From: Chthonomonadales bacterium
GTDB taxonomy: Bacteria > Armatimonadota > Chthonomonadetes > Chthonomonadales > CAJBBX01
Direction: 5' to 3'
Length of the DNA stretch: 64,000 bases
Assembly (NCBI GenBank): GCA_020849275.1
Contig: JADLGO010000026.1
Location: 1 to 64,000, forward strand
The notes under the pieces were generated by a model that saw only the letters and a program-made list of their open reading frames with translations, made no database searches and was not told where the DNA came from. Below, in pieces: positions 1-64,000 of this stretch. The first letter of the stretch is position 1, and each line of letters opens with the position of its first letter. The position numbers were made by a program, and so were the translations under genes.

Positions 1-60
1 AAGCTTGCCCAAAACCTCCAAACGCCGCTGTTGTCTGACGCTCAATGTGATTGTCCCCAT
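1..60 (-). CDS. Transposase, N-terminal 20 codons only (cut by window edge)
   Basis: On the minus strand, from the ATG at 60 (in-frame ATGs also at 66 and 72), the frame is open to the window edge and begins MGTITLSVRQQRRLEVLGKL. This resembles the start of helix-turn-helix DDE transposases, which commonly open with ITLS followed by a basic helix. No convincing Shine-Dalgarno sequence is visible upstream. Because only 20 residues are present, the call rests mainly on the terminal repeats directly upstream of it. Confidence 0.5.
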   Translation of the reverse strand, partial: MGTITLSVRQQRRLEVLGKL

Positions 61-74
61 ACCCATTAGCATGC

Positions 75-125
75 GGACAAAGTCCCTGAGCAATAACACC
101 GGACATATTCCCTGAGCAGTTACAC
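75..125. repeat. Two tandem 25-bp imperfect repeats, probable transposase-binding sites
   Basis: Copies at 75-99 and 101-125 share GGACA, CCCTGAGCA and ACAC blocks. They sit between the transposase start and the inferred element tip, where multiple transposase-binding repeats are found in IS21-like elements. Confidence 0.6.
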
Positions 126-234
126 GGAGCGCGCCGCCGCTTGACGCGCGCGAGCGACTCGTGATATGGTGCGAGGAGAGGCGGCGCGCCATGAGGCCGC
201 GCCGACGGGCGCGAGGCGCCGACGAGGGGAACCG

Positions 235-720
235 GTGTATTCCATCATCGGGGCGGACGGCGGCGAGTACGGTCCGGTCAGCAAGGACGTGCTCGTCCAG
301 TGGGCAGTTGACGGGCGCGTGGTCGAACGCACCACCGTGCTGGATCACGACACGGGGCGCCGTTACCTGGCGTGCGACATGGCCGAGCTCGCCGCGGTGT
401 TCGGCGGGGCGACGGCCGTGGCGCCTCCGCGCGTCGCCCAGCCGCTGGAGGTGACGCCTCCCGCCCGGCCGACGCTGCCGATGGTCTATCGCCCCCGTCG
501 CAGCCGGGCGCTCGCGGGAGTGCTGGGCATCGTCTTCGGCATGTTCGGCGTGCACCGGTTCTACCTGGGCTACACGGGCACGGGGACGATCATGCTCGCG
601 CTCACGCTGCTGACCTGTGGGCTCCTGGCGCCGGTCACGTTCGTGTGGGGGCTGGTGGAGGGCGTCCTCTGCCTGACCGGCGCCATCACGGACGCCGAGG
701 GCAACCGGCTGGGCGCCTGA
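235..720 (+). CDS. GYF-like plus TM2 domain membrane protein
   Basis: The 161-residue protein has two parts. Residues 1-45 (YSIIGADGGEYGPVSK...) look like the GYF_2/DUF4339 adaptor domain that often precedes membrane segments. Residues 88-150 form a TM2 domain: two hydrophobic helices joined by a short turn, with the typical GVHRFYLG motif near the first helix. I start it at the GTG at 235 because GAGGGGA lies about 5 bases upstream. An upstream in-frame ATG at 166 would add 23 Arg/Ala-rich residues and has no ribosome site. TM2 proteins are small inner-membrane proteins without a settled enzymatic role, so only domain identity is claimed. Confidence 0.8.
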   Translation: MYSIIGADGGEYGPVSKDVLVQWAVDGRVVERTTVLDHDTGRRYLACDMAELAAVFGGATAVAPPRVAQPLEVTPPARPTLPMVYRPRRSRALAGVLGIVFGMFGVHRFYLGYTGTGTIMLALTLLTCGLLAPVTFVWGLVEGVLCLTGAITDAEGNRLGA

Positions 721-782
721 GCCTGCCCTCTCTCCGCGATCGTGAGCAGGAATCGCCCGCTGGGGGCGTCGAATCGGCAGGC

Positions 783-1727
783 ATGTCGAAGCCCCGCATG
801 AGTCCGCTGGCGCGCAGGCACACGAGGAACGGCCTGCTCTTCTGCGCCCCCGCCATCCTCGGCCTGGTCGGCCTGACCCTCTATCCCCTGGCGGCGTCGC
901 TCTACTACAGCTTCTGCCGCTACTCGGCCCTTAAGCCGCCGCAGTGGGTGGGCCTCGGCAACTACCAGCTCATCCTGCGCGATCTGAGCCACCGTGGCCT
1001 GCTGTTCGAGGCCATCTGGAACACGGTCTACTACGCCGTGTTCGCCGTGCCGCTCGGCATCCTGGTGGCGTTCCTGCTGGCACTGCTGCTTAACCAGAAG
1101 GTGAAGGGGCAGGCGTTCTTCCGCACACTCTTCTACGTGCCGACCGTCGTGCCGATCGTGGCGTCCTCGGTGCTGTGGCTCTGGCTCCTCAACCCGCAGC
1201 ACGGAATGATCAACCTCTTCATGGACTGGACCGGGGCGAACTCGCTCCTCGCCCACCTCGGGATGAAGACGCCCATCGGCTGGCTGGCGGACCCTGCCTG
1301 GTCGAAGCCGGCGCTCATCCTGATGAGCCTGTGGGGGGTGGGAAACGCGACCGTGATCTTCCTGGCCGGCCTGCAGGGCGTGCCGGCCGAGCTCTACGAG
1401 GCGGCAGAGCTCGACGGCGCCTCCGCCGGGCAGAAGACGCGGCATGTGACCATGCCGATGGTCAGCCCGTACATCTTCTTCATGCTGGTGATGGGGTTGA
1501 TCGGCGCGTTCCAGTACTTCACGCAGGCCTGGGTGATGACCAACGGGACGGGAAGCCCGGCCAACTCCACGCTGCTCTACCCCATGTACCTGTTCCAGAA
1601 CGCGTTCCAGTTCTTCAAGATGGGCTACGCGTGCGCGATGGCCTGGCTCCTGTTCGCGGTGATCGTCGTCGCCACCGCCCTGCTGTTTCGCACCTCGGCC
1701 CGTTACGTCTACTACGGCGGGTCGTAG
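783..1727 (+). CDS. Sugar ABC transporter permease, MalF/UgpA type
   Basis: A 314-residue inner-membrane permease of the carbohydrate uptake ABC family. Six hydrophobic segments are visible, and the cytoplasmic EAA loop reads EAAELDGASAGQKTRHVTMP before PYIFF, the contact for the ATPase. The N-terminal helix (LLFCAPAILGLVGLTLYPL) is typical of MalF-type subunits. The start is the ATG at 783; longer in-frame starts overlap the previous gene in another frame. The usual second permease (MalG type) and an ATPase gene are absent nearby; a binding protein is encoded at 3292. The ATPase is probably shared from elsewhere, as is common in this family. Substrate is not predictable. Confidence 0.9.
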   Translation: MSKPRMSPLARRHTRNGLLFCAPAILGLVGLTLYPLAASLYYSFCRYSALKPPQWVGLGNYQLILRDLSHRGLLFEAIWNTVYYAVFAVPLGILVAFLLALLLNQKVKGQAFFRTLFYVPTVVPIVASSVLWLWLLNPQHGMINLFMDWTGANSLLAHLGMKTPIGWLADPAWSKPALILMSLWGVGNATVIFLAGLQGVPAELYEAAELDGASAGQKTRHVTMPMVSPYIFFMLVMGLIGAFQYFTQAWVMTNGTGSPANSTLLYPMYLFQNAFQFFKMGYACAMAWLLFAVIVVATALLFRTSARYVYYGGS

Positions 1728-1858
1728 AGAGCGCCTCGGCGCCCGCACCTCGCTCGACTGCCCCTGTTGCTTCTTTCGGCGCTCGCGGTGCGTTGGGCCG
1801 TGCGCGCCCAGCATCTCTTGCCGCGATCCCCGGACCGCCCGCCTGCCCGGCGGGCCGA

Positions 1859-1918
1859 GGATGCGTAACGCATCCGACCGGCGGCCCGTCTAATCCTGTG
1901 TGGGCATCGGGTGCCCAC
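1859..1918 (+). terminator. Two adjacent hairpins downstream of the permease gene
   Basis: GGATGCG-taa-CGCATCC (1859-1875) and GTGGGCA-tcggg-TGCCCAC (1900-1918) are perfect inverted repeats in the 259-bp gap before the next gene. Neither is followed by a T-run, so termination is only one possible role; nothing else is recognised in this gap. Confidence 0.35.
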
Positions 1919-1986
1919 GAGGGTTCCGGCGCGGCGAGCGGCCATGGCCGCGCCAGGTTCGAGGGCCGCGGGAAGGGGTGTTCGAG

Positions 1987-2724
1987 ATGGCATTCCTGTC
2001 TGGCAGGACGCTCTGGCTGAAGGTGGGCCTGGGGGCGATGCTGCTCGCGACCGGGGCGGTTGGCGCGGCGCACGCGCAGGGGGGGACCGCTGCGGCGGAT
2101 GCCGACCCTGGCGCGAAGCGGGTCAACGTTGAGTTCGAGAACGCCGACCTGCGGTACGCGCTTCGCGTGCTCTTCGACTCCGTCGGAGTCAACTTCACCA
2201 TCGGTGAGTCGGTCGGGGGCACCGTGACGGCGTCTATGCACGACGTGCCTTTCCGCGTCGCGCTCGATAACCTGTTGCGTTCGGCCTCGGCCGCTCTACC
2301 CTTCACCTACCGGGTCGTCGAGGGCATCTATACCGTGGGTGTCCGCGCGGAGACCGCTCCGCCAACGGCGGCGCTGCCGGTGACGACACCGGACCTGTCG
2401 GAGAAGCCACTGCGCACGGCCCGAATCTCGCTGCGCTACGCCGACGCCATCGAGCTCGCGTACTACCTCGGCGGCAGCGTGTTCATATCGAACCAGCGCC
2501 TGGGCTCCGGCGGCGGCTATGGCGGCTACGGTACGGGGATGGGCGGCTATGGCACCGGGTCGGGCGGCTTCGGGAACGTGTACGGTCTCGGCGGGGGCTA
2601 CGGCTCCGGCGCTGGTGGCGGGGCCTATTTCCGCGGCTATGGCTCGACCACCGGTTTCCTGAGCGGCGGCGACGGCCTCAACCGAGACGGGTTCGGGTCG
2701 GGATTCGGCGGGGTGGTTCGCTAG
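1987..2724 (+). CDS. Secreted STN (secretin N-terminal) domain protein with Gly/Tyr-rich tail
   Basis: A 245-residue exported protein. Residues 1-30 are a signal peptide ending AHA. The following segment (VNVEFENADLRYALRVLF...) matches the STN domain found at the periplasmic end of secretins and TonB receptors. A second short segment near residues 145-165 (ISLRYADAIELAYYLGG) resembles the start of a secretin N1 domain. From about residue 175 the chain becomes low-complexity Gly/Tyr/Ser (repeated GGYGTG-like units), and there is no secretin barrel. GGAAGGGG precedes the ATG at 1987. Orphan STN proteins with glycine-rich tails are known from Armatimonadota-like genomes, to my recollection. The function is unknown; it may bind envelope or secretin components. 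Confidence 0.7.
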   Translation: MAFLSGRTLWLKVGLGAMLLATGAVGAAHAQGGTAAADADPGAKRVNVEFENADLRYALRVLFDSVGVNFTIGESVGGTVTASMHDVPFRVALDNLLRSASAALPFTYRVVEGIYTVGVRAETAPPTAALPVTTPDLSEKPLRTARISLRYADAIELAYYLGGSVFISNQRLGSGGGYGGYGTGMGGYGTGSGGFGNVYGLGGGYGSGAGGGAYFRGYGSTTGFLSGGDGLNRDGFGSGFGGVVR

Positions 2725-2740
2725 CCACGCCAGGGCCCTT

Positions 2741-2774
2741 GCGCGCTGGTTCGAACCCGCCCGGACCAGCGCGT
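2741..2774 (+). terminator. Hairpin after the STN gene
   Basis: CGCGCTGGT (2742-2750) and ACCAGCGCG (2765-2773) form a perfect 9-bp stem with a 14-base loop, 17 bases after the stop codon. The loop contains TTCGAACCC, which gives a false tRNA T-arm impression. No T-run follows. Confidence 0.45.
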
Positions 2775-2776
2775 AA

Positions 2777-2811
2777 TCGGCACGCGTGCTCCTGTCGGCA
2801 CGCGTGCTCCT
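2777..2811. promoter_or_regulatory. Two tandem 17-bp repeats, each holding the palindrome GCACGCGTGC (probable operators)
   Basis: TCGGCACGCGTGCTCCT occurs at 2777-2793 and again, identically, at 2795-2811. Each copy carries the perfect 10-bp palindrome GCACGCGTGC (2780-2789 and 2798-2807), 18 bp apart. The second copy abuts the -35 hexamer. This is a typical layout for a dimeric regulator, an activator if bound just upstream of -35. The regulator is not identified. Confidence 0.6.
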
Positions 2812-2839
2812 TGACGCCGCGATCGCGCCGGGCTACAAT
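2811..2839 (+). promoter_or_regulatory. Sigma70-type promoter for the sugar-binding protein transcript
   Basis: TTGACG at 2811-2816, a 17-bp spacer and TACAAT at 2834-2839. The expected start of transcription is near 2846, which leaves about 50 bases of leader before the first likely start codon at 2898. Confidence 0.75.
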
Positions 2840-2897
2840 GGGCCATGCCGACTCTCACTGACGCCTCGGGCGCGCGCCTCGCCCGCCCTCCACGATC

Positions 2898-3329
2898 TTG
2901 CTGCCCCGTTTCGCCGCCGCCGCGCCGGCGCCTCGGGCGTCCCCGTTGAGCGGCCGCGAGGAGCGCCGCGCGCCCGACGTCCTGCTGGAGCTCGCCGACC
3001 CGGCCTGGCAGGACGGCCTGCTCGCCGTCATGGGCCTCTCGCGGCTGTCTCGGGCGTGGGCGAAGGCCGAGGTCGCGATCGGACTGGCCTGCGTGGCGGC
3101 CGGCTTGCGGCTACTCGGCGGCGCGACCGGCGAGGTGTGGGCCGGCGGGGCGCTGTTCGTGCTTGGGGGCTATCTGGCTGCCGCCGGCCATCGCAGCCAT
3201 CTCTACCAGTCGCTCAACCGGCACACGGCCTACGTGCTTCAGGCGCTGGAGGCGGCCACGCGCCCCGGCGCGGGCCCGAAGGGGAGCACCGATGCGGACG
3301 CCGGGCGGCCTGACGCGCCGGGGCGATAG
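2898..3329 (+). CDS. Small predicted membrane protein, unknown function
   Basis: A reading frame of up to 143 residues. It starts at a TTG at 2898 (another in-frame TTG at 2946 is equally possible; neither has a clear ribosome site). Two hydrophobic stretches (about residues 58-75 and 80-97, Gly/Ala/Leu-rich) predict membrane insertion. The C-terminal 38 bp overlap the start of the downstream binding-protein gene, which suggests translational coupling. It is the first gene after the promoter at 2811 and so shares control with the sugar-binding lipoprotein. No family is recognised. The overlapping arrangement and the absence of other strong frames support it being real, but the start is uncertain. 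Confidence 0.5.
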   Translation: MLPRFAAAAPAPRASPLSGREERRAPDVLLELADPAWQDGLLAVMGLSRLSRAWAKAEVAIGLACVAAGLRLLGGATGEVWAGGALFVLGGYLAAAGHRSHLYQSLNRHTAYVLQALEAATRPGAGPKGSTDADAGRPDAPGR

Positions 3330-4653
3330 GGAGGCCGGCCTGCGAACGGACGCGGCGCGCGGGCTCTACGCGCTTGCCTGCGCGGCCCTCTGCCTCGCCA
3401 TCGCTGTCGGGTGCGCGCGTGGCGGGGCCGGCGCGCCGCCGCGCGTGCGCCTCACGATCTGGAGCATGTGGACGGGGCAGGAGGAGCGCAACTTCCGCGC
3501 CGTGCTCGACATGTACGAGCGCACGCACCCGGGCGTGGAGGTAAGGAACCTGGGCGCCGTGCGCGACGACACGAAAACGGTACGCGCCATCGTGGCCGGC
3601 GTTCCGCCGGACGTGTTCACCCTCGCCGATCCCCTCTACCTTGGCCCGCTCGCCGCAAATGCGGCCGTGTATTCGCTCGACGAGCGCTTTCGCCGCGCCG
3701 GGTTGCGCGAGAGCGACTTCATCCCGGCCTCATTGAGCCAGTGCCGCTCCAGCGGCCGTCTCTATGCAATGCCCTACCTGATCGATTGCTACGCGCTCAT
3801 GTGGAACAAGGACCTGTTCCGCCAGGCCGGCCTGGACCCCGAGCGTCCGCCGGCTACGCTCAGCGAACTGCGCGACTACGCGCTGCGGCTGACCCGGCAA
3901 TCCGACGGCAACCTGACCCGGCTCGGCCTCCAGCCCCTCGGTGACGTCTATCTGCTCAACCAGGTGTTTGGCGGGAGGCTCTTCGACCCTCGGACCAACC
4001 GCGTAACGCCCGATGACCCGCCCAACGTGCGGGCGCTTGAGTGGTATGTGGATCTGGTCAACGCGATGGGGGGCTACCAGGAGGTCAACGGCTTCGCGGC
4101 GGGCTTCGGGCAGGCACAGGGCACCAACAACCCGTTCTTCGTGGGCAAGGTGGCGATGATGGTCAACGGCGAGTGGAATCCGTACTGGTGCTCGCGCTAC
4201 GCGCCGAAGCTCAACTATGGTGTGGCGCCGATGCCGCACCTGGAGGGCAGGGCGGGGGGCGCCCCGGCCACCTGGCTCGGTGGGAACATGCTTTGTATCC
4301 CGAAGGGGAGCAAGCACCCGGACGCGGCGTGGGACCTGCTGGTGTGGATGCAGAGTACGCAGGCGCAGATCGCCTTCGCGCAGGCGATGAACAACGTTCC
4401 GAACATACGTGCGTGCCTCGGCTCGTCCGCGCTGCGGGAGGGCGCCGACTACCGCCGCAAGTTCGCGTCCTTCCTCGACCTGGCCGACAGCCCCAACGGA
4501 GGGCACTTTCCCGCGCTGCCCGTGGGATACCTCTACAACAACGAGTTGAGCAACGCGCGCGACCTGGCCCTGGCCGGCGTCAAGTCGCCAGCGCAGGCGC
4601 TTCGGGACGTGCGACTCCGGGTGCAGCGGGATCTGGACCGCTACGCGCACTGA
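3292..4653 (+). CDS. Extracellular sugar-binding lipoprotein of an ABC transporter
   Basis: A 453-residue family-1 solute-binding protein. The ATG at 3292 is chosen because GAAGGGGAG lies 5-6 bases upstream. The signal peptide (LYALACAALCLAIAVGC) ends in a lipobox, so the mature protein should be lipid-anchored outside the inner membrane. The fold is indicated by LTIWSMWTGQEERNF at the mature N-terminus, by FTLADPLYLGPLA, and by the MVNGEWNPYW and GGNMLCIPKGSKHPDAAWDLL segments typical of the SBP_bac_1 family. It overlaps the preceding small membrane protein gene by 38 bp. Together with the MalF-type permease at 783 it defines a carbohydrate uptake system, although the two genes appear to be in different transcripts. 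Sugar specificity is unknown. Confidence 0.92.
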   Translation: MRTPGGLTRRGDREAGLRTDAARGLYALACAALCLAIAVGCARGGAGAPPRVRLTIWSMWTGQEERNFRAVLDMYERTHPGVEVRNLGAVRDDTKTVRAIVAGVPPDVFTLADPLYLGPLAANAAVYSLDERFRRAGLRESDFIPASLSQCRSSGRLYAMPYLIDCYALMWNKDLFRQAGLDPERPPATLSELRDYALRLTRQSDGNLTRLGLQPLGDVYLLNQVFGGRLFDPRTNRVTPDDPPNVRALEWYVDLVNAMGGYQEVNGFAAGFGQAQGTNNPFFVGKVAMMVNGEWNPYWCSRYAPKLNYGVAPMPHLEGRAGGAPATWLGGNMLCIPKGSKHPDAAWDLLVWMQSTQAQIAFAQAMNNVPNIRACLGSSALREGADYRRKFASFLDLADSPNGGHFPALPVGYLYNNELSNARDLALAGVKSPAQALRDVRLRVQRDLDRYAH

Positions 4654-4674
4654 GCGCGCCGCGGCGGGCGCCGG

Positions 4675-5967
4675 CTACCGCGCGAGCGCGCGCCACGCGA
4701 TGTCGTGGCGGTAGTGAATGCCGTCGAACGCGATCTGCTTCATCCCCGCGTAAGCGCGGCTCGCCGCTTGCGCGAGGTCTTCGCCGAGGCCCGTGACGCC
4801 CAGCACACGTCCCCCGTCGGTCAGGAGCTGTCCGTTCTGCTCCCGCGTCCCAGCGTGGAACACCAGGCAGCCCTCCGACTGCGCGGCGCGATCCAGCCCC
4901 TCGATGAGCTTGCCCGTGGCGTACTCATCGGGATAGCCCCCCGAGGCGGCAACGACGCAGACCGCCGCCTCGCGCTTCCACTGCACCGTGACGTCCTCCA
5001 GGCAGCAGTTGACCGTGGTGTGCATCAGTTCCAGCAAGTCGCTCTGCAGCAGCGGCAGCACGGCCTGGGTCTCCGGGTCGCCGAAGCGGCAGTTGAACTC
5101 GAGGGTCTTGAGCCCGTGGTCGGTGAGCATAAGGCCGGCGTAGAGGACGCCCTTGTAGGGGATGCCCAGGTCCCGAATGGCGGCGATGGCGGGCTTCAGG
5201 ACGGTCTCCACGGCCTCTGCCGCGAGTCCGTGCGGCAGCGTGGGAACGGGCGAGTAGGCGCCCATGCCGCCGGTGTTGGGCCCGCTGTCGTTGTCGAACA
5301 CGCGCTTGTGGTCCTGCGAGGGTGGCATGGCGACGACGGCCTCGCCGTCCGTGAAGGCCATGATGCTGACCTCCTCGCCCTCCAGGTGCTCCTCGACGAC
5401 GACGCGGTCGCCCGCTTGCCCGAAAACGCGGTGCACCATCATGCGCTCGATGGCCTCGTGGGCCTCCGACTCGCTGCTGGCGACCACGACGCCCTTGCCG
5501 GCGGCCAGGCCGTCCGCCTTCACGACGATGCGGAATCCCGGTTCCGGGTGGGCGGCGAAGTGCGCGCGCAGGTAGGTGTGCGCCTCCTCGGCGCGGTCGA
5601 ACGCGCGGTACTCGGCGGTTGGGATGCCGTACTTCGCCATGATCTCCTTGGCGAAGGCCTTGCTGCCCTCCAGGCGGGCGGGGTCGGTGGCGGGGCCGAA
5701 GATGGGCAGCCCGCGCGCCTCGAACCGGTCGACGATGCCGGCGATCAGGGGCGCCTCCGGGCCGACCACGGTGAGGTCGATCCGCTGGTTGGCGGCAAAG
5801 TTGGCGAGCCCCTCCAGGTCGGTGGGCTTCAGGTTAATGCACTCGGCGATCCGCTTAATGCCCGCGTTGCCCGGCGCGCAGTAGATGCGCTCAGCGCGCG
5901 GGCTCTGCGCGATCTTCCAGATCAGCGCGTGCTCGCGGCCGCCGCCGCCAACAACAAGAATGCGCAC
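4675..5967 (-). CDS. purD: Phosphoribosylamine-glycine ligase (GAR synthetase)
   Basis: A 430-residue cytosolic ATP-grasp enzyme, full length for the family (about 420-430). It joins glycine to 5-phosphoribosylamine in step two of purine synthesis. The N-terminus MRILVVGGGGREHAL is diagnostic. VKADGLAAGKGVVVA (ATP-grasp) and EFNCRFGDPETQAVLP (metal and substrate site) are all present. Translation starts at GTG (5967), preceded by GGAGG. It is the last gene of the mlaE-to-purD minus-strand run, 125 bp after dnaB, and converges with the sugar-binding protein gene. No other pur gene is in the window. Confidence 0.97.
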   Translation of the reverse strand: MRILVVGGGGREHALIWKIAQSPRAERIYCAPGNAGIKRIAECINLKPTDLEGLANFAANQRIDLTVVGPEAPLIAGIVDRFEARGLPIFGPATDPARLEGSKAFAKEIMAKYGIPTAEYRAFDRAEEAHTYLRAHFAAHPEPGFRIVVKADGLAAGKGVVVASSESEAHEAIERMMVHRVFGQAGDRVVVEEHLEGEEVSIMAFTDGEAVVAMPPSQDHKRVFDNDSGPNTGGMGAYSPVPTLPHGLAAEAVETVLKPAIAAIRDLGIPYKGVLYAGLMLTDHGLKTLEFNCRFGDPETQAVLPLLQSDLLELMHTTVNCCLEDVTVQWKREAAVCVVAASGGYPDEYATGKLIEGLDRAAQSEGCLVFHAGTREQNGQLLTDGGRVLGVTGLGEDLAQAASRAYAGMKQIAFDGIHYRHDIAWRALAR

Positions 5968-6092
5968 GGTGAAGTCCTCCGTCTACTCGGGCGCCCGCTG
6001 GCGGGCTGCCCGCCGCGCCACGGGACCGCGGCGCGCTCCGGCCGCATCGCGGCCCGAGCCCGCGGGCCGGCGCGCCGCGGGGCCCGCGCGCC

Positions 6093-7502
6093 CTAGACGC
6101 CCGCCATGTCGCGGGCAAGGTTGTCGAAGCGCGCGTAGTGCGGGTGGAAAGCCACGAGGACCTTGCCCGTGGGACCGTTGCGCTGTTTCGCCACGATGAG
6201 CTCGGCTTCCTCGACCTTGTCCTCCCCGCGTTGCCTCCGGTCCTCCTGCTGGGTCTGGTCTTCGCCGGCGCTGATGGCCTCCTTCATCTTGTAGTACGTG
6301 TCGCGATAGATGAAGACGACGACGTCGGCCTCGGCCTCGATGCTTCCGGACTCGCGCAGGTCCGAGAGCATCGGCCTCTTGTCCGGGCGCTGCTCCACGG
6401 CGCGCGAAAGCTGGGAGAGGGCGACCACGGGCACCTTCAGCTCGCGGGCAAGGCCCTTGAGCGAGCGCGCGATCTCGCTGATCTCCTGCGTGCGGTTCTC
6501 GGTGGCGCGGTGGCCGCGCATGAGCTGCAGATAGTCCACCACCACCATCCCGAGCCCGTGCTCGGCCATCAGGCGCCGGCACTTGGCGCGCATCTCCATG
6601 ACGGTGCAATCCGGGCTGTCGTCGATGTAGATGGGCGCCTCCGAGAGGATAGCGCACGTCTCGCCGACCTTGCGCCAGTCGTCCTCCTTGAGGAAGCCCG
6701 TGCGGAGCCGGTGGGCGTCCACGCGCGCCTCGGAGCAGATCATGCGCAAGCAGAGCTGCTCCTTGGACATCTCCAGGCTGAAGCAGGCGGCGGTCTGCCG
6801 GTGGCGCACGGCGGCCTGCTGCGCGATGCCGAGCGCCAGCGACGTCTTGCCCATCGATGGCCTTGCCGCGATGATGACGAGGTCGGAGGGTTGCAGGCCA
6901 GCGGTCATGTAGTTGAGGTCGTCGAACGGGGTGGCGAGGCCGGTGGTGGCCTCCTTGTTCTCGGAACGATACTCGATCTGCTCGAAAACGGAGGCCACGA
7001 GCGGGCGCATCGGGGTGAAGTAGGAGCCGATGCGCTTCTGCGCCACCGAGAACACGAGCCGCTCCGCGCGGTCGACCACCTCCGAGATGTCCTCGTACTC
7101 GCCGTGGGCGAGCGCCTGGATCTGGTGCGAGGCGTCGATGAGCCGCCGCAGGATGGCCTTCTCCTCGACGGTGTGGGCGTAGAACTCCGCGTTGGCCGCC
7201 GTCGGGACGGCGTCCATGAGGTGGACAAGGTAGGGGGTGCCTCCGACGGCGTCGAGGGCATTCTGGGCCTTGAGCTGCTCCTGGAGGGTGAGCAGGTCCA
7301 CCGGCTCGTCGCGATCCGCGAGGGCGAGAACCGCCTCGAAGATGACACGATGCGCGTCGCGGTAGAAGTCCTCCGGGCGAAGGATCTCGGCCGCCTTCTC
7401 GATGGCGGCGCGCTCGATCAGCATGGAGCCGAGTGTGGCCTGCTCCATTTCGAGGCTTTGCGGTGGGATGCGGTTAAGGGCCGCGGCGCGTTCGATGGCC
7501 AT
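6093..7502 (-). CDS. dnaB: Replicative DNA helicase DnaB
   Basis: A 469-residue hexameric 5'-3' helicase that unwinds DNA at the replication fork. The N-terminal primase-interacting domain (PPQSLEMEQATLGSML) is followed by a RecA-like core. The Walker A motif is ARPSMGKTSLALGIA, Walker B is GMVVVDYLQLM, and the late motifs VVALSQLSRAVEQR and SDLRESGSIEAEADVV are intact. There is no intein. The ATG at 7502 has AGGTG upstream. It lies 78 bp after rplI, reproducing the widespread rplI-dnaB neighbourhood, and is upstream of purD in the same run. Confidence 0.97.
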   Translation of the reverse strand: MAIERAAALNRIPPQSLEMEQATLGSMLIERAAIEKAAEILRPEDFYRDAHRVIFEAVLALADRDEPVDLLTLQEQLKAQNALDAVGGTPYLVHLMDAVPTAANAEFYAHTVEEKAILRRLIDASHQIQALAHGEYEDISEVVDRAERLVFSVAQKRIGSYFTPMRPLVASVFEQIEYRSENKEATTGLATPFDDLNYMTAGLQPSDLVIIAARPSMGKTSLALGIAQQAAVRHRQTAACFSLEMSKEQLCLRMICSEARVDAHRLRTGFLKEDDWRKVGETCAILSEAPIYIDDSPDCTVMEMRAKCRRLMAEHGLGMVVVDYLQLMRGHRATENRTQEISEIARSLKGLARELKVPVVALSQLSRAVEQRPDKRPMLSDLRESGSIEAEADVVVFIYRDTYYKMKEAISAGEDQTQQEDRRQRGEDKVEEAELIVAKQRNGPTGKVLVAFHPHYARFDNLARDMAGV

Positions 7503-7580
7503 GAGACACCTGTGGGCCGGCGTAGCGCGGGCGCCCGGGGCGCGGCGACAGAACCGTTCCCCGGGCGCCCGCGGAGCGCG

Positions 7581-8153
7581 TCAGGCGGTGGGTGCGGCCT
7601 CCTGGGCCTCCGAGGCCCCGGACTCCGCGCCCTCGGCCGCGCCGGCTTCGACGATCGCCTCCTCAGGAGCGGGCTCTGGCGGCAGGCTGCGTCGGCGCTC
7701 CAGCTCGGCCTCGGTGGTCACCTCCAACTGCACGGGCACGACAAGGTCGGAGTGCAGTCGGACCGGTACGGTGTAGACGCCCAGGCTCTTGATCGGGTCC
7801 GCCAGGCCAATACGCCGCTTGTCGATGGAGACGCCGAGTTGGCGCTGGATGGCGTCGGAGACGTCCTGAGCGGTGATGGAGCCGTAGAGCTTGGTGCCGG
7901 AGCCGACCTTGCCGGTGAGGGAGAGGGACCCGTTCTCAAGGCGGGCCGCGCCGGCGTCGGCCTCGGCGCGGGCCTTCTCGGCGCGAGCCTTCTCGTGGGC
8001 CACCCGCGCCGCGTGCTCCTTCAGCGCGCCGCCCGTCGCGGGCACGGCGTACTGGCGAGGAAAGAGGTAGTTGCGCGCGTAGCCGTCCGCGACGGCCACA
8101 ATGTCGCCGCCCTTGCCCACCTTCGGGATGTCGCGTTGCAGAATCACCTTCAT
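7581..8153 (-). CDS. rplI: Large-subunit ribosomal protein bL9
   Basis: A 190-residue bL9. The N-terminal rRNA-binding domain (MKVILQRDIPKVGKGGDIVAVADGY) and NYLFPRQYA are canonical, and the C-terminal domain carries KLYGSITAQDV. The protein is about 40 residues longer than usual because of an Ala/Glu/Pro-rich acidic tail after residue 150. AGGAG lies 7 bases before the ATG at 8153. The gene begins 13 bp after mlaD, so it is probably cotranscribed with the lipid transporter genes. The usual rpsF-ssb-rpsR partners are missing here. Confidence 0.96.
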   Translation of the reverse strand: MKVILQRDIPKVGKGGDIVAVADGYARNYLFPRQYAVPATGGALKEHAARVAHEKARAEKARAEADAGAARLENGSLSLTGKVGSGTKLYGSITAQDVSDAIQRQLGVSIDKRRIGLADPIKSLGVYTVPVRLHSDLVVPVQLEVTTEAELERRRSLPPEPAPEEAIVEAGAAEGAESGASEAQEAAPTA

Positions 8154-8166
8154 CTGGAAGCTCCTA

Positions 8167-9609
8167 TCATCTCTTCAGCCGGATCCCGATCAGCGGGGTC
8201 GTGCGCCGGAAGAGGCTGTCGGCGCCGAGCCAGACCGAGAAGTCATCGTTCAGGTGCACGAGGGCACGCGCGTCGAGTTGCAGGCGGTTCGGGCTGTAGG
8301 CATCCAGAACGAGTTGCGTCGACGGGCTCGTCTGCCAGTCCAGTCCGGCGCCGAGCTTCGAGGCGTAGACGCCGTAGCGGAACCACGAGGAGCCGCCCAG
8401 ACGCGTCTCGTACTGCCCGATGAACTTGTTGCTCTCCGCCGCGTCGAACAGCCCGAGGGATACGGCATTGCGCTGCCCTACCGGGAAGCGCACCCGCACG
8501 TCCGAGCGGACGTGCGGCGCCATGCTCCGCAGCGAGAAGTCAATGGCGAGGCGGGGAGCGCCGATGCCGAACCGGGGGCCGCCGCTCGGGATGTTCAGGC
8601 GATCGACGAGGCGGGCGACGTCGGAGGCGATCTTCTCGCCGCGCTCGCTCGTCTGGCGCAGCGAGGCGACCGTGCCCTTGATGTCGCTCTGCACCCCCGC
8701 GTCGCCGGTGATCTGGTGGATGTCGGACGCGATCTGGTTGAAGCGGGCGATGGTCGTCTTTGCCAGGTCCAGCGTGTCCTGCAGCGACTGCTGCAGCCGC
8801 GGATCGTTGACCTGCTCCGCCAGTCGGGTCACCAACCCCCGCGCGGCGTCCACCGTGTCGGTGAAGCGCTGCAGCAGGTCGAACATGGCGGCCAGGAGCT
8901 CGTCCAGGCGCCCGCCGTTGCGCTTGACGATGCTCTGCAGTTGCGCGCTCATGCCGTGCGCGGTGCGCCGCGCCTCCGCCGAGATGGCCCGCAGATCGCC
9001 GAGGGTCGCATGCAGCGTCGTCCGAATGGTCGGGTCCGTCGCCAAGCCGCGCGCCGCCCCCGAGGCGGCCTCGAAGTTTGCCATCATCCGGTCGGTGCGG
9101 CTTAGTATACCCTCGATCTGGTCGGTCGTTACCTCCAGGTTGCGGCGCATGGTGCCGAGCGTCAGCGTGAGCTCGTGCACGGCCTTGTCGGCCTCGGGCG
9201 AGAGCTGCGCGAGGGGGCCGGTGCTTGTGCCTGTGACGGTGGAGCCCGGAGCAAGGGCAACCCGCGAGGGCGACGACGTGGGGTCGATGTCGATCTGCGG
9301 TGTCGAGATGAGCAGGCCCGACGTCAGGCGAAAGCGCGCGTTGGACGGGATCGGTCGGCTGTTACGAATCGCGATGGTGACCACTGGCCGCAGGTCGGAT
9401 GGCCGAAGCGTGATCCTTCGCACCTCGCCAACCGGCACGCCGTTCATACGGACCGGGCTCTGGCGCACCAAGCCCCTGGTGTCCGGGAAGACGACGTGGA
9501 TATCGTAGGTGTTGAGGCTGAAACGCGAGAAGAACCACCAGCCTCCGAAGAGGAGCCCGAGGGCCGCCAGCGCCGTCACTCCGACCTTCGCCGCAGTCCT
9601 TGTGTCCAT
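8167..9609 (-). CDS. mlaD: MlaD-type substrate-binding protein (MCE domain)
   Basis: A 480-residue membrane-anchored periplasmic protein of the MCE family, which carries phospholipids between inner and outer membranes with MlaE and MlaF. One N-terminal transmembrane helix (residues 8-28) precedes the MCE domain (about 36-115: IHVVFPDTRGLVRQSPVRMNG). A long helical segment follows (about 135-340), then a C-terminal beta-rich region ending near GADSLFRRTTPLIGIRLKR that looks like an outer-membrane or lipid-facing module. It is much longer than E. coli MlaD and resembles the long MCE proteins of other phyla. The start is 3 bp after the mlaF stop, so the two are translationally coupled. Confidence 0.9.
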   Translation of the reverse strand: MDTRTAAKVGVTALAALGLLFGGWWFFSRFSLNTYDIHVVFPDTRGLVRQSPVRMNGVPVGEVRRITLRPSDLRPVVTIAIRNSRPIPSNARFRLTSGLLISTPQIDIDPTSSPSRVALAPGSTVTGTSTGPLAQLSPEADKAVHELTLTLGTMRRNLEVTTDQIEGILSRTDRMMANFEAASGAARGLATDPTIRTTLHATLGDLRAISAEARRTAHGMSAQLQSIVKRNGGRLDELLAAMFDLLQRFTDTVDAARGLVTRLAEQVNDPRLQQSLQDTLDLAKTTIARFNQIASDIHQITGDAGVQSDIKGTVASLRQTSERGEKIASDVARLVDRLNIPSGGPRFGIGAPRLAIDFSLRSMAPHVRSDVRVRFPVGQRNAVSLGLFDAAESNKFIGQYETRLGGSSWFRYGVYASKLGAGLDWQTSPSTQLVLDAYSPNRLQLDARALVHLNDDFSVWLGADSLFRRTTPLIGIRLKR

Positions 9610-9612
9610 GGC

Positions 9613-10413
9613 TCACTCCGAAGCCTGCCGCTGGGCGGGCGGCCGTCCCGCGCGGGACGCGATGGCCCCGCCGGCATCGCCGGGCAACGCGTCGGCCACG
9701 AACTCCCGCACGCGCGGGTCCTCGGACTCGCGCATCGCCGCGGAGGAACCGGTAGCGATCACGGTGCCCTCGTGCAGCATCGTCACATGGTCCGCGATGC
9801 GGAATATGGACCGCATGTCGTGCGAGACGACGACCGAGGTCACGCCGAGCCGGTCGCGTGTCTCCAGGATCAGGTCGTCGATCGTGCGCGCGATGACTGG
9901 ATCCAGGCCGCTGGTCGGCTCGTCGTAGAGCAGGACCGCCGGCTCGGTCGCGAGCGCGCGCGCGAGGCCGACGCGCTTCTGCATCCCTCCGGACAGCTCG
10001 GACGGATAGAGGCGTTCGGTGCCGCCCATGCCCACCTCGCCTAGGCGCTCCTCGACGATCCGGTCGATCTCCTTGCGCGGGAGGCGCCGGCTGTGGACCA
10101 GGCCGAAGGCCACGTTCTCGTACACCGTCAGGGAGTCGAGCAGCGCCGCATACTGGAAGACCAGCCCGATCCGGTGGCGGATGCGGTCGAGATCTCGCTC
10201 GGGCATCGCCGCGATATCTTCACCTTCGATGAGGATACGGCCGCGCGTGGGCCTGCGCAACCCGGCCATGCACTTGAGCAGCGTGGTCTTGCCGCTGCCC
10301 GACATGCCCATGACGGCCGCGACCGCGCCCGGCGGCACCTGCAGGCTCACGTCGTGCAGGATGCGCTTGTCGGGCACGGCATACTCGACGTCCTCGACCG
10401 AGATCGCGTTCAT
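9613..10413 (-). CDS. mlaF: ABC ATPase of the Mla-type lipid transporter
   Basis: A 266-residue ABC ATPase. Walker A is GMSGSGKT (residues 36-43), the signature is LSGGMQKRVGLARALA, Walker B is AVLLYDEPTSGLDP, and the H-loop is VVSHD. The combination SGGMQKR with FQYAALLDSLTVYENV is characteristic of MlaF/Ttg2A. It powers lipid movement through MlaE in the inner membrane. The ATG at 10413 is used, which excludes an upstream Arg-rich extension that overlaps the intergenic region. It sits 50 bp after mlaE and 3 bp before mlaD. Confidence 0.95.
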   Translation of the reverse strand: MNAISVEDVEYAVPDKRILHDVSLQVPPGAVAAVMGMSGSGKTTLLKCMAGLRRPTRGRILIEGEDIAAMPERDLDRIRHRIGLVFQYAALLDSLTVYENVAFGLVHSRRLPRKEIDRIVEERLGEVGMGGTERLYPSELSGGMQKRVGLARALATEPAVLLYDEPTSGLDPVIARTIDDLILETRDRLGVTSVVVSHDMRSIFRIADHVTMLHEGTVIATGSSAAMRESEDPRVREFVADALPGDAGGAIASRAGRPPAQRQASE

Positions 10414-10463
10414 CACCGGACCTGCTCGCTGATGCGGGCGCTGTGCCGCCGCGCGGCGGGGCG

Positions 10464-11270
10464 CTAGCGGAAGCTGACGCTCGCGCCGGAGAGAACCTGC
10501 GCCAGGAAGAAGTCGGCGACGAAGATGAGGACGACGCACATCACCACGGAGGCCGTGGTGGAACGGCCCACGCCCACGGCGCCGCCTCGCGTCTTGAGGC
10601 CCTGCTGGCAGGCGACAACGGCGATGGTGAAGCCAAACCAGGCCGTCTTGGCGAGGCCCTTGAACAGGTCAGCCTCGGTCGCGAAGTTGCGCGCCGAGTC
10701 AAGGAACGCCTGCTGCGGCACCCCCTGCGCGGCCGCCATCAGGAAGGAGCCCAGGACCCCCGCCGCGTCGGAGAAGAGGCCGCACACCGGCATCATCACC
10801 ACGCAGGCCACCAGGCGCGGCCCCACGAGGTAGCGCACCGGCGGCACCGCCATCGCGCGCAGGGCGTCCACCTGCTCCGTCACGACCATCGAGCCGATCT
10901 CCGCCGCGATGGCTGCCCCGCTGCGCGAGGCCACGGCAACGCCGGCGAGCACGGGGCCGAGCTCCAGCAGGAAGGAGAGCGTGAGCGTGCCACCGATGAA
11001 CTGTACGGCGCCGAATCGCAGGAAGACGCCCACCGTGTAGAACGCGAACACGGCGCCCGTGGAGAGGGCGGTGATTACCACGATGGGCAGCGAGTCGACG
11101 CCGATGGCCGCCATCTGGGCGAGGGTGTCGCGCAGGCTCAGGCGCCCGCGGAACAAGTACCCGAGCGACCGTAGCGCCAGCAGCCACGTTTCCCCGACGA
11201 ACGCGAGGGCGCGCACGGTGAGGCCGTCGGATGGCGCCGCGCGCCGCGATGCCGTCGCCGTGGTAGCCAT
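10464..11270 (-). CDS. mlaE: MlaE-type ABC transporter permease
   Basis: A 268-residue MlaE/YrbE permease. The family signature is present (LELGPVLAGVAVASRSGAAIAAE and VTEQVDALRAM), with five to six hydrophobic helices and the C-terminal KTAWFGFTIAVVACQQGLKT loop. It forms the inner-membrane channel for lipid exchange with the outer membrane. I start it at the ATG at 11270. The promoter -10 element (11280-11285) ends only about ten bases away, so the message is probably leaderless. This is the first gene of the six-gene minus-strand run that ends with purD. Confidence 0.94.
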   Translation of the reverse strand: MATTATASRRAAPSDGLTVRALAFVGETWLLALRSLGYLFRGRLSLRDTLAQMAAIGVDSLPIVVITALSTGAVFAFYTVGVFLRFGAVQFIGGTLTLSFLLELGPVLAGVAVASRSGAAIAAEIGSMVVTEQVDALRAMAVPPVRYLVGPRLVACVVMMPVCGLFSDAAGVLGSFLMAAAQGVPQQAFLDSARNFATEADLFKGLAKTAWFGFTIAVVACQQGLKTRGGAVGVGRSTTASVVMCVVLIFVADFFLAQVLSGASVSFR

Positions 11271-11279
11271 GACGGGCTT

Positions 11280-11309
11280 AGTATACACAAACGATCGGAG
11301 GCATTGCAA
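11280..11309 (-). promoter_or_regulatory. Sigma70-type promoter of the mlaE operon, probably leaderless
   Basis: On the minus strand TTGCAA (11304-11309), an 18-bp spacer and TATACT (11280-11285). The expected +1 is near 11273, only about three bases before the mlaE ATG, leaving no room for a Shine-Dalgarno sequence. Confidence 0.65.
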
Positions 11310-11424
11310 CCGGCCGAAGCGGGCGCTCGCGGCGGGTGATGTGAAGCCGAGGGGCGTCCGTATAGCGAAGAAGGAGCGGGTCGCCCGCGCCCCGCCGGGG
11401 CCGGGTCGCGCCCCGTGCCTCGCG

Positions 11425-11453
11425 TTGACAGGGCGGAGGCGCCCGGCTATAAT
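11425..11453 (+). promoter_or_regulatory. Full-consensus sigma70 promoter
   Basis: TTGACA (11425-11430), a 17-bp spacer and TATAAT (11448-11453). It drives the small membrane-anchored protein at 11514 with a leader of about 55 bases. It is the closest match to consensus in the window, so that gene should be strongly expressed. Confidence 0.85.
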
Positions 11454-11513
11454 CGAACGCACAGCGCCGCGCCGCCGGCTCGCGGCGCGCCCGACCGGAG
11501 GTGACCCAGCACT

Positions 11514-11966
11514 ATGTCGAAGACTTTCGCGATCCTCATCCTCGTCGTCCTGGTTGCGCTTCTCGGCGTGATGACGGCGGTCGTGCAGAAGAGCACGGGC
11601 GGCGGCGGGCACGATCACGAGGGCGAGCAGGCCAAGCCGCCCACCAAGGCGCAACAGGAGCAGATGCGCAACCAGATGAAGGCCGAGGCCCAGAATCGCA
11701 AGAAGATGATGGAGGACATGAAGAAGCAGGCGCAGGCGCGCGCGAAGGAGGCCAAGGCCGCGCAGGTCGCCGGCAAGAAGCCCCCCGCCGCCCCCGCCGG
11801 CGGCATGGACATCTCCTCCGACTGGTTCACAAAGCGCGTTCCGGGCGAGACGGGGGTGGAGCGGATCAAGGAGGCCGACGCCAAGAGCACTCCCGCGACG
11901 CTTCCGGCGCCCGCGCGCAACCCGGGCGCGGCGCGTCCGGCTCCCATGCCGGGCGTGCCCCACTAG
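11514..11966 (+). CDS. Small membrane-anchored, Lys/Gln/Ala-rich protein, unknown function
   Basis: A 150-residue protein with one N-terminal transmembrane helix (residues 5-25). A short His/Asp stretch (GGGGHDHEGEQ) follows, then a highly charged region predicted to be coiled coil (residues 40-85, rich in Q, M, K and A), and finally a Pro/Ala-rich tail. The helix lacks a clear cleavage site, so it probably anchors the protein to the inner membrane. GGAGGTGA lies 9 bases before the ATG. The perfect promoter upstream and the strong hairpin downstream suggest a highly expressed single-gene unit. No family is recognised. Confidence 0.75.
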   Translation: MSKTFAILILVVLVALLGVMTAVVQKSTGGGGHDHEGEQAKPPTKAQQEQMRNQMKAEAQNRKKMMEDMKKQAQARAKEAKAAQVAGKKPPAAPAGGMDISSDWFTKRVPGETGVERIKEADAKSTPATLPAPARNPGAARPAPMPGVPH

Positions 11967-11992
11967 GCCGCTCGCCTCGACCAACGCACCGA

Positions 11993-12037
11993 CGGAGCGC
12001 CCCCCTGAGCCGCCGCGCGGTTCAGGGGGGCGCTCCG
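11993..12037. terminator. Strong hairpin terminator between convergent genes
   Basis: A 21-bp stem: CGGAGCGCCCCCCTGAGCC... pairs with ...GGTTCAGGGGGGCGCTCCG across a 3-base loop, with a single G-T wobble. It lies between convergent genes ending at 11966 and 12073 and can serve both strands. Confidence 0.8.
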
Positions 12038-12072
12038 CGTTCATTGCCCCCGCACATGGTGGTGGATGCTCG

Positions 12073-12330
12073 CTATGCGGCGACGGGCACGTCGCGCGGG
12101 CTCTGGGGGCTCGTCCCGGGCGCGCCGGCCTCGTCCTTCATCACGGTGATGGCTGTGACCTTGTCCAGCCGGACATCCTCGGTGTCGGTGATCACGTAAC
12201 CGCCGTAGAGCGGCACGAACGTTACGTCATGGATCCGCGTGACGGCGCTGAGCTCCATGCCCGCGCGGTCCATCCACGAGAGGCTGCACATCTTGCCGAC
12301 AGCCTTCTTGGCATCAGCGATGGTCACCAC
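12073..12330 (-). CDS. Small hypothetical protein
   Basis: An 85-residue protein starting at a GTG at 12330, with AGGAGGGG about ten bases upstream. The sequence alternates charged and hydrophobic residues with aromatic-rich beta-like segments (VTFVPLYGGYVITDTEDVRLDKVTAITVM), suggesting a small beta-barrel-type fold; no signal or membrane segment is seen. It is convergent with the small membrane protein gene and shares the bidirectional hairpin at 11993-12037. I do not recognise a family. Confidence 0.6.
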   Translation of the reverse strand: MVTIADAKKAVGKMCSLSWMDRAGMELSAVTRIHDVTFVPLYGGYVITDTEDVRLDKVTAITVMKDEAGAPGTSPQSPRDVPVAA

Positions 12331-12562
12331 GGCCTCGGCCCCTCCTTGCGAACCGATCGCGTTCAGCGGCAGGCGGTTCCGGGTCCTGTCGCCTGTAGAT
12401 GCCGGGACCGGCCGGGGCCCTCCTTGCCGTCAGCCGGCAAACGGCGCATGCGGTGCGTTGGTGTCCTGGGTTGGCGCGAGTGCCGTCACTCCAGCGTGAC
12501 GCGCGCCGGTGCTCGGCCCGTATCTACCCGGTATCTATTCCCGATGACGGGGGAACACCATC

Positions 12563-13699
12563 ATGCTACGATTGCGAGGTAACCCGCTCGGCGGCGGCCT
12601 GGCGTGCGGCGCTGCGGTGCTCGTGCGCGATCCCCGCGTGCCGGTCGACGTGCCGCCCTCCCTGGTGCCGGCGCTCGCGCGCGCGGCGCGCGGGGAGCCG
12701 ATGGAGCCGATGGACGTGGTGGTGGTGGGCGCCACGCTCGCCGGCGTCGAGGCTGCGGCCGCGCCGTGGGGGCATGTCGTCGCGGTCGTGGTCGAGGGCG
12801 ACGAATCAGGCGCACCGCCGCCCGGGGTCGCGGCGGTGGGCGGCGTCGAGGCGGCGCGCGCCAGCGTCCGCGACCAGGAGATCGTGCTGGTCGACGGCGA
12901 CCGTGGGATGGTTCTCGTGGACCCGACCGCAGTGGACCTCGCGGCCTACCAGGCCGACCGCGAGCGGATCGCGCCGCGCCGGCGCCTCTACCTTGACTTT
13001 GAGCACCTGCCCGCGCGGACGCTCGACGGGCGCGAGTGCCACGTGCTGGCCGCCGCGCGCTCGCTGTCCGGGGTGGACGCCGCCGTGGCGGCCGGCGCCG
13101 ACGGGGTCTACGTGCCGGAGGGCGGCGTGGCCGCGGCGGGCGCCGCGGAGGCGGCGTGGCTGGAGACCGCCCGCGCCGCCGCCGGCAAGCCGCTGATCGT
13201 CGCGGGCGACCACCGTACGCTCCCGCTGCGGTCCGTCCTGCGGGCCGCCGCGCTCGCGGAGCTTACGCTCGCCGTGCCCGCGCGCGGCGTGGAGGGGCCG
13301 CCGTGGAGCGACGTCGAGGGGGCCCTGGCCGACGCGCGCGACCGGCTCCTGGATGCCGACGCGGCCTGGGCCGACCCGCTGCTCGCCGCGGTGGAGCTGC
13401 CGGGCGGCGACGCGCTGGCCGCGCTGCCGGCCGCGGCGCTGTCGCGCGTGGTGGCGGAGCTCGACGCCGACGACCCCGGCGCCGCCGACCGCCTGGCGGA
13501 TCTCGTCGCGGCGGCGACTCCGCTGCTGCTGCCCGTGCTGGCCGCGCTCGCCGCGCCGGACGAGGAGCGCGTGGCCGCGGCGCTGGGCGCGGGGGCGGCC
13601 GGGTTCGTGGTGGCGCCCGACCGGGTGCAAGAGACGAAGGCGACGCTGCGCGGACTGGACGCGGCGTTCTGCCGCCTGGCCGCCGCGCCGCGGCTCTGA
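12563..13699 (+). CDS. Degenerate PTS Enzyme I-like (PEP-utilising) protein lacking the active-site His
   Basis: A 378-residue protein whose segments line up with PTS Enzyme I. The start LRGNPLGGGLACGAAVL resembles the Enzyme I N-terminus. VVAVVVEGD, then IVLVDGDRGMVLVDPT (residues 107-122) and AAYQADRERIAPRRR resemble the swivelling phosphohistidine domain and linker. DGRECHVLAAARSLSGVDAAVAAGADGVYVPEGG (about 155-188) resembles the start of the PEP-binding barrel. The catalytic GGxTSHxAI stretch is missing between residues 80 and 95, and the HPr-binding helical domain is also absent. If this alignment is right it cannot transfer phosphate. Composition is extreme Ala/Val/GC. GGGGGAA precedes the ATG. 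Its 3' half is antisense to the DUF2079 reading frame. Family assignment is my pattern match, not a search result. Confidence 0.6.
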   Translation: MLRLRGNPLGGGLACGAAVLVRDPRVPVDVPPSLVPALARAARGEPMEPMDVVVVGATLAGVEAAAAPWGHVVAVVVEGDESGAPPPGVAAVGGVEAARASVRDQEIVLVDGDRGMVLVDPTAVDLAAYQADRERIAPRRRLYLDFEHLPARTLDGRECHVLAAARSLSGVDAAVAAGADGVYVPEGGVAAAGAAEAAWLETARAAAGKPLIVAGDHRTLPLRSVLRAAALAELTLAVPARGVEGPPWSDVEGALADARDRLLDADAAWADPLLAAVELPGGDALAALPAAALSRVVAELDADDPGAADRLADLVAAATPLLLPVLAALAAPDEERVAAALGAGAAGFVVAPDRVQETKATLRGLDAAFCRLAAAPRL

Positions 13700-15123
13700 C
13701 GGCCGGCCGGAGGCCGGCACACGCGCCCGCCGGCGCGAGCCCCGCGGCGCAGCAGCACGACCCCCTCGCCGCTCCACACCACGCCGTACTCCGGGCTGCG
13801 CAGCAGCAGGCCCGACAGGTAGCCGAACGTCTCAGCGTCCAGCGGCCACATCCGCGCCAGCGTGGTGGCCGGTCCGCCGTCCGTGCCGCCGACCCCGGTG
13901 CAGAGCAGGACGTAGGCCACGTCTGAGCGGCGGATGCGCTCACGCAGCGCCGGCTCCGCATCCGGCTCGAGGTCCTTGCCATCCTGCTGGCGCAGCGCCC
14001 GCGCGCTGGTGCCCCAGCACGCCTGCTGGAAGGGGTTCGGGAACAGGTACACGCGCCGCCGGTGGGCCAGGTGCGGCACGAACGCCGTCTGCGTGCTGAC
14101 GGAGGCTCCGTCGGGGATGAGCGACAGCGCGCGCCGCACGGCGCGTACCTGCTGCCGGGACGGCCCCACGAAGCTCGGCTCCGCGCCGGTGTCCAGCAAG
14201 GGGCCACGACTCACCCCGACGCCCGTTCCCCACACCACGACGCCGGCGAGCGCCGCATCCGTCCATCGCGCGCGTCGCTGCAGGAACCGGGCGGAGAGGA
14301 GCAGCCGCCGGGCCTGGCGGAACCCCTCGATGCCGGCCAGGAACACGAACGGGATCGCGGGAGCGCTGTGGTGCGCGTAGATGCTGGCCACGGCGGGCCG
14401 GCTGGCGAGGATGTGGAGCAGGACGATCGGCACCGCCATCAGCAGGTACTCCGGCGCAAGCGCGCCGAGCACGCCGCCCGAGACGATCAGGTCCTCCAGG
14501 TACCGCAGGATGTGCGGCTGGCGCACGGCGTCGGCGACCGACCCGGGATGGCTGGCCAGGTAGGCGGCTATGGACGCCGGCGTGTCGCCGTAGGCGTCGT
14601 AGAGGCTCACATAGGCCGCGGGATGGCCTCCGCTGCACGCCCGCAACACCACGCAGCTCATGGCGAGGCCCGCCGCGGCGAGGGCGGCGGTCGCGGCGCC
14701 GGCCCGCCAGCCCATCCGGAACGCGGCATAGACGGCGAGCGCCAGAACGGTCAGGCCGGTCGTCTCACGGCAGAGGAGCGCCAGCACGATGGTCACGTAG
14801 AACAGCGCCTGGCGCCGGCTCTCTACGGCCCAGAGCGCCATCAGCAGCAGCGGCGCAACGAGAGTGTCCGGGTGGAAGCCGTACAGGCTCATCCAGTGCA
14901 GGGCGGGATAGAGGAGGTACCCCAGGGCGAACAACAGCGCGAGCCCGGGGCTGCGCAGGCGCGCCCGGGCGAGGCCGTAGACGGGTGCGGCGCCGGCAGC
15001 CAGGCCCAGCGCCTGGACGAGCAGGAGGACCTTCGGGCTGTCCCAGAGCCAGTAGAGCGGGGCGAGGAGGTAGAGGATGAGGCTGAAGTGGTCACCGAAG
15101 GCGTGGAGCCCGCGCGTCGTCAC
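13108..15123 (-). CDS. DUF2079 membrane protein, N-terminally truncated and C-terminally extended (likely pseudogene)
   Basis: The conserved part (about 15123 to 13700) is a DUF2079 multi-helix membrane protein: RGLHAFGDHFSLILYLLAPL, YGFHPDTLVAPLLLMALW and EYLLMAVPIVLLHILASRP are typical. Members normally begin with about 80 further residues, including a first membrane helix; here the frame starts at a GTG at 15123 with no ribosome site. At the other end the homologous sequence finishes near 13705, yet the frame stays open for about 190 Ser/Ala-rich residues antisense to the Enzyme I-like gene. Both ends therefore look damaged. The 5' break coincides with the junction to the island at 15123-18183. 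The function of DUF2079 proteins is unknown; they resemble membrane glycosyltransferases. Confidence 0.65.
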   Translation of the reverse strand: MTTRGLHAFGDHFSLILYLLAPLYWLWDSPKVLLLVQALGLAAGAAPVYGLARARLRSPGLALLFALGYLLYPALHWMSLYGFHPDTLVAPLLLMALWAVESRRQALFYVTIVLALLCRETTGLTVLALAVYAAFRMGWRAGAATAALAAAGLAMSCVVLRACSGGHPAAYVSLYDAYGDTPASIAAYLASHPGSVADAVRQPHILRYLEDLIVSGGVLGALAPEYLLMAVPIVLLHILASRPAVASIYAHHSAPAIPFVFLAGIEGFRQARRLLLSARFLQRRARWTDAALAGVVVWGTGVGVSRGPLLDTGAEPSFVGPSRQQVRAVRRALSLIPDGASVSTQTAFVPHLAHRRRVYLFPNPFQQACWGTSARALRQQDGKDLEPDAEPALRERIRRSDVAYVLLCTGVGGTDGGPATTLARMWPLDAETFGYLSGLLLRSPEYGVVWSGEGVVLLRRGARAGGRVCRPPAGRQSRGAAARRQNAASSPRSVAFVSCTRSGATTNPAAPAPSAAATRSSSGAASAASTGSSSGVAAATRSARRSAAPGSSASSSATTRDSAAAGSAASASPPGSSTAASSGSAQAASASRSRSRASARAPSTSLHGGPSTPRAGTASVSSASAAARRTDRSGSVRWSPATISGLPAAARAVSSHAASAAPAAATPPSGT

Positions 15124-15475
15124 AAATGGTGATCACGACCGGCTTCCGATCCGGCTCCTCCATCTGCCGGAGGACGGCCGCGGTCCGGTCCTTCACGAAG
15201 GTGGCCGGCGCTCTCAGCCTGGTGCTCGAGGGCACCCGATCCCAGAATGTCTGGAACCTGGCCTCGATCTCGCGCCGAGTGAGCCGCTTGAGGGTGTTGT
15301 GATGCTCGCACCGGTAGACGGCCGTGAAGTCCGGCCCGCGCCCGGCAAGGAGGTCTCCGAGCGACGCGTCGACGCCCGCCCGTGCGTGCCCCGGCACCGC
15401 CGAGCTGGCGGACGCCAGAACGAGGATCAGTGTGCCCCGGATCCGGCGAGCGGCTCGTCCGAACGTTAGGGTCAT
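15092..15475 (-). CDS. Small secreted protein, C-terminus truncated at a chimeric junction
   Basis: A 127-residue protein with an N-terminal signal peptide (residues 10-33, ending HARA). The mature part contains VYRCEHHNTLKRLTRREIE and a hydrophobic strand VVITIC, with cysteines at 56 and 118. The last nine codons (DDARAPRLR) are read from what is, in another frame, the DUF2079 gene, so the native C-terminus appears lost. No family is recognised. It follows the 12-cysteine protein gene on the same strand and is probably part of the same cassette. Confidence 0.55.
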   Translation of the reverse strand: MTLTFGRAARRIRGTLILVLASASSAVPGHARAGVDASLGDLLAGRGPDFTAVYRCEHHNTLKRLTRREIEARFQTFWDRVPSSTRLRAPATFVKDRTAAVLRQMEEPDRKPVVITICDDARAPRLR

Positions 15476-15597
15476 TCCAGTCTCTGCCCTTTCTGGCGAG
15501 GCGAGGGTGGTGCGGCCCGCTCCCGCCTCTGGGCGGCTGGCCCGGCGCCGTGCGTATGCGTGGCCGCCAAGCGCGGCTCGCGCACCAGTAGCACTCG

Positions 15598-16071
15598 TCA
15601 CTGGCGGCTGCAGCCCTCCGGGCCGTTCCAGCCGTAGATCGAGGAGTTTGCCTGCTCGTGGTCGATCTGGCAGGTGCCTGCAGGCACCCGGCCAACTTGG
15701 TCCATGTGGCAGTCGCTCGTGCTGAAGAAGTGCTGAGTCCAGTCGGCATGATCCTCGCGACACTGGAGCTCCTGGTCTAGCGGAGTCAGGCACCCACCAA
15801 GAATGGCCAGGTAATCCTGAGAACCGTTCTCGCAGTGGTAGTCACTCATGCACCAGCAGTGTTGGCCGCCGCCGGGTTCCGGGAGGCAGTAGTATATGTC
15901 ACATTGACAGGCTCCGCCTCCATAGTGCTTGATCGGGATCCTGCCCGTGGGGCAGAGGGCAGCCCACACCGCGGTCACGCTCGCCAGCAGCAGCACCGTC
16001 AAGAGCGTGGCTCCCAGGGAGGCGCGCTGCCCTGCCGGCGACAGCGATCTCGTCGACGCCAGTCCGTCCAT
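15598..16071 (-). CDS. Secreted 12-cysteine protein
   Basis: A 157-residue protein. Residues 17-38 form a signal peptide (cleavage expected after AVWA). The mature chain holds cysteines at 40, 55, 57, 62, 72, 74, 80, 94, 104, 121, 134 and 154, an even number compatible with six disulfides. CQC and CWC pairs and several Trp, Tyr and His residues are present. I start it at the ATG at 16071 because AGGAGG is 8 bases upstream; the ATG at 16077 is too close. Genes for a DsbA-like oxidoreductase and a MauE-like protein lie upstream on the same strand, so this is the likely folding client. Small 12-cysteine subunits are known in methylamine dehydrogenase (MauA), whose maturation needs MauE and MauD. 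I see no sequence identity with MauA and propose only an analogy. Confidence 0.65.
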   Translation of the reverse strand: MDGLASTRSLSPAGQRASLGATLLTVLLLASVTAVWAALCPTGRIPIKHYGGGACQCDIYYCLPEPGGGQHCWCMSDYHCENGSQDYLAILGGCLTPLDQELQCREDHADWTQHFFSTSDCHMDQVGRVPAGTCQIDHEQANSSIYGWNGPEGCSRQ

Positions 16072-16163
16072 CTGCATTCCCTCCTTCCAGTCATACAGAT
16101 CATGCTGGCGGGGAGCACACGCCCTGCCAGCTAGCGGTGCGCCCGCTGCCGTCGTGGCAGCGC

Positions 16164-16847
16164 CTACTCAACTAGCCTGTCGACGTCCTCAAGGTCTCGC
16201 AGGCGAAGCACGCGGCCATCGGGACGACACAGCACGAACGTCGGGGTGCCGTCTACCCCGAGTCGTCGCGCGAGCGCGCCGTCGGCCCTCAGTTGCCGCT
16301 GGGCCTTGATGGTGTTCGGCACAACGGCGGCTCGCCTCAGGACATCGGCCACGGCGCCACGGCGGCTCAGGTCGGTGCCGAACACGGCGTCGTGGACGGG
16401 CCAGAACCTCTCAGCCGCGCGCGCCGATTCGGCCGCGAGCGCGGCCTCCCGCGCATGGCGGTGGATCGCCACCAACGGGTTCTGGCGGAAATCCAGCCGC
16501 AGCCGGCCCTGGTGGTTGGCAAGCAGCGCGCGGAGCGGTTCCTGCGAGCGGCGGCACGGTGAGCACTCGTAGTCGCCGAACTCCACGAGCGTGTAAGGGG
16601 CACTCGGGCGACCTCGGAAGCCGTGCCGACCAGCGAGCAGTGCCGCCGCCGGCACCGGTAGCACCATCCGGTGTACGGCGACACCCCACGCTTGCCGCTC
16701 CCGCCAGATGTCCCGTGCCATCAGACCCGCCATCAATGCGGCGATGCCAGCACACGCGATGAAGGGGAGCATGTCGCGCACCTGGCGTGCCCCGGGGGGC
16801 GGCGCGGTGGCCGCCGCGGAGCGGCGTTCAACGGGCGTTGTCTCCAT
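16164..16847 (-). CDS. Membrane-anchored DsbA-like thioredoxin
   Basis: A 227-residue protein: one N-terminal transmembrane helix (residues 27-45) and a DsbA/thioredoxin_4-type domain facing the periplasm. The redox motif is CSPC at residues 95-98, within LVEFGDYECSPCRRSQ. The helical insert (HAREAALAAESARAAERFWPVHDAVF) and the cis-proline loop GVDGTPTFVL are intact. It should form or shuffle disulfides in exported proteins. The start is the ATG at 16847; longer in-frame starts overlap the MauE-like gene. It lies between the MauE-like gene and the 12-cysteine protein gene, all on the minus strand. Confidence 0.85.
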   Translation of the reverse strand: METTPVERRSAAATAPPPGARQVRDMLPFIACAGIAALMAGLMARDIWRERQAWGVAVHRMVLPVPAAALLAGRHGFRGRPSAPYTLVEFGDYECSPCRRSQEPLRALLANHQGRLRLDFRQNPLVAIHRHAREAALAAESARAAERFWPVHDAVFGTDLSRRGAVADVLRRAAVVPNTIKAQRQLRADGALARRLGVDGTPTFVLCRPDGRVLRLRDLEDVDRLVE

Positions 16848-16909
16848 GTGCCCCGCTGTACTGCGTTCGTGACGCACCGGTCCGAACCGGCGGTCGGCAT
16901 CGTCGGGCC

Positions 16910-17416
16910 TTACCGATCGTGATGCTCGTGCACCGTCGCACCACTGCCACACTGGATCTCACGACAAAGGAGCACAAGGGCGATGCCAGCCAGGGACAGG
17001 TCGAACAGGAGCATCAACGGCGCACTCATGGTGAACAGCGCTGAGAAGCACCCGCACGGAGCATCGATACCCATGAGCAGGCGCCAGTAGTTGTAGCCAG
17101 CGAACGCTGCAAAGAGGGCCACGCTGCCCCGCAAGCCCTACAGACGGGCTGGCCGGTACAGGAGGGCGACGGGGAGGCTCCACTCCAAGGCGAGCGCCAC
17201 GACGGCCACCCATGGTGCCAGAGCTGCGGGTACCAGCCCCGACTCCTCAAGGACGCGCTCGAACTCGCGCGGTACCAGCGTCTTGGCGTAGGCTGCTGTC
17301 CAGAGCCCGGCGCCAACCACGCAGAAGCCGGCCAGCGCCAGGAAGTCGGCGCCGCGCGAGCGCCGGACACTACGGCCCGGAGCCGTCCGCTCACGATCTC
17401 GCACAATGCCGCTCAT
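16910..17416 (-). pseudogene. MauE/DoxX-like redox membrane protein interrupted by an in-frame TAG
   Basis: From the ATG at 17416 (GAGGTGA about ten bases upstream) the frame encodes a membrane protein. It stops at TAG (17140-17138, codon 93) and continues in the same frame to 16910 with further membrane helices. Taken together, about 168 residues contain four hydrophobic segments and the PCGCF motif (in IDAPCGCFSAL) typical of MauE-type proteins, which pass electrons to periplasmic thioredoxins. The two parts are useless alone, so this is either a nonsense mutation, a sequencing error or stop-codon readthrough. The downstream half could be re-initiated at a TTG at 17134 but would lack the first helices. 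Confidence 0.7.
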
Positions 17417-17545
17417 CCATCCGCACTCACCTCTCCCTGGCCTCACCTCAGGGAGCCTCGCACCCACTGCCGCGGTTCGCCCAGCGGGACCGCGTCACTG
17501 TAACAGCCGCTCACGCCAGGCGCAAGCCCCGCTGCCGAGCTCGCA

Positions 17546-18055
17546 TTAACGCAGCGCTAATGCAGCGCGCAGCAGCCAGAAGGCACATTCCCGCGACTCT
17601 CGCAGCCGCCTTCGCTCGCGCCGGACCCATCCCTCGTCTCGCCCGGGCAGCAGATCGCCGCCGTAGGTCTCCACCGCCGTGAGGAGATGTCTGGTGCGCT
17701 CCCGTGGCTCGGAGCATGTGTCAGCCCGGCGCAGCGCCTGGTCGAAGATAGCTACGTCCGACGCGACACACCGCGAGTCGAGCGCAACCGCTCGCGCGTC
17801 CGCCTCAAGCGCGTTCTCTTCGGCGCCCGCCTCACCCAGCAGCGTGCGGAGCTGGCACAGCGCCACGCGGAGGTCGTTCTGGCTGTCGCTGGCAGTTGGC
17901 CACAGCGGACGGGCCAGGGCTACGCGCCCCCAGCGCTTGCCGGGCTCGATGGCGAGCCGCGCCAGCAGGAGGGCCGGCCCGCGCCGGGTCACACGAACGG
18001 CGTGGCGCGGTGCCCCTGCCACGGTCACGTCGCCAAGCAGGCGGATGTGCACCAT
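17546..18055 (-). CDS. SARP/AfsR-type transcriptional activator with shortened BTAD domain
   Basis: A 169-residue protein. Residues 1-90 form an OmpR-like winged helix as found in SARP regulators (VHIRLLGDVTVAG, then DLRVALCQLRTLLG at the recognition helix). Residues about 100-169 match the beginning of the bacterial transcriptional activator domain (VAIFDQALRRA, ETYGGDLLPG). BTAD domains usually run to about 150 residues, so the C-terminus is roughly half length. Start is the ATG at 18055, with GGGAG upstream. It is first in the minus-strand cassette and probably controls it. Heptamer repeats with 11-bp period lie about 140 bases upstream. Confidence 0.75.
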   Translation of the reverse strand: MVHIRLLGDVTVAGAPRHAVRVTRRGPALLLARLAIEPGKRWGRVALARPLWPTASDSQNDLRVALCQLRTLLGEAGAEENALEADARAVALDSRCVASDVAIFDQALRRADTCSEPRERTRHLLTAVETYGGDLLPGRDEGWVRRERRRLRESRECAFWLLRAALALR

Positions 18056-18192
18056 GCTTCTTCGCTCCCAGAAGGTACCGGCGTCGTCCGGGCGGGCGCG
18101 CGCGGCGAGGGCGGCACGTCGCGATGGTGAGGCGTGTCTGGCCGGCCTCCGCCATGGGAACCGCGCCACACGCCCCATGGTAACCGGCGAGC

Positions 18193-18210
18193 GTTACGGT
18201 GTTGTTACAA
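18193..18210. promoter_or_regulatory. Heptamer repeat GTTACGG-N4-GTTACAA, possible SARP operator
   Basis: GTTAC recurs at 18193 and 18204, an 11-bp period with a 4-bp spacer between heptamers. This is the arrangement known for SARP binding sites. It lies upstream of the SARP-like gene. A further perfect inverted repeat CCGGTA-gtcg-TACCGG is at 18226-18241. Confidence 0.35.
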
Positions 18211-18225
18211 AGACGGTAGGGGGAG

Positions 18226-18241
18226 CCGGTAGTCGTACCGG
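18226..18241. repeat. Perfect inverted repeat CCGGTA-N4-TACCGG
   Basis: A 6-bp inverted repeat with a 4-base centre in the 300-bp gap between the SARP-like gene and the 25-residue peptide gene. It could be an operator or a small hairpin. Apart from this, the GTTAC repeats and the hairpin at 18310, nothing is recognised in that gap. Confidence 0.35.
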
Positions 18242-18309
18242 TTTCGGGCCAGGAGGCCGGCGCCGCGCGAGGGAGCGCCGCGGCGACGGTGGAGGGGAGG
18301 CGTCTTCGC

Positions 18310-18335
18310 GGTGGGCCGCCGGCCGGCGGCCCACC
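18310..18335 (-). terminator. GC-rich hairpin downstream of the 25-residue peptide gene
   Basis: GGTGGGCCGCC (18310-18320) pairs perfectly with GGCGGCCCACC (18325-18335) around GGCC, about 20 bases beyond the peptide stop codon on the minus strand. There is no T-run. Confidence 0.45.
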
Positions 18336-18355
18336 GTGGCGTGCAGGCGTCCCGG

Positions 18356-18433
18356 TCAGACGCTGTCGCGGATCATGCTGAGCGCGCCCATCATGCACGC
18401 GACGGCGATCAGGATCAGGATGATCGACAGCAT
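18356..18433 (-). CDS. 25-residue single-helix membrane peptide
   Basis: A very short frame from the ATG at 18433 to TGA at 18358-18356. It encodes MLSIILILIAVACMMGALSM followed by IRDSV. Residues 2-20 are one strongly hydrophobic helix. The case for translation is a textbook ribosome site: AAGGAGG at 18440-18446, six bases before the ATG. A perfect 6-bp inverted repeat (AGACCC-gt-GGGTCT, 18450-18463) lies just upstream, and a hairpin lies downstream. Small single-helix peptides can modulate membrane enzymes or act as toxins; no such role can be assigned here. No homologue is recognised. Confidence 0.6.
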   Translation of the reverse strand: MLSIILILIAVACMMGALSMIRDSV

Positions 18434-18449
18434 GGCGAACCTCCTTCGC

Positions 18450-18463
18450 AGACCCGTGGGTCT
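18450..18463. promoter_or_regulatory. Inverted repeat AGACCC-gt-GGGTCT
   Basis: A perfect 6-bp inverted repeat directly upstream of the Shine-Dalgarno sequence of the 25-residue peptide gene. The 2-base centre is too small for an RNA loop, so a protein operator is more likely than a hairpin. Confidence 0.35.
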
Positions 18464-18726
18464 ACCTTCGTGCCGGCCTGGCCCGCGCGGGTGCGTGGCG
18501 GCCTGCCCGCCGTCGCCCGTGGACCCATGCGCCGGAAGGCGTGCGCCCTGCCGTCGATGCGCTTGCACCGCGATCTGATCCTTCCATACCCCGCCACCGG
18601 ATCGCCACGACTTGCGCGCGCCGTCGGGGCCCGCCTGGCGCCCTCGCCCTGGGTCGGGTATCCTCTGAGTGACGGGCGCGCCCCGAGGTGAGCGCGCCAC
18701 GGGCGGCGATGGGGAGGGTGGAGCGG

Positions 18727-20151
18727 ATGGCTACCAGGGTGGAGAAGGACTCGCTTGGCGAGATGCAGGTGCCCGCCGACGCGCTGTATGGGGCGCAGAC
18801 TGCGCGCGCGATCGCGAACTTCCCGATCAGCGGGCTCCGGCCGCATCCGACGTTCGTCTGGGCAACCGTGGAGGTGAAGCGCGCGGCCGCCGTGGTGAAC
18901 CGCGCCCTCGGCGACCTGCCGCCGGGGACGGCCGACGCCATCGTGCGCGCCTGCGACGAGGTGCTGGCCGGCGAGCACCGCGACCAGTTCGTCGTCGACG
19001 TGTTCCAGGCGGGAGCCGGCACGTCGCACAACATGAACACGAACGAGGTGATCGCCAACCGCGCGGCCGAGCTTCTCGGGGGGCGCCGGGGCGACAAGGG
19101 CCTCGTGCACCCGAACGACCACGTGAACCGGGGCCAGTCCACCAACGACGTGATCCCGACGGCCATCCGGCTCTGCTCGCTGCGCCAGCTCCGCGACCTC
19201 GACGCCGCCCTGGCGCGCCTGGCGGACGCCTTCGCGGCGAAGGGTCGGGAGTTCGCGGGAGTGCTGAAGTCCGGCCGCACGCACCTCCAGGACGCCGTGC
19301 CGATGCGCCTGGGTAGCGAGCTCGCCGCGTGGGCGCGCTCCGTTGCGAACTCGCGCGCGCGCCTCGACGCGTGCGTGCCCCAACTCGCGGAGCTCGGAAT
19401 CGGCGGAAACGCCATCGGCTCGGGGGTCAACACGCCGCCCGAGTTCGCTCGGCGGGTGTCAGCCGAGTTGGCCGCGCACACGGGCCTTCCCGTCCAGTCC
19501 TCGCCGAACCTCTACGAGCGGTGCCAGAGCACGGCCGACTTCGCGCAGCTCTCCGGTTCGCTCCGGACGCTGGCGCTGGAGCTCACGCGCATCGTCAACG
19601 ACATCCGCCTGCTCGCCTCGGGGCCGGCTACCGGGATCGGCGAGATCCTGCTGCCGCCGGTGCAGCCGGGCTCCTCCATCATGCCCGGCAAGGTGAACCC
19701 GGTCATGGCGGAGATGCTCAACATGGTCTGCTACCACGTGATCGGCGCCGACGCGTGCGTGGCGATGGCGACTCAGGCGGGGCAGCTCGAGCTCAACGTG
19801 ATGATGCCGGTGATCGCGCATAATCTGAACACATCGCTGAGCTACCTGACGAACGCGGTGAGCGTGTTCGTGACGCGGTGCGTCGAGCTGGAGTGGGTGG
19901 ACCGCGGACCGCACGGCGAGGAGATCGCGCGCCACGGCCTGGCGGCCGACACGGAGGCCTGCGCGCACTTTATAGAGCGCAGCACGGGCCTGGCGACGCT
20001 GCTGAACCCGGCCATCGGCTACGACGCCGCGGCCGACGTCATGAAGCAGGCGCGTCGCGAGAAGCGCTCCGTGCGCGAGGTCGTGGTGGATCGCGGCCTG
20101 ATGACCGCGGCGGACTTCGACGCGCTGCTGGAGCGCTCGGTGGAGCGATGA
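18727..20151 (+). CDS. Aspartase/fumarase superfamily lyase (aspartate ammonia-lyase or class II fumarase)
   Basis: A 474-residue enzyme of the superfamily that reversibly makes fumarate from aspartate or malate. The signature GSSIMPGKVNP (catalytic serine loop), HPNDHVNRGQSTNDVIPTA and SGRTHLQDAVP are intact. FQAGAGTSHNMNTNEVIANRA and AGQLELNVMMPV read more like aspartase than fumarase, but the sequence alone does not settle it. GGGAGGGTGGAG precedes the ATG at 18727. The Clp-like AAA+ gene starts 13 bp downstream, implying cotranscription. Confidence 0.88.
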   Translation: MATRVEKDSLGEMQVPADALYGAQTARAIANFPISGLRPHPTFVWATVEVKRAAAVVNRALGDLPPGTADAIVRACDEVLAGEHRDQFVVDVFQAGAGTSHNMNTNEVIANRAAELLGGRRGDKGLVHPNDHVNRGQSTNDVIPTAIRLCSLRQLRDLDAALARLADAFAAKGREFAGVLKSGRTHLQDAVPMRLGSELAAWARSVANSRARLDACVPQLAELGIGGNAIGSGVNTPPEFARRVSAELAAHTGLPVQSSPNLYERCQSTADFAQLSGSLRTLALELTRIVNDIRLLASGPATGIGEILLPPVQPGSSIMPGKVNPVMAEMLNMVCYHVIGADACVAMATQAGQLELNVMMPVIAHNLNTSLSYLTNAVSVFVTRCVELEWVDRGPHGEEIARHGLAADTEACAHFIERSTGLATLLNPAIGYDAAADVMKQARREKRSVREVVVDRGLMTAADFDALLERSVER

Positions 20152-20164
20152 GCGGGGAGGGAGC

Positions 20165-22339
20165 ATGGCCGGAGCCGCGGACGCCGGCGAGCGCCTGACG
20201 GACGGCGCTCGCCGACTGATGTTGGTGGCGCTCTATCACGGCGGGGCCGAAGGCGGCGCGCCGGCCCGCGAGCACTGGCTGATGGCGGTGCTGGAGAGCT
20301 GCGGACCGCTTGCGGAGGCCCTGACGCCGGGGCTGCGCGCCGATGAGGAGCTCGGCCACGCCCGGGCGCGCGCGGCGCTCGCGGGGCCATGCGCCCGCCT
20401 GGCGGTGCGCGATGCCGTGCGCCGGGCACTGGAGCGCGCCGGGCGCGCCGGGCGGGCGGTCGCCGACGAGCGTGATCTGGCGGCGGCGGTGCTGGAGGCC
20501 TGCGGCTTCTCCGTGACCTCGGCGCCACCCGGCGCGGAGCTGGAGACGTCGCGCCCGGTTCGCGCGGCCGGGCCGCCCGCGGAGCAGGCCGGCGCCCCGG
20601 CCGTGCGCCCTCTTGGTCTGCTGGAGCGCTTCGGCCGCGACCTGACGCGCGCCGCGGAGGCCGGCGAGCTCACGACGCTCGTGGGCCGCGATGACGAGGT
20701 CGCGCTCGTGCTGGAGACACTGTGCCGCCGCACTAAGCGCAACCCCGTGCTGGTGGGCCCCGCCGGCGTGGGGAAGACGGCGATCGTGGAGGGGTTGGCC
20801 GCGCGACTTGCGCGGGGCCAGGCGCCCCGCGCGCTTGCGGGCACCCGTGTCGTCGCGGTGCAGCTTTCCGCGCTCCTGGCCGGCGCCAGCATGCACGGGC
20901 AGCTCGAGGGGCGTCTGGAGGGCCTTCTGCGCGAGGCCGCCCGCGAGGGCGTGCTTCTGTTCATCGACGAGCTCCACAGCATCGTGGGCGCCGGCGGAAC
21001 GCCGGGTAGCGACGATGTAGCGAGCTTGCTGAAGCCGGCCCTGGCCCGAGGCGACCTGGCCTGCATTGCCGCCACCACCGACGACGAGTACCGCCGCTTC
21101 ATCGAGCCTGACGGCGCGCTGGAGCGCCGATTCCAGCCCATACGCGTCGCCGAGATGACGCCTGAGCAGGTGATGCCGGTGCTGACCTCATGGCGCGACG
21201 AGCTGCGCAGGCTGCGGGGCGTGGAGACGCCGGACCCGGTGCTCCGGGTGCTCGTCGACTTTGCCGCCCGTATGCTGCCCAACCGCTCCTTCCCCGATAA
21301 GGGCGTTGACCTGCTCGAGCAGTGCGTTGCGCACGCCGTGGCGAACGGCCGCGAGCAGGTCGACCTCGGCACGGTGGACCTTGTCTCCAGGCGGCTCGTG
21401 GGGCTTCCGCTCTCCGTGAAGGAGCGACTGGACGCGCTGAGCGCCCGTCTGGCCGAGTCCGGGCTACTACGCGAGGCGGACGCGGCGCAGTTCCTTGGCC
21501 GCCTCTCCGTCACGATGCGCGGCCTCGACATCCGCCCGTCGCGACCCAACGCGATCGTGCTGCTGGTGGACGATGCCTGCGCGGACGCCGGGCGGCTGGC
21601 CTCGCTCGTCGCCAGGGAGCTGTTTGGCGGCGGCGACCGCGTGGTGGAGATCGACCTGTCGCACATGACGGATGCCGAGCACGTCACGATGCTGCTAGGC
21701 TCTCCGCCCGCCTACGTGGGCTACGCCGACGTGCTGCCGATCCACCGACTCGCCCAGATGCCCTGCTGCGTACTGCTGTTGCAGGGCGCCGATGCCTGCC
21801 ACGAGCAGATCCGGCAGATCCTGTCGCGGGCGCTCATGGTGGGCCACATCACGGACGCGCGCAGCAAGCGCATCTTCCTTAACGAAGCCGTGGTCATCCT
21901 CACGGCGCCGGTGGAGGCGGGGGAGGCGCGGCACCTGGGCTTCCGCGCGCCGGCCGAGGGCGCGGTCGACCCGCCGAACCGTGACCATCTGGAGGATCTC
22001 GTGGGCGGCGACCTGCTGGCGCAGTGCGATCTGGTGTGCGATGCGCCGGGGCCGGGCGCCCCAGAGGCGGACCGCGCGCACGAGGGGTTGCTGGGCGAGC
22101 TGGCGGAGCGCTACCGGGCGCACGGCCTGACGATTCATTGGGGGGCGGGCGTGACGGAGTGGCTGCGCGCCGCGCACATCGGCGGAGCGGAGCGCAAGTC
22201 CGAGCGGCTGCTCGAGCAGCGCCTGGCGAGCGCGCTCATCCCGCACCTCGACACCTCGCGCGGGCGCGTCGAGCTTCTGGTGACGGCCGTGGGCGACCGG
22301 CTTACCGTGCGGGAGGTCGAGCCGGGCGGGCGGACCTGA
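20165..22339 (+). CDS. Clp/ClpB-like AAA+ protein with a degenerate second ATPase domain
   Basis: A 724-residue Hsp100-type protein. Residues 10-115 resemble the double Clp N-domain. D1 (about 165-410) is intact: Walker A GPAGVGKT (198-205), Walker B LLFIDE (264-269), sensor IAATTDDEYRRFIEPDGALERRFQP. There is no coiled-coil middle domain. D2 (about 460-600) keeps the fold landmarks (RELFGG, EIDLSHMTDAEHVTMLLGSPPAYVGY, NEAVVILTAP). Its Walker A is replaced by VDDACADAGR (468-477) and its Walker B by CVLLLQGAD (535-543), so D2 should not bind or hydrolyse ATP. GGGAGGGAGC precedes the ATG. It is paired with the aspartase/fumarase gene. It could be an unfoldase or a regulatory scaffold; no ClpP is nearby. 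Confidence 0.8.
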   Translation: MAGAADAGERLTDGARRLMLVALYHGGAEGGAPAREHWLMAVLESCGPLAEALTPGLRADEELGHARARAALAGPCARLAVRDAVRRALERAGRAGRAVADERDLAAAVLEACGFSVTSAPPGAELETSRPVRAAGPPAEQAGAPAVRPLGLLERFGRDLTRAAEAGELTTLVGRDDEVALVLETLCRRTKRNPVLVGPAGVGKTAIVEGLAARLARGQAPRALAGTRVVAVQLSALLAGASMHGQLEGRLEGLLREAAREGVLLFIDELHSIVGAGGTPGSDDVASLLKPALARGDLACIAATTDDEYRRFIEPDGALERRFQPIRVAEMTPEQVMPVLTSWRDELRRLRGVETPDPVLRVLVDFAARMLPNRSFPDKGVDLLEQCVAHAVANGREQVDLGTVDLVSRRLVGLPLSVKERLDALSARLAESGLLREADAAQFLGRLSVTMRGLDIRPSRPNAIVLLVDDACADAGRLASLVARELFGGGDRVVEIDLSHMTDAEHVTMLLGSPPAYVGYADVLPIHRLAQMPCCVLLLQGADACHEQIRQILSRALMVGHITDARSKRIFLNEAVVILTAPVEAGEARHLGFRAPAEGAVDPPNRDHLEDLVGGDLLAQCDLVCDAPGPGAPEADRAHEGLLGELAERYRAHGLTIHWGAGVTEWLRAAHIGGAERKSERLLEQRLASALIPHLDTSRGRVELLVTAVGDRLTVREVEPGGRT

Positions 22340-22348
22340 GGGCGTACC

Positions 22349-23992
22349 CTACCACTCCAGGCGCCGGAGGCGACGCGACCCGAGCGCGAGGGGGGGCAGC
22401 GCGAAGCCGGCGGTGGTGGCGAGCACGACGGCCGCGCCGGCCGCGTAGATAAGTGCTCCGGCTTCGGGCCGATAGTGGGCGAAGGCCCACGCCCCCACGG
22501 TGATGCCCGCCAGCGCCAGCATGTAGACCATCTGCCAGATGAAGGTGAGCAATCGCGCCCCGGCCGACAACGTGAACCGCGGGTTCTCGGCCTGGAAGTC
22601 CGAGAAGAGCACACTCGCGCCCACGCCGATGCCGCAGAATCCCGCGACCGCCAGGAGGGCCATCGCGCCCGTGAGCAACCAGTCGAGCGCTGGCATCGCG
22701 CGCATCAGGCCGTAGAGCGCCGAGGCCGCCACGGCCAGCGGGACGGAGAGGGCGTACGCGTAGAGGAACTTACCAGCGACGAAGGCTCCCGGACGGTTCG
22801 GCGACGAGAGCATGAGCCACATGGCCCGGCTCTCCGTGACGAACCCGGACATGGCGAGGCGCAGCGCGATCATCGCCAGGATGGGGTAGAGGGTCATCGC
22901 CGGCAGCAGCGAGGGAAGGCGGCCGATCTCCGGCGTGCGCGGCACCTGGTAAAGAAAAACGGCCACCACCGCGACCGGGATCAGGAACATGGAGAGCTGG
23001 CGCATGTCGCGCCGCAGGCTCCGCAGGTCCTTCAGGAACACGCCGCGCACCGGCCCCGGCAGGAAGCCGAGGCGCCGCTCCCAGCCATCCATGGCCGGGG
23101 ACGGCCCTTGCCGCGGCGTCGTTTCCTGCGCCTTCGCCCATCCTCGCCAGTGCAGCCACTGCGCCGCGCCCGCCGCCAGCCACACCGCCGCCGCCGCCGC
23201 CGCCCAGAGCAGCCCGATGGCGACCCAGGTCTCCGTGGCGCCCGCCTGCCCGCGCACGACCTCACCGGCCCACTGCCAGGGCCCGTGACGCATCACGGGC
23301 GCATCCACCAGGTGCGCGAGCCGGGCCGTCCCCTGCCGCAGCGCCGACTGGTCGTCGAGATGCCGCACGCCGATGCTGAGAGCCAGATAGACGCAGGCGA
23401 ACGCGGCGATCCCCAGCGAGCCGAACACGTCGCGCGCGCGGCTCGCCGGCAGCACGCGCATCAGGAGGACGGCGAGAACGACACCGACGCTCGTGGGCAG
23501 CGCGCAGAAGGGTACCAGGACGAGGACGAGGTAGACGATGTGCGGCGGCGTGATGTATCCCCGTGCCAGGCTGTAGGCGAGCATCACCGGTGCGCCCACC
23601 ACCAGGAACAGGCCCGCGTTGGCCGCCGTCGCCTCCACGAACCGCGCCAGGAAGACGGAGCGCGCGGGCACCGGCGACGAAAGCAGGAGCGGCATCTCCT
23701 GGTTCAGGTAGAACGATTGAATGCCGACCGTGATCGCCGACAGGAGGAGAAGCCAGAACGCCGTGAAGAGGGCGGCCGACGGCAGTCCCTCCAGCACGGC
23801 CTCCATGCTGGGATCCACGCGCGCGAGCTCGACGAAGGGCGACAGGAACTGGTAGGCGACGACGCCGACGAGCGCGACCACGGCGGGCGACCAGAGCAGC
23901 CCGGCGCGCGCTCGGCCGCGCTCGCGCGGCGCCGCGCGGAGCAGGGCGTTGCGGAAGGAGAGCCACCGAACGGACAGCAGTGTGAGAAGCAT
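22349..23992 (-). CDS. Putative ABC exporter permease (large ABC-2-like membrane protein)
   Basis: A 547-residue membrane protein with about twelve hydrophobic segments in two halves. The central cytoplasmic part contains PGPVRGVFLKDLRSLRRDMRQLSMFLIPV, the KD.R..RRD..Q pattern typical of putative ABC exporter permeases. MWLMLSSPNRPGAFVAGKF later in the chain matches the LLLSSPV repeat in the first half, suggesting internal duplication. The ATG at 23992 has GGAG six bases upstream; the longer in-frame start overlaps the divergent promoter region. No ATPase gene is adjacent, so its partner must be elsewhere. Confidence 0.75.
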   Translation of the reverse strand: MLLTLLSVRWLSFRNALLRAAPRERGRARAGLLWSPAVVALVGVVAYQFLSPFVELARVDPSMEAVLEGLPSAALFTAFWLLLLSAITVGIQSFYLNQEMPLLLSSPVPARSVFLARFVEATAANAGLFLVVGAPVMLAYSLARGYITPPHIVYLVLVLVPFCALPTSVGVVLAVLLMRVLPASRARDVFGSLGIAAFACVYLALSIGVRHLDDQSALRQGTARLAHLVDAPVMRHGPWQWAGEVVRGQAGATETWVAIGLLWAAAAAAVWLAAGAAQWLHWRGWAKAQETTPRQGPSPAMDGWERRLGFLPGPVRGVFLKDLRSLRRDMRQLSMFLIPVAVVAVFLYQVPRTPEIGRLPSLLPAMTLYPILAMIALRLAMSGFVTESRAMWLMLSSPNRPGAFVAGKFLYAYALSVPLAVAASALYGLMRAMPALDWLLTGAMALLAVAGFCGIGVGASVLFSDFQAENPRFTLSAGARLLTFIWQMVYMLALAGITVGAWAFAHYRPEAGALIYAAGAAVVLATTAGFALPPLALGSRRLRRLEW

Positions 23993-24159
23993 CGGTCTCC
24001 AGGGGGCAGGACGCTCGATCACCCTTTGCCGGGCGCTTCGGGCCGCAACCGGGCCCGGGTGTGATGCCTTGCATGGCACAAAACGGCCGGCCCGTCAGTA
24101 GTATTACACGAGTGCCGACCGTTCTGCACCGGCGGCGGCGATCGGGGGTGACCACGGCG

Positions 24160-25299
24160 ATGGACGATACACAGGCGAAGGGGTCGGGGCGCGCGAATGA
24201 GCGACAGCCCGAGAGCGCGTGGGCGATCAGCTTGGGTCGGGTCGCCGGCATCCCGATCCGGCTGCACATCACGTTCTTGCTGCTGCTCGGCTGGCTGGCC
24301 TTCACGGGGGTCGGCGGGTCCGGCGCCGAGCGCTGGTACGCTGTGCTCTACGTGTGCGCGATCTTCGCGTGCGTTGTCCTGCACGAGCTCGGCCACAGCG
24401 TGGTGGCGCAGCGGCGCGGAATCCGCGTGAGCGAGATCGTCCTCTACCCGATCGGCGGTCTGGCGCGGCTGACGCGCCTGCCCGCGCCTCGCGACGAGTT
24501 CGTGATCGCGCTGGCCGGCCCCGCGGTCAATCTGGTGATCGCGGGCGTGATCTATGGGGTCCTGCTGCTGACGGGCGGCATGGCGCCGTGGAGCGAGGTG
24601 AGCTTCGCTCGCAACCACTGGTGGCAGCAGTTGATGGCGGCCAACCTGTTGCTGGCGGTGTTCAACATGCTCCCCGCGTTCCCAATGGACGGCGGACGCG
24701 TGATGCGCGCCCTGCTGGCGATGCGCCTCGGCGAGTTGCGCGCCACCGAGATCGCGTCCGGGGTGGGGCAGGTGATGGCTTTCGGTCTCGGCTTCCTGGG
24801 CCTGATCTCCGGCAACTTCATCCTGTTGTTCATCGCGTTCTTCGTGTACATCGGGGCGGGCGCCGAACTGGCGATCTACCGGCAGCGGGCGCTGACCCAC
24901 GGCGCGCAGGCTGGGCGCGCGATGGTCCGTGAGTTCCGCACGCTGAGCGTCGGCGCGACGCTGGGCGAGGCCGCCGATCTCCTGCTCGCCACCTCGCAGC
25001 AGGACTTCCCCGTGGTCAATGGCGACGAGGTTGTCGGGGTCCTGACGCGGCAGGGTTTGCTGCGAGGGCTGGCACAGCACGGCGCGACCGGCTACGTCGC
25101 AGGCTCGATGGAGCGCGAGTTCCGCACGGTGACGCTGGACAGCGACATCGAGGACCTGGCGCTCGACATGCAGTCCGGCCGGCAGCCCTGCGTGCTCGTG
25201 ATGGATGGCAGCCGCCTCGCCGGGCTGATCACCACGGAGAACCTGGCGGAGTTTCTGGCCGTGCGCCAGTTGATCGGCCGGGCGGGCCAGGCGGCGTAG
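24160..25299 (+). CDS. Site-2 protease family membrane metalloprotease with CBS pair
   Basis: A 379-residue M50-type intramembrane zinc protease. The zinc ligands are in HELGH (within CVVLHELGHSVVAQ) and the third ligand in NMLPAFPMDGGRVMRALL. About six transmembrane helices are followed by two CBS motifs (about residues 250-365: TLGEAADLLLATSQQDFPVVNGDEVVGVLTR and the PCVLVMDGSRLAGLIT segment), which usually bind adenylates. The ATG at 24160 is preferred, with GGGGGTGA upstream; an in-frame GTG at 24148 is possible. Such proteases cleave membrane-bound regulators or signal-peptide remnants; the substrate here is unknown. It is divergent from the ABC exporter permease gene. Confidence 0.9.
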   Translation: MDDTQAKGSGRANERQPESAWAISLGRVAGIPIRLHITFLLLLGWLAFTGVGGSGAERWYAVLYVCAIFACVVLHELGHSVVAQRRGIRVSEIVLYPIGGLARLTRLPAPRDEFVIALAGPAVNLVIAGVIYGVLLLTGGMAPWSEVSFARNHWWQQLMAANLLLAVFNMLPAFPMDGGRVMRALLAMRLGELRATEIASGVGQVMAFGLGFLGLISGNFILLFIAFFVYIGAGAELAIYRQRALTHGAQAGRAMVREFRTLSVGATLGEAADLLLATSQQDFPVVNGDEVVGVLTRQGLLRGLAQHGATGYVAGSMEREFRTVTLDSDIEDLALDMQSGRQPCVLVMDGSRLAGLITTENLAEFLAVRQLIGRAGQAA

Positions 25300-25308
25300 C
25301 GCCCGCCG

Positions 25309-27252
25309 TCATCGGCCCACCTCCGGCCTGGCCAGCCAGTCGGCGAGCGTGTCGGCGTCCGGCGCGCCGAGCTCCTCGCGCAGCGCCCCTCCCGCCGCGC
25401 GACACGCCTCGGCCGTCGTCGGCGGCAGAAGGCCGCGCGATGCGAACACCAGCAGCGGTCCCGGCGCGACGAGTATAGCCGCGTTCCGCACGTCGCCGGC
25501 CCTCCTCAGTCCCGGCGCGCAGAAGCGGCCAAGGTAGGCGGCGTCGCCGCCGGGCGCCTGGGCCAGATCGCCAAGGTCGATCGCCACGCGCGCCCTGGCC
25601 GGCACGAGCGCCCGGGCGAGCAGCGCGGCCGGGCCCGCCGACCCGAGGCCGACCACGTCGGGCACCGTCCCGGTCGCGTCCCGCTCACGGCGCATCGCAG
25701 TCATCACCCGCTCCACCGCGAGGGAGAGCGGCGTGCGGTTGTAGCAGGTGTAGAACTTGCCCCAGAGCGCGTCCGGCGTCATCGCCTCCACGTCGATCGG
25801 CTCCACCGCTACGCGATGGCTGCCCTGGAGACGCCCCGCCAGCTCACGTGCAAGACTGATCTGCTCGGTGTCCGCAACGATCAGAACCGACGGCCTCGCG
25901 GTCCCTCCCCTGAGGGCCCGTGGCTGGAGCGGGGGCAACGCGAGGGCGTGGCGCAGCGCCGGCCGGGCCGCGCGCGCGAAGCGGGCCAGGCCGCGCGCGT
26001 CGCGCGGGCGCAGCGCCGCCCACTGCGCCTCGCTTCGTTCCCGGAGGGAGGCAATCAGGCCGCCCTCGTCCAGCGCGCCGGCCGGGCGCTGACTGTCGCT
26101 GCGCCACAGACGCATGGCGCCCGCGTGGAGCGTGAACGGCCGCTCCGGCTCCTCGCGCGGCTTGCCGTCGCCAAGCCACCTCTCGAACCATGCGTACATT
26201 GCCGCGCGGCTCTCCGCGTTGTAGTTGTGGCCGTAGTTGAACTGCCGGGCCTCGGTTCGGTCGGCTGCGCCGTAGAGCGCGTAGACGTCTCGTACCGCCG
26301 GCCACTCCTCCTCGGGCACATGACGTGTCCAGTCGCCCGTGGCGGCGACGAGCAAGAGCGGCCGCGGCGCGGCCAGCGCGGCGATCTCGACGTTATCGGT
26401 GCCGATCCGCAGTCCGGGGCCGTTCTCGCACAGGCACCCCCCCTGCATATAGGCGGAGACCATGTTCACCGGCACGGACGCGCGCACGCGCTCGTCGACG
26501 GCCGTGAGCAGGAAGGTCTGCGTGCCGCCGCCCGAGGCGCCGGTAGCGCCGATGCGTCGGCGGTCGACGTAGGGCAGGCTGGCGAGGTAATCGACGGCGC
26601 GCATGCTGTTCCAGAGCTGGAGCCCCATCAGGCTCGTGTTCCAGAGCCACGGCTCCAGGGAGCCGGCGAACCCGTGCCCGACCTGGCTGGTGTCGTTGTA
26701 GCCGACCATGTCGTAGGCGAAAACGACGAATCCCCGACGCGCCAGGTTGACGCCGATCGCGACCAGATCGGCGCGTCCCTCGCCCATGGGCGCGGGCGGG
26801 GGCTCGGCTCGCGGCACGTCTTGCTCGCGCTCCAGTCGCCCGTGGCTCCAGTGGCCGTGCGGGTTCGCGATGGCCGGGAAGGGGCCTTTGCCGCGCGGTC
26901 GGTAGAGGTTGCCGCCAAGGTAGAAGCCGGGCAACGTCTCGATTGCGACGTTCTCCACGATGAAGTCCGGCGCTTCGGTCCGCCCCGTCACGCGCGGTCT
27001 GAGCGGCGTGCGAGTGGGCATGGGCCAGAGGCCGGCGCTGAAGAGGACTTGCTCGCGCAGCTCGGTAGCGCGCCTCTCCCAGTCGCCGCGGGAGGTGGGC
27101 GGCGTGAAGAGGTGGTGTGTGTCGACGTCTCGCGCGGCGACGGTCGGCCCGGTCATGGCTCCCTCCGATCCGGCGCGGGCGGGCAGACTTGCGCCCGCGG
27201 CGCATACGAAGGCAAGAGCGGCGGCGCGCGCCAGCAGACGTCTTGGCGTCAT
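25309..27252 (-). CDS. Secreted alpha/beta hydrolase, acetyl-xylan-esterase-like
   Basis: A 647-residue exported protein. The signal peptide (residues 1-27) ends PARA. The hydrolase domain (about 60-360) has AIANPHGHW in the oxyanion region and the nucleophile elbow GATGASGGG, with Ser240. A late NYGHNYN segment supplies a candidate catalytic His at about 342. The AAPRPLLLVAATGDWT segment before it is typical of the carbohydrate-esterase-like branch. A second region (about 430-640) with a Rossmann-like feel has no clear assignment. GAAGGGA precedes the ATG at 27252. It is divergent from the FAD oxidoreductase gene. Confidence 0.82.
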   Translation of the reverse strand: MTPRRLLARAAALAFVCAAGASLPARAGSEGAMTGPTVAARDVDTHHLFTPPTSRGDWERRATELREQVLFSAGLWPMPTRTPLRPRVTGRTEAPDFIVENVAIETLPGFYLGGNLYRPRGKGPFPAIANPHGHWSHGRLEREQDVPRAEPPPAPMGEGRADLVAIGVNLARRGFVVFAYDMVGYNDTSQVGHGFAGSLEPWLWNTSLMGLQLWNSMRAVDYLASLPYVDRRRIGATGASGGGTQTFLLTAVDERVRASVPVNMVSAYMQGGCLCENGPGLRIGTDNVEIAALAAPRPLLLVAATGDWTRHVPEEEWPAVRDVYALYGAADRTEARQFNYGHNYNAESRAAMYAWFERWLGDGKPREEPERPFTLHAGAMRLWRSDSQRPAGALDEGGLIASLRERSEAQWAALRPRDARGLARFARAARPALRHALALPPLQPRALRGGTARPSVLIVADTEQISLARELAGRLQGSHRVAVEPIDVEAMTPDALWGKFYTCYNRTPLSLAVERVMTAMRRERDATGTVPDVVGLGSAGPAALLARALVPARARVAIDLGDLAQAPGGDAAYLGRFCAPGLRRAGDVRNAAILVAPGPLLVFASRGLLPPTTAEACRAAGGALREELGAPDADTLADWLARPEVGR

Positions 27253-27409
27253 GGAGTGTCCCTTCGGCGGTGGTGCGGGCCTCCTATCCTTCCCCTCGCG
27301 GCCCGCTCCCTCCTGCACACGGCGCCGCGGCAGCATGATCGGCGCCGCCGCGCGGCGAATCGGCAGGCGTGCGAGCGTCTGCGCGCGGCCGCGTGAGAGG
27401 GAGGGAGGC

Positions 27410-29005
27410 ATGGAGGATCTCAGAGCCGATATTGCTATCGTGGGCGGCGGCATCGGCGGATGCGCGGCGGCGATGGCGGCCGCTGCCGCCGGGCGGCGCG
27501 TGGCGCTGGTGGAGGAGACCGGTTGGCTTGGCGGCCAGCTCACCTCGCAGGCCGTGCCTCCGGACGAGCACCCCTGGATCGAGCGCTTCGGGTGCACGGC
27601 CCGCTACCGCCGGTTCCGCGAGCTCGTGCGGTCCCACTACCGCGCGCACTACCCGCTGCTGCCGGCCGCGCGCACCGATCCCGCGCTCAACCCCGGCCTC
27701 GGCGGCGTCTCGCGGCTCTGCTGCGAGCCCCGCGCGGCGCTGGCAGCTATCGAGCAGATGCTCGCCTACCCGCAGGCCCGCGGCGACCTGCGCGTGCTGC
27801 TTCGGCACCGAGCCCTGGGAGCGGAGTGCGACGGCGATCGGGTGCGGGCGGTCACGCTCCGCGACCTGGAGAGTGGTGAGGAGAGGCGGCTGGCGGCCGC
27901 CTGGTTCCTCGACGCGACCGAGACGGGCGACCTGCTGCCGATGACCGGCACGGAGTACGTGGTCGGCGCGGAGGCGCGCGCGGAGACCGGCGAGCCGCAC
28001 GCGGCCAATACGGCCGACCCGCGCAACGTGCAGGCAATGACCTGGTGCTTCGCGATGAGCCATGAGCCCGGCGCCGAGCACCTGATCGAGCCGCCGCGCG
28101 ACTACGCGTTCTGGCGCGACCATGTTCCCGGGCTCCGGCCCGAGTGGTCTGGCCGGCTTCTGGACTGGGCGCATCCGAGCCCCGTCACGCTGGAAGCACG
28201 GCGCCGCGTCCTTCTGCCGGAGGAGATCGACGAACCGTTTGGCAGCCTCTGGACGTACCGGCGCATCGTCTGCTCGGCTCACTACCCACCGGGCGCGATG
28301 CCCTTTGAGACATCTCTCGTGAACTGGCCTCAGAACGACTACATGCTTCGAAGCATCGTGGATGCCGCGCCCGAGGAGGTAGAGCGCGCCCTGGAGGAGT
28401 CGCGGCAGCTCTCTCTGAGCCTGCTCTACTGGATGCAGACCGAGGCGCCCCGGCCGGACGGCGGCGCCGGCTACCCGGGCCTCTTTCCTCGCCCCGACAT
28501 CACGGGCGCGCCCCTGGGCCTCGCGCGAGCGCCCTACATCCGTGAGAGCCGGCGAATTCGCGCCGCGTTCACCGTGACGGAGAACCACGTGGGCGTTGAG
28601 GCCCGCGGCGCCGCCGGCCACAAGGGGCCCGTGAGCTTCGAGGACAGCGTGGGCGTCGGCTGCTACCGCATCGACCTGCACCCGAGCACGGCGGGTGACA
28701 ACTACATCGACATCAGCTCCTATCCTTTCCAGATTCCGCTTGGCGCGCTCGTGCCGGTGCGCGTGGCCAACCTGTTGCCGGCCTGCAAGAACCTGGGCGT
28801 CACGCACATCACGAACGGCTGCTATCGGCTGCACCCGGTGGAATGGAACATCGGCGAGGCCGCCGGTGCGCTGGCCGCCTTCTGCATGGGCGAGCGCACG
28901 GACGCGGCGACGGTGCGTGCCACTTCCGCGCTGCGCGAGCGCTTCCGCGAACTGCTGCGGCGGCAGGGAGTGGAGTTGGAGTGGCCCGGACTGCACGCCG
29001 TGTAG
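27410..29005 (+). CDS. FAD-dependent oxidoreductase (FAD_oxidored family)
   Basis: A 531-residue flavoprotein. The dinucleotide-binding motif VGGGIGGCAAAMAAAAAGRRVALVEE begins at residue 11, immediately followed by GWLGGQLTSQAV, the hallmark of the PF12831-type oxidoreductases common in sugar-degrading soil bacteria. FLDATETGDLLP and the C-terminal NLLPACKNLGVTHITNGCYRLHPVEWNIGEAAG complete the FAD site. GAGGGAGGGAGGC lies before the ATG. There is no signal peptide, so it is cytosolic. The substrate is unknown; the divergent hydrolase suggests a carbohydrate or polyol derivative. Confidence 0.88.
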   Translation: MEDLRADIAIVGGGIGGCAAAMAAAAAGRRVALVEETGWLGGQLTSQAVPPDEHPWIERFGCTARYRRFRELVRSHYRAHYPLLPAARTDPALNPGLGGVSRLCCEPRAALAAIEQMLAYPQARGDLRVLLRHRALGAECDGDRVRAVTLRDLESGEERRLAAAWFLDATETGDLLPMTGTEYVVGAEARAETGEPHAANTADPRNVQAMTWCFAMSHEPGAEHLIEPPRDYAFWRDHVPGLRPEWSGRLLDWAHPSPVTLEARRRVLLPEEIDEPFGSLWTYRRIVCSAHYPPGAMPFETSLVNWPQNDYMLRSIVDAAPEEVERALEESRQLSLSLLYWMQTEAPRPDGGAGYPGLFPRPDITGAPLGLARAPYIRESRRIRAAFTVTENHVGVEARGAAGHKGPVSFEDSVGVGCYRIDLHPSTAGDNYIDISSYPFQIPLGALVPVRVANLLPACKNLGVTHITNGCYRLHPVEWNIGEAAGALAAFCMGERTDAATVRATSALRERFRELLRRQGVELEWPGLHAV

Positions 29006-29064
29006 GGCGCGAGACGGACCCATGGCCGGCGGCGCGGCGATGCTCGAATCGGGCCGCGGCGCCC

Positions 29065-29093
29065 TTGCGCTGGACGACGGGAGCCGGTATAAT
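29065..29093 (+). promoter_or_regulatory. Sigma70-type promoter for cinA-thpR
   Basis: TTGCGC (29065-29070), a 17-bp spacer and TATAAT (29088-29093), giving a start near 29100 and a leader of about 23 bases. Confidence 0.75.
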
Positions 29094-29122
29094 ACGCCGA
29101 TACATGTGGAGGTTTGTTCACC

Positions 29123-30385
29123 TTGCGGGCTGAGATCGTCTCTGTGGGCACCGAGTTGCTGCTCGGCCAGATCATCGACACCAACGCGGCGAGGATCAGC
29201 CGCGAGCTCGCCGCGCTCGGCATCGCCGTCTACCGCCGCGTCACGGTGGGCGACAACCACGACCGGCTGCTTGCGGCCCTGCGCGAGGCCCTGGCCGGCA
29301 ACGACCTGGTCATCACCATCGGTGGGCTCGGTCCCACCATGGACGACATTACCCGCGAGGTGCTCGCCGAGGCCATCGGCGACACGCTGCGCTTCGACGA
29401 GGGGATCGCCGGCCATCTGCGCGCCTTCTTCCGCAGCCGCAACGTGCCGATCCTGGAGAGCAACCTGCGGCAGGCCTGGGTGCCGGAGCACGGCCGGTCG
29501 CTGCCGAACCCCAATGGCACGGCGCCGGGCCTGCTCTTCGAGCAGGGCGGCCGGATAGGCATCGCGCTGCCGGGCCCGCCCGGTGAGTTCGTGCCGATGA
29601 TGCGTGACCACGTGCTGCCCTTCCTCCGCGAGCGAACCGGGGGCCGGGGCGCCATTCGCTCGCGCGTACTGCGTGTCTGCGGGATGGGCGAATCGGCGGT
29701 CGAGGACCGCGTGAAGGACCTTCTGTGCGGCGACAACCCCACGGTGGCGCCCTACGCCAAGACCGGCGAGGTGCATCTGCGCGTGACGGCGCGCGCCGAC
29801 GACCCTGCGGAGGCCGGCCGGCTCGTGGAGGACCGCGTGGCGGAACTGTGTCGGCGCCTGGGCGATCTGGTCTATGCCTACGACGACGAGCCGCTGGAGG
29901 CCGTCGTGGTCCGTCTGCTCTCGGAGCGCGGGCTCACGGTTGCCGCCGCGGAGTCGTGCACGGGCGGCCTGCTCTCGGCCCGGCTTACCGACGTGCCGGG
30001 CAGCTCACGGGTGTTCCCGGGCAGCGTCGTCACCTACGCGAACACGGCCAAGACCGGACTTGCCGGCGTGGATGCCACGCTGATCGAGAAGCACGGCGCG
30101 GTAAGCGCCGAGGTCGCCGCGGCGATGGCCGGCGGCGCGCGCCAGCGGTTCGCGGCGGACCTTGGCATCGGCATCACCGGCGTGGCGGGCCCGGACGGCG
30201 GCACCGAAACCAGGCCGGTCGGCCTCGTCTACGTCGCCTTGAGCGCCGCGGATGGCATGGCGGTCGAGCGCAACCAGTTCCTGGGGGAGCGCGGCGACGT
30301 GCGCCGCCGATCGACGCAGGCGGCGCTGGTGATGGTTCGCGACCGCCTGTTGCACCAGGGGACCCCGGCGGCGACCGATGGGTGA
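29123..30385 (+). CDS. cinA: CinA family protein (nicotinamide-nucleotide amidase / competence-damage protein)
   Basis: A 420-residue two-domain protein. The N-terminal MoCF-type domain (RAEIVSVGTELLLGQIIDTN, ITIGGLGPTMDDITREVLAE) acts in pyridine nucleotide salvage as an ADP-ribose pyrophosphatase in characterised relatives. The C-terminal domain carries AESCTGGLLSARLTDVPGSS and GITGVAGPDGGT, the NMN deamidase core. The start is the TTG at 29123, which has GGAGG ten bases upstream; an in-frame TTG at 29114 is too close. Its position ahead of thpR and recA is conserved in several phyla. Confidence 0.95.
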   Translation: MRAEIVSVGTELLLGQIIDTNAARISRELAALGIAVYRRVTVGDNHDRLLAALREALAGNDLVITIGGLGPTMDDITREVLAEAIGDTLRFDEGIAGHLRAFFRSRNVPILESNLRQAWVPEHGRSLPNPNGTAPGLLFEQGGRIGIALPGPPGEFVPMMRDHVLPFLRERTGGRGAIRSRVLRVCGMGESAVEDRVKDLLCGDNPTVAPYAKTGEVHLRVTARADDPAEAGRLVEDRVAELCRRLGDLVYAYDDEPLEAVVVRLLSERGLTVAAAESCTGGLLSARLTDVPGSSRVFPGSVVTYANTAKTGLAGVDATLIEKHGAVSAEVAAAMAGGARQRFAADLGIGITGVAGPDGGTETRPVGLVYVALSAADGMAVERNQFLGERGDVRRRSTQAALVMVRDRLLHQGTPAATDG

Positions 30386-30436
30386 GACCGGTTCGGCCGT
30401 TCCGTTTCGGGACCGCTCGCGCGACTGGAGATGGCG

Positions 30437-31009
30437 ATGCGACTGTTCTTCGCCGTGCTGCTCCCGGAGGCGCTGATCGAGCGCGTGGTGGAGGCGCAGC
30501 GCGGCCTTCGTGCTCTGGTGGGCGACGATGGCGTGCGCTGGACCCGCACGGACCAGTTCCACTACACGCTCAAGTTCCTCGGCGAGCAGCCAACGCCGCG
30601 GGCCTACCAGGCCGTGGAGGCGGCCTCCGCCGTGTGCGCGGCGCGCCTGCCGTTCCGTCTCGCCCTCGGCGGCGTGGGCGCCTTCCCGGGCGCGGAGCGG
30701 CCCAGCGTGCTGTGGTTGGGAGCCACCGAGGGCGCCGAGGAGCTGGTGGACCTGGCACGCGCGCTCGACGGGGCGCTGGCGCGCCAGCGCTTTCCGCGCG
30801 AGAACCGGCCGCCACGGGCCCACCTCACGCTAGCGCGCGTGAGGTCGTACGCCGGCGAGACGGCGGCGGCCCGCGCGGTGCCCTCCGCCCGCGCCGACGA
30901 TGTCGGCTCCATGACCGTTGATGGCATTGCCCTCATGCAGAGCACGATGAGGGCCTCCGACTCCCAGTACACGCTCGTCGAACGCTTCCGCTTCGCGGCC
31001 GGGGAGTAG
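30437..31009 (+). CDS. thpR: RNA 2',3'-cyclic phosphodiesterase
   Basis: A 190-residue member of the 2H phosphoesterase family. The two catalytic HxTL motifs are HYTLKFLGE and [17 protein letters not shown] is a normal N-terminus. I start at the ATG at 30437 (GGAG six bases upstream) rather than at 30431, which is only one base from the same site. It hydrolyses 2',3'-cyclic phosphate ends in RNA. It lies 51 bp after cinA and 121 bp before recA. Confidence 0.93.
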
Positions 31010-31130
31010 ACCCCCCGGCCTGACGGCCCCTGTGATCGACGCGTGGGGGCCACCGAACGCATATCCACGCCGCCGCGCGGTCCCGATGGCCCTGGCCGGG
31101 GCGCTGCCGCGCCCGAGGGAGGTTCTTCAC

Positions 31131-32156
31131 ATGGACAAGCTCAAGGCTCTCGATATGGCTCTGTCGAGCATCGAGAAGCAGTTCGGCAAGGGAGCCATCA
31201 TGCGCCTGGGGCAGGCTACGCGCCTGAGCGTCGACGCGATCCCTACCGGCTCCATCGCCCTGGATCTTGCGCTGGGGATCGGAGGCATACCGCGCGGGCG
31301 CATCACGGAGATCTACGGTACGGAGTCGTCGGGCAAGACGACCCTGGCCCTGCAGGTCATTGCCGAATGCCAGAAGGCGGGCGGGCTGTGCGCCTTCGTG
31401 GACGCCGAGCACGCGCTGGATCCGGAGTATGCCCGCAACCTCGGCGTCGATGTGGACAGCCTCTACGTGTCGCAGCCCGGCACGGGCGAGGAGGCGCTGG
31501 AGATCATGGACTACCTGATCCGGTCCAGCGCCATCGATATCGTCGTGCTGGACTCGGTCGCTGCGCTCGTGCCCAAGGCTGAGATCGAGGGCGAGATGGG
31601 CGACCCGCAGGTGGGCGCGCAGGCCCGCCTCATGTCGCAGGCGCTGCGCAAGATCGCGGGCAACCTCAGCAAGGCCAACTGCGCGGCCGTGTTCATCAAC
31701 CAGATCCGCGAGAAGATCGGCGTAATGTTCGGCAACCCGGAGACGACGCCTGGCGGCCGCGCCCTGAAGTTCTGGTCGAGCGTGCGCCTGGACGTGCGGC
31801 GCAGCGAGACGGTCAAGTCCGGCACCGATGTGATCGGCGCGCGCACGAAGGTGAAGGTCGTGAAGAACAAGGTCGCCCCTCCCTTTCGCATCGCCGAGTT
31901 CGACATCCTCTTCGGGCGGGGCATCTCCAAGTCCGGCGGCATCCTCGACCTGGGGGTTGAGATGGGCATCCTCGGCAAGAGCGGCGCCTACTTCAGCTAC
32001 GGAGACTTGCGGATCGGGCAGGGGCGCGAGAACGCGCGCACCTTCCTTGAAGAGAACCCGCAGGTGATGGGAGAGGTCGAGCAGCGGATTCGCAACGGAG
32101 GCCAGCTTCCGGCCACGCTGGTGGCTCCTCCCGGGGAGCGCAACGGCGGCGAGTAG
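31131..32156 (+). CDS. recA: Recombinase RecA
   Basis: A 341-residue RecA with all core motifs: Walker A GTESSGKT (63-70), Walker [17 protein letters not shown]1 [21 protein letters not shown] and L2 [27 protein letters not shown]. It is full length, without an intein. It forms filaments on single-stranded DNA for recombination and SOS induction. GAGGGAGG is nine bases before the ATG at 31131. No convincing LexA box was found upstream. Confidence 0.99.
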
Positions 32157-32177
32157 TCTCGGTGTCGGCGCGGGGCT

Positions 32178-32210
32178 ATGGGCGGGCGGCGCGGCGCGCC
32201 GTCCGCCCAT
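32178..32210. terminator. Bidirectional hairpin between recA and the TlpA-like gene
   Basis: ATGGGCGGGCGGCG (32178-32191) pairs with CGCCGTCCGCCCAT (32197-32210), 14 bp with one wobble and a 5-base loop, in the 66-bp gap between convergent genes. Confidence 0.7.
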
Positions 32211-32222
32211 CTCCGTGCGGCG

Positions 32223-33509
32223 CTACCGGGGGGCGGAGGCTCCCTTGCGCTTCAGGGCCTGCTCGATGGTCGCGGCGAGTTGCTCGCCGCGCAGGCTGTT
32301 GCCCGCCGCCAGCACCTCGCCCGTGTCGCCGTCCACCAGGTAGGCGCAGGGGATCGAGCGCACCACGTAGAGGTCAGCGATGGCGGCCTGCCAGAACTTG
32401 CCGTCGTAGACCTGCTTCCACGGCATGTTGTTCTCTCGGGTGAAGGCGGCCAGCTTCTCCGCGGCGTCGGCCTGGTCCAGACTGATTCCCAGCACCTCGA
32501 AGCCCCGTGGGTGGTAGGTGGCGTAGGCGCTGGTGAGGTGCGGAAGCTCGGCGCGGCACGGCCCGCACCAGGTCGCCCAGAAGTCCAGCAGCACGACCTT
32601 CCCGCGGTAGCTCGCCGGGAACCGCACCGTCTCGCCGTCGGTCGCCTTCGCCTCGAACTCGATCGCCTTCTTGCCCGGGCTCAGGTCAGGCGGCGGCAGG
32701 ATCTCGGCGACGCTCTGAGCGGATCGCGCGATCGCGAAGGACTTCCCGGAGGGCTTCATGTCGCGAACCTCCCAGGTCGTACCGCCGATGTTGAACGGTC
32801 TGGCGGCGTCGTACGCCTCGCCTCGCGCGTCGAACTTGCCGTTCGCGTTCACATCGATCAGCAGGCGCACCCCGGAGCCGCGCGGGCCCTCCTTGCCGGC
32901 GAAGGAGCCGCGGGCCATGTCGTCGGTCAGCACGGCGCGGTACGACTTGCCGCCGAGCTTGAGCTCCCCCGCATAGGCGTAGTCGGAGTAGTAGAGCAGC
33001 GTTGACGCCAGCGACGCGCGAGCGGGGTCGGTCGGATCGAACCGGTACATGCCCAGGTGGCCTCGCAGCGTGTCACCTGCCACGCGCACCGTCACTTCCG
33101 CGCCGCCCGAGTGCGTCGTGTACTGCTTGCCGTCGCGGCCGGCGCCGGTGCGGCCGGTCCACTCCGCCGGGGGGTCGTCCGTCAGGTCGCCGTTGGCGTT
33201 GGTGTCGACGAGCAGGCGCGCGGGCTTGTTCACGGGCTCGTCCACGACCACGGCGATCCGGGTCGGGCGGGCGGGGTCGCCGAGCTCGAGGACGCCGAAG
33301 AGGGGCGCGGCAAGCGCCGCAGGCAGTTTGCGCGCGGCGGCGGGCCGCTCGCGGCTCAGGGCCAGGCGCTGCGGCATATAGCCGCCGACCAGGGGCACCG
33401 CGCCGGTGGGCACGAAGCGCAGCTTCACTACCTGGGCGCGGCCCGGCGCGGCGGCGGCCATCAGCGCGACTGTGGCGCCGGCCACCAGCCAGGCAGGCGT
33501 TCGCTTCAT
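32223..33509 (-). CDS. Secreted TlpA-like thioredoxin with a large N-terminal beta domain
   Basis: A 428-residue exported protein with a signal peptide ending GRAQ. The C-terminal 150 residues are a TlpA/ResA-type thioredoxin: LLDFWATWCGPCRAELPHL supplies the CGPC redox pair, and SIPCAYLVDGDTGEV is the cis-Pro loop. The N-terminal 270 residues contain two acidic loops resembling EF-hand calcium sites (DTNANGDLTDD and DVNANGKFDARGE). Start is the ATG at 33509, with GGGAGAG about ten bases upstream. It is convergent with recA and divergent from the ADP-ribosylglycohydrolase-like gene. Its role is probably periplasmic thiol reduction; the target is unknown. Confidence 0.85.
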   Translation of the reverse strand: MKRTPAWLVAGATVALMAAAAPGRAQVVKLRFVPTGAVPLVGGYMPQRLALSRERPAAARKLPAALAAPLFGVLELGDPARPTRIAVVVDEPVNKPARLLVDTNANGDLTDDPPAEWTGRTGAGRDGKQYTTHSGGAEVTVRVAGDTLRGHLGMYRFDPTDPARASLASTLLYYSDYAYAGELKLGGKSYRAVLTDDMARGSFAGKEGPRGSGVRLLIDVNANGKFDARGEAYDAARPFNIGGTTWEVRDMKPSGKSFAIARSAQSVAEILPPPDLSPGKKAIEFEAKATDGETVRFPASYRGKVVLLDFWATWCGPCRAELPHLTSAYATYHPRGFEVLGISLDQADAAEKLAAFTRENNMPWKQVYDGKFWQAAIADLYVVRSIPCAYLVDGDTGEVLAAGNSLRGEQLAATIEQALKRKGASAPR

Positions 33510-33682
33510 CGTGGTGTTCTCTCCCATCGTGTGTGTGTCGAGACGCCGCACGATTCGCCGGCAGCTGCGCCGATCCCTTCGCGGAGCGCGGCGGGGTCGG
33601 GTGCGCAGGAGTCGCCGGAGGCACGCGGGAATAGGTGCGCCGGCGGGATGCCGGTTCGGCCCGCTGCGAAAGGGGGCGCCAC

Positions 33683-35803
33683 ATGGCGGTTCTCGCGATG
33701 TCGCCGGAGTCCTACGCGGATCGGGTGCATGGGGCCTGGATGGGCCGCAGCATTGGCGTCACGCTCGGCGTGCCGCGCCAGGGCGCCACGGGGATCAGCG
33801 CGTTGCGCTTCTATGAGCCCGCGCCGGGCCAGCCGGCTGCGTCGGAGGCGCTCGATTTCCAGCTCGCCTGGCTGCAGGCCGTGCGGGAGTGCGGCCCCGG
33901 CGTCGGGGCCCGCGACCTTGTGCGCGCGCGCACGGCGCACCTGCGCTACGTCGACGGCGCTTACGGGCACGCGGCGCGCAACCTGCGCCGCGGGCTGGGG
34001 CCGCCGCTCTCGGGCGCCTTCGACAACTGGTACCGCGGCAGCCACTCGGCCGCCGAGCGGGCCACGCTGTGGGGTCTCCTCGCGCCCGGCGCGCCGCAGG
34101 TCGCGGCCACCTACGCCCACATGGACGCCTCCGTCGATCACGCCGAGGAGGGCGTCTGGACGGCGATGTTCTGGGCGGCGCTGACCAGCGCCGCCTTCTT
34201 CGTCTCCGAGCCCGGTCGGCTGATGGCGGTGGGCCTGGCGATGGTGCCCGAGGGGAGCCGCGTGGCGCGTGGGGCTCGCCTGGTTCGCGATTCCGCGCTG
34301 CCCGGCGCCTCGTGGCTGGACGCGCGCAACGCCGCGCTGAGCGCCCTCTCGCCGCTGGACGAGGGCGACGCGCCGCTGAACACGGCGTTCGCGCTTGCCG
34401 GCTGGCTCTTTGGTGGCGGCGACTTCGGGCGGGCGCTGTGTGGCGCCGTCAACTGCGGCTACGGTACGGCCGGCACCGGAGCGATCCTGGGCACGGTCCT
34501 GGGCGTCCTGGTCGGCCGCACCGGGATCCCCGCCGCGTGGGCGGAGCCCATCGGCGAAGGCGTCGTGCTCGGATGGGGCCTCCACGACCTCGCCGCGCCG
34601 CGCACCAACGCTCAACTCACTGAGTTGACCTGCACGCTCGCCGCGCAAGTGCTTGCGGATCGGTGCCCCGAGGTCGCCCTGCGCGGCGAGGAGCCCAACG
34701 CCGCCGCCCCACCTTCAGGCTCTGCTGGGCTCGGCACGCCAGAGCCGGGGCCCCCTGAGCCCGCGGCAGGAGCCGGCGCTCTGGCGGAGTCGACGTCGCC
34801 CGGCTCCGCTGGCGCCGAGCCCGCGTCCGGGGCGCTCGCGGAGGCGCCGGCTCCCCCGGCGTCTCCCGCGGAGCCTCCGGCGGCGCCCGTCTCGCCCGCG
34901 CCACAGGCCCCGCCCGCCGTCGACTGGACCGCCAACGACAGCGTGAAGCCACTGCTCGCGCGGCCGGCGATGTCCATGCGCGAGGCCGCCGGTCCGTTTG
35001 GCGTGGTGGCGGATTTCGGAGAGACCGGGCCCTCGCTCGTGCCCGGCGTGGCCGCTGGCTTCACGGCGGCGGTGCGCAACGAGGGCGCCGACGACTTCTA
35101 CGGCTCGGTCACCGTTTGTACGCCGGCGGGGTGGCAGGTGGCGGTGCCCGCCGCGCAGGGGCAGCGGCAGGCGGTCGTGGCGGGCGGCCGGGCCCGCTTC
35201 GGGTTCGTGGTGCGCGCGCCGGAGTCGGAGCGGCTCGGGGTGTCGACGCGCCTGATGCTGAGCATGACGCCCGAGGCCGGTCCCTCCGGCTCGTGCGACC
35301 TTCGCATGTTGAGCGGCGCGTGCTGGTGGGTGGTGGGGCCGTTTCGCAACCTCAGCGGCGAGGGGTTCGACCGCGCCTATGAGGTGGAGGACCGGCCGGA
35401 GCGCGACGCGCAGTATCTGGGCCGTGGGAGCGTGATGGTGGGATGGCAGAAGCTAGCCGTGCACGGGTACGTGGTCCCGATCGAGCCGGTGTTCGGCGAT
35501 CTGGCCGGGGTGGCCTACCTGGCCACGACGCTGCGCATGCCGGCGGCCATGGAGGCGCGTCTGCTAGCGCGAACAAATGACGGTCTCGTGATGTGGGTGA
35601 ACGGGCGGCGCGTGCACCACGTCCACGCGCACGATCCCTTCCGGCCGGACCTATCGCTGGCGGGTGCGCCCGTGTCGCTCAACGCCGGGGAGAACCACGT
35701 GCTGCTGAAGGTGGTGCGGTGCGAGCGGCCGGCCGCGCTGGCGTTCTGCGTGGCGGACGCCGCCGGGGTCCCCCTGGAGGATCAGGGAAACACGGGCTGG
35801 TAG
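33683..35803 (+). CDS. ADP-ribosylglycohydrolase-fold protein with lost metal ligands, fused to beta domains
   Basis: A 706-residue protein. Residues 10-325 follow the ADP-ribosylglycohydrolase fold: RVHGAWMGRSIGVTLGVP, the MDASVDHAEEGVWTAMFWAAL helix and NCGYGTAGTGAILGTVLGVLVG. In active members the last segment reads with a DTD (for example GYDTD) that binds magnesium; here it is GYGTAGTG (259-266). The usual N-terminal acidic pair also seems absent (ALDFQLAW). A Pro/Ala linker (about 330-410) leads to a beta-sandwich-like region (about 430-530) and a C-terminal module (about 535-700) with RLLARTNDGLVMWVNGRRVHHVHAH resembling sugar-binding PA14/NPCBM-like domains. It is probably a binding protein rather than an active hydrolase. 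Confidence 0.72.
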   Translation: MAVLAMSPESYADRVHGAWMGRSIGVTLGVPRQGATGISALRFYEPAPGQPAASEALDFQLAWLQAVRECGPGVGARDLVRARTAHLRYVDGAYGHAARNLRRGLGPPLSGAFDNWYRGSHSAAERATLWGLLAPGAPQVAATYAHMDASVDHAEEGVWTAMFWAALTSAAFFVSEPGRLMAVGLAMVPEGSRVARGARLVRDSALPGASWLDARNAALSALSPLDEGDAPLNTAFALAGWLFGGGDFGRALCGAVNCGYGTAGTGAILGTVLGVLVGRTGIPAAWAEPIGEGVVLGWGLHDLAAPRTNAQLTELTCTLAAQVLADRCPEVALRGEEPNAAAPPSGSAGLGTPEPGPPEPAAGAGALAESTSPGSAGAEPASGALAEAPAPPASPAEPPAAPVSPAPQAPPAVDWTANDSVKPLLARPAMSMREAAGPFGVVADFGETGPSLVPGVAAGFTAAVRNEGADDFYGSVTVCTPAGWQVAVPAAQGQRQAVVAGGRARFGFVVRAPESERLGVSTRLMLSMTPEAGPSGSCDLRMLSGACWWVVGPFRNLSGEGFDRAYEVEDRPERDAQYLGRGSVMVGWQKLAVHGYVVPIEPVFGDLAGVAYLATTLRMPAAMEARLLARTNDGLVMWVNGRRVHHVHAHDPFRPDLSLAGAPVSLNAGENHVLLKVVRCERPAALAFCVADAAGVPLEDQGNTGW

Positions 35804-35814
35804 CCGGGGCTATG

Positions 35815-35869
35815 CGAGGAGCACGGCCCCGAACGCGGCGGCGTGTCGCGTTCGGGGCCGCGCTCCTCG
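35815..35869. terminator. Strong bidirectional hairpin
   Basis: CGAGGAGCACGGCCCCGAACGCG... pairs with ...CGCGTTCGGGGCCGCGCTCCTCG with one A-C mismatch, lying exactly between the convergent stop codons at 35803 and 35870. Confidence 0.75.
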
Positions 35870-36958
35870 TCAGAGTGTCACGTGGACCTGCGCCTTGCGC
35901 GTCGCCGGCGCTTTGAGGCCGTAGGCGTCGCGCGCGGTCAGATAGACGGTGTAGTCGCCGCTCTTGCGGAACTTGTGCTTGAACGTGCGCCCCTCGGCGT
36001 CCACCGGAAGCTTCTCTGGCGCGGGCTCCTCCGGCCGTACGAGGGTCCATTCGTACTGGAGGGGCGAGACGCCGCCCTCGGCGGAGGCCGTGAAGGTCAC
36101 GGGATCGTTGATCGCTACGGTCATGTCGGGCAGGTCGTCGACCCGGATGGGCGTCTGGTCGCTCACCAGGCGGATCTGTCCCACGTAGAAGACGCCGGTG
36201 GAGTCGCCGAACAGGCGGATCTCCTTGACCTGCCCGCTCGAGCCCTGCAGGCCCGTGATCGTGCTGGTGGGCACGGCCACGGTCTTCCATCGGTCGCGGG
36301 TCGGCACCGCGTTCTCCAGCGGCAGCAGGACCTCGGCCTTCTTGTCGTCGGTGGTCACGAGCACGAGACGGATGTGCTTGAGAGGCTCCGGCGCGCTGAG
36401 TCCCGAGGTGTCGCTCGCTCCGCCGGGGCCACCAGGGCCGAGCAGACCGCCTGGCCCACCGCCTGGTCCGCCAGGAACCCCGCCGGGCCCGCCGGGAACA
36501 CCGCCGCCGCGCCGCGTGCCGCGACCCTGGCCGCCCGGAAACCCCGGGGGGCCGCCGCCCGGCCCAAACACGCCGCTGGAGCCCGGCCCCAACATACCAG
36601 ATCCGCGCCGGCTACGCGCGTCCTGCTCATCCGGCAGGTAGAGCGCCATGTCCAGGTACATGTTCTTGTCGGTCAGGGCGCTCTGCATGTCGACTGGCTT
36701 CTGGAACTGGATGCGCGCTCCCTGGTAGTAGCCGTGAGTCGTCACCCGGATCGAGTGCGCGCCGGTGTAGACGTACTCCTCGGAGTCCTTCGCCTCGCCG
36801 CTGCCCCAGGGGCTCACGACGATACCGGAGCTCGCGGCCGACTGTCCCTGGTAGACCGTCGTGTCGGCGCGCGCCGGGGCCAACGTGCCCGAAGCCGCCA
36901 GGGCCCAGGCCGCGCCAGCGACAAGGAATCCGCACCGTCTGCCTATGCTCGTCATCAT
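35870..36958 (-). CDS. Secreted protein with collagen-like Gly-Pro tract and PKD-like C-terminal domain
   Basis: A 362-residue exported protein (signal peptide ends PARA). Residues about 35-110 look beta-rich (YVYTGAHSIRVTTHGYYQGARIQF) and may bind carbohydrate. A Gly/Pro-rich tract of about 55 residues follows (about 115-170; repeats like GGVPGGPGG). Then comes another beta region and a C-terminal PKD-like domain (about 275-360: MTVAINDPVTFTASAEGGVSPLQYEWTL...YTVYLTARDAYGLKA). GGGAGCCA is just upstream of the ATG pair at 36958. The function is unknown; the architecture suits a surface or matrix protein. Confidence 0.72.
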   Translation of the reverse strand: MMTSIGRRCGFLVAGAAWALAASGTLAPARADTTVYQGQSAASSGIVVSPWGSGEAKDSEEYVYTGAHSIRVTTHGYYQGARIQFQKPVDMQSALTDKNMYLDMALYLPDEQDARSRRGSGMLGPGSSGVFGPGGGPPGFPGGQGRGTRRGGGVPGGPGGVPGGPGGGPGGLLGPGGPGGASDTSGLSAPEPLKHIRLVLVTTDDKKAEVLLPLENAVPTRDRWKTVAVPTSTITGLQGSSGQVKEIRLFGDSTGVFYVGQIRLVSDQTPIRVDDLPDMTVAINDPVTFTASAEGGVSPLQYEWTLVRPEEPAPEKLPVDAEGRTFKHKFRKSGDYTVYLTARDAYGLKAPATRKAQVHVTL

Positions 36959-37008
36959 TGGCTCCCAGTGGAGGGGGCCGGTCGCCGCGCCCGGCGCGGA
37001 CGGCCGCG

Positions 37009-37809
37009 CTACTTCCCCTCGGACATGACCTGAATGCGCTCGATCCGCAGTGCGCGCCCGGTGCCAGCGTCCGCCTCGACGAGGACGGCGCACAGCCGAG
37101 CGGGTCCGTCGGCAACCTCAAAGCGCGTTGGCACCGACGTCGTGAACCGCGCAAGGACGGTCTCGCGGCTCATCCCGATCACCGAGTCGATGGGGCCGGT
37201 CATGCCGACATCGGTGATGTAGGCCGTCCCGTTCGGCAACACGCGCTCGTCGGCGGTCTGCACGTGCGTATGCGTTCCCAGGACGGCGGTCGCCCGGCCA
37301 TCAACATACCACCCGATGGCCTGCTTCTCGCTGGTGGCCTCCGCGTGAAGGTCCACCAACACGATGGGCGCGGCGCGCCGGAGGTCGGCGAGCACCGCAT
37401 CGGCGGCGCGGAACGGGTCGTCGATAGCCTCCATGAAGACGCGGCCCTGCACGACCGCCACGCCGACCGGGCCCGCGGGCGTCTGAAACAGGCCGTGGCC
37501 ATGGCCGGGAGCGCCAGGCGGGTAGTTCACCGGTCGCAGCACGCGCGGCTCCCCGTCCAGATACCCGTACACCTCCCGCTTGGCCCACGCGTGGTTGCCC
37601 AGCGTGACCACGTCGACGCCGCCCTGCTCCAGCAGTTCCACCGCGATCTCGCGAGTGATCCCGATCCCGCCCGCCGCGTTCTCCGCGTTGGCCACCACGA
37701 AATCGACTCCGTGCTCGCGGCGCAACGCCGGGATCAGCCGATGGGCCGCCGTGCGTCCCGGCCGGCCCACGATGTCGCCGACCATCAGCAACCGCATCAG
37801 GTGTGGCAT
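37009..37809 (-). CDS. ymdB: YmdB-family metallophosphoesterase
   Basis: A 266-residue member of the TIGR00282/YmdB family. Motifs MRLLMVGDIVGRPGR, ANAENAAGGIGI, LGNHAWAKREV, VDLHAEATSEKQA and GTHTHVQTADERVLPNGTAYITDVGMTG are all intact. Studied relatives hydrolyse 2',3'-cyclic nucleotides. The start is ambiguous: the ATG at 37809 has GGGGAGG only one or two bases away, and the ATG at 37797 has it 13 bases away. It follows rny by 91 bp, the usual order. Confidence 0.93.
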   Translation of the reverse strand: MPHLMRLLMVGDIVGRPGRTAAHRLIPALRREHGVDFVVANAENAAGGIGITREIAVELLEQGGVDVVTLGNHAWAKREVYGYLDGEPRVLRPVNYPPGAPGHGHGLFQTPAGPVGVAVVQGRVFMEAIDDPFRAADAVLADLRRAAPIVLVDLHAEATSEKQAIGWYVDGRATAVLGTHTHVQTADERVLPNGTAYITDVGMTGPIDSVIGMSRETVLARFTTSVPTRFEVADGPARLCAVLVEADAGTGRALRIERIQVMSEGK

Positions 37810-37900
37810 GCCTCCCCGGCATCACGAGCCGGCACCGACCCGGAGGTTAGACGCGCGGGGCAGTGCCCGGTTACAGGCCGGGCTCCCCGCGCCGCCGCGA

Positions 37901-39445
37901 CTACTTCGCGAAGTCCACCGCGCGCGTCTCTCGGATGACGGTCACCTTGATCTGGCCAGGGTACTCCATCTCCTCTTCAATGCGGCGGGCCAGGTCACGG
38001 GCAAGGCGGATGGCGGAGAGGTCGTCCACCTGCTCGGGCCGTACGATCAGCCGCACCTCCCGGCCGGCCTGAACGGCGAACGTCTTCTCCACGCCGTTGA
38101 AGCTCTCGGCGATCTCCTCAAGCCGCTTGACGCGCTTGACGTAGGTCTCCAACGTTTCGCGCCGGGCGCCTGGCCTGCTGGCCGAGATGGAATCGGCGCA
38201 GATCACAAGCATCGCCTCGATGGAGGTCGGCTCCGTGTCGTAGTGATGCCCCTCGACCGCCTGGATCACCTCCGGGTGCTCCCGGTGACGGCGCAGGATG
38301 TCGGCGCCGATCACGGCATGCGGACCGTCCACCTCGTGGTCGACGGCCTTGCCGATGTCGTGCAGCAGCCCGGCGCGGCGCGCTACCCGCGGATCGGCTC
38401 CCACCTCCGCGGCGAGCAGACCGCAAAGATGGCTCACCTCAACCGAGTGAGCCAGCACGTTCTGGCCGTAGCTCGTGCGGTACTTCATCTTGCCCAACAG
38501 CCGCACGATCTCCGGCGCGAGGCCGGTGAGGCCCGTCTCCAGCACGGCGTGCGCGCCCGCGTCCAGGATGCGTTGCTCCACCTCGGACTGCGCCTTGCGG
38601 ATCGCCTCCTCGATGCGCCCCGGGTGGATCCGCCCATCGATGATCAGGTTCGTCAGGGCAATCCGCGCGACCTCGCGCCGGATCGGGTCGAAGGCGGAAA
38701 GCACCACGGCCTCCGGCGTGTCGTCGATGATCAGGTCGACGCCGCTGAGCGTCTCAAACGCGCGAATGTTGCGCCCCTCGCGGCCGATGATGCGGCCCTT
38801 CATCTCGTCGGTTGGCAAGGGCACGACCGATACCGTGGTCTCCGAGGTCTGATCGACCGCGCAGCGCTGTATGGCGTGCGTGATGTGCCCGCGCGCGCGC
38901 CGCTCGGCCTCTCGGCGGGCCTCCTCCTCGATGTCGCGCAAGAGTCGTGCGGCGTCGAGCCGAGCCTCCTGTTCGACCGCCTTGAGGAACATGGCGCGCG
39001 CTTCGTCGGTGCCGAGGCCGGAGATCCGCTGGAGCTCGGCGCGCTGCGCGGCCACGTTGGCCTCGGCCTCGCGGCAGGCACTCTCGGCTTCCGCCTCGCG
39101 ACTCTGCAGGCCGCGCTCCCGCTTCTCAGAACCCTCCAGGCGGCGCTCGAGCGCCTCCTCCTTCTGAGCCAGCCTGCGCTCCAGCCGCTGCAGCTCGGCG
39201 CGCTTCTCGCGGTTCTCACGCTCGATGTCCGCGCGGATGCGGTAGGCCTCGTCTTTGGCCTCGACGAGCGCCTCGCGCTTGCGGGCCTCGATCTCTCTGG
39301 CAGCCTCCTCGCGCGACCGTTCGATTCCGGAGAGCTTCTCACGCGCCTCGGCGTCGACCGAGCGGGCTTGCGCGAGGTTGCGAAACAGGAATGCCGCAGC
39401 AAGTACCAGAACAACGATGTCGGTTATGATCAGTGTGGTGTGCAC
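37901..39445 (-). CDS. rny: Ribonuclease Y
   Basis: A 514-residue membrane-anchored endoribonuclease that starts mRNA decay. Order: N-terminal membrane helix (residues 4-22), long charged coiled coil (about 30-190), KH domain (GRIIGREGRNIRAFETLSGVDLIIDDTPE) and HD domain (NVLAHSVEVSHLCGLLAAE...HDIGKAVDHEVDGPHA), ending VIRETRAVDFAK. I choose the GTG at 39445, because GGAGGTGA lies seven bases upstream; the ATG at 39466 contains that ribosome site within its codons. Confidence 0.97.
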   Translation of the reverse strand: MHTTLIITDIVVLVLAAAFLFRNLAQARSVDAEAREKLSGIERSREEAAREIEARKREALVEAKDEAYRIRADIERENREKRAELQRLERRLAQKEEALERRLEGSEKRERGLQSREAEAESACREAEANVAAQRAELQRISGLGTDEARAMFLKAVEQEARLDAARLLRDIEEEARREAERRARGHITHAIQRCAVDQTSETTVSVVPLPTDEMKGRIIGREGRNIRAFETLSGVDLIIDDTPEAVVLSAFDPIRREVARIALTNLIIDGRIHPGRIEEAIRKAQSEVEQRILDAGAHAVLETGLTGLAPEIVRLLGKMKYRTSYGQNVLAHSVEVSHLCGLLAAEVGADPRVARRAGLLHDIGKAVDHEVDGPHAVIGADILRRHREHPEVIQAVEGHHYDTEPTSIEAMLVICADSISASRPGARRETLETYVKRVKRLEEIAESFNGVEKTFAVQAGREVRLIVRPEQVDDLSAIRLARDLARRIEEEMEYPGQIKVTVIRETRAVDFAK

Positions 39446-39626
39446 GCTTGCCTCACCTCCAGACATGGCTGTCCGAGGTAGAGCGCGGCCCCGTGACGCG
39501 CGAGCATGGCTCCGGTAGGTGCGTGTCCGGGCCCGACGGCCCCACTGTTCGCGACGGATCGGCGCGATACCTGCAACCGCCGGGCGCGAGCCGCCGTCGG
39601 CGCGGGACATCACAGGACGGGGGCGG

Positions 39627-40205
39627 ATGGAGCTCACGGATCGCTTCGCACGCGCCGCGGCGGAGGCGGCACGTCTGCACCGCGGGCAGATGCGCAAGGG
39701 CAGCGGTACGCCGTACGTGGCGCATCTTCTGGCCGTGGCGGCGCTCGCCCTGGAGCACGGCGCCGACGAGGACGAAGCCATCGCGGCGTTGCTGCATGAC
39801 GCCCTGGAGGACCAGGGAGGGGAGCCGACACGTGAGCGGATCGCGCGGCGATTTGGCGAGCGCGCGGCGGCGATCGTCACGGGCTGCAGCGACGCCGTGG
39901 ACCTCCCGAAGCCTCCGTGGCTTCCGCGGAAGGAGGCGTTCCTGGCGCGGCTGCCTGGCGAGAGCCGCTCGGTTCGGCTCGTGACAGCGTGCGACAAGCT
40001 CCACAACGCGCGGTCGCTGACGCGCGACCTGCTGGAGGATGGAGGAGCGGTCTGGAGTCGGTTCCACGGCGGGCGCGAGGGAACGCTGTGGTTCTACCGC
40101 ACGGTCGCGCAGGCGTATGACGGTCCGGCGGGAGCCGACTTGCCGGCGGCGCTGCTGCGCGAGCTGCGCGAGGCCTTGCGAGCGCTCGAGGAGGCGGCGG
40201 CATGA
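39627..40205 (+). CDS. HD domain phosphohydrolase, RelA/SpoT hydrolase-like
   Basis: A 192-residue single-domain HD protein. ARLHRGQMRKGSGTPYVAHLLAVAALALEHG supplies the first His; ALLHDALED gives the HD pair; and LVTACDKLHNARSL is the last conserved Asp, exactly the pattern of the ppGpp hydrolase domain and of small alarmone hydrolases. No synthetase, TGS or ACT domain is present. Possible activities are (p)ppGpp or NADPH-type hydrolysis; which is unproven. It is divergent from rny and converges with recX. Confidence 0.82.
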   Translation: MELTDRFARAAAEAARLHRGQMRKGSGTPYVAHLLAVAALALEHGADEDEAIAALLHDALEDQGGEPTRERIARRFGERAAAIVTGCSDAVDLPKPPWLPRKEAFLARLPGESRSVRLVTACDKLHNARSLTRDLLEDGGAVWSRFHGGREGTLWFYRTVAQAYDGPAGADLPAALLRELREALRALEEAAA

Positions 40206-40218
40206 GGGCTGCGCCCCC

Positions 40219-40683
40219 TCACGCGGGCTCCTCACGCAGCAAGGCCATCACCTGCGCGATGGTCTCCCAGTCGTAGCCCCGTCTCTGCAGGAAGCCCGCC
40301 AGGCGGCGCCGCACGGCCGGGTCGCCGAGGGAATCCGAACCAAGGCGCTTTCGCGCGGCCTCGGCCGCCGCCGCGAGCTCGTCCGCCGGGGAGAGCGAGG
40401 CCAGCGCCTCCTCGGCGGTGTCGCGCGGCACGCCCTTGCCGCGCAGCTCGGCACCGAGCCGGGCGCGGCCGAGGCCCTTTCGCGTGCCGCGGCTCTCCAC
40501 CCAGTCGCGGCTGAACCGCTCGTCGTCCACGAGACCGGCGCGCGCAAGGAACCCGAGCACGCCGTCGATCACGGTGTCGTCGTGGCCGTCGCGCAACAGC
40601 CGCCGGCGCACCTGCGCGGCCGTCCTCGGCGCAAAGTCGACATACCGCAGCGCGGCCTGCCTGGCCGTCTCCTCCGGGGTCAT
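40219..40683 (-). CDS. recX: RecX-type regulatory protein
   Basis: A 154-residue RecX. ALRYVDFAPRTAAQVRRRLLRDGHDDTVIDGVLGFLARAGLVDDERFSRDWVESR is the classic three-helix repeat beginning, and LRGKGVPRDTAEEAL and FLQRRGYDWETIAQVM complete it. It modulates RecA filaments. The ATG at 40683 is used; a longer frame upstream overlaps the CocE gene in another frame. It starts 13 bp after the CocE-family stop and is cut off from recA by about 8 kb. Confidence 0.92.
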   Translation of the reverse strand: MTPEETARQAALRYVDFAPRTAAQVRRRLLRDGHDDTVIDGVLGFLARAGLVDDERFSRDWVESRGTRKGLGRARLGAELRGKGVPRDTAEEALASLSPADELAAAAEAARKRLGSDSLGDPAVRRRLAGFLQRRGYDWETIAQVMALLREEPA

Positions 40684-40696
40684 CCGGCGTCTTCCG

Positions 40697-42355
40697 TCAC
40701 GGCACTGCAACGGGCAACAGGAGGCGCGAGGCGTGGGCGGCGTCGGCCCGCACGCTGTTGCGGGCGGGGCGGCGCTCGGGTCCGGAGCGAAACGGCGCGC
40801 CCGTGTTCGGGTTCGGGTCGTAGCCTGGCGCGTTGCACGAGGCAATCTGCACGCGGATCCGGTGGCCGCGGTTGAAGACGATGCTCGTGGGCCACAGGTC
40901 GAAGCGCACGCGGTACACCCTGCCCGGGGCCATCGGCCGCCCGCGCTCGAACCCCTCGCGGAACCGCAGCCGCAGCCGCCCATCACAGATGTTGTAGGAG
41001 CGCCCGTTCGGATGTACGTCGCAGAGCGTGACGAACAGGTCCGTGTCGGGGGCGTCGCTTGAGAACCAGATGTCGGCGCGCGGGGTGCCCGTCACCTCGA
41101 TCGGGGCGGGCAGGGGCTCGCCTGTGAACACCAGCAGGTCTCTGCGGCCTTCGACGCGCGACTGCTCCATCGGCCCCGCCGGGATCGTCAGGTGCGTCCC
41201 TCCCACTCCCGGCGTGGGATCGGCGGGATCGTAGACGTAGGTGAGCGCCGCGTCGGAGGAGTCCGGCGCCGCGAGCGAGAGCGATCGGTTCGAGCGCAAG
41301 TAAAGCGGGGTCTCGCGAGTCGGAACGGGGGGCCAGCGGTCGGCGGTGCGCCACTGGTTGCCGGGCGCCGACGGGTCGGTGGTGTCCCCCATGACGTAGT
41401 AGGTGACGGCCGGTTCGCGGTCGACGCCGTTCTGGACGCCCTTCAGGTACCGGTCAAACCACGCCCAGGGGTCGGCCACCTTGCCCGGAGGCCGGTTGCC
41501 GATGGGGAACTGCAGCTCGCCGGCCGTCGACTGGAAGATGCCGTGCGTCCACGGGCCCATCACGAGCTTTTGGTGGCCTCGGGCGCGCGGGCCGCCGTGC
41601 GTCTGGTACCCCTGGAACGCCTCGATGGTGCCGCGCGCGAAGATGTCGTACCAGCCGCCGACGTGTACCGCCGGAGCGTCCACCTTCGCGTAGCGCAGCG
41701 CCAGATCGCGCGTGCGCCAGTACGAGTCGTAGGTCGGGTGGGCGGTCCAGCGCGATAGGGCGTCCGGCGCGTACCTGGTGGCGCGCAGCCAGTCCTCCGC
41801 AAGCGCCCGCTTGAAAACGCCGCCGGGATAGACGACGTCCGGGTAGAAGCTGCCGGCGCCCACGTGCACGACCTGCGCGGCGATGCGTCTCGTGCCGGTG
41901 CCGGCGGCAAGAAGCTGGGCGACGCCAAGCGCCGAGCCGCCGGAGGTGCCGATATGGCTGTCGCACCAGGGCTGTCGGGAGATCCACTCGAGCGTGTCGT
42001 AGCCATCCCATCGGCCATCCCACCACCCGTCGCTCTCGAAGGGAAGGTTGAGCCCCTCGGAGGCAAAGCGCCCGCGCGTGTCCTGCACGACGATGGCGTA
42101 GCCGCGCCGCGCGCCGTCGGCGCCCAGGCTCGCTCCGCCGTCCTTGTTGTAGGGCGTGCGCAGCAGGATTGCCGGATGCCTGCCGCCGCCTGCCGGCAGG
42201 TAGATGTCGGTCGCGAGGCGTGTGCCGTCGCGCATCGCCACACGCTCGGTCCGCATCCCCGCCGCCGGCGCCGCGACGGCCTGCGCGGTGGAGAGCCGGC
42301 AGGCGGCCAGCGCGGTCAGCGCGAACAGGGAGGCGAGCAAGGCCAGTCGTCTCAC
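40697..42355 (-). CDS. CocE/NonD family lipoprotein hydrolase
   Basis: A 552-residue X-Pro dipeptidyl-peptidase/cocaine-esterase-type hydrolase. The signal ends in a lipobox (LTALAAC, Cys19). The alpha/beta-hydrolase core has GTRLATDIYLPAG, VVQDTRGRFASEG and the nucleophile loop HIGTSGGSALGVAQ. The C-terminal jelly-roll domain contains SDAPDTDLFVTLCDVHPNGRSYNICDGRLRLRFREG. The start is the GTG at 42355, with AAGGA eight bases upstream. It hydrolyses esters or N-terminal peptides at the cell surface; the substrate is unknown. It precedes recX by 13 bp. Confidence 0.9.
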   Translation of the reverse strand: MRRLALLASLFALTALAACRLSTAQAVAAPAAGMRTERVAMRDGTRLATDIYLPAGGGRHPAILLRTPYNKDGGASLGADGARRGYAIVVQDTRGRFASEGLNLPFESDGWWDGRWDGYDTLEWISRQPWCDSHIGTSGGSALGVAQLLAAGTGTRRIAAQVVHVGAGSFYPDVVYPGGVFKRALAEDWLRATRYAPDALSRWTAHPTYDSYWRTRDLALRYAKVDAPAVHVGGWYDIFARGTIEAFQGYQTHGGPRARGHQKLVMGPWTHGIFQSTAGELQFPIGNRPPGKVADPWAWFDRYLKGVQNGVDREPAVTYYVMGDTTDPSAPGNQWRTADRWPPVPTRETPLYLRSNRSLSLAAPDSSDAALTYVYDPADPTPGVGGTHLTIPAGPMEQSRVEGRRDLLVFTGEPLPAPIEVTGTPRADIWFSSDAPDTDLFVTLCDVHPNGRSYNICDGRLRLRFREGFERGRPMAPGRVYRVRFDLWPTSIVFNRGHRIRVQIASCNAPGYDPNPNTGAPFRSGPERRPARNSVRADAAHASRLLLPVAVP

Positions 42356-42530
42356 GTCAGATTCCTTTCCACCGCCGACAAGTCGCCTTCGCGCGCCGCC
42401 GGCGCTAGGGGATTCCGCGCCGGAGACGCCCGATCCTCTTGGGACCTGCCGCCGCCGCGTCACCAGGGCCGGCATCGTGTCGTCCAACGCACGACTCGCT
42501 CAGATCCGCGCTCCATCGGAGGTAACCAAC

Positions 42531-44648
42531 GTGAAACCGATCGTCGCCCCGTGGGTTCTTCTCGCACTCTCGCTGCCGCGCCCGGCGGCCGCCCGGCCGC
42601 CGGAGAGCCCCGCGGAACCGCTCCCCATCCGGCAGGTAACCCTGTTCTCGAGCGGTGTCGGCTTCTTCGAGCGATCCGGCAGCCTGACCGGGGACGCCGT
42701 CGTGCCGCTCCGGTTCCGAGCCGCCCAGATCAACGACCTGCTAAAGTCCATGGTGCTCATCGACGAGAAGGGGCAGGTGCGCCCGGCCGTGTACGCGACG
42801 CGCGACCCGATCGGCCGCACTTTGCAGTCCTTTGCGGTTAACCTGACACCGGGCACGACGCTGGCCGACCTGCTCGGCCGGCTCCGCGGCGCCGGGGTGG
42901 CCGTGGAGGGGCGCGGGCATGGGCGGATCACCGGACAGATCGTCGGCGTCGAGGAGCGATCCGTGGCCGGCGCCGAGGGCAAGCCGGTGACCGCCTCCTT
43001 TCTCACGGTGCTTGCCGAGCGCGGTCTGACTTCCGTGAGGCTCGATCCGGGCACGACGGTGCGGCTGCTCGACGAGCGTCTGCGGCGCGACCTTGAGTCG
43101 GCGCTCGGTGTGCTCGCGGCGGCCACCAACAATGACAGTCGCACGGTCGACCTTCGCTTCGACGGAACGGGCACCCGCGAGGTGCACGTGGGGTACCTGA
43201 TGGAGGCGCCGCTCTGGAAGATGAGCTACCGACTCCTGCTCGGCGGCCCCGCTGGCGGCGAGGTCAAGCCATACCTCCAGGGCTGGGCCATCGTCGAGAA
43301 CACGTCGGACGAGGACTGGAACGACGTCCGCCTGTCGCTGGTGTCCGGGCGGCCCGTCTCGTTCATCCAGGACCTCTATCAGCCGCTCTACCTGCCCCGG
43401 CCCGTGGTTCCGCCGGACGTGGTGGCCTCGCCGTACCCGCAGACGCATGGGTCCGACCTGACACGCGGCGTCGCGGAGGCCGCGGCGGCGGAGCGACCCG
43501 GATCCGCCGGGCCGGCCGCGCCCCCGGGCCCACCCTCGGAGGGCGCCGATCGCGCGATGGACCTCGACAACGCCGCCTTTGGGCGCGCCAAGGTTGCGCC
43601 GAGGATCGCCGGCGGCGCCCTCGGTGGCGGCGCCTTCGGCGGCTACTCCGCCTCCGTGCAGGCCGAGGCGTCGGGCGAGCACGCGGGCGACCTGTTCGCC
43701 TACACCGTTAAGACGCCGGTCAGCCTGCCGCGGCACCGGGCGGCGCTCATCCCGGTGGTCACGGCCGAGGTCGGCGCCGAGAAGGTGTCGATCTACAACG
43801 CCGACGCGGCCGCGCGCTTCCCGCTCCGCGGGGTCCGGCTGACGAACAGCACCGGCGTCCACTTGAAGGGCGGCCCGGTCACCGTGCTGGATGCCGGCGT
43901 CTATGCCGGTGACGCGCGGATGGAGGAGACGCCTCCGGGCGACAGTCGCTTGATCTCCTATGCGGTGGATGTCGGCGTGGAGGGCGAGCGGCAGGGCCCC
44001 TCCGCGTCATCGGTGCAGGTCAGCCTATCGCTGCGGGCGGGCGTGCTCACCGTCACGAGCCGGGAGCGCCAGGAGGCGACGTACACGCTGAAGTCGAGGA
44101 TCGACGAGGCGCGGCGGATCCTGGTGGAGCACCCGTTCCATGCCGAGTACACGCTGGCGGAGCCCGCCGAGCCGCTGGAGCGCACCGCGCAGGTCTATCG
44201 CTTCGCCGTCGACCTTCCGGCGCGCGCCTCGCGCACGCTCAAGGTGGTGGTGCAGCGCCCGCTCTCGTCCACAGTCGCGGTGCTCGAGGCGGACACCGAC
44301 TCCCTGGTGGAGTTCACCCGAGTCGCCGGCATCTCGCCGGAGATGCGCCGCACGCTCGACGAGATCGTGCGTCGTCGCCGGGCCGTCCAGGGTATCCGGG
44401 CGCAGGCCGCCGCGCGCCAGGCCGCCGTCGCGGCCATCACGGCCGACCAGGAGCGGATCCGTAAGAACATGGCCGCGCTAGACGCGGCGTCGGACCTCTA
44501 CAAGCGCTACGTGAAGGAGCTGACCGAGCAGGAGAACCGTATCCAGGCGGCGCGGGTCGAGGCTGACGGCCTGACGGCGCAGGCGGAGAAGGCGCAAGCC
44601 GAGCTCGCGGCGTACGTCGACGGCCTTACCACCGGGTCGGCCGAATGA
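42531..44648 (+). CDS. Secreted DUF4139-like protein (MuiA-related)
   Basis: A 705-residue exported protein (signal peptide residues 1-21). QVTLFSSGVGFFERSGSL near the mature N-terminus and VGYLMEAPLWKMSYRLLL in the middle match the DUF4140/DUF4139 proteins annotated as mucoidy-inhibitor-like. A Gly/Ala/Pro-rich insert lies at about 330-380. The C-terminus (about 620-695) is a charged coiled coil. GGAGGTAA precedes the GTG at 42531 by six bases. The function of the family is unsettled; it is probably an envelope protein. Confidence 0.82.
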   Translation: MKPIVAPWVLLALSLPRPAAARPPESPAEPLPIRQVTLFSSGVGFFERSGSLTGDAVVPLRFRAAQINDLLKSMVLIDEKGQVRPAVYATRDPIGRTLQSFAVNLTPGTTLADLLGRLRGAGVAVEGRGHGRITGQIVGVEERSVAGAEGKPVTASFLTVLAERGLTSVRLDPGTTVRLLDERLRRDLESALGVLAAATNNDSRTVDLRFDGTGTREVHVGYLMEAPLWKMSYRLLLGGPAGGEVKPYLQGWAIVENTSDEDWNDVRLSLVSGRPVSFIQDLYQPLYLPRPVVPPDVVASPYPQTHGSDLTRGVAEAAAAERPGSAGPAAPPGPPSEGADRAMDLDNAAFGRAKVAPRIAGGALGGGAFGGYSASVQAEASGEHAGDLFAYTVKTPVSLPRHRAALIPVVTAEVGAEKVSIYNADAAARFPLRGVRLTNSTGVHLKGGPVTVLDAGVYAGDARMEETPPGDSRLISYAVDVGVEGERQGPSASSVQVSLSLRAGVLTVTSRERQEATYTLKSRIDEARRILVEHPFHAEYTLAEPAEPLERTAQVYRFAVDLPARASRTLKVVVQRPLSSTVAVLEADTDSLVEFTRVAGISPEMRRTLDEIVRRRRAVQGIRAQAAARQAAVAAITADQERIRKNMAALDAASDLYKRYVKELTEQENRIQAARVEADGLTAQAEKAQAELAAYVDGLTTGSAE

Positions 44649-44811
44649 CGGGAGTTGCCGTCGCGCGCGCGCCGGACACCGATGGCTCCTCGCGCGCGCG
44701 TCCGCGCCCCACAGCGTGGCGGCCTGCGACACGCTGGCCAGGATCGCGCCAGTGGGGGCGCCGCGGGCCTCCGCCGCGCGCTCGAGTGGCGGCGCATCGG
44801 CTAGGAGGCCA

Positions 44812-46557
44812 TCACATCGTCCGGGCGCCGCCGGTGCTCCGGCGCACCTCATCGAGGTAGGCCTCTGCCTCGCCGCCTCCGATCCCGAGGTCACCGAGCA
44901 CCTCGCGGATCATGCCGGTGGCCGCCTCGAGTTCGGCGTGGATCACGGTGTCCGCGCCGGCGTCCCGGAGATGCGGGATGTCGATGTCGCGGTGCGCGCG
45001 CACCACGATGCGTGCCCCGGCCCGCTCGCGGCGGATGGCCCGGACCACGATGGCGCTGACGTCGGCGTCCGGCAGGGCGACGACCGCGACACGCGCCCCC
45101 GCGATGCCCGCCGACGCAAGAACGTTGGGCGAGGAGGCGTCGCCATAGATGGTCCGGACCAGATCCCCGTGGCGGCGGGGCGTGGCCAGTGCCGCCACAT
45201 CGTAGTCGACCGCCACATGCGGCACGCGATGGTCGCTCAGCGCCATCGATACCTGTCCGCCGATGCGCCCGCAGCCGAAGACGAGTACGTCGGGCGTCGG
45301 GGCGCCCGTGTCCGGCTCGCTCTGCTCAGACCGTCCATGCCGGTTGAGCCATGCCGAGAGCACGGGGCTCCGGCTCATCCGGCGGTACAGTGGGAGTGCC
45401 GAGCGGTAGAGCAGGGGTGAGAGCAGCAGGGTGATCAGCGCGCCGGCCAGAGTCACATCCGTCACGACCTGCGGCACAAGGCCGCGGCTCTGGCCGAGCG
45501 TGGTCAGGACGAAGGAGAACTCGCCAATCTGCGCCAGGCCGAACCCTGTCAGGATCGCGACGCGCCCGTGCCATCCGAGCAGGTACGCGGCCAGGAACCC
45601 GAGGATCGACTTGCCGACGATGATCGCCGCGACGACCGCCAGCACTCGTGCCCACTCCTGCACGAGAAGCACAGGCTGAAGCAGCATCCCGATCGAGACA
45701 AAGAACAGCGAGGCCGTCACATCGCGAAGCGGACGCACCTGCGTCGACATCTCGTGCGCGTAGTCGGTCTCGCTCACGACCAGGCCCGCTGCGAACGCCC
45801 CGACCTCCACCCCCAGGCCCAGTGCCTCGGCCGCCACCGCCGCGCCCAGGCAGATGCACACTCCCGTCAGGAGAAAGAGCTCGCGCGATCCCGTCAAGGC
45901 GACGCGGTGCAGGAGCGCGGGCACCCCGCGCTCGGCCAGAACGAGCGTGGCCGCGACGAACAGCCCCGCGCGCAGGATCGCCACGCCGATATGCGCGGCC
46001 GCGCGCGCGAGGCCGTCGGCGCCCTGCGGCGCTGACGATAGCGAGGCCAGCGCGGGGAGCAGAACCACCATCAGCACGAGCGAGAGGTCCTGGACGACCA
46101 GGATCCCGAGCATGACCTTGCCGTGGCTAGTGCCCTGCTCTCCGCGCTCCTCGAGCATCCGCATCGCCACCGCCGTCGAAGACAGCGCCAGCGCGCAGCC
46201 AAGGAAAAGGCCGCCGTACGCGCCCCATTCGAACATCAGCCCGAGCACCAGGCCGAGAGCGATGGTCCCGCCGATCTGGATGGCGCCCCCAAGAACGGCC
46301 GTCCGCCACATGGCGCGCAGCTCCGACAGCGAGTAGTGGACGCCGACCGCGAACATGAGCAGGGCGATGCCGAGCCTGGCGACCGGCTCGACGGCGGCGG
46401 TGCTGGCGAGGACGCCGGGCGTGTGAGGGCCGACCACCATGCCCGCCAGGAGGTAGCCGGTGATGACCGGCATGCGCGCCAGACGGGCAATGAGCCCGCC
46501 GGCGAGCGCCGCCGCGAGGGCGATCGTCAGGTTCTCAACGAAGGCGTCGACTGCCAT
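44812..46557 (-). CDS. CPA2-family cation:proton antiporter with RCK_N domain
   Basis: A 581-residue Kef/YbaL-like transporter. Twelve or so transmembrane helices include ARMPVITGYLLAGMVVGPHTPG, ALALSSTAVAMRMLEERG and EVGAFAAGLVVSETDYAHEM. The C-terminal cytosolic RCK_N domain (about 425-545) begins DVLVFGCGRIGGQVSMALSD, binding NAD-type ligands. There is no TrkA-C domain. GGAGAGGAAGAGAGG lies upstream of the ATG at 46557. It exchanges K+ or Na+ for protons, regulated by nucleotide binding. Confidence 0.92.
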   Translation of the reverse strand: MAVDAFVENLTIALAAALAGGLIARLARMPVITGYLLAGMVVGPHTPGVLASTAAVEPVARLGIALLMFAVGVHYSLSELRAMWRTAVLGGAIQIGGTIALGLVLGLMFEWGAYGGLFLGCALALSSTAVAMRMLEERGEQGTSHGKVMLGILVVQDLSLVLMVVLLPALASLSSAPQGADGLARAAAHIGVAILRAGLFVAATLVLAERGVPALLHRVALTGSRELFLLTGVCICLGAAVAAEALGLGVEVGAFAAGLVVSETDYAHEMSTQVRPLRDVTASLFFVSIGMLLQPVLLVQEWARVLAVVAAIIVGKSILGFLAAYLLGWHGRVAILTGFGLAQIGEFSFVLTTLGQSRGLVPQVVTDVTLAGALITLLLSPLLYRSALPLYRRMSRSPVLSAWLNRHGRSEQSEPDTGAPTPDVLVFGCGRIGGQVSMALSDHRVPHVAVDYDVAALATPRRHGDLVRTIYGDASSPNVLASAGIAGARVAVVALPDADVSAIVVRAIRRERAGARIVVRAHRDIDIPHLRDAGADTVIHAELEAATGMIREVLGDLGIGGGEAEAYLDEVRRSTGGARTM

Positions 46558-46802
46558 CCTCTCTTCCTCTCCCGACCGCGCCTCGTCCGCGTGGGTCCGG
46601 CCCTCCCCTCAGCATACGGGTGTTGCCTGCCCGGACGCTGCGACCGAGCGCCCGTTGGCTCCCGGGCGCCCGTCGTCACGGGGCCGGAACGGCCGCCGCG
46701 CCGCCGACGTCCGCGGGCTCGGACAGAAGGAAACGATCGCCCTCATCGCGAACCAGAGCACCTCAAGGGTGTGCGCATGCCCCCCGCGAAGGAGGTGCTC
46801 GC

Positions 46803-47726
46803 ATGTCGCGTCGACGGATCGGCACGGCCATCTTCGGCAGCATCCTGATTGCGCTCCTGTTCTTCATGTTCCTGCGCGGCGAACGCGTCAGCGCGCTGCA
46901 GTACAACGTCGCCTCGGTCTTCGCCGCGCTGTGCGCCGGCCTTCTTGCCTACTTCATCGCCGGCAGTCTCACGGTCGGGGGCACGCTGCCCGAGCGGCTG
47001 GGAGGCCTGAAGGTCGACGCCGCGGGCGGTCTCGCCATCTTCGTTCTCACGTTCGTCTTCTTCGCTCAGAACCGGCCTCCCGACACGGCGCCCATCCAGG
47101 GCTACCTCTACTCGGGAACGCCCGAAGCGCCCGGCGACCCTGTTGTCGGGGCGCGGGTGCTCCTCCTGGGCGACGGCGCGGCTCCCGTGACCACGGTCGA
47201 TCTTGGCCGCTTCGTCTTCCCGGCGGTCTCCGCGGCACAGCCCCGGATCGTCTTCGAGCCGCCTGGCGGCTCGGCTACTTCTCCGGCGCCCCTGGCGCCG
47301 GACGGACGCTACTTCCTGCGACGCCGCGCCGTTCAGCGGTTCAGGTCGCTCGACGCGGCGCGGTACCGCGTTGAGCCCCAGGGCCCTGCAGTGGCCGGCG
47401 TCGCGACCTACGCCGTGCGGCCGACCATCGAGCGTCGAGACGACGAGGCCGACCTGGACGGGCTCGACCTGCGCGTCGGGCCGCTGAGCGACGGCAACGA
47501 GATCGAGGGCGAGCCGCGCGTCTCCGACGTGACGGCCATACCCGACGACCTCGACCGCAGGCAGGCCGGGTGGCTCCTGCGGATGGACGACCGCGACGTG
47601 GCCGCGCCCACGATCACGCTGCGCCTTCGGCGATTGGGCGACACAGGCGCCGTCACGGCGTCGGACGTTCCCATATCGTACCGGTTCCGGGTCTATCCCG
47701 GGAGTCTGCCAGGAGGCCCTCCATGA
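46803..47726 (+). CDS. Membrane protein with three N-terminal helices and a C-terminal extracytoplasmic domain, unknown
   Basis: A 307-residue protein. Three hydrophobic helices (about residues 6-22, 30-53 and 72-88) are followed by a soluble region that starts with a carboxypeptidase-regulatory-like strand pattern (IQGYLYSGTPEAPGDPVVGARVLLLGDG). AAGGAGGTG is about six bases before the ATG. Its stop overlaps the start of the next gene (ATGA at 47723-47726), so the two products are made together. No family is recognised beyond that beta module. Confidence 0.7.
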   Translation: MSRRRIGTAIFGSILIALLFFMFLRGERVSALQYNVASVFAALCAGLLAYFIAGSLTVGGTLPERLGGLKVDAAGGLAIFVLTFVFFAQNRPPDTAPIQGYLYSGTPEAPGDPVVGARVLLLGDGAAPVTTVDLGRFVFPAVSAAQPRIVFEPPGGSATSPAPLAPDGRYFLRRRAVQRFRSLDAARYRVEPQGPAVAGVATYAVRPTIERRDDEADLDGLDLRVGPLSDGNEIEGEPRVSDVTAIPDDLDRRQAGWLLRMDDRDVAAPTITLRLRRLGDTGAVTASDVPISYRFRVYPGSLPGGPP

Positions 47727-48970
47727 GACAGGAGCTCCGAACGGCGCCGCTCGCCCTGGCGCTCGCCGCGCTCGGCGCCTGCGCGGCTGCCCAGAACGGC
47801 ACGATCGCCGTGATCAAGGTGCAGTGGCCCGACCCCACGAGATCGGTCACCATCACCGCGATCCGCCCAGATGACGCGGCGTTCGTGCGCTCCTCGGCCG
47901 TGCGCGACGGCATCTGCGTCCTTACCGATCTGCCCAGGAACGCCGAGATCGAGCTGTACTACACCACAGCGCCCACTCGGACGCGGCGCTACCGACCCTC
48001 GAGTCGGGTGGATGACCGCTCACCATGGACCGGGCCGTGGAGCCTGACGATACGAGCGGCGTCGGTCGGCGGCACGCCAGTGCGCGTGGCGAGTCTGGCC
48101 GCCGTCGGCGCGGACGAGCTGGACGCGGAGTTGGCCGATCTGCGCGAGCTCGCGGCGCATCGCAGCCCCACGGTGCGCGACGCCCTCTACTGGTCGCTCG
48201 CCGACCTCGCGGCGCGCGCCGGCAAGGACGCGGCGCGACGGGAGCGCATCGCCGCGGCGGTCCACGCGCTGATGGGGGACACCGCCACCGCGTGGGCCTT
48301 CGAGGGCGACGAGGCGCGCGAGCGCTTCCGGCGGGTTGGCCGCATGGCCGCGGCGGCGGCCGGCCAGGGCGTCGAGTTGGACTCCGATGCCGTGCGGGAG
48401 TTCGTGCGCGAGATCGGCGCGCTGCCCGCCCTCCGGGAGACGGCCCTGCGCGTGTCGGCCGCTCGGGGCATTGCGATGGACCCGCCGACCTGGCAGGTCG
48501 TTCGGTCCGAGGCGGAGGACGGCAGCTCGCCCATCGCGTACGCAGCCAATCTGGCCTGTGCCCGCTCCCCCGTCGCCTCTCATCAGGAGGTGGTGCTGGA
48601 GGGCATCCGGCAGGAAGACGCGGCGCGCTACATAGCCGCCGTGCGCGCCGCGCAGGACGCCAAGCTGGTCGGCGCGCTGCCGGTGGTGGTGGATCGGGTG
48701 TCGACCTTGCACGACTCGGCGATGAAGCGCGCCACGATCTCCTACCTGGGATCGCTGCCGAGCGCCGAGTCCGTCAGCGGGCTCGGCAAGCTTCTTGGTG
48801 ACGCCGACCTCGCCGTGAAGGTACTCGCCGCCAACCACCTCCGCGCGCTCGACTCAAAGCGCGTGGCGCTGCCGCCAGACCTGGCGACTCGCCTTGACGC
48901 CGTGGAGCGCGTGACGGTCAAGGAGGTCATGCGGCCGAACCGGTTCCGCATCGGCCCCGGCCGGCTCTGA
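47723..48970 (+). CDS. Putative lipoprotein with HEAT-like helical repeats
   Basis: A 415-residue protein. The N-terminus LALALAALGAC is a lipobox (Cys20), so it should be lipid-anchored. Residues 25-110 look beta-rich; from about 125 onward paired helices with HEAT-repeat character appear (ELADLRELAAHRSPTVRDALYWSLADLAARAG; later KRATISYLGSLPSAESVSGLGKLLGDADLAVKVLAANHLRAL). Start and stop overlap ATGA with the upstream membrane protein gene, so they probably function together, perhaps as an envelope complex. There is no known family. Confidence 0.7.
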   Translation: MRQELRTAPLALALAALGACAAAQNGTIAVIKVQWPDPTRSVTITAIRPDDAAFVRSSAVRDGICVLTDLPRNAEIELYYTTAPTRTRRYRPSSRVDDRSPWTGPWSLTIRAASVGGTPVRVASLAAVGADELDAELADLRELAAHRSPTVRDALYWSLADLAARAGKDAARRERIAAAVHALMGDTATAWAFEGDEARERFRRVGRMAAAAAGQGVELDSDAVREFVREIGALPALRETALRVSAARGIAMDPPTWQVVRSEAEDGSSPIAYAANLACARSPVASHQEVVLEGIRQEDAARYIAAVRAAQDAKLVGALPVVVDRVSTLHDSAMKRATISYLGSLPSAESVSGLGKLLGDADLAVKVLAANHLRALDSKRVALPPDLATRLDAVERVTVKEVMRPNRFRIGPGRL

Positions 48971-49039
48971 GGCGTCTGGCCCACCGCGGAAACGGGCGAC
49001 CCGTCCCGGGGCTAGCGGCCCCCGCGCCGTGGGCCGGGG

Positions 49040-49045
49040 TATAAT
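49040..49045 (+). promoter_or_regulatory. Likely -10 element upstream of smc
   Basis: TATAAT lies in the 221-bp gap before smc, giving a leader of about 140 bases. A matching -35 hexamer is not evident (TAGCGG-like), so the promoter is only partly supported. Confidence 0.45.
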
Positions 49046-49191
49046 GGCTCAGCCCCCGCGCCCTCCCATCCTCGCGGGCCAGGCTTCCCGGAGGAACGAC
49101 GCCTGTCTGCCTAGGCGTTCGACGCGCCCGGCCACGTGGGTCTCGCGGCGCGTCGGATCGACCGGCCTCGTCCCCTCCGCACAGGTGGCGC

Positions 49192-52100
49192 GTGAAGCTC
49201 AAGAGCCTCTGCCTCCTCGGGTTCAAGACGTTCGCCGACCGGACAGAGGTCGGGTTCGCGGACGGCATGACCGCCGTCGTCGGCCCGAACGGCTGCGGCA
49301 AGAGCAACATCGCCGACGCGCTCCTCTGGGTGACCGGCGAGCAGAACCCGCGCCTGCTGCGCGGCGCCGACAGCCGCGACGTGATCTTCGCGGGCACCGA
49401 TCGCCGCAAGCCCGTCGGCATGGCCGAGGTTCGCCTCACGCTCGACAACTCCGACCAGTCGCTGCCCCTGAGGTTCGCCGAGGTCGCCATCAGCCGCCGC
49501 CTGTTCCGCTCCGGCGAAAGCCAGTACCTTCTCAACAACGCACCATGCCGCCTCAAGGACGTGCTGGAGCTCCTGATGGACACCGGCGTCGGCCGGGACG
49601 CCTACTCGTTCGTCGGCCAGAGCGAGGTGGACGCCGTCCTGTCGGCGCGGGCCGAGGACCGGCGCGAGCTGTTCGAGGAGGCGGCCGGGATCAAGAAGTA
49701 CCGCGTGAAGAAGCGCGAGGCGATGCGCAAGCTGGAGCAGGCCGACGCCAACCTCACGCGCATCCGCGACATCCTGCTGGAGCTTGGGCGCGAGCGCGAG
49801 CCGCTTGCCGAGCAGGCCGAGGTGGCGCTGCGCTACCGCACCCTCGCCGAGCGGCTCCGCTGCATCGAGATCGACCTGCTCGTGGCCGAGGTGCAGAAGG
49901 CCGACTACGAGCTCTACGCCGCGCGGCGCGAGCGCAATATGGGCGCGGAGACCGTCGCGCGGCTGGACGCCGACGCCGGACGGCTGGAGGCGGAGGCTGG
50001 CGCCGTGGCCGCCGCGCTGGCGGAGGCGGAGGCTGGCCTGGACGCGGCGCGCCAGGCGCACCTGGACGCCGGGGCCACCGTGGAGCGCCTGCAGGGCCGC
50101 CTCGCCCTCGCCGCCGAGCGCCATCGCTCCGCCGAATCCGGCGCGGCCGCGCTCGAAGCCGAGCTTGCCGAGCTGGCGACGCGGGCCTCGGGTGCGCGTC
50201 GGGAGAACGAGCAGTTGTCTGCGGCGCTGCGACGCGCTGAGGCGGACGAGGCGGCCCGCCGCTCGGAGCTCGGCGCGGCCCGGCACACACTCTCCGAGGT
50301 CGAGGCGGCTGCGGCTGAGCTGGCGCGGATCAGCGCCGACCGGCAGGGCGCCATCCGCCGGGCAGCCGAGGAGCGCGCTGCCCGCGATGCCGCGGCCACG
50401 GCGGCGGCATCGCGCCTGTCGGAGGTGGAGGAGCGCCTCGGGCGCGCGGAGGCCGATCGGCGGGCGCTGGCGGACCAGGCCGACGACGCCCGCGAGCGCG
50501 CGGCCACCGCGCGGCAGGCGCTGGAGGAGCGCGCCAGAGAGCAGGCCGCGCTGGGCGCGCGGCGAGCCGGGCTGGAGGAGGCGCGGGCCACCGCCCGGGC
50601 CGCGCTGGCGGCGGCGCGCGGAGCGCTGGACGCCGCGCGCGGGCGCCTGGCGGAGCGCGAGGCCCGGCGGGCGGCGCTCACGGAGCTTCAGGCCTCCGGC
50701 GAAGGGTTTTATCAGGGCGTGCGCGCCGTCCTGCGCGCGCACCGCGAGGGCGCCCTGCGCGGCAGCTACGCGCCGGTGGTCGACCTGCTCGGCGTGCCGG
50801 AGCGCCTGCGCGTGGCCATCGAGGTCGCGCTGGGAGGCAGCGCCCAGGACATCGTCTGCGAAGGCGAGGAGGAGGCGAAGGCAGCCATCGAGTGGCTGAA
50901 GTCGCGGCGCGCCGGGCGCGCCACGTTCCTGCCGCTGACGCTTCTTCGTCCCCAGCCCCGCATCGCCGCCCACGAGCTTCCGCGCGCCGACGGCTTGCTG
51001 GGCGTGGCGGCGGCGCTCGTGTCGGCCGGGCCGGAGCACGCGCGTGTGCTCAACCTGCTGCTGGGCCGTGTGCTCATCGCGGAGGACATGGATGCCGCAG
51101 TGCGCGTCTCGCGCCAGGCGCGCGGCTGGAGCCGCGTCGTCACCCTGGAGGGGGAGCTCCTCACTCCGGGAGGAGCGCTCACCGGCGGCTCGCTTCAGGG
51201 CAAGGGGGCGCACCTCGTCGGGCGTAAGGGGGAGATCGACGACCTGGCCCGAGCCATGCCGGCTCTGCGCGAGGAGGTCGCTGCCACCGCGAACGCCGTG
51301 CGTGTCGCGGCCGAGCAGGTGGCGCGCCTGGACGCGGAGTTGGCGGAGGTCGCCCGAGCGTCGGCGGACTCGCGCACTGCCGCGGCGGGGGCCGAGCGCG
51401 ACCTGCACGCCGCCGAGCGCGAGGCGGAGCGGCTGCGCGCCGCGGCGGTCGGGGCCGCCGACGAGGCTGGCCGGCTGAACACGACCGTCGGCGCCCTCCG
51501 TCGCGATCTGGCGTCATATCGCGAGGCGCTCGACGCAGCGCGCGACCACGATGCCGGACTCGACGACGCAGTTGCGGCGGCGCACGAGCAGGCCGCGACG
51601 CTCGACGCCCGCCGCGACGAAGCCCGTCGACTGGTGGGGGCGCTCGAGGTGGCCGTGGGGCGGCTCGTGGAGAAGCGCGCCGGCCTGAAGCGGAGCCTGG
51701 CGGCCGGGGAGCAGAACGCGCGGCAGGTCGTCGCGTCGCGCGCCGCCCGCCAGCGCCAGCGCGAGGAGATCGCCCTCGTCCTGGGCCGCGCGGAGGCCGC
51801 CGAGGGCGAACTGGCGGGCGAGATCGGCGCGGCTCGAGAGGCGCTCGCGAACCATGAGGAGCGGCTGGGCGCCTCCCGGGCGCGGCGGCAGGCGCTGTAC
51901 GAGGAGGCGCGCGCGCGCTCCGCAGCGCTGCGCGAGATCCTGCGCCGTCGCGCGGAGATCCTCGAGGAGGTGCACGGCGCGGACGTGCGCATCGCCCGGC
52001 TCGAGGTGCGCCTTGCCCAGAGCGCCGAACGGCTCTCGGCGGAGTACGGAATCGAGCGCGCCGAGGCGCTCGCGATGCCCGAGCCGGCGGAGGCCGAGCG

Positions 52101-52800
52101 CGGCACGGTGAACGAGGTCGCCCGCCTGCGCCGCGAGGTGCGGCTGATGGGAGCCGTCAACACCGGCGCGGTCGAGGAGTACGAGCGACTGACGGAGCGC
52201 TTCGAGTTCCTATCGAACCAGCAGGCCGACATGGAGCAGGCGCGCGAATCGCTGATGGCGGCGATCTGCGAGGTCGATCAGCAGACTCGCGGCGTGTTCA
52301 TGGAGACGTTCGGAGAGGTGTCGCGCGAGTTCGGCCGGCTCTTCGCGCGGCTCTTCGGGGGCGGCGCCACCCAACTCGTGCTGACGAACCCGGCCGACCT
52401 GCTGGAAACCGGCATCGACATCGTGGCGCAGCCGCCGGGAAAGAAGCCGCAGCATCTGAGCCTGCTCTCCGGCGGGGAGCGAGCGCTGACCGCCATCGCG
52501 CTGCTCTTCAGCTTCCTGGCCGTGCGCCCGAGCCCTTTCGTGCTGCTCGACGAGGTGGACGCGCCGCTTGACGGCGTCAACGTCGAGAAGTTCGTGGACC
52601 TGCTTGGCGAGTTCAGCGCCCGAACACAATTCGTCATCATCACCCACAACATGACGACGATGGAGGCCGCCTCGCACCTCTACGGCGTCACCATGCAGGA
52701 GCCCGGCGTCTCGCGCGTGCTCGCGGTGCGGATTCCCCCGGACGCCGCCGTTACCGTGCCGGACGATCCGATCCCGATGCGCCGCAACGGCGATCACTGA
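49192..52800 (+). CDS. smc: Chromosome segregation ATPase SMC
   Basis: A 1202-residue SMC protein of normal length. Walker A GPNGCGKSN (31-39) and VGQSEVDAVLSARAEDRRELFEEAAGIKKY form the head. Two long coiled coils flank the hinge (about 500-620: SYAPVVDLLGVPERLRVAIEVALGGSAQDIV). The C-terminal head has LSLLSGGERALTAIALLFS and VLLDEVDAPLDGVN. It condenses and segregates chromosomes with ScpA and ScpB, which are not in the window. The start is a GTG at 49192, with AGGTGG close upstream. Confidence 0.97.
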   Translation: MKLKSLCLLGFKTFADRTEVGFADGMTAVVGPNGCGKSNIADALLWVTGEQNPRLLRGADSRDVIFAGTDRRKPVGMAEVRLTLDNSDQSLPLRFAEVAISRRLFRSGESQYLLNNAPCRLKDVLELLMDTGVGRDAYSFVGQSEVDAVLSARAEDRRELFEEAAGIKKYRVKKREAMRKLEQADANLTRIRDILLELGREREPLAEQAEVALRYRTLAERLRCIEIDLLVAEVQKADYELYAARRERNMGAETVARLDADAGRLEAEAGAVAAALAEAEAGLDAARQAHLDAGATVERLQGRLALAAERHRSAESGAAALEAELAELATRASGARRENEQLSAALRRAEADEAARRSELGAARHTLSEVEAAAAELARISADRQGAIRRAAEERAARDAAATAAASRLSEVEERLGRAEADRRALADQADDARERAATARQALEERAREQAALGARRAGLEEARATARAALAAARGALDAARGRLAEREARRAALTELQASGEGFYQGVRAVLRAHREGALRGSYAPVVDLLGVPERLRVAIEVALGGSAQDIVCEGEEEAKAAIEWLKSRRAGRATFLPLTLLRPQPRIAAHELPRADGLLGVAAALVSAGPEHARVLNLLLGRVLIAEDMDAAVRVSRQARGWSRVVTLEGELLTPGGALTGGSLQGKGAHLVGRKGEIDDLARAMPALREEVAATANAVRVAAEQVARLDAELAEVARASADSRTAAAGAERDLHAAEREAERLRAAAVGAADEAGRLNTTVGALRRDLASYREALDAARDHDAGLDDAVAAAHEQAATLDARRDEARRLVGALEVAVGRLVEKRAGLKRSLAAGEQNARQVVASRAARQRQREEIALVLGRAEAAEGELAGEIGAAREALANHEERLGASRARRQALYEEARARSAALREILRRRAEILEEVHGADVRIARLEVRLAQSAERLSAEYGIERAEALAMPEPAEAERGTVNEVARLRREVRLMGAVNTGAVEEYERLTERFEFLSNQQADMEQARESLMAAICEVDQQTRGVFMETFGEVSREFGRLFARLFGGGATQLVLTNPADLLETGIDIVAQPPGKKPQHLSLLSGGERALTAIALLFSFLAVRPSPFVLLDEVDAPLDGVNVEKFVDLLGEFSARTQFVIITHNMTTMEAASHLYGVTMQEPGVSRVLAVRIPPDAAVTVPDDPIPMRRNGDH

Positions 52801-52815
52801 GCACGGCGCGCGGCA

Positions 52816-53874
52816 CTACCGCACCGTGAGCGTCATGCGCTCGCGCATGGCCCGGTCCCAGTCCGCCACGAAGCGCCACCAGTTGTGGAGGGGGCGGCCC
52901 CGGTAGCTCAGGCCGCTGCGGGCTCCCGGCAGGCTCTGCATCCAGAAGACCTTCCACTTGAGCCCGTCGCATCCCCAGCGATCGCAGTTGAGGCGCTGCG
53001 TCTTGCCCGGCGCGTCCGGGCGCCAGTCCTCGATGTCGGTCTCCACGTAGCGCTTGGCGGCCCAGTCGTAGTCGCGTTCGGAGTTCGGGGCATAGTGCGT
53101 CCACCCGCATCGGGCCGGGGTTGTCACAATCTTGTGCGAGGCATCGCTTCCGACGAAGCGGCCCCAGAACAGGAGCTCGGGCCAGCGCTCGGGCGGAGTG
53201 CTGTCGCGGCCGTCGACGTGATTCAGGAGCGCCTCGATCTGGTGCGTGTGGTCCTCGACGGCCTCGCCGGTGCCGCGCTGGTAGTTGTAGTGGAACACGG
53301 TGTAGGTCGTCTTGAGGACGGGCAGATCGCCGCTGTCGCGATTGGAGTTGCTCACGTCGCCGTAGGGGCTGGCCATGTTGGACTCCCACAGGTTGAGCAC
53401 GCCGCCGTGGTATCCCCAGATCCACACCTGCTTGACGCCCTGCCGCTCCACCAGGCTCTTGATGCCGATGTCGGCCATGATGCGCTGGTAGTCGGTCATC
53501 GGCGCCTTCTCGCCCGGCTGGAGGGGCCGCGTGGGCATCGGGCGCCGGAACTCGAACGAGCGCGCCACCCTGTAGCGGATACTCGGCCGGGCATCGGCGT
53601 CCCGGTAGCCACGGAAGCGCGAGCCCTCCTCGAGTGCGGCGATGGCCTCGCGCGTCATGCGCTGGCATTTGGCCTTCGTGGTGGAGTAGTGCTCTCCCCA
53701 GTCGCCCGTTGCCTTGATGTCGATCCGGTCGCCATCGGTGGGGAAGTAGCTGACCACCGCGATCGGGACGGTCCAGGGCCCCTCATCGACGGGGTCGCCG
53801 CCCGCCGTCAGACCGGCGGCCGCTATCGCCACGGCGGCGGCCGCGCCCATGGCCGATCCTGCAAGCATCCTCAT
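52816..53874 (-). CDS. Secreted protein of unknown function, Trp/Tyr-rich
   Basis: A 352-residue exported protein with a signal peptide (residues 1-25). Distinctive segments include VKQVWIWGYHGGVLNLWESNMASPYGDVSNSNR and TYTVFHYNYQRGTGEAVEDHTHQIEALLNHV, with several His, Asp and Trp that could form a binding site. I have a vague recollection of similar bacterial hypothetical proteins but cannot name a family. It is convergent with smc, and the YidR-like gene ends 48 bp upstream on the same strand. Confidence 0.68.
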   Translation of the reverse strand: MRMLAGSAMGAAAAVAIAAAGLTAGGDPVDEGPWTVPIAVVSYFPTDGDRIDIKATGDWGEHYSTTKAKCQRMTREAIAALEEGSRFRGYRDADARPSIRYRVARSFEFRRPMPTRPLQPGEKAPMTDYQRIMADIGIKSLVERQGVKQVWIWGYHGGVLNLWESNMASPYGDVSNSNRDSGDLPVLKTTYTVFHYNYQRGTGEAVEDHTHQIEALLNHVDGRDSTPPERWPELLFWGRFVGSDASHKIVTTPARCGWTHYAPNSERDYDWAAKRYVETDIEDWRPDAPGKTQRLNCDRWGCDGLKWKVFWMQSLPGARSGLSYRGRPLHNWWRFVADWDRAMRERMTLTVR

Positions 53875-53922
53875 TCGGCGTATCCTTCTCCGCGGCCCGG
53901 GCCCGGCCGTCGGCAGCCACTC

Positions 53923-55272
53923 TCAGCGCGCCCGACACATGAAGATCTGCTGTACGTCGTCCACCGTGCGGTTGTAGGCCACGCTATTGCTATCGGGCGA
54001 GATGACCAGATTGGACGGCGCCGCCGCGCTCGCGGGCGTGCGCTGGGTTGCCTCACCCCAGGTCGCCGCTTCGGCGCTCACCGTGTAGACGGCTCCGTCG
54101 GCGCCGGCGATCGCCACGAAGCGCGAATCCGGGCTGAAGCGGGGATCGCCAACGACGCCGCCGGGCAGCCGCGAGAGCTGGCACAGCTCGCCGGTGGCCG
54201 CTGAGACGACGAACACCTGCGACTCAGCGCCATCGGCGCCGCGCACGCGCGCGACGCAGGCGATCCAGTGGCCGTCGCCCGAGGCGCGCAGGTGGCCCGA
54301 GACGCCGCGCAACTCCCGGTCAGGCGAGGCCGCAGTGTGCGTCAGGCGCCGCACCACCGCGCCCCTCGGCGGCTTCGGGTAGTCGCTCTCGGTGCCCTCC
54401 AGCGGGCCGAGCGGGCCAGGCACGGTGACGTCCTCCGGCACGTCGACCACGAACACCTCGCCGTAGGTTGCCGTGCGGCCGTCCTCGTCGACTGCCACGG
54501 TACCGCGGAAGGCGCGCGCCCGCTGGCGGCTGCCGGCGGGCGTGGGGTAGCCCTCCCGGCCTACCCAGCAGTCGCCCTCCGCGCGCTGGTACTCGTCGCT
54601 CCCCGGCCGGGGATGGTGGACGCAAGCGGTCAGTAACACGCTGAAGCTCTCCCCCTCGAAGTTGCGCCCACCGGCGTCGTGGTCGACGTGCACGCGGGCG
54701 CCGCGGCGGCTCACGCCCACGTTGCGCAGGTCGGATCCATGCCGTGTCCGCATGATCTCGTCGTTGTACGTGAACCCGACCCACTTTCCCGAGGCGTCGG
54801 GCTCGTGCTTGTGGGTGCCGCCGCGCAGCGCGCCGGGCGTGAAGGGTGGCGTGACGTCGCGGCTGTCGAGCCAGCGTGCGCGGCCGCTTCCGTCCGCGTC
54901 GATAATCATTCCGCCGCGCACCGTGAAGTCGTAGATTAGGCCCGATGTGAGGGCGTGGATCGCGACGACCTCCCGGTCACCGAGGAAGCTTGCGGCGCCG
55001 ACACCGAGGACGGGCGGGCTCTGGCGGTAGAAGATCCCGGTCTCGCCCGTGTCGACTCGCGTCTTGCCAAGTGCGTCGTTGGCGTTGATGCCTCCGGCGC
55101 CGCGGCAGTCAAAGACCAGCCAGCGCCCGTCCGGAGAGAAGCTAAGGTTGTTGTCCAGATCCTTCTGCAGCTCACCGTGGGTGAGCTGGGTCTCGGAGAG
55201 CATGACGCGAACCTCCGTACCTCCCGCCGCCGCCGACGCGATGGCGAGCGCGGCGCATATGGCGGTGAGCAC
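53923..55272 (-). CDS. Secreted beta-propeller protein, DUF3748/YidR-like
   Basis: A 449-residue exported protein starting at a GTG (55272, GGGAGG six bases upstream). TQLTHGELQKDLDNNLSFSPDGRWLVFDCRG resembles the TolB-like WD40-type blade that opens the YidR/DUF3748 family, and GGVVGDPRFSPDSRFVAIAGADGAVYTV and PSNLVISPDSNSVAYNRT show further blades near the C-terminus. Its function is unknown. Neighbouring genes encode other secreted proteins, so a cell-surface or carbohydrate-related role is plausible. Confidence 0.78.
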   Translation of the reverse strand: MLTAICAALAIASAAAGGTEVRVMLSETQLTHGELQKDLDNNLSFSPDGRWLVFDCRGAGGINANDALGKTRVDTGETGIFYRQSPPVLGVGAASFLGDREVVAIHALTSGLIYDFTVRGGMIIDADGSGRARWLDSRDVTPPFTPGALRGGTHKHEPDASGKWVGFTYNDEIMRTRHGSDLRNVGVSRRGARVHVDHDAGGRNFEGESFSVLLTACVHHPRPGSDEYQRAEGDCWVGREGYPTPAGSRQRARAFRGTVAVDEDGRTATYGEVFVVDVPEDVTVPGPLGPLEGTESDYPKPPRGAVVRRLTHTAASPDRELRGVSGHLRASGDGHWIACVARVRGADGAESQVFVVSAATGELCQLSRLPGGVVGDPRFSPDSRFVAIAGADGAVYTVSAEAATWGEATQRTPASAAAPSNLVISPDSNSVAYNRTVDDVQQIFMCRAR

Positions 55273-55311
55273 AGGCGCCTCCCTCGCTACTGGATGCGCT
55301 GGCGCGCCCCG

Positions 55312-58300
55312 TCAGCGCCAGGCCGCGCGCACGATGACGCCCTCGGCGTCGTTGGCATAGCGAACCTGGACGGTGGCGCCCTCCACTTTCGCGGAGGCCG
55401 CCACGGGGGCTCCGAGGAGCGTGCTGGCGCGGACGCCCACGAGGCGGCGGCTGCCCGCGGAGAGGCGCGCCACGCCGGACGTTCCAGAGGGCGCCCGCAC
55501 GATGAAGCCCGTGGCCGCCGGGGTCTCGCTTCGCGCCAGGACACGCCCGGCGGCGGCGAGCAGGCGGGGCAGGCGCCCGCTCGGCGCGTCGATGTAGAGC
55601 GCGGCGCGGCGCGCGGGAATGGTGGGATCCTCCAGCAGCGGCAGGCCCGGGTCGAGCAGGTCGACGAAGCGGCCGCTCGCCTCGTACTCGGCGCCCAGGG
55701 TGCGGATCGCTGTGTAGGGGCCGCGGCGACAGACGAAGGCGGCCCGCTCCTGGTACGGCTCCCCGCCTGTGGCGCATGCCCGGCGCGCGAGCGCGCGCAC
55801 GAGCCGCGAGCTCTGGGCCGTGGCCGTGAAGAAGCCGGGGGCCACCCCGAAGTAAAGCACGTGGCCCGACCCGACGGGCGCCTGCCAGGCGACGGGCGCG
55901 TCGGAGCCGCGGGCCCGGTAGAGCGGCGCTGCGCCGGCAGGCGGCACGTATGCCGAGAGCGCGTAGCGACGCGGGACGCGCACATGCGCGAGCGTGGTGT
56001 CGAACGCCGGGTCCGCGGCGTCGAGTATGGGCGGCGGCGGGCCGCCCGGGCCGGTCTTGACCAGGAAGCCGTTGCCCATGTCAATGCGCAAGCCTACCGT
56101 GGCGTCGCGCGGCAGGCCGTCGAACCGGTACTGCCAGTACCCGCTCCCATCGGCGAAGCGCGCCTCGCCATCGAACCGCGAGTCGCGCTCGTCGCTCAGG
56201 AAGCGCGTCTCAAGGTCCGACCCCGCGCGGAACGCGGCCGCCAGCCGACCGTTGATGCGCAGCTCCACCGAGGCGACGTAGGGGCCCCAGCCGTCCTCGG
56301 GCGACGCGTCCTCGAACCGAACCGTCGCCGAGCCGTCCGTGCGCGTGTAGGGCGTGAGGTCGATGCCATAGACCTTGCGGTTGCGCAGCGCGCGCTCGCG
56401 CGGGTCGCCGGTCAGAACGGCGCTCAGCGGCGGCGCCTGCGCGGACGGGGCATGATCGGCGGCGCGGGCCGTGGCGATGCCGAGTTGCGCGAAGAGGTCA
56501 TCGAGCGGCGTGGCCCTGCCCGCGCGCCGCCACCAGGAGTCCGAGACGGCGGCGTACGGGTCCACACCGCCGGAGAGGACGAGCGTTCCACCGCGGCGGA
56601 CCCAGGCCGAGAGCGCCCGGTGCAGCTCGGGCCGCGCAGGCTTCAGGAAGTCGTAGGAGAGGAACAGCACGCGCGCGCGGTTCAGGTAGCCGGGCTCGGC
56701 GGAACGATCCAGCGAGAGCACCTGCACCGGAACTCCATGCGCGACGAAGGGAAGCGATAGGCCGTGGAAGCCGTCGAAGTCGCTCGGCCAGGGCTCGGCG
56801 CGCTGCCACGCCATCGAGTCCGCGACGAACGTGCCGATGCCAGCCGTGCCGGACTCGACGGTTGCGGTGGAGTAGCGCCACATCTCGGAGAGTGCACCGA
56901 CCACCGTGTTCACCATCGTGGCGTAGTCGCCCGGCACGCGCCCGTAGATGCGCTGAGGCCAGGGCATCACCTCGTAGCGGTCCACCTCGGGGAACATCAT
57001 CGCGGCAAGCAGCACGTTGTGATAGTTGCCCCGGTAGTCCTCCATCGTGCGGTTCGGGTCGTCCTCCACCGGGTCCATCAGGAACCAGAGGCGCTTGCCG
57101 GTTCCGCGCAACAGGTTGGCCATCGACGAGTACTCGAGGTAACCCACCTCGAACGTGCGCTCCGCGCGGACGCCGGCGGCCTGCGCCGCCGAGCGCGCGG
57201 TGCCCGTCCACACCTGGCCGATCATCCCCTCCAGCGATGGGATCGCCGCCAGCGCGGCGTGCGGCACGTCGATGCCCCACTGGTAGTAGGTCACCGGGCT
57301 GTGAACCGCCACCATGCGCGTGACGGACGGCTTGAGCGCCCGCGCCGCGTTCAGAGTGTTCTCTACCTGGCGGACCGTCAGGAACGCCTTAAGCTGCTCC
57401 GCCCGGTAGCGCGTGTCGACGCTCGAGTCCGGCGGCTGCCAGGGCGATCCGTAGCGGGCCTGCCACTCCTGCTTGAAGGCTTCGCCGTAGCCGGCCGCCG
57501 CGAAGATCTCGGGCTCCTCGGGGCAGATCGCCGTGCTGCCCGCGCCGATGGCGGACGCATAGTAGCGGTCCGCCGCCTCGAGCCGGTTACGCGTCGGGAG
57601 CAGGTAATAGCTGTTGCCGCCGATGGTGATGGGCTTGCCGGCGCGGTCGCGCTGGAGCTCATCGGGGTGCTGTGCGGCGTAGGCCTCGCCCTCGCGGAAG
57701 CCGCCCATCGTCTGGAGCGTGTAGCCCGGCGCGGCCCAGGTCGCGTAGACGGCCGGGTCGGCGCTGTAGACGAGCACTGCGTCGGCGGGAACGCCGATGG
57801 CGGGGCTGTAGGCGTCCCCGGTCTGAAACGAGGTGCGCGGACTCTCCGGCCTGGGCGCCGCCTCGGCGTGGCGCTTCGGCGGAAGGCCCATCAGAGCATC
57901 CGCCGCGTCGCTCACGCCGTCGCCGTTGGCGTCCGGCAGCAGGAGCAACAGACGGACGTCGCGGACGGCCATCGGCGCCGACGACGCGCGGAACTGGAAG
58001 GAGAGAGGAGCGCCAAGGGCGTGCCTGGCCGGCGCTGTGACGTGCAGAGTTCGCAGCGCGCCGGCCCGCGCGGTGCGTGTGGGCAGCGGCTTGCCGGCGG
58101 AGTCCAGAACGCGCAGCGTGACGGGGCCATCCGGCCGGTAGGTGAGCTGACAGCGCGTGCGCGGCGGCAGCACCACGCGGTAGGTCCAGCCGCCGCCCTT
58201 CGCCGCGCGGCGCGCTCCGCCCTCGGCCGTCGAGGCTGACCGGTTCACGACCACCGCCGCCTCCGCCGGGGTACCGGGCTCCAGCGACAGGGAATGCAGG

Positions 58301-58395
58301 ACCTCGGCAGGGCATGGGGCGGGCCACAGAGCAAGGCAGAGAAGCGCCGCAAGGACGCTCTGAAGCGCGGGGCGGGGCCCCGGAGGAAACACCAT
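55312..58395 (-). CDS. Large secreted protein, glycoside-hydrolase-like
   Basis: A 1027-residue exported protein (signal peptide residues 1-30). Near residue 155 is a dockerin/calcium-like loop (PDANGDGVSDAADALMGLP). The central region (about 190-600) contains ICPEEPEIFAAAGYGEAFKQEWQARYG and looks like a TIM-barrel glycosidase with candidate acidic residues. About 610-665 (VLFLSYDFLKPARPELHRALSAWVRRGGTLVLSGG) resembles the trimerisation/amidotransferase-like domain of GH42-type enzymes. The last third is beta-rich. I cannot assign a GH family. The ATG at 58395 is used because the upstream extension is Arg-rich and unlike a signal peptide. Confidence 0.65.
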   Translation of the reverse strand: MVFPPGPRPALQSVLAALLCLALWPAPCPAEVLHSLSLEPGTPAEAAVVVNRSASTAEGGARRAAKGGGWTYRVVLPPRTRCQLTYRPDGPVTLRVLDSAGKPLPTRTARAGALRTLHVTAPARHALGAPLSFQFRASSAPMAVRDVRLLLLLPDANGDGVSDAADALMGLPPKRHAEAAPRPESPRTSFQTGDAYSPAIGVPADAVLVYSADPAVYATWAAPGYTLQTMGGFREGEAYAAQHPDELQRDRAGKPITIGGNSYYLLPTRNRLEAADRYYASAIGAGSTAICPEEPEIFAAAGYGEAFKQEWQARYGSPWQPPDSSVDTRYRAEQLKAFLTVRQVENTLNAARALKPSVTRMVAVHSPVTYYQWGIDVPHAALAAIPSLEGMIGQVWTGTARSAAQAAGVRAERTFEVGYLEYSSMANLLRGTGKRLWFLMDPVEDDPNRTMEDYRGNYHNVLLAAMMFPEVDRYEVMPWPQRIYGRVPGDYATMVNTVVGALSEMWRYSTATVESGTAGIGTFVADSMAWQRAEPWPSDFDGFHGLSLPFVAHGVPVQVLSLDRSAEPGYLNRARVLFLSYDFLKPARPELHRALSAWVRRGGTLVLSGGVDPYAAVSDSWWRRAGRATPLDDLFAQLGIATARAADHAPSAQAPPLSAVLTGDPRERALRNRKVYGIDLTPYTRTDGSATVRFEDASPEDGWGPYVASVELRINGRLAAAFRAGSDLETRFLSDERDSRFDGEARFADGSGYWQYRFDGLPRDATVGLRIDMGNGFLVKTGPGGPPPPILDAADPAFDTTLAHVRVPRRYALSAYVPPAGAAPLYRARGSDAPVAWQAPVGSGHVLYFGVAPGFFTATAQSSRLVRALARRACATGGEPYQERAAFVCRRGPYTAIRTLGAEYEASGRFVDLLDPGLPLLEDPTIPARRAALYIDAPSGRLPRLLAAAGRVLARSETPAATGFIVRAPSGTSGVARLSAGSRRLVGVRASTLLGAPVAASAKVEGATVQVRYANDAEGVIVRAAWR

Positions 58396-58706
58396 CCTGC
58401 TTACCCCTGATCTGGCTGGTGCGCGCCGCCCTGTGTGCTCGCGGGCACCGTGCGGATCCGCGCATCGGGCCTCACGTTCGTGACCTCGGGAGGCATCGTC
58501 GGCATGTCGGACGCGGCGAGGGCCAGGCCCCATCGGCTCGCCGTCCGCGGCCATCCGGTTGCTTCAGACTCCCGCTCCGCCTTTCCCTGCTTGAGGCCCG
58601 CGCGACCGGGCCCGGCCGCCCTCGGCCTGGTGCAGGCGGCCATGCCCCCGGTCCTCGATCCCGTGGCACCAGTGCCCGCGCCGCCATCGGGCCAGATGAG
58701 CCGCGC
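58396..58706. other. 311-bp gap with no recognisable gene
   Basis: Between the start of the glycoside-hydrolase-like gene and the end of the 94-residue protein gene. Open frames are present in both directions but lack ribosome sites and protein-like composition. No promoter, hairpin or repeat stands out. Confidence 0.5.
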
Positions 58707-58991
58707 CTATGAAGCAAGGAGGACAACGATACCCTCGGTGACCCCGAGTGTCAGGAACTCCTCGCAGGAGGACGGGATCGGCAGGGTGCGGTCCGTTGCC
58801 GAGTTGTACCTCCGCACCGCCTCCTGTGCGAACCGGAGCGGCGACAGGGCGCTGACCATCAGGCGGATCGCGAATCCCGCCCGCGCCGCGACGCGCGCCT
58901 TCATCGCCGCGACGATCGCCTCGGCGTCCGGCCCTTCGAAGGCCTCGTCCACCGTCATGTCGGGCATGCGGTAGGAAACGCGCACCTTCAC
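58707..58991 (-). CDS. Small hypothetical protein
   Basis: A 94-residue protein starting at a GTG (58991), with GGAG about eight bases upstream. Composition is that of a soluble alpha/beta protein (MKVRVSYRMPDMTVDEAFEGPDAEAIVAAMKARVAARAGFA). It begins 25 bp after the PmoA-family stop on the same strand and is probably cotranscribed. No family is recognised. Confidence 0.62.
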   Translation of the reverse strand: MKVRVSYRMPDMTVDEAFEGPDAEAIVAAMKARVAARAGFAIRLMVSALSPLRFAQEAVRRYNSATDRTLPIPSSCEEFLTLGVTEGIVVLLAS

Positions 58992-59016
58992 AGCGGGCGC
59001 TCCGTCTCCCGAGCGC

Positions 59017-60126
59017 TCACTCCGTCGCCTCGGCGACGGGCGGCGATACGAAGCTCAGGTAGTGCTCGCGGATTCCGGCCTCCTGGGCGTCGCCCGCGTG
59101 GAGCGCCAGACGGTAGACGAAGCGAAGGGACTCGCCGCGTGGGAGGAGGTGGGCGCCGTCCTTCTGGCCGCGCGTGTAGTCGCCGAGGGCGAAGGGGTTG
59201 GCGCCCATCAGGCCGTAGTTGCGTACGTGCCAGTAGGTGGGGTAGCGGAAGCTGAGCGGGTGGTCCATCACGGCCACTCCGACGCGCCGGCCGTCGACGA
59301 CGCCGGAGTAGTCGCACCAGTGCGCGGCTCGGCCCCACGTCTCCGCCTCGTCAACCCCCCCGAACGAGTTCTCGATGCGTCCACCGCGCGGGACGTCCAT
59401 CGCGCTCGCCACGCGGACGGTTACGATTCCGCCCTCCTTCGTGTCGCCGAAAAGAGCATCGCCGTCCGTGGCCGTCAGAGTCAGATCGATGTCGATCAGG
59501 CGCAACTCGGGCGATCCGCGCCAGAAGGTCACGATGGCCTTCTGCTCGAGCACGCGCGCACCCACGGCATCGGTCCAGTCCGCGGTCGTCGCCAGTCGGC
59601 CGAAGACGGGCCCGCCCACGGCCTCATCGACCGATCGATGCACGGTGCGGCCGTGGCCGGGCTCCTCGCTCCAGTTGTCCACCCCGTTGACGGCGCCGAA
59701 CGCGAAATAGAGCGAGCGGTGGTGATGGTGGTCGCGGGTTTCGTCCGGCACCTCCTCGGCCATGGGCCAGGCGCGGGTGAGCGGCACGCCGCCCGGCGCT
59801 CGGAGCGGCCAGAAGTACGGGCGGGCGGGCACGTCGGCGTACCGATAGACGGTAAGCTCCTCGCCGTCGAGCCAGACCTCCACGCGGTCGCCGCGGTCCT
59901 CCACGCGCACACCGCCGCCGGCGGGGACCGGCGCTGGCGACATCTCGAGCGTGTCGCTGGCCGCGGCGAACGGAACGATCACGGCGATGGCATCGCCATC
60001 GGGCTGGGCGGGCAGCACTCTGCCGCCGAGCGCGAGGCCGGCGGGAGCGGCGCCGCCCCAGGGGATGCGCAGGGGGCAGTGGCGGCGGGCGTGGGCGCCG
60101 GCCCGTACGAGGACTCGCTGGCTCAT
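59017..60126 (-). CDS. PmoA/DUF6807 family protein
   Basis: A 369-residue protein with the family's conserved blocks: RPYFWPLRAPGGVPLTRAWPM, then DETRDHHHHRSLYFAFGAVNGVDNW, GDTKEGGIVTVRV and DYSGVVDGRRVGVAVMDHP with PTYWHVRNYGLMGANPF. No signal peptide is visible. PmoA proteins occur in sugar-degradation loci of soil bacteria, often with oxidoreductases, and have a beta-sandwich fold; their biochemical role is not settled. GGAGGAGGCCG lies before the ATG at 60126. Confidence 0.88.
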   Translation of the reverse strand: MSQRVLVRAGAHARRHCPLRIPWGGAAPAGLALGGRVLPAQPDGDAIAVIVPFAAASDTLEMSPAPVPAGGGVRVEDRGDRVEVWLDGEELTVYRYADVPARPYFWPLRAPGGVPLTRAWPMAEEVPDETRDHHHHRSLYFAFGAVNGVDNWSEEPGHGRTVHRSVDEAVGGPVFGRLATTADWTDAVGARVLEQKAIVTFWRGSPELRLIDIDLTLTATDGDALFGDTKEGGIVTVRVASAMDVPRGGRIENSFGGVDEAETWGRAAHWCDYSGVVDGRRVGVAVMDHPLSFRYPTYWHVRNYGLMGANPFALGDYTRGQKDGAHLLPRGESLRFVYRLALHAGDAQEAGIREHYLSFVSPPVAEATE

Positions 60127-60168
60127 CGGCCTCCTCCGCGGCGCTCGCCCGGGCGGCGGCGCCGGCCG

Positions 60169-61134
60169 TCAATGGCTCACGTATTCGGCGAACAGCTCGC
60201 TGACGGAATGATCCAGATGGATGCGACGGATGGCGTCGGCGAGCAGAGGGGCCACGGAGAGCACCTGGATCTTGCCATCGGCGGGCGGCGCCGGCAGCGG
60301 GATCGTGTCGGTGATCAGGAGCGTGCTGAGCGCCGAGTCGCTCAGCCGCGGGATCGCGTCTCCTGAGAGCACACCGTGCGTGCAGCAGGCGTGCACCTCG
60401 CGCGCCCCGCGCTCCAGCAGCGCCTCAGCCCCCTGCACGATGGAGCCGCCGGTGTCGATCATGTCGTCCACCATCACACACACCCGGTCGCGCACCTCGC
60501 CGATGATCTCCTTGACCTCGACCGCGTTCGGCTCCGGGCGACGCTTGGCGATGATGGCGATCGGCGTTCCAAGGCGCTCCGCCAGCGCGCGGGCGCGGGC
60601 GACGCCGCCCACATCCGGCGAGACGACGACGGTGTTCCCGTCGCGGAACCCACGCCGCACGAGCTCGTCGCCGATCATCGGCCCGGCGTAGAGGTGGTCA
60701 ACCGGCACGTCGAAGAAGCCCTGGATCTGCCCGGCGTGCAGGTCGATGCACAGAACGCGGCTGGCTCCGGCCACCGTGATCAGGTTGGCTACCAGGCGCG
60801 CTGTGACCGGCTCGCGGGGCTTCACTTTCTTGTCCTGGCGCCCGTAGCCGTAGTAGGGGAGCACGACGGTGATGCGGCGCGCGGAAGCGCGTCGGAACGC
60901 GTCGATCATGATCAGCAGTTCCATCAGGTGCTCGTTCACCGGTGTGCACGTCGGCTGTACAAGGAAGGCGTCCAGCCCGCGGGCGCTCTCGTCGATCTTG
61001 ACGCAAGTCTCGCCGTCCGAGAAGCGGTGCACGGTGAGCCGGCCGAGCGGCACGCCGAGCATGGACGCGATCCGGGCGGTGAGCTCCGGGTTCGCGGTAC
61101 CGGTGAAGACGCGCAGGTCAGGCGTCGGAGCCAT
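60169..61134 (-). CDS. prs: Ribose-phosphate pyrophosphokinase
   Basis: A 321-residue PRPP synthetase: ribose-5-phosphate plus ATP gives PRPP, the precursor of purines, pyrimidines, NAD, His and Trp. DGETCVKIDESARGLDAFLVQPT, PYYGYGRQDKK, ASRVLCIDLHAGQIQGFFDVPVDHLYAGP and the PRPP loop VCVMVDDMIDTGGSI are complete. The ATG at 61134 lies inside the last codons of glmU (17-bp overlap), so translation is coupled. The glmU-prs order is widespread. Confidence 0.97.
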   Translation of the reverse strand: MAPTPDLRVFTGTANPELTARIASMLGVPLGRLTVHRFSDGETCVKIDESARGLDAFLVQPTCTPVNEHLMELLIMIDAFRRASARRITVVLPYYGYGRQDKKVKPREPVTARLVANLITVAGASRVLCIDLHAGQIQGFFDVPVDHLYAGPMIGDELVRRGFRDGNTVVVSPDVGGVARARALAERLGTPIAIIAKRRPEPNAVEVKEIIGEVRDRVCVMVDDMIDTGGSIVQGAEALLERGAREVHACCTHGVLSGDAIPRLSDSALSTLLITDTIPLPAPPADGKIQVLSVAPLLADAIRRIHLDHSVSELFAEYVSH

Positions 61135-62533
61135 CGTGCTTCTCCCGCGCCGCCCGCCAGCGGCGCGCCCAGTCGGGCTTGATGACGGCCCGCGAGCGAG
61201 CGATGGCAAGCGAGTCGGTGGGGACGTCCTCGGTGAGCACGCTGCCGGCGGCCGTGACCGCGCCCGCACCCACTTCGAGCGGCGCGATGAACGTCGTGTG
61301 CGTCCCAACGAACGCGCCGTCCCCGATCACGGTGCGGTGCTTGCGGAAGCCGTCGTAGTTGCACGTCACCACGCCGGCGCCGATGTTGGCTCGCGCGCCG
61401 ACCTCGGCGTCGCCAAGATACGTGAGGTGCGAGGCCGAGGTGCCCGGGCCGAGCGCGGTGTTCTTGAGCTCCACGAAGTCGCCGATCCGCACGCCGTCCG
61501 CCAGCCGGCACCCCGGACGCAGGTTGGCGAAGGGGCCGATGCGCACGGAGGAGCCGATCTCGGCGCTGACCAAGTGCGAGGCGACGATGACGCACCGGTC
61601 GCCCACACGACAGTCGCGCAGGCAGGCGAACGGGCCGATGGCGCAGCCCTCGCCGAGCGCGGTGTCGCCGTGGAGGAAGGTCTGCGGCTCCAGCACGGTG
61701 TCGCGCCCAACGGTCACGCCGACATCGACGTAGGTGGCCGCGGGGTCCACGACCGTGACGCCGGAGAGCATCAGGTCGGTCAGCAGGCGCCGACGCAGCG
61801 TGGCGGCCGCGGCCGCCAACTCGACGCGGGTGTTGACGCCGGCCACCTCCCGCGCGTCGTCAGTGGCGACGGCCTCCACGCGGCCGCCGTCCGCCGTCAG
61901 GACCCCGACGGTGTCGGTCAGTTGGAGCTCGCGCTGCGCGTTGTTGGGCCGAATGCGCGCGAGCGCGCCGAAGAGGGCAGCGGCGTCGAAGCAGTAGAGC
62001 GAGGGGTTCCACTCCTTGATCGTGCGCTCCTCTGGCGTCGCGTCGTTGTGCTCCACGATGCGCGCCACGGTGCCCTCCGGGCTGCGCAGGATGCGGCCGT
62101 AGCCGGTTGGGTCGTCGAGCGTGGCGGTGAGAAGGGTCGCTGCCGCGCTCGCGCGGCGGTGGTGAGCCACGAGGCGTTTCAGCGTCTCCGGCTTCAGCAG
62201 CGGGACGTCGCCGGCGAGCACCAGAACCTCGCCAGAGAAGCCGCGCAGGACGGGCTCGGCGGCGCGGGCCGCGTCGCCAGAACCGCGCTGCTCGGTCTGG
62301 AGCGCGTACTCCACGTCGTCGCCGAGGCCGGCGCGCACCATCTCGGACTCGTGCCCGACCACGACCACGACGCGCTCGATGCCAGCGCGCCGGCAGGCGT
62401 CGATCACGAGGCGGGTGAGTGGGCGGCCGCAAAGGGTGTGGAGCGGTTTGGGGATGGCCGACCGCATTCGGGTGGAGCGGCCGGCCGCCAGGATGACGGC
62501 GGCGCAAGCCGGTGCGGAGGTGGGCACAGTCAT
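61118..62533 (-). CDS. glmU: Bifunctional UDP-GlcNAc pyrophosphorylase / GlcN-1-P acetyltransferase
   Basis: A 471-residue GlmU. The N-terminal nucleotidyltransferase has LAAGRSTRMRSAIPKPLHTL and TEQRGSGDAAR. The C-terminal left-handed beta-helix has hexapeptide repeats with the acetyltransferase site (ASHLTYLGDAEVGARANIGAGVVTCNYDGFRKH). It makes UDP-GlcNAc for peptidoglycan and LPS. AGGGAGCG lies seven bases before the ATG at 62533. It is expressed from the promoter at 62640-62669 and overlaps prs. Confidence 0.96.
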   Translation of the reverse strand: MTVPTSAPACAAVILAAGRSTRMRSAIPKPLHTLCGRPLTRLVIDACRRAGIERVVVVVGHESEMVRAGLGDDVEYALQTEQRGSGDAARAAEPVLRGFSGEVLVLAGDVPLLKPETLKRLVAHHRRASAAATLLTATLDDPTGYGRILRSPEGTVARIVEHNDATPEERTIKEWNPSLYCFDAAALFGALARIRPNNAQRELQLTDTVGVLTADGGRVEAVATDDAREVAGVNTRVELAAAAATLRRRLLTDLMLSGVTVVDPAATYVDVGVTVGRDTVLEPQTFLHGDTALGEGCAIGPFACLRDCRVGDRCVIVASHLVSAEIGSSVRIGPFANLRPGCRLADGVRIGDFVELKNTALGPGTSASHLTYLGDAEVGARANIGAGVVTCNYDGFRKHRTVIGDGAFVGTHTTFIAPLEVGAGAVTAAGSVLTEDVPTDSLAIARSRAVIKPDWARRWRAAREKHDGSDA

Positions 62534-62639
62534 GTCGCGCTCCCTGATGCCGGATCGAGGCTCGCGCGCGCACCCCCGCCCTCCGCGGAGACGGACCTCC
62601 GGCATCGGCCGGCAGTCCTGTCCGCGCGGCAGCCGGGCC

Positions 62640-62669
62640 ATTATAGGCAGGCGCTCGGACCTCTGTCAA
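62640..62669 (-). promoter_or_regulatory. Consensus sigma70 promoter for glmU-prs
   Basis: On the minus strand TTGACA (62664-62669), an 18-bp spacer and TATAAT (62640-62645). The expected +1 is near 62633, giving a leader of about 100 bases before glmU. Confidence 0.85.
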
Positions 62670-62716
62670 GTCGACGTCGGCGCCCACCCGGCTCCCTGGC
62701 GGCCCGCGGGCACGCC

Positions 62717-62746
62717 TTGACACCCGCGAACGAGCCCCCTTATAAT
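62717..62746 (+). promoter_or_regulatory. Consensus sigma70 promoter for the TPR protein gene
   Basis: TTGACA (62717-62722), an 18-bp spacer and TATAAT (62741-62746). The start near 62753 rules out the in-frame ATG at 62745 and supports the ATG at 62799. Confidence 0.85.
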
Positions 62747-62798
62747 GGCCACGGTGTCGCTACGCCGCGCATTGGCCGGGACAGGGAGGAAATGCAGG

Positions 62799-63377
62799 AT
62801 GAGCTCGCTCTCAGCCCCTCTACTTCAGGCCGGCATGAACGCCCTGAAGGCAGGCCGCACGCAGGAAGCCGTGACCCGACTTCAACAGGCCGCGAACGCC
62901 GACCCCAGCTGCTACGAGGCGTGGGCCTACCTGGGCGCGGCCCACACCCAACTACATGACTACGAGAACGCGCGCCAGGAGTTCGGTCGCGCGCTCCAGC
63001 TTCGGCCCGAGTCCGCGAAAGCGTGGTATAACCTCGGCGTGGCCCACCACAGGGCGGGCGACGAGGATGCCGCGCGGACCTGCTACGAGTCCGCCATCGA
63101 GCGCGACCCCGGCTACACGGCCGCGCGCGACGCGCTGGCGCGGATCGCCAGCCAGCCTGTCACGATGTCCTCTCTCTCCTCGCCGGGCGGCGCCGTCCGG
63201 CTCTCCGGCGCGCACACCGAGGCGCTGGACGAGCAGGCGGCCGAGCGCCCCGCCGGGCACGCCCTCACACCCCAGGAGATCGCCCGGCTCAGCACCCCAC
63301 AGGGTCAGTTCCACATGATGGGGGCGCAGGCGGGCGACGTGGCCGACGAGGGCGAGGAGGAGCCTCGCGCCTCCTGA
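62799..63377 (+). CDS. TPR-repeat protein
   Basis: A 192-residue soluble protein. Three tetratricopeptide repeats occupy about residues 8-110 (AGMNALKAGRTQEAVTRLQQAANADPSCYEAW, then ARQEFGRALQLRPESAKAWYNLGVAHHRAGDEDAARTCYESAIERDPGY). The C-terminal third is low-complexity with a conserved-looking LTPQEIARLSTPQGQFHMMG segment. GGGAGGA lies about ten bases before the ATG. It is divergent from glmU. It is probably a protein-interaction module; the partner is unknown. Confidence 0.85.
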   Translation: MSSLSAPLLQAGMNALKAGRTQEAVTRLQQAANADPSCYEAWAYLGAAHTQLHDYENARQEFGRALQLRPESAKAWYNLGVAHHRAGDEDAARTCYESAIERDPGYTAARDALARIASQPVTMSSLSSPGGAVRLSGAHTEALDEQAAERPAGHALTPQEIARLSTPQGQFHMMGAQAGDVADEGEEEPRAS

Positions 63378-63393
63378 CCCGTACAGACGCGGC

Positions 63394-63425
63394 GGCGCCG
63401 GGGCCGCAGTCCTCGGCCCGGCGCC
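63394..63425. terminator. Hairpin between convergent genes at the right end
   Basis: GGCGCCGGGGCCG (63394-63406) pairs with CGGCCCGGCGCC (63414-63425) with one bulged G, between the TPR gene and the gene ending at 63455. Confidence 0.55.
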
Positions 63426-63454
63426 ACCGCGCGCTTCCACGGCCCTTCCGGCAG

Positions 63455-64000
63455 CTAGTCCAGCGCCAGGAACTCCAGGGTCCGTCCCTTCCCGTCCTCG
63501 CCCGCGGCCTCCAGAATCAGGAGGCCCGTCTTCTCGCTGCCCTTCGGGTCCGCGGCGAACACGGCATCCAGCACCTTGCCGGCGAGCTTCTCGCTGCGCC
63601 ACACCGGCTTCATGTCGCCCATGGTGATGGCGTCAAGCTTCAGGTAGACCAGATAGCTGCCATCGGCGGCCTGCAGTGGCGCCCAGGCGTAGAGGCTGCC
63701 GTCGGCGCGCGGGTCGGAGAGGCCGAGGACCCCGGCCTTCGCGAGCTCCTGGGGCCATCCCATCTGCTGGATGGTCGCGGAGGGAAGGCGCGCGACTACC
63801 TCCCGGTAGATGCCCTGGGCCTGGTCGGGCAGCACCATGTCGCGACCGTACGAGATCGGTTTGGCGGCCGTGGGATCCACGCTCCAGACGGCGGGCATGT
63901 TCGTGCCGTCGAACCAGAAGGCGTAGAGACCGCCGTCACTGAAGCGGACCGTGCCCGTGATGTCGTTGATGTCTGGCGCGTCCTTGCGGGCGAAGGCGTC
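63455..64000 (-). CDS. Hypothetical protein, 5' end beyond the window
   Basis: The minus-strand frame stays open from the stop at 63455 to the right edge (at least 181 residues; the ATG at 63898 is internal, since the upstream codons read FSDGGLYAFWFDGTNMPAVWSVDP without a break). Tyr/Trp/Gly-rich strands (GLYAFWFDG, GSLYAWAPLQAADGSYLVYL) suggest a beta-propeller or similar extracytoplasmic protein. No family is recognised. Confidence 0.7.
   Translation of the reverse strand, partial: DAFARKDAPDINDITGTVRFSDGGLYAFWFDGTNMPAVWSVDPTAAKPISYGRDMVLPDQAQGIYREVVARLPSATIQQMGWPQELAKAGVLGLSDPRADGSLYAWAPLQAADGSYLVYLKLDAITMGDMKPVWRSEKLAGKVLDAVFAADPKGSEKTGLLILEAAGEDGKGRTLEFLALD

What the first reader, a model, noticed from the sequence alone, without database searches (positions are those of the whole stretch)
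15092..18055. Candidate dedicated oxidative-folding cassette: SARP regulator, MauE-like, DsbA-like and a secreted 12-cysteine protein
Five same-strand genes form a coherent set: a SARP/BTAD activator, a MauE-like redox membrane protein (PCGCF motif), a membrane-anchored DsbA-like thioredoxin (CSPC), an exported protein with exactly 12 mature cysteines (residues 40-154), and a further small secreted protein. MauE plus a thioredoxin-like partner matures the six-disulfide MauA subunit of methylamine dehydrogenase. Here the client has no visible MauA similarity, so this could be an undescribed secreted Cys-rich product with its own disulfide machinery and regulator. The island also has visibly lower GC and less biased codon use than its flanks, suggesting transfer.
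Basis: partly seen in the sequence, partly recalled or inferred. Interest (0 to 1): 0.72.

Follow-up and report, generated by a model that had tools for sequence, protein, structure and literature searches.

The report
Broken copy of disulfide-rich secretion cassette
This stretch is a decayed copy of a gene set that recurs across the bacterial phylum Armatimonadota and appears to export a small cysteine-rich protein together with its own disulfide-forming helpers; the protein family is undescribed in the libraries searched, but this particular copy has broken genes.

Summary
Beside cassette-type MauE genes of Armatimonadota lies a small Sec-exported Cys-rich protein in 23 of 35 loci, against 0 of 14 DUF1573/rhodanese-type MauE loci (p 1.6e-5). 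It is followed by a 310-480-aa secreted protein with a C-terminal membrane anchor, and often by a C39 peptidase and/or a DUF2079 or O-antigen-ligase membrane protein. The Cys-rich proteins share an 8-Cys core (class A: 20 sequences; class B, with DsbA, includes the window) and match no Pfam, NCBIfam or PDB family above threshold. The window's 12 Cys are the core plus two extra pairs. Cassettes with an exported C39 peptidase also carry a second, double-glycine-type leader in the precursor (6/7 versus 0/26).

Three corrections. The window MauE is cut by an in-frame TAG. The fifth gene is a truncated stub of the anchored partner, run into a DUF2079 gene missing its first ~78 residues. The regulator is not a conserved part. 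The genome holds three cassettes; two are damaged.

Likely mechanism: Sec export, disulfide formation by MauE with or without DsbA, and leader removal by C39 in some subtypes. The biological role is unknown, perhaps a secreted bacteriocin-like or signalling product. Function is inferred, not shown.

The parts
17546..18055 (-). Short regulator-like protein (169 aa): N-terminal winged helix of SARP/OmpR type, BTAD-like by eye; not a conserved part of the cassette
   Evidence: Trans_reg_C 18.7 bits (cut-off 26.2), no BTAD hit; other cassettes have a LuxR-type HTH (L152/L153), an ECF sigma gene (L027) or neither
16910..17467 (-). mauE (PCGCF redox motif), interrupted by in-frame TAG at 17138-17140; probably a pseudogene
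   Evidence: PF07291 E 4.6e-17 spans the stop; tree places it with class-B MauE-DsbA fusions (94/81)
16164..16847 (-). dsbA-like membrane-anchored thioredoxin (CSPC); ORF open from 16952
   Evidence: Thioredoxin_4 E 2.3e-8, DSBA 5.7e-7; 45% identical to the DsbA-like gene of G017
15598..16077 (-). Class-B Cys-rich exported protein: 8 core Cys plus 4 in an insertion
   Evidence: no Pfam/NCBIfam/PDB match; homologues by class-B profile in 8 genomes including this one
15092..15475 (-). 5' stub of the ~390-aa C-terminally anchored partner (S protein), ending in the DUF2079 region
   Evidence: 30% over 80 aa, E 7e-8 to L007:2871-4046
15120..15150 (.). Deletion junction between the S-gene stub and the DUF2079 remnant
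   Evidence: frame with S homology passes into ...PFVTTRGLHAFGDHFS (DUF2079) in another frame
13108..15132 (-). DUF2079 membrane protein remnant, first ~78 residues missing; belongs to the ancestral cassette order
   Evidence: (PF09852 E 4.6e-55, profile from position 38); DUF2079 also follows the S protein, directly or after a C39 gene, in L025, L031, L032, L069, L034, L026

Best explanation
The window holds a decaying class-B copy of a recurrent Armatimonadota cassette. In intact copies a small protein is exported by Sec and folded into a disulfide-rich form (8-Cys core) by a dedicated membrane redox protein, MauE, helped in class B by a DsbA-like thioredoxin beside or fused to it. The next gene makes a secreted, C-terminally anchored partner (weakly LolA-like), presumably a chaperone, carrier or receptor for the product. 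Some copies add an exported C39 peptidase that removes a second, double-glycine-type leader, and a polytopic membrane protein (DUF2079 or O-antigen-ligase type) that may add sugar. Shown: gene content, order, conserved Cys, leader/peptidase co-occurrence, damage in this copy. Inferred: disulfides, MauE/DsbA acting on this client, processing, glycosylation and biological role. This copy is probably inactive: MauE has a nonsense codon, and the partner and DUF2079 are truncated and run together.
For: Cys-rich exported ORF just downstream of cassette-type MauE in 23/35 loci versus 0/14 for DUF1573/rhodanese-type MauE (p 1.6e-5). Cassette MauE split from the other type by a 100/99 branch, and the window MauE groups with class-B MauE-DsbA fusions. 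Eight Cys columns in 19-20 of 20 class-A and 6-8 of 8 class-B sequences; class-B extras come in pairs (window +4, G017 +2). Profile hits confirm neighbourhoods. Anchored partner beside nearly every Cys-rich gene. C39 peptidase (PF03412, E 1e-7 to 4e-13; 3e-6 in G288) coincides with an L[ST]xxEM...G or MTxEEMxxxxGG leader, 6/7 versus 0/26, p 6e-6. MauE-DsbA fusion. Three cassettes in this genome: C61 complete from MauE on, C26 (window) damaged, C2 with an IS3-type remnant.
Against: Five class-A loci with E<=1e-5 have no MauE nearby (neighbourhoods of G082:C49, G009:C85, G183 and G186 read; G184 inferred from its near-identity to G183), nor does class-B G017 (DsbA only). MauE of G006/G007 lacks the CxC motif (PRPANGFG) although their precursors keep the Cys. 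Some precursors have odd Cys counts. AlphaFold models of the Cys-rich protein and the partner were unusable (pLDDT 41 and 39). The window damage could in part be an assembly error. The 35 and 14 MauE loci were chosen by PF07291 score, not at random.
Confidence: 0.68

Rival explanations
1. The cassette builds a structural or adhesive cell-envelope component: the Cys-rich protein is a stable surface protein held by the anchored partner, decorated by the DUF2079/O-antigen-ligase enzyme and displayed with DUF1559 pseudopilins.
For: Anchored partner is the most constant neighbour. Wzy_C and DUF2079/PMT_2 hits in the next gene. Pseudopilin genes lie next to several cassettes, against about one per 70 kb in this genome (69 hits).
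Against: Several different Cys-rich versions per genome, with decay and IS insertions, look more like a fast-evolving accessory trait. GG-type leader plus C39 points to a processed, released peptide in at least one subtype.
Confidence: 0.25
2. The cassette makes a secreted bacteriocin-like or signalling peptide: exported, oxidised, cleaved by C39 and released, with the anchored partner as immunity protein or receptor.
For: C39 peptidase family and double-glycine-type leader co-occur (6/7 vs 0/26). Multiple diverged copies per genome (G075, G086, G092, G134, G000). The only C39 hit in this genome is in a cassette. mauE occurs in decRiPPter candidate RiPP families of Streptomyces (PMC7794033).
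Against: No dedicated ABC exporter or C39-fused transporter was seen near the cassettes read. Most cassettes, including the window's class B, lack C39. No activity data.
Confidence: 0.35
3. The Cys-rich proteins bind metal (bufferin-like) rather than form disulfides; MauE/DoxX keeps them in the right redox state.
For: Bufferin gene clusters also pair Sec-exported Cys-rich precursors (Buf2 with 6/12 Cys) with DoxX proteins and sigma factors (PMC12452194). One class-A member hits NF050166 BufA2 at E 1.4e-4.
Against: The MNIO enzyme that defines bufferins is absent from 19 of 20 cassette genomes, and the one found is on another contig. DsbA partners favour oxidation.
Confidence: 0.08
4. The damage in the window is an assembly or base-calling artefact, and the locus is intact in the organism.
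For: The genome is in 73 contigs and reads are not available; a single-base TAG and one junction could be errors.
Against: Two independent kinds of damage in one locus; a second cassette of the same genome (C2) is also damaged, by an IS3-type remnant; completeness 99.9%.
Confidence: 0.15

Closest known systems
Methylamine utilisation system (MauE, MauD, MauA)
   Same: MauE membrane redox protein with a thioredoxin-like partner beside a Cys-rich exported client.
   Different: Client is not MauA: no PF02975 match in the window protein or above cut-off in 291 Armatimonadota genomes. Partner is DsbA-like, and the shared client core has 8 Cys rather than MauA's 12 (the MauA number is from general knowledge).
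Bufferins (Buf1/Buf2) with MNIO, DUF2063 and DoxX (PMC12452194)
   Same: Sec-exported Cys-rich small precursor with a DoxX/MauE-like membrane protein, sometimes a sigma factor, several copies per genome.
   Different: No MNIO near the cassettes; here DsbA, an anchored partner, C39 and DUF2079/Wzy genes instead.
decRiPPter candidate RiPP families with mauE in Streptomyces (PMC7794033)
   Same: mauE in a putative small-peptide cluster outside any mau operon; one family also has mauD.
   Different: Different phylum; homology of precursors not tested here. Armatimonadota precursors carry Sec-type signals and an anchored partner.
Double-glycine-leader bacteriocins with Peptidase_C39 (PF03412)
   Same: LSxxEL...GG-type leader with a C39-family peptidase in the same cluster (subset of cassettes).
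   Different: The C39 protein is a separate, apparently exported protein, not the N-terminal domain of an ABC transporter, and the leader lies behind a Sec-type signal. Absent from the window's class B.
DUF1573-rhodanese-MauE clusters of Armatimonadota
   Same: Same MauE family (PF07291), same phylum.
   Different: Separated from cassette MauE by a 100/99 branch; never followed by a Cys-rich exported ORF (0/14).

Membership tests
MauE (PF07291) | Profile match over the membrane domain with the CxC motif | tested here: met
   E 4.6e-17, PCGCF; but the match is interrupted by an in-frame TAG
DsbA / Thioredoxin_4 | Thioredoxin-fold profile match with CxxC | tested here: met
   (2.3e-8, 5.7e-7), CSPC
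Methylamine dehydrogenase light chain MauA (PF02975) | Profile match | tested here: not met
Methylamine dehydrogenase light chain MauA (PF02975) | TTQ cofactor Trp pair and neighbouring mauB/mauG | not tested
   no family match, so not pursued; mauB/mauG were not searched for
SARP/BTAD regulator | BTAD domain match above cut-off | tested here: not met
   only Trans_reg_C below cut-off; BTAD-like motifs seen by eye only
Bufferin cluster | MNIO enzyme (PF05114) beside the precursor | tested here: not met
   none in 19 of 20 cassette genomes including G000; one hit in G121 on another contig
Bufferin cluster | BufA precursor profile | tested here: inconclusive
   one of 18 class-A members at E 1.4e-4; none in class B
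Double-glycine-leader/C39 peptide cluster | C39 peptidase and GG-type leader in this locus | tested here: not met
   no C39 in the window cassette, no leader motif; met in L069, L077, L149, L031, L032, L192
Armatimonadota MauE-Cys-rich-anchored-partner cassette (defined here) | MauE of the cassette clade, Cys-rich exported protein with 8-Cys core, anchored partner, membrane DUF2079/Wzy gene in this order | tested here: met
   in the window with DsbA between MauE and the Cys-rich gene, MauE nonsense, partner and DUF2079 truncated

The most novel reading that the evidence does not exclude
A new class of secreted disulfide-rich peptide in which a Sec signal is followed by a second, double-glycine-type leader. 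Folding by MauE/DsbA and leader cleavage by a free C39 peptidase both take place outside the cytoplasm, unlike known C39 bacteriocins, where the peptidase is part of the ABC exporter. The window is a degenerate relative of this class.
Probability: 0.35. Interest if true: 0.75.

Novelty: new variant of a known kind. Interest (0 to 1): 0.58.

Why it matters
It defines an undescribed family of exported 8-Cys proteins with a recognisable maturation set in a poorly studied phylum, and makes concrete predictions (disulfides, MauE/DsbA dependence, C39 cleavage at a stated motif). It gives MauE a recurring role outside methylamine dehydrogenase, and offers a natural test of which redox partner serves which client, because MauE-only, MauE plus DsbA, MauE-DsbA fusion, DsbA-only and MauE-less versions all exist.

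Tried and rejected
Structure prediction of the window Cys-rich protein (2-row alignment) and of the G017 partner gave pLDDT 41 and 39; fold searches were therefore not run. Family searches of the Cys-rich sets in Pfam, NCBIfam and PDB gave only chance-level or signal-region hits. Degenerate-pattern scans of genome contigs with single proteins found nothing or only G017 itself. The viral-contig scan could not be run on the alignment; tblastn of one class-B protein against plasmids gave no match. The weak hit in G003 (L003) was spurious. MauA was rejected. Bufferin membership was rejected on MNIO. Alternative reading of TAG was rejected because TAG ends many ordinary ORFs here. Paper searches for an Armatimonadota MauE/Cys-rich system found none. 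Horizontal transfer was not tested by tree comparison; only the GC deficit was measured.

Full report
What is in the window. On the minus strand from 18055 to 15092 lie a 169-aa regulator-like ORF, a MauE gene, a DsbA-like gene, a Cys-rich exported protein and a short exported ORF. Pfam confirms MauE (E 4.6e-17) and DsbA/Thioredoxin_4 (2.3e-8); the Cys-rich and short proteins hit nothing, and the regulator has only a sub-threshold winged-helix hit. MauE is not continuous: a TAG codon interrupts it inside the profile match, and a separate six-frame search reports the same stop. TAG ends 16 of 37 long ORFs of the window, so recoding is unlikely.

Where it comes from. A homologue of the Cys-rich protein lies in the same order, in a record titled uncultured Chthonomonas (27% identity, E 3e-17 pairwise), so the genome belongs to the Chthonomonas order of Armatimonadota. 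In that record (G017, L004) the order is DsbA, Cys-rich, a 392-aa protein, O-antigen ligase. The window's short fifth ORF matches the start of the 392-aa protein (E 7e-8). The next window gene, DUF2079, begins at residue 78/79 of its intact paralogues on contigs C61 and C2 of the same genome. The junction is near 15120-15150. The simplest reading is one deletion that joined the partner gene to DUF2079.

The cassette elsewhere. Reading MauE loci of the order and phylum showed a recurring order: MauE, small Cys-rich exported protein, secreted protein with C-terminal membrane anchor and basic tail, then often a C39 peptidase and/or a DUF2079 or O-antigen-ligase gene. A fixed rule (65-210 aa, hydrophobic N-terminus, at least 7 mature Cys, no other membrane segment) found one such ORF just downstream of MauE in 23 of 35 loci and in 0 of 14 loci of the other MauE type (p 1.6e-5); elsewhere in the fetched loci such ORFs are rare. 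Three more cassette loci were missed by the rule (L028 and L032 because of their starts, L084 because of gene order). The two MauE types are separated by a 100/99 branch.

Two classes of client. Class A (20 sequences) has eight Cys columns present in 19-20 of 20. Class B (8 sequences, including the window) has eight columns in 6-8 of 8, and in most of its loci MauE is next to or fused with DsbA, as Pfam shows for L081. The window's four extra Cys sit in one insertion; G017 has two in the same insertion, which fits added disulfides. The window MauE groups with the class-B loci L081, L087 and L092 (94/81), so client class and redox partner agree. Neither class matches Pfam, NCBIfam or PDB above threshold.

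How constant are the partners. A class-A profile over 291 genomes gives 27 loci with E<=1e-5: 21 beside MauE, one at a contig edge, five without MauE nearby. Those without MauE still have the anchored partner. The partner profile itself also finds loci without a Cys-rich gene, such as G003:C74. The partner has no family of its own; one member touches LolA_like at E 0.006, below that family's cut-off.

Leader and peptidase. Cassettes with an exported Peptidase_C39 (PF03412) carry, between the Sec-type signal and the first core Cys, a motif of the form L[ST]xxEMxxxxG; none of 26 precursors without C39 does (5/6 versus 0/26). A further locus found later by the partner profile, G288, has MTTEEMRSVRGG and a C39-DUF1573 fusion, giving 6/7 versus 0/26, p 6e-6. 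Some of these loci are close relatives (L031/L032), so the effective number is smaller. In this genome the only C39 hit is in the C2 cassette.

Composition. The cassette is lower in GC than its flanks in 25 of 27 loci (mean -4 points, p 5e-6), in genomes of very different GC. This fits transfer but also weak codon selection; I did not test trees.

Decay. Of three cassettes in this genome, C61 is complete from MauE to DUF2079. C2 has MauE cut by an IS3-type remnant, no Cys-rich gene and a remnant of the partner. The window copy has the TAG and the deletion. G016 shows the same kind of IS damage. Repeated loss of parts fits an accessory trait.

Mechanism and limits. The anatomy supports export, oxidation by MauE with or without DsbA, and, in a subset, cleavage by C39. 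Nothing here measures disulfides, processing, glycosylation or activity. G006/G007 MauE lacks CxC, so MauE need not be redox-active everywhere.

Literature. In the papers held I found no account of this cassette. Nearest are mauE-bearing candidate RiPP families of Streptomyces (PMC7794033) and bufferins with DoxX (PMC12452194).

Noticed in passing
L027 2133-3449 (-) and the ORF just upstream on the same strand: A radical SAM protein (PF04055 E 4e-12) stands next to a second, unrelated 12-Cys precursor-like ORF (MDMDNEARGTG...CRGGGY) in the same region as a class-A cassette: possible radical-SAM peptide cluster.
   Followed up: partly
G000:C2, L026 6900-8700; L034 6666-7440: IS3-type transposase remnants have replaced the MauE end and Cys-rich gene in two cassettes while partner, C39 and DUF2079 remain or partly remain.
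   Followed up: partly
L031 7044-7604 (-), L032 6703-7230 (+): Cassette MauE proteins in which the CxC motif is replaced (PRPANGFG) although the neighbouring precursor keeps its Cys.
   Followed up: no
L032 5345-5890; L031 8434-8637: Tandem-repeat coding-like arrays (for example MSRIHRMVREGMHSPVNSVYRC repeated) close to the cassette; nature unknown.
   Followed up: no
whole genome G000: 69 DUF1559 (PF07596) pseudopilin-like hits in one 4.8-Mb genome; one is read through with the DUF2079 gene of the C61 cassette.
   Followed up: no
window 12563-13699 (+) versus 13108-15132 (-): Long ORFs on opposite strands overlap by about 590 bases; beyond residue ~490 the DUF2079 ORF shows no DUF2079 similarity, so its original 3' end may also be lost.
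   Followed up: partly
L152 and L153 (G186, G183): MauE-less version in another family: LuxR-type HTH, Cys-rich protein, anchored partner, two large further ORFs.
   Followed up: partly
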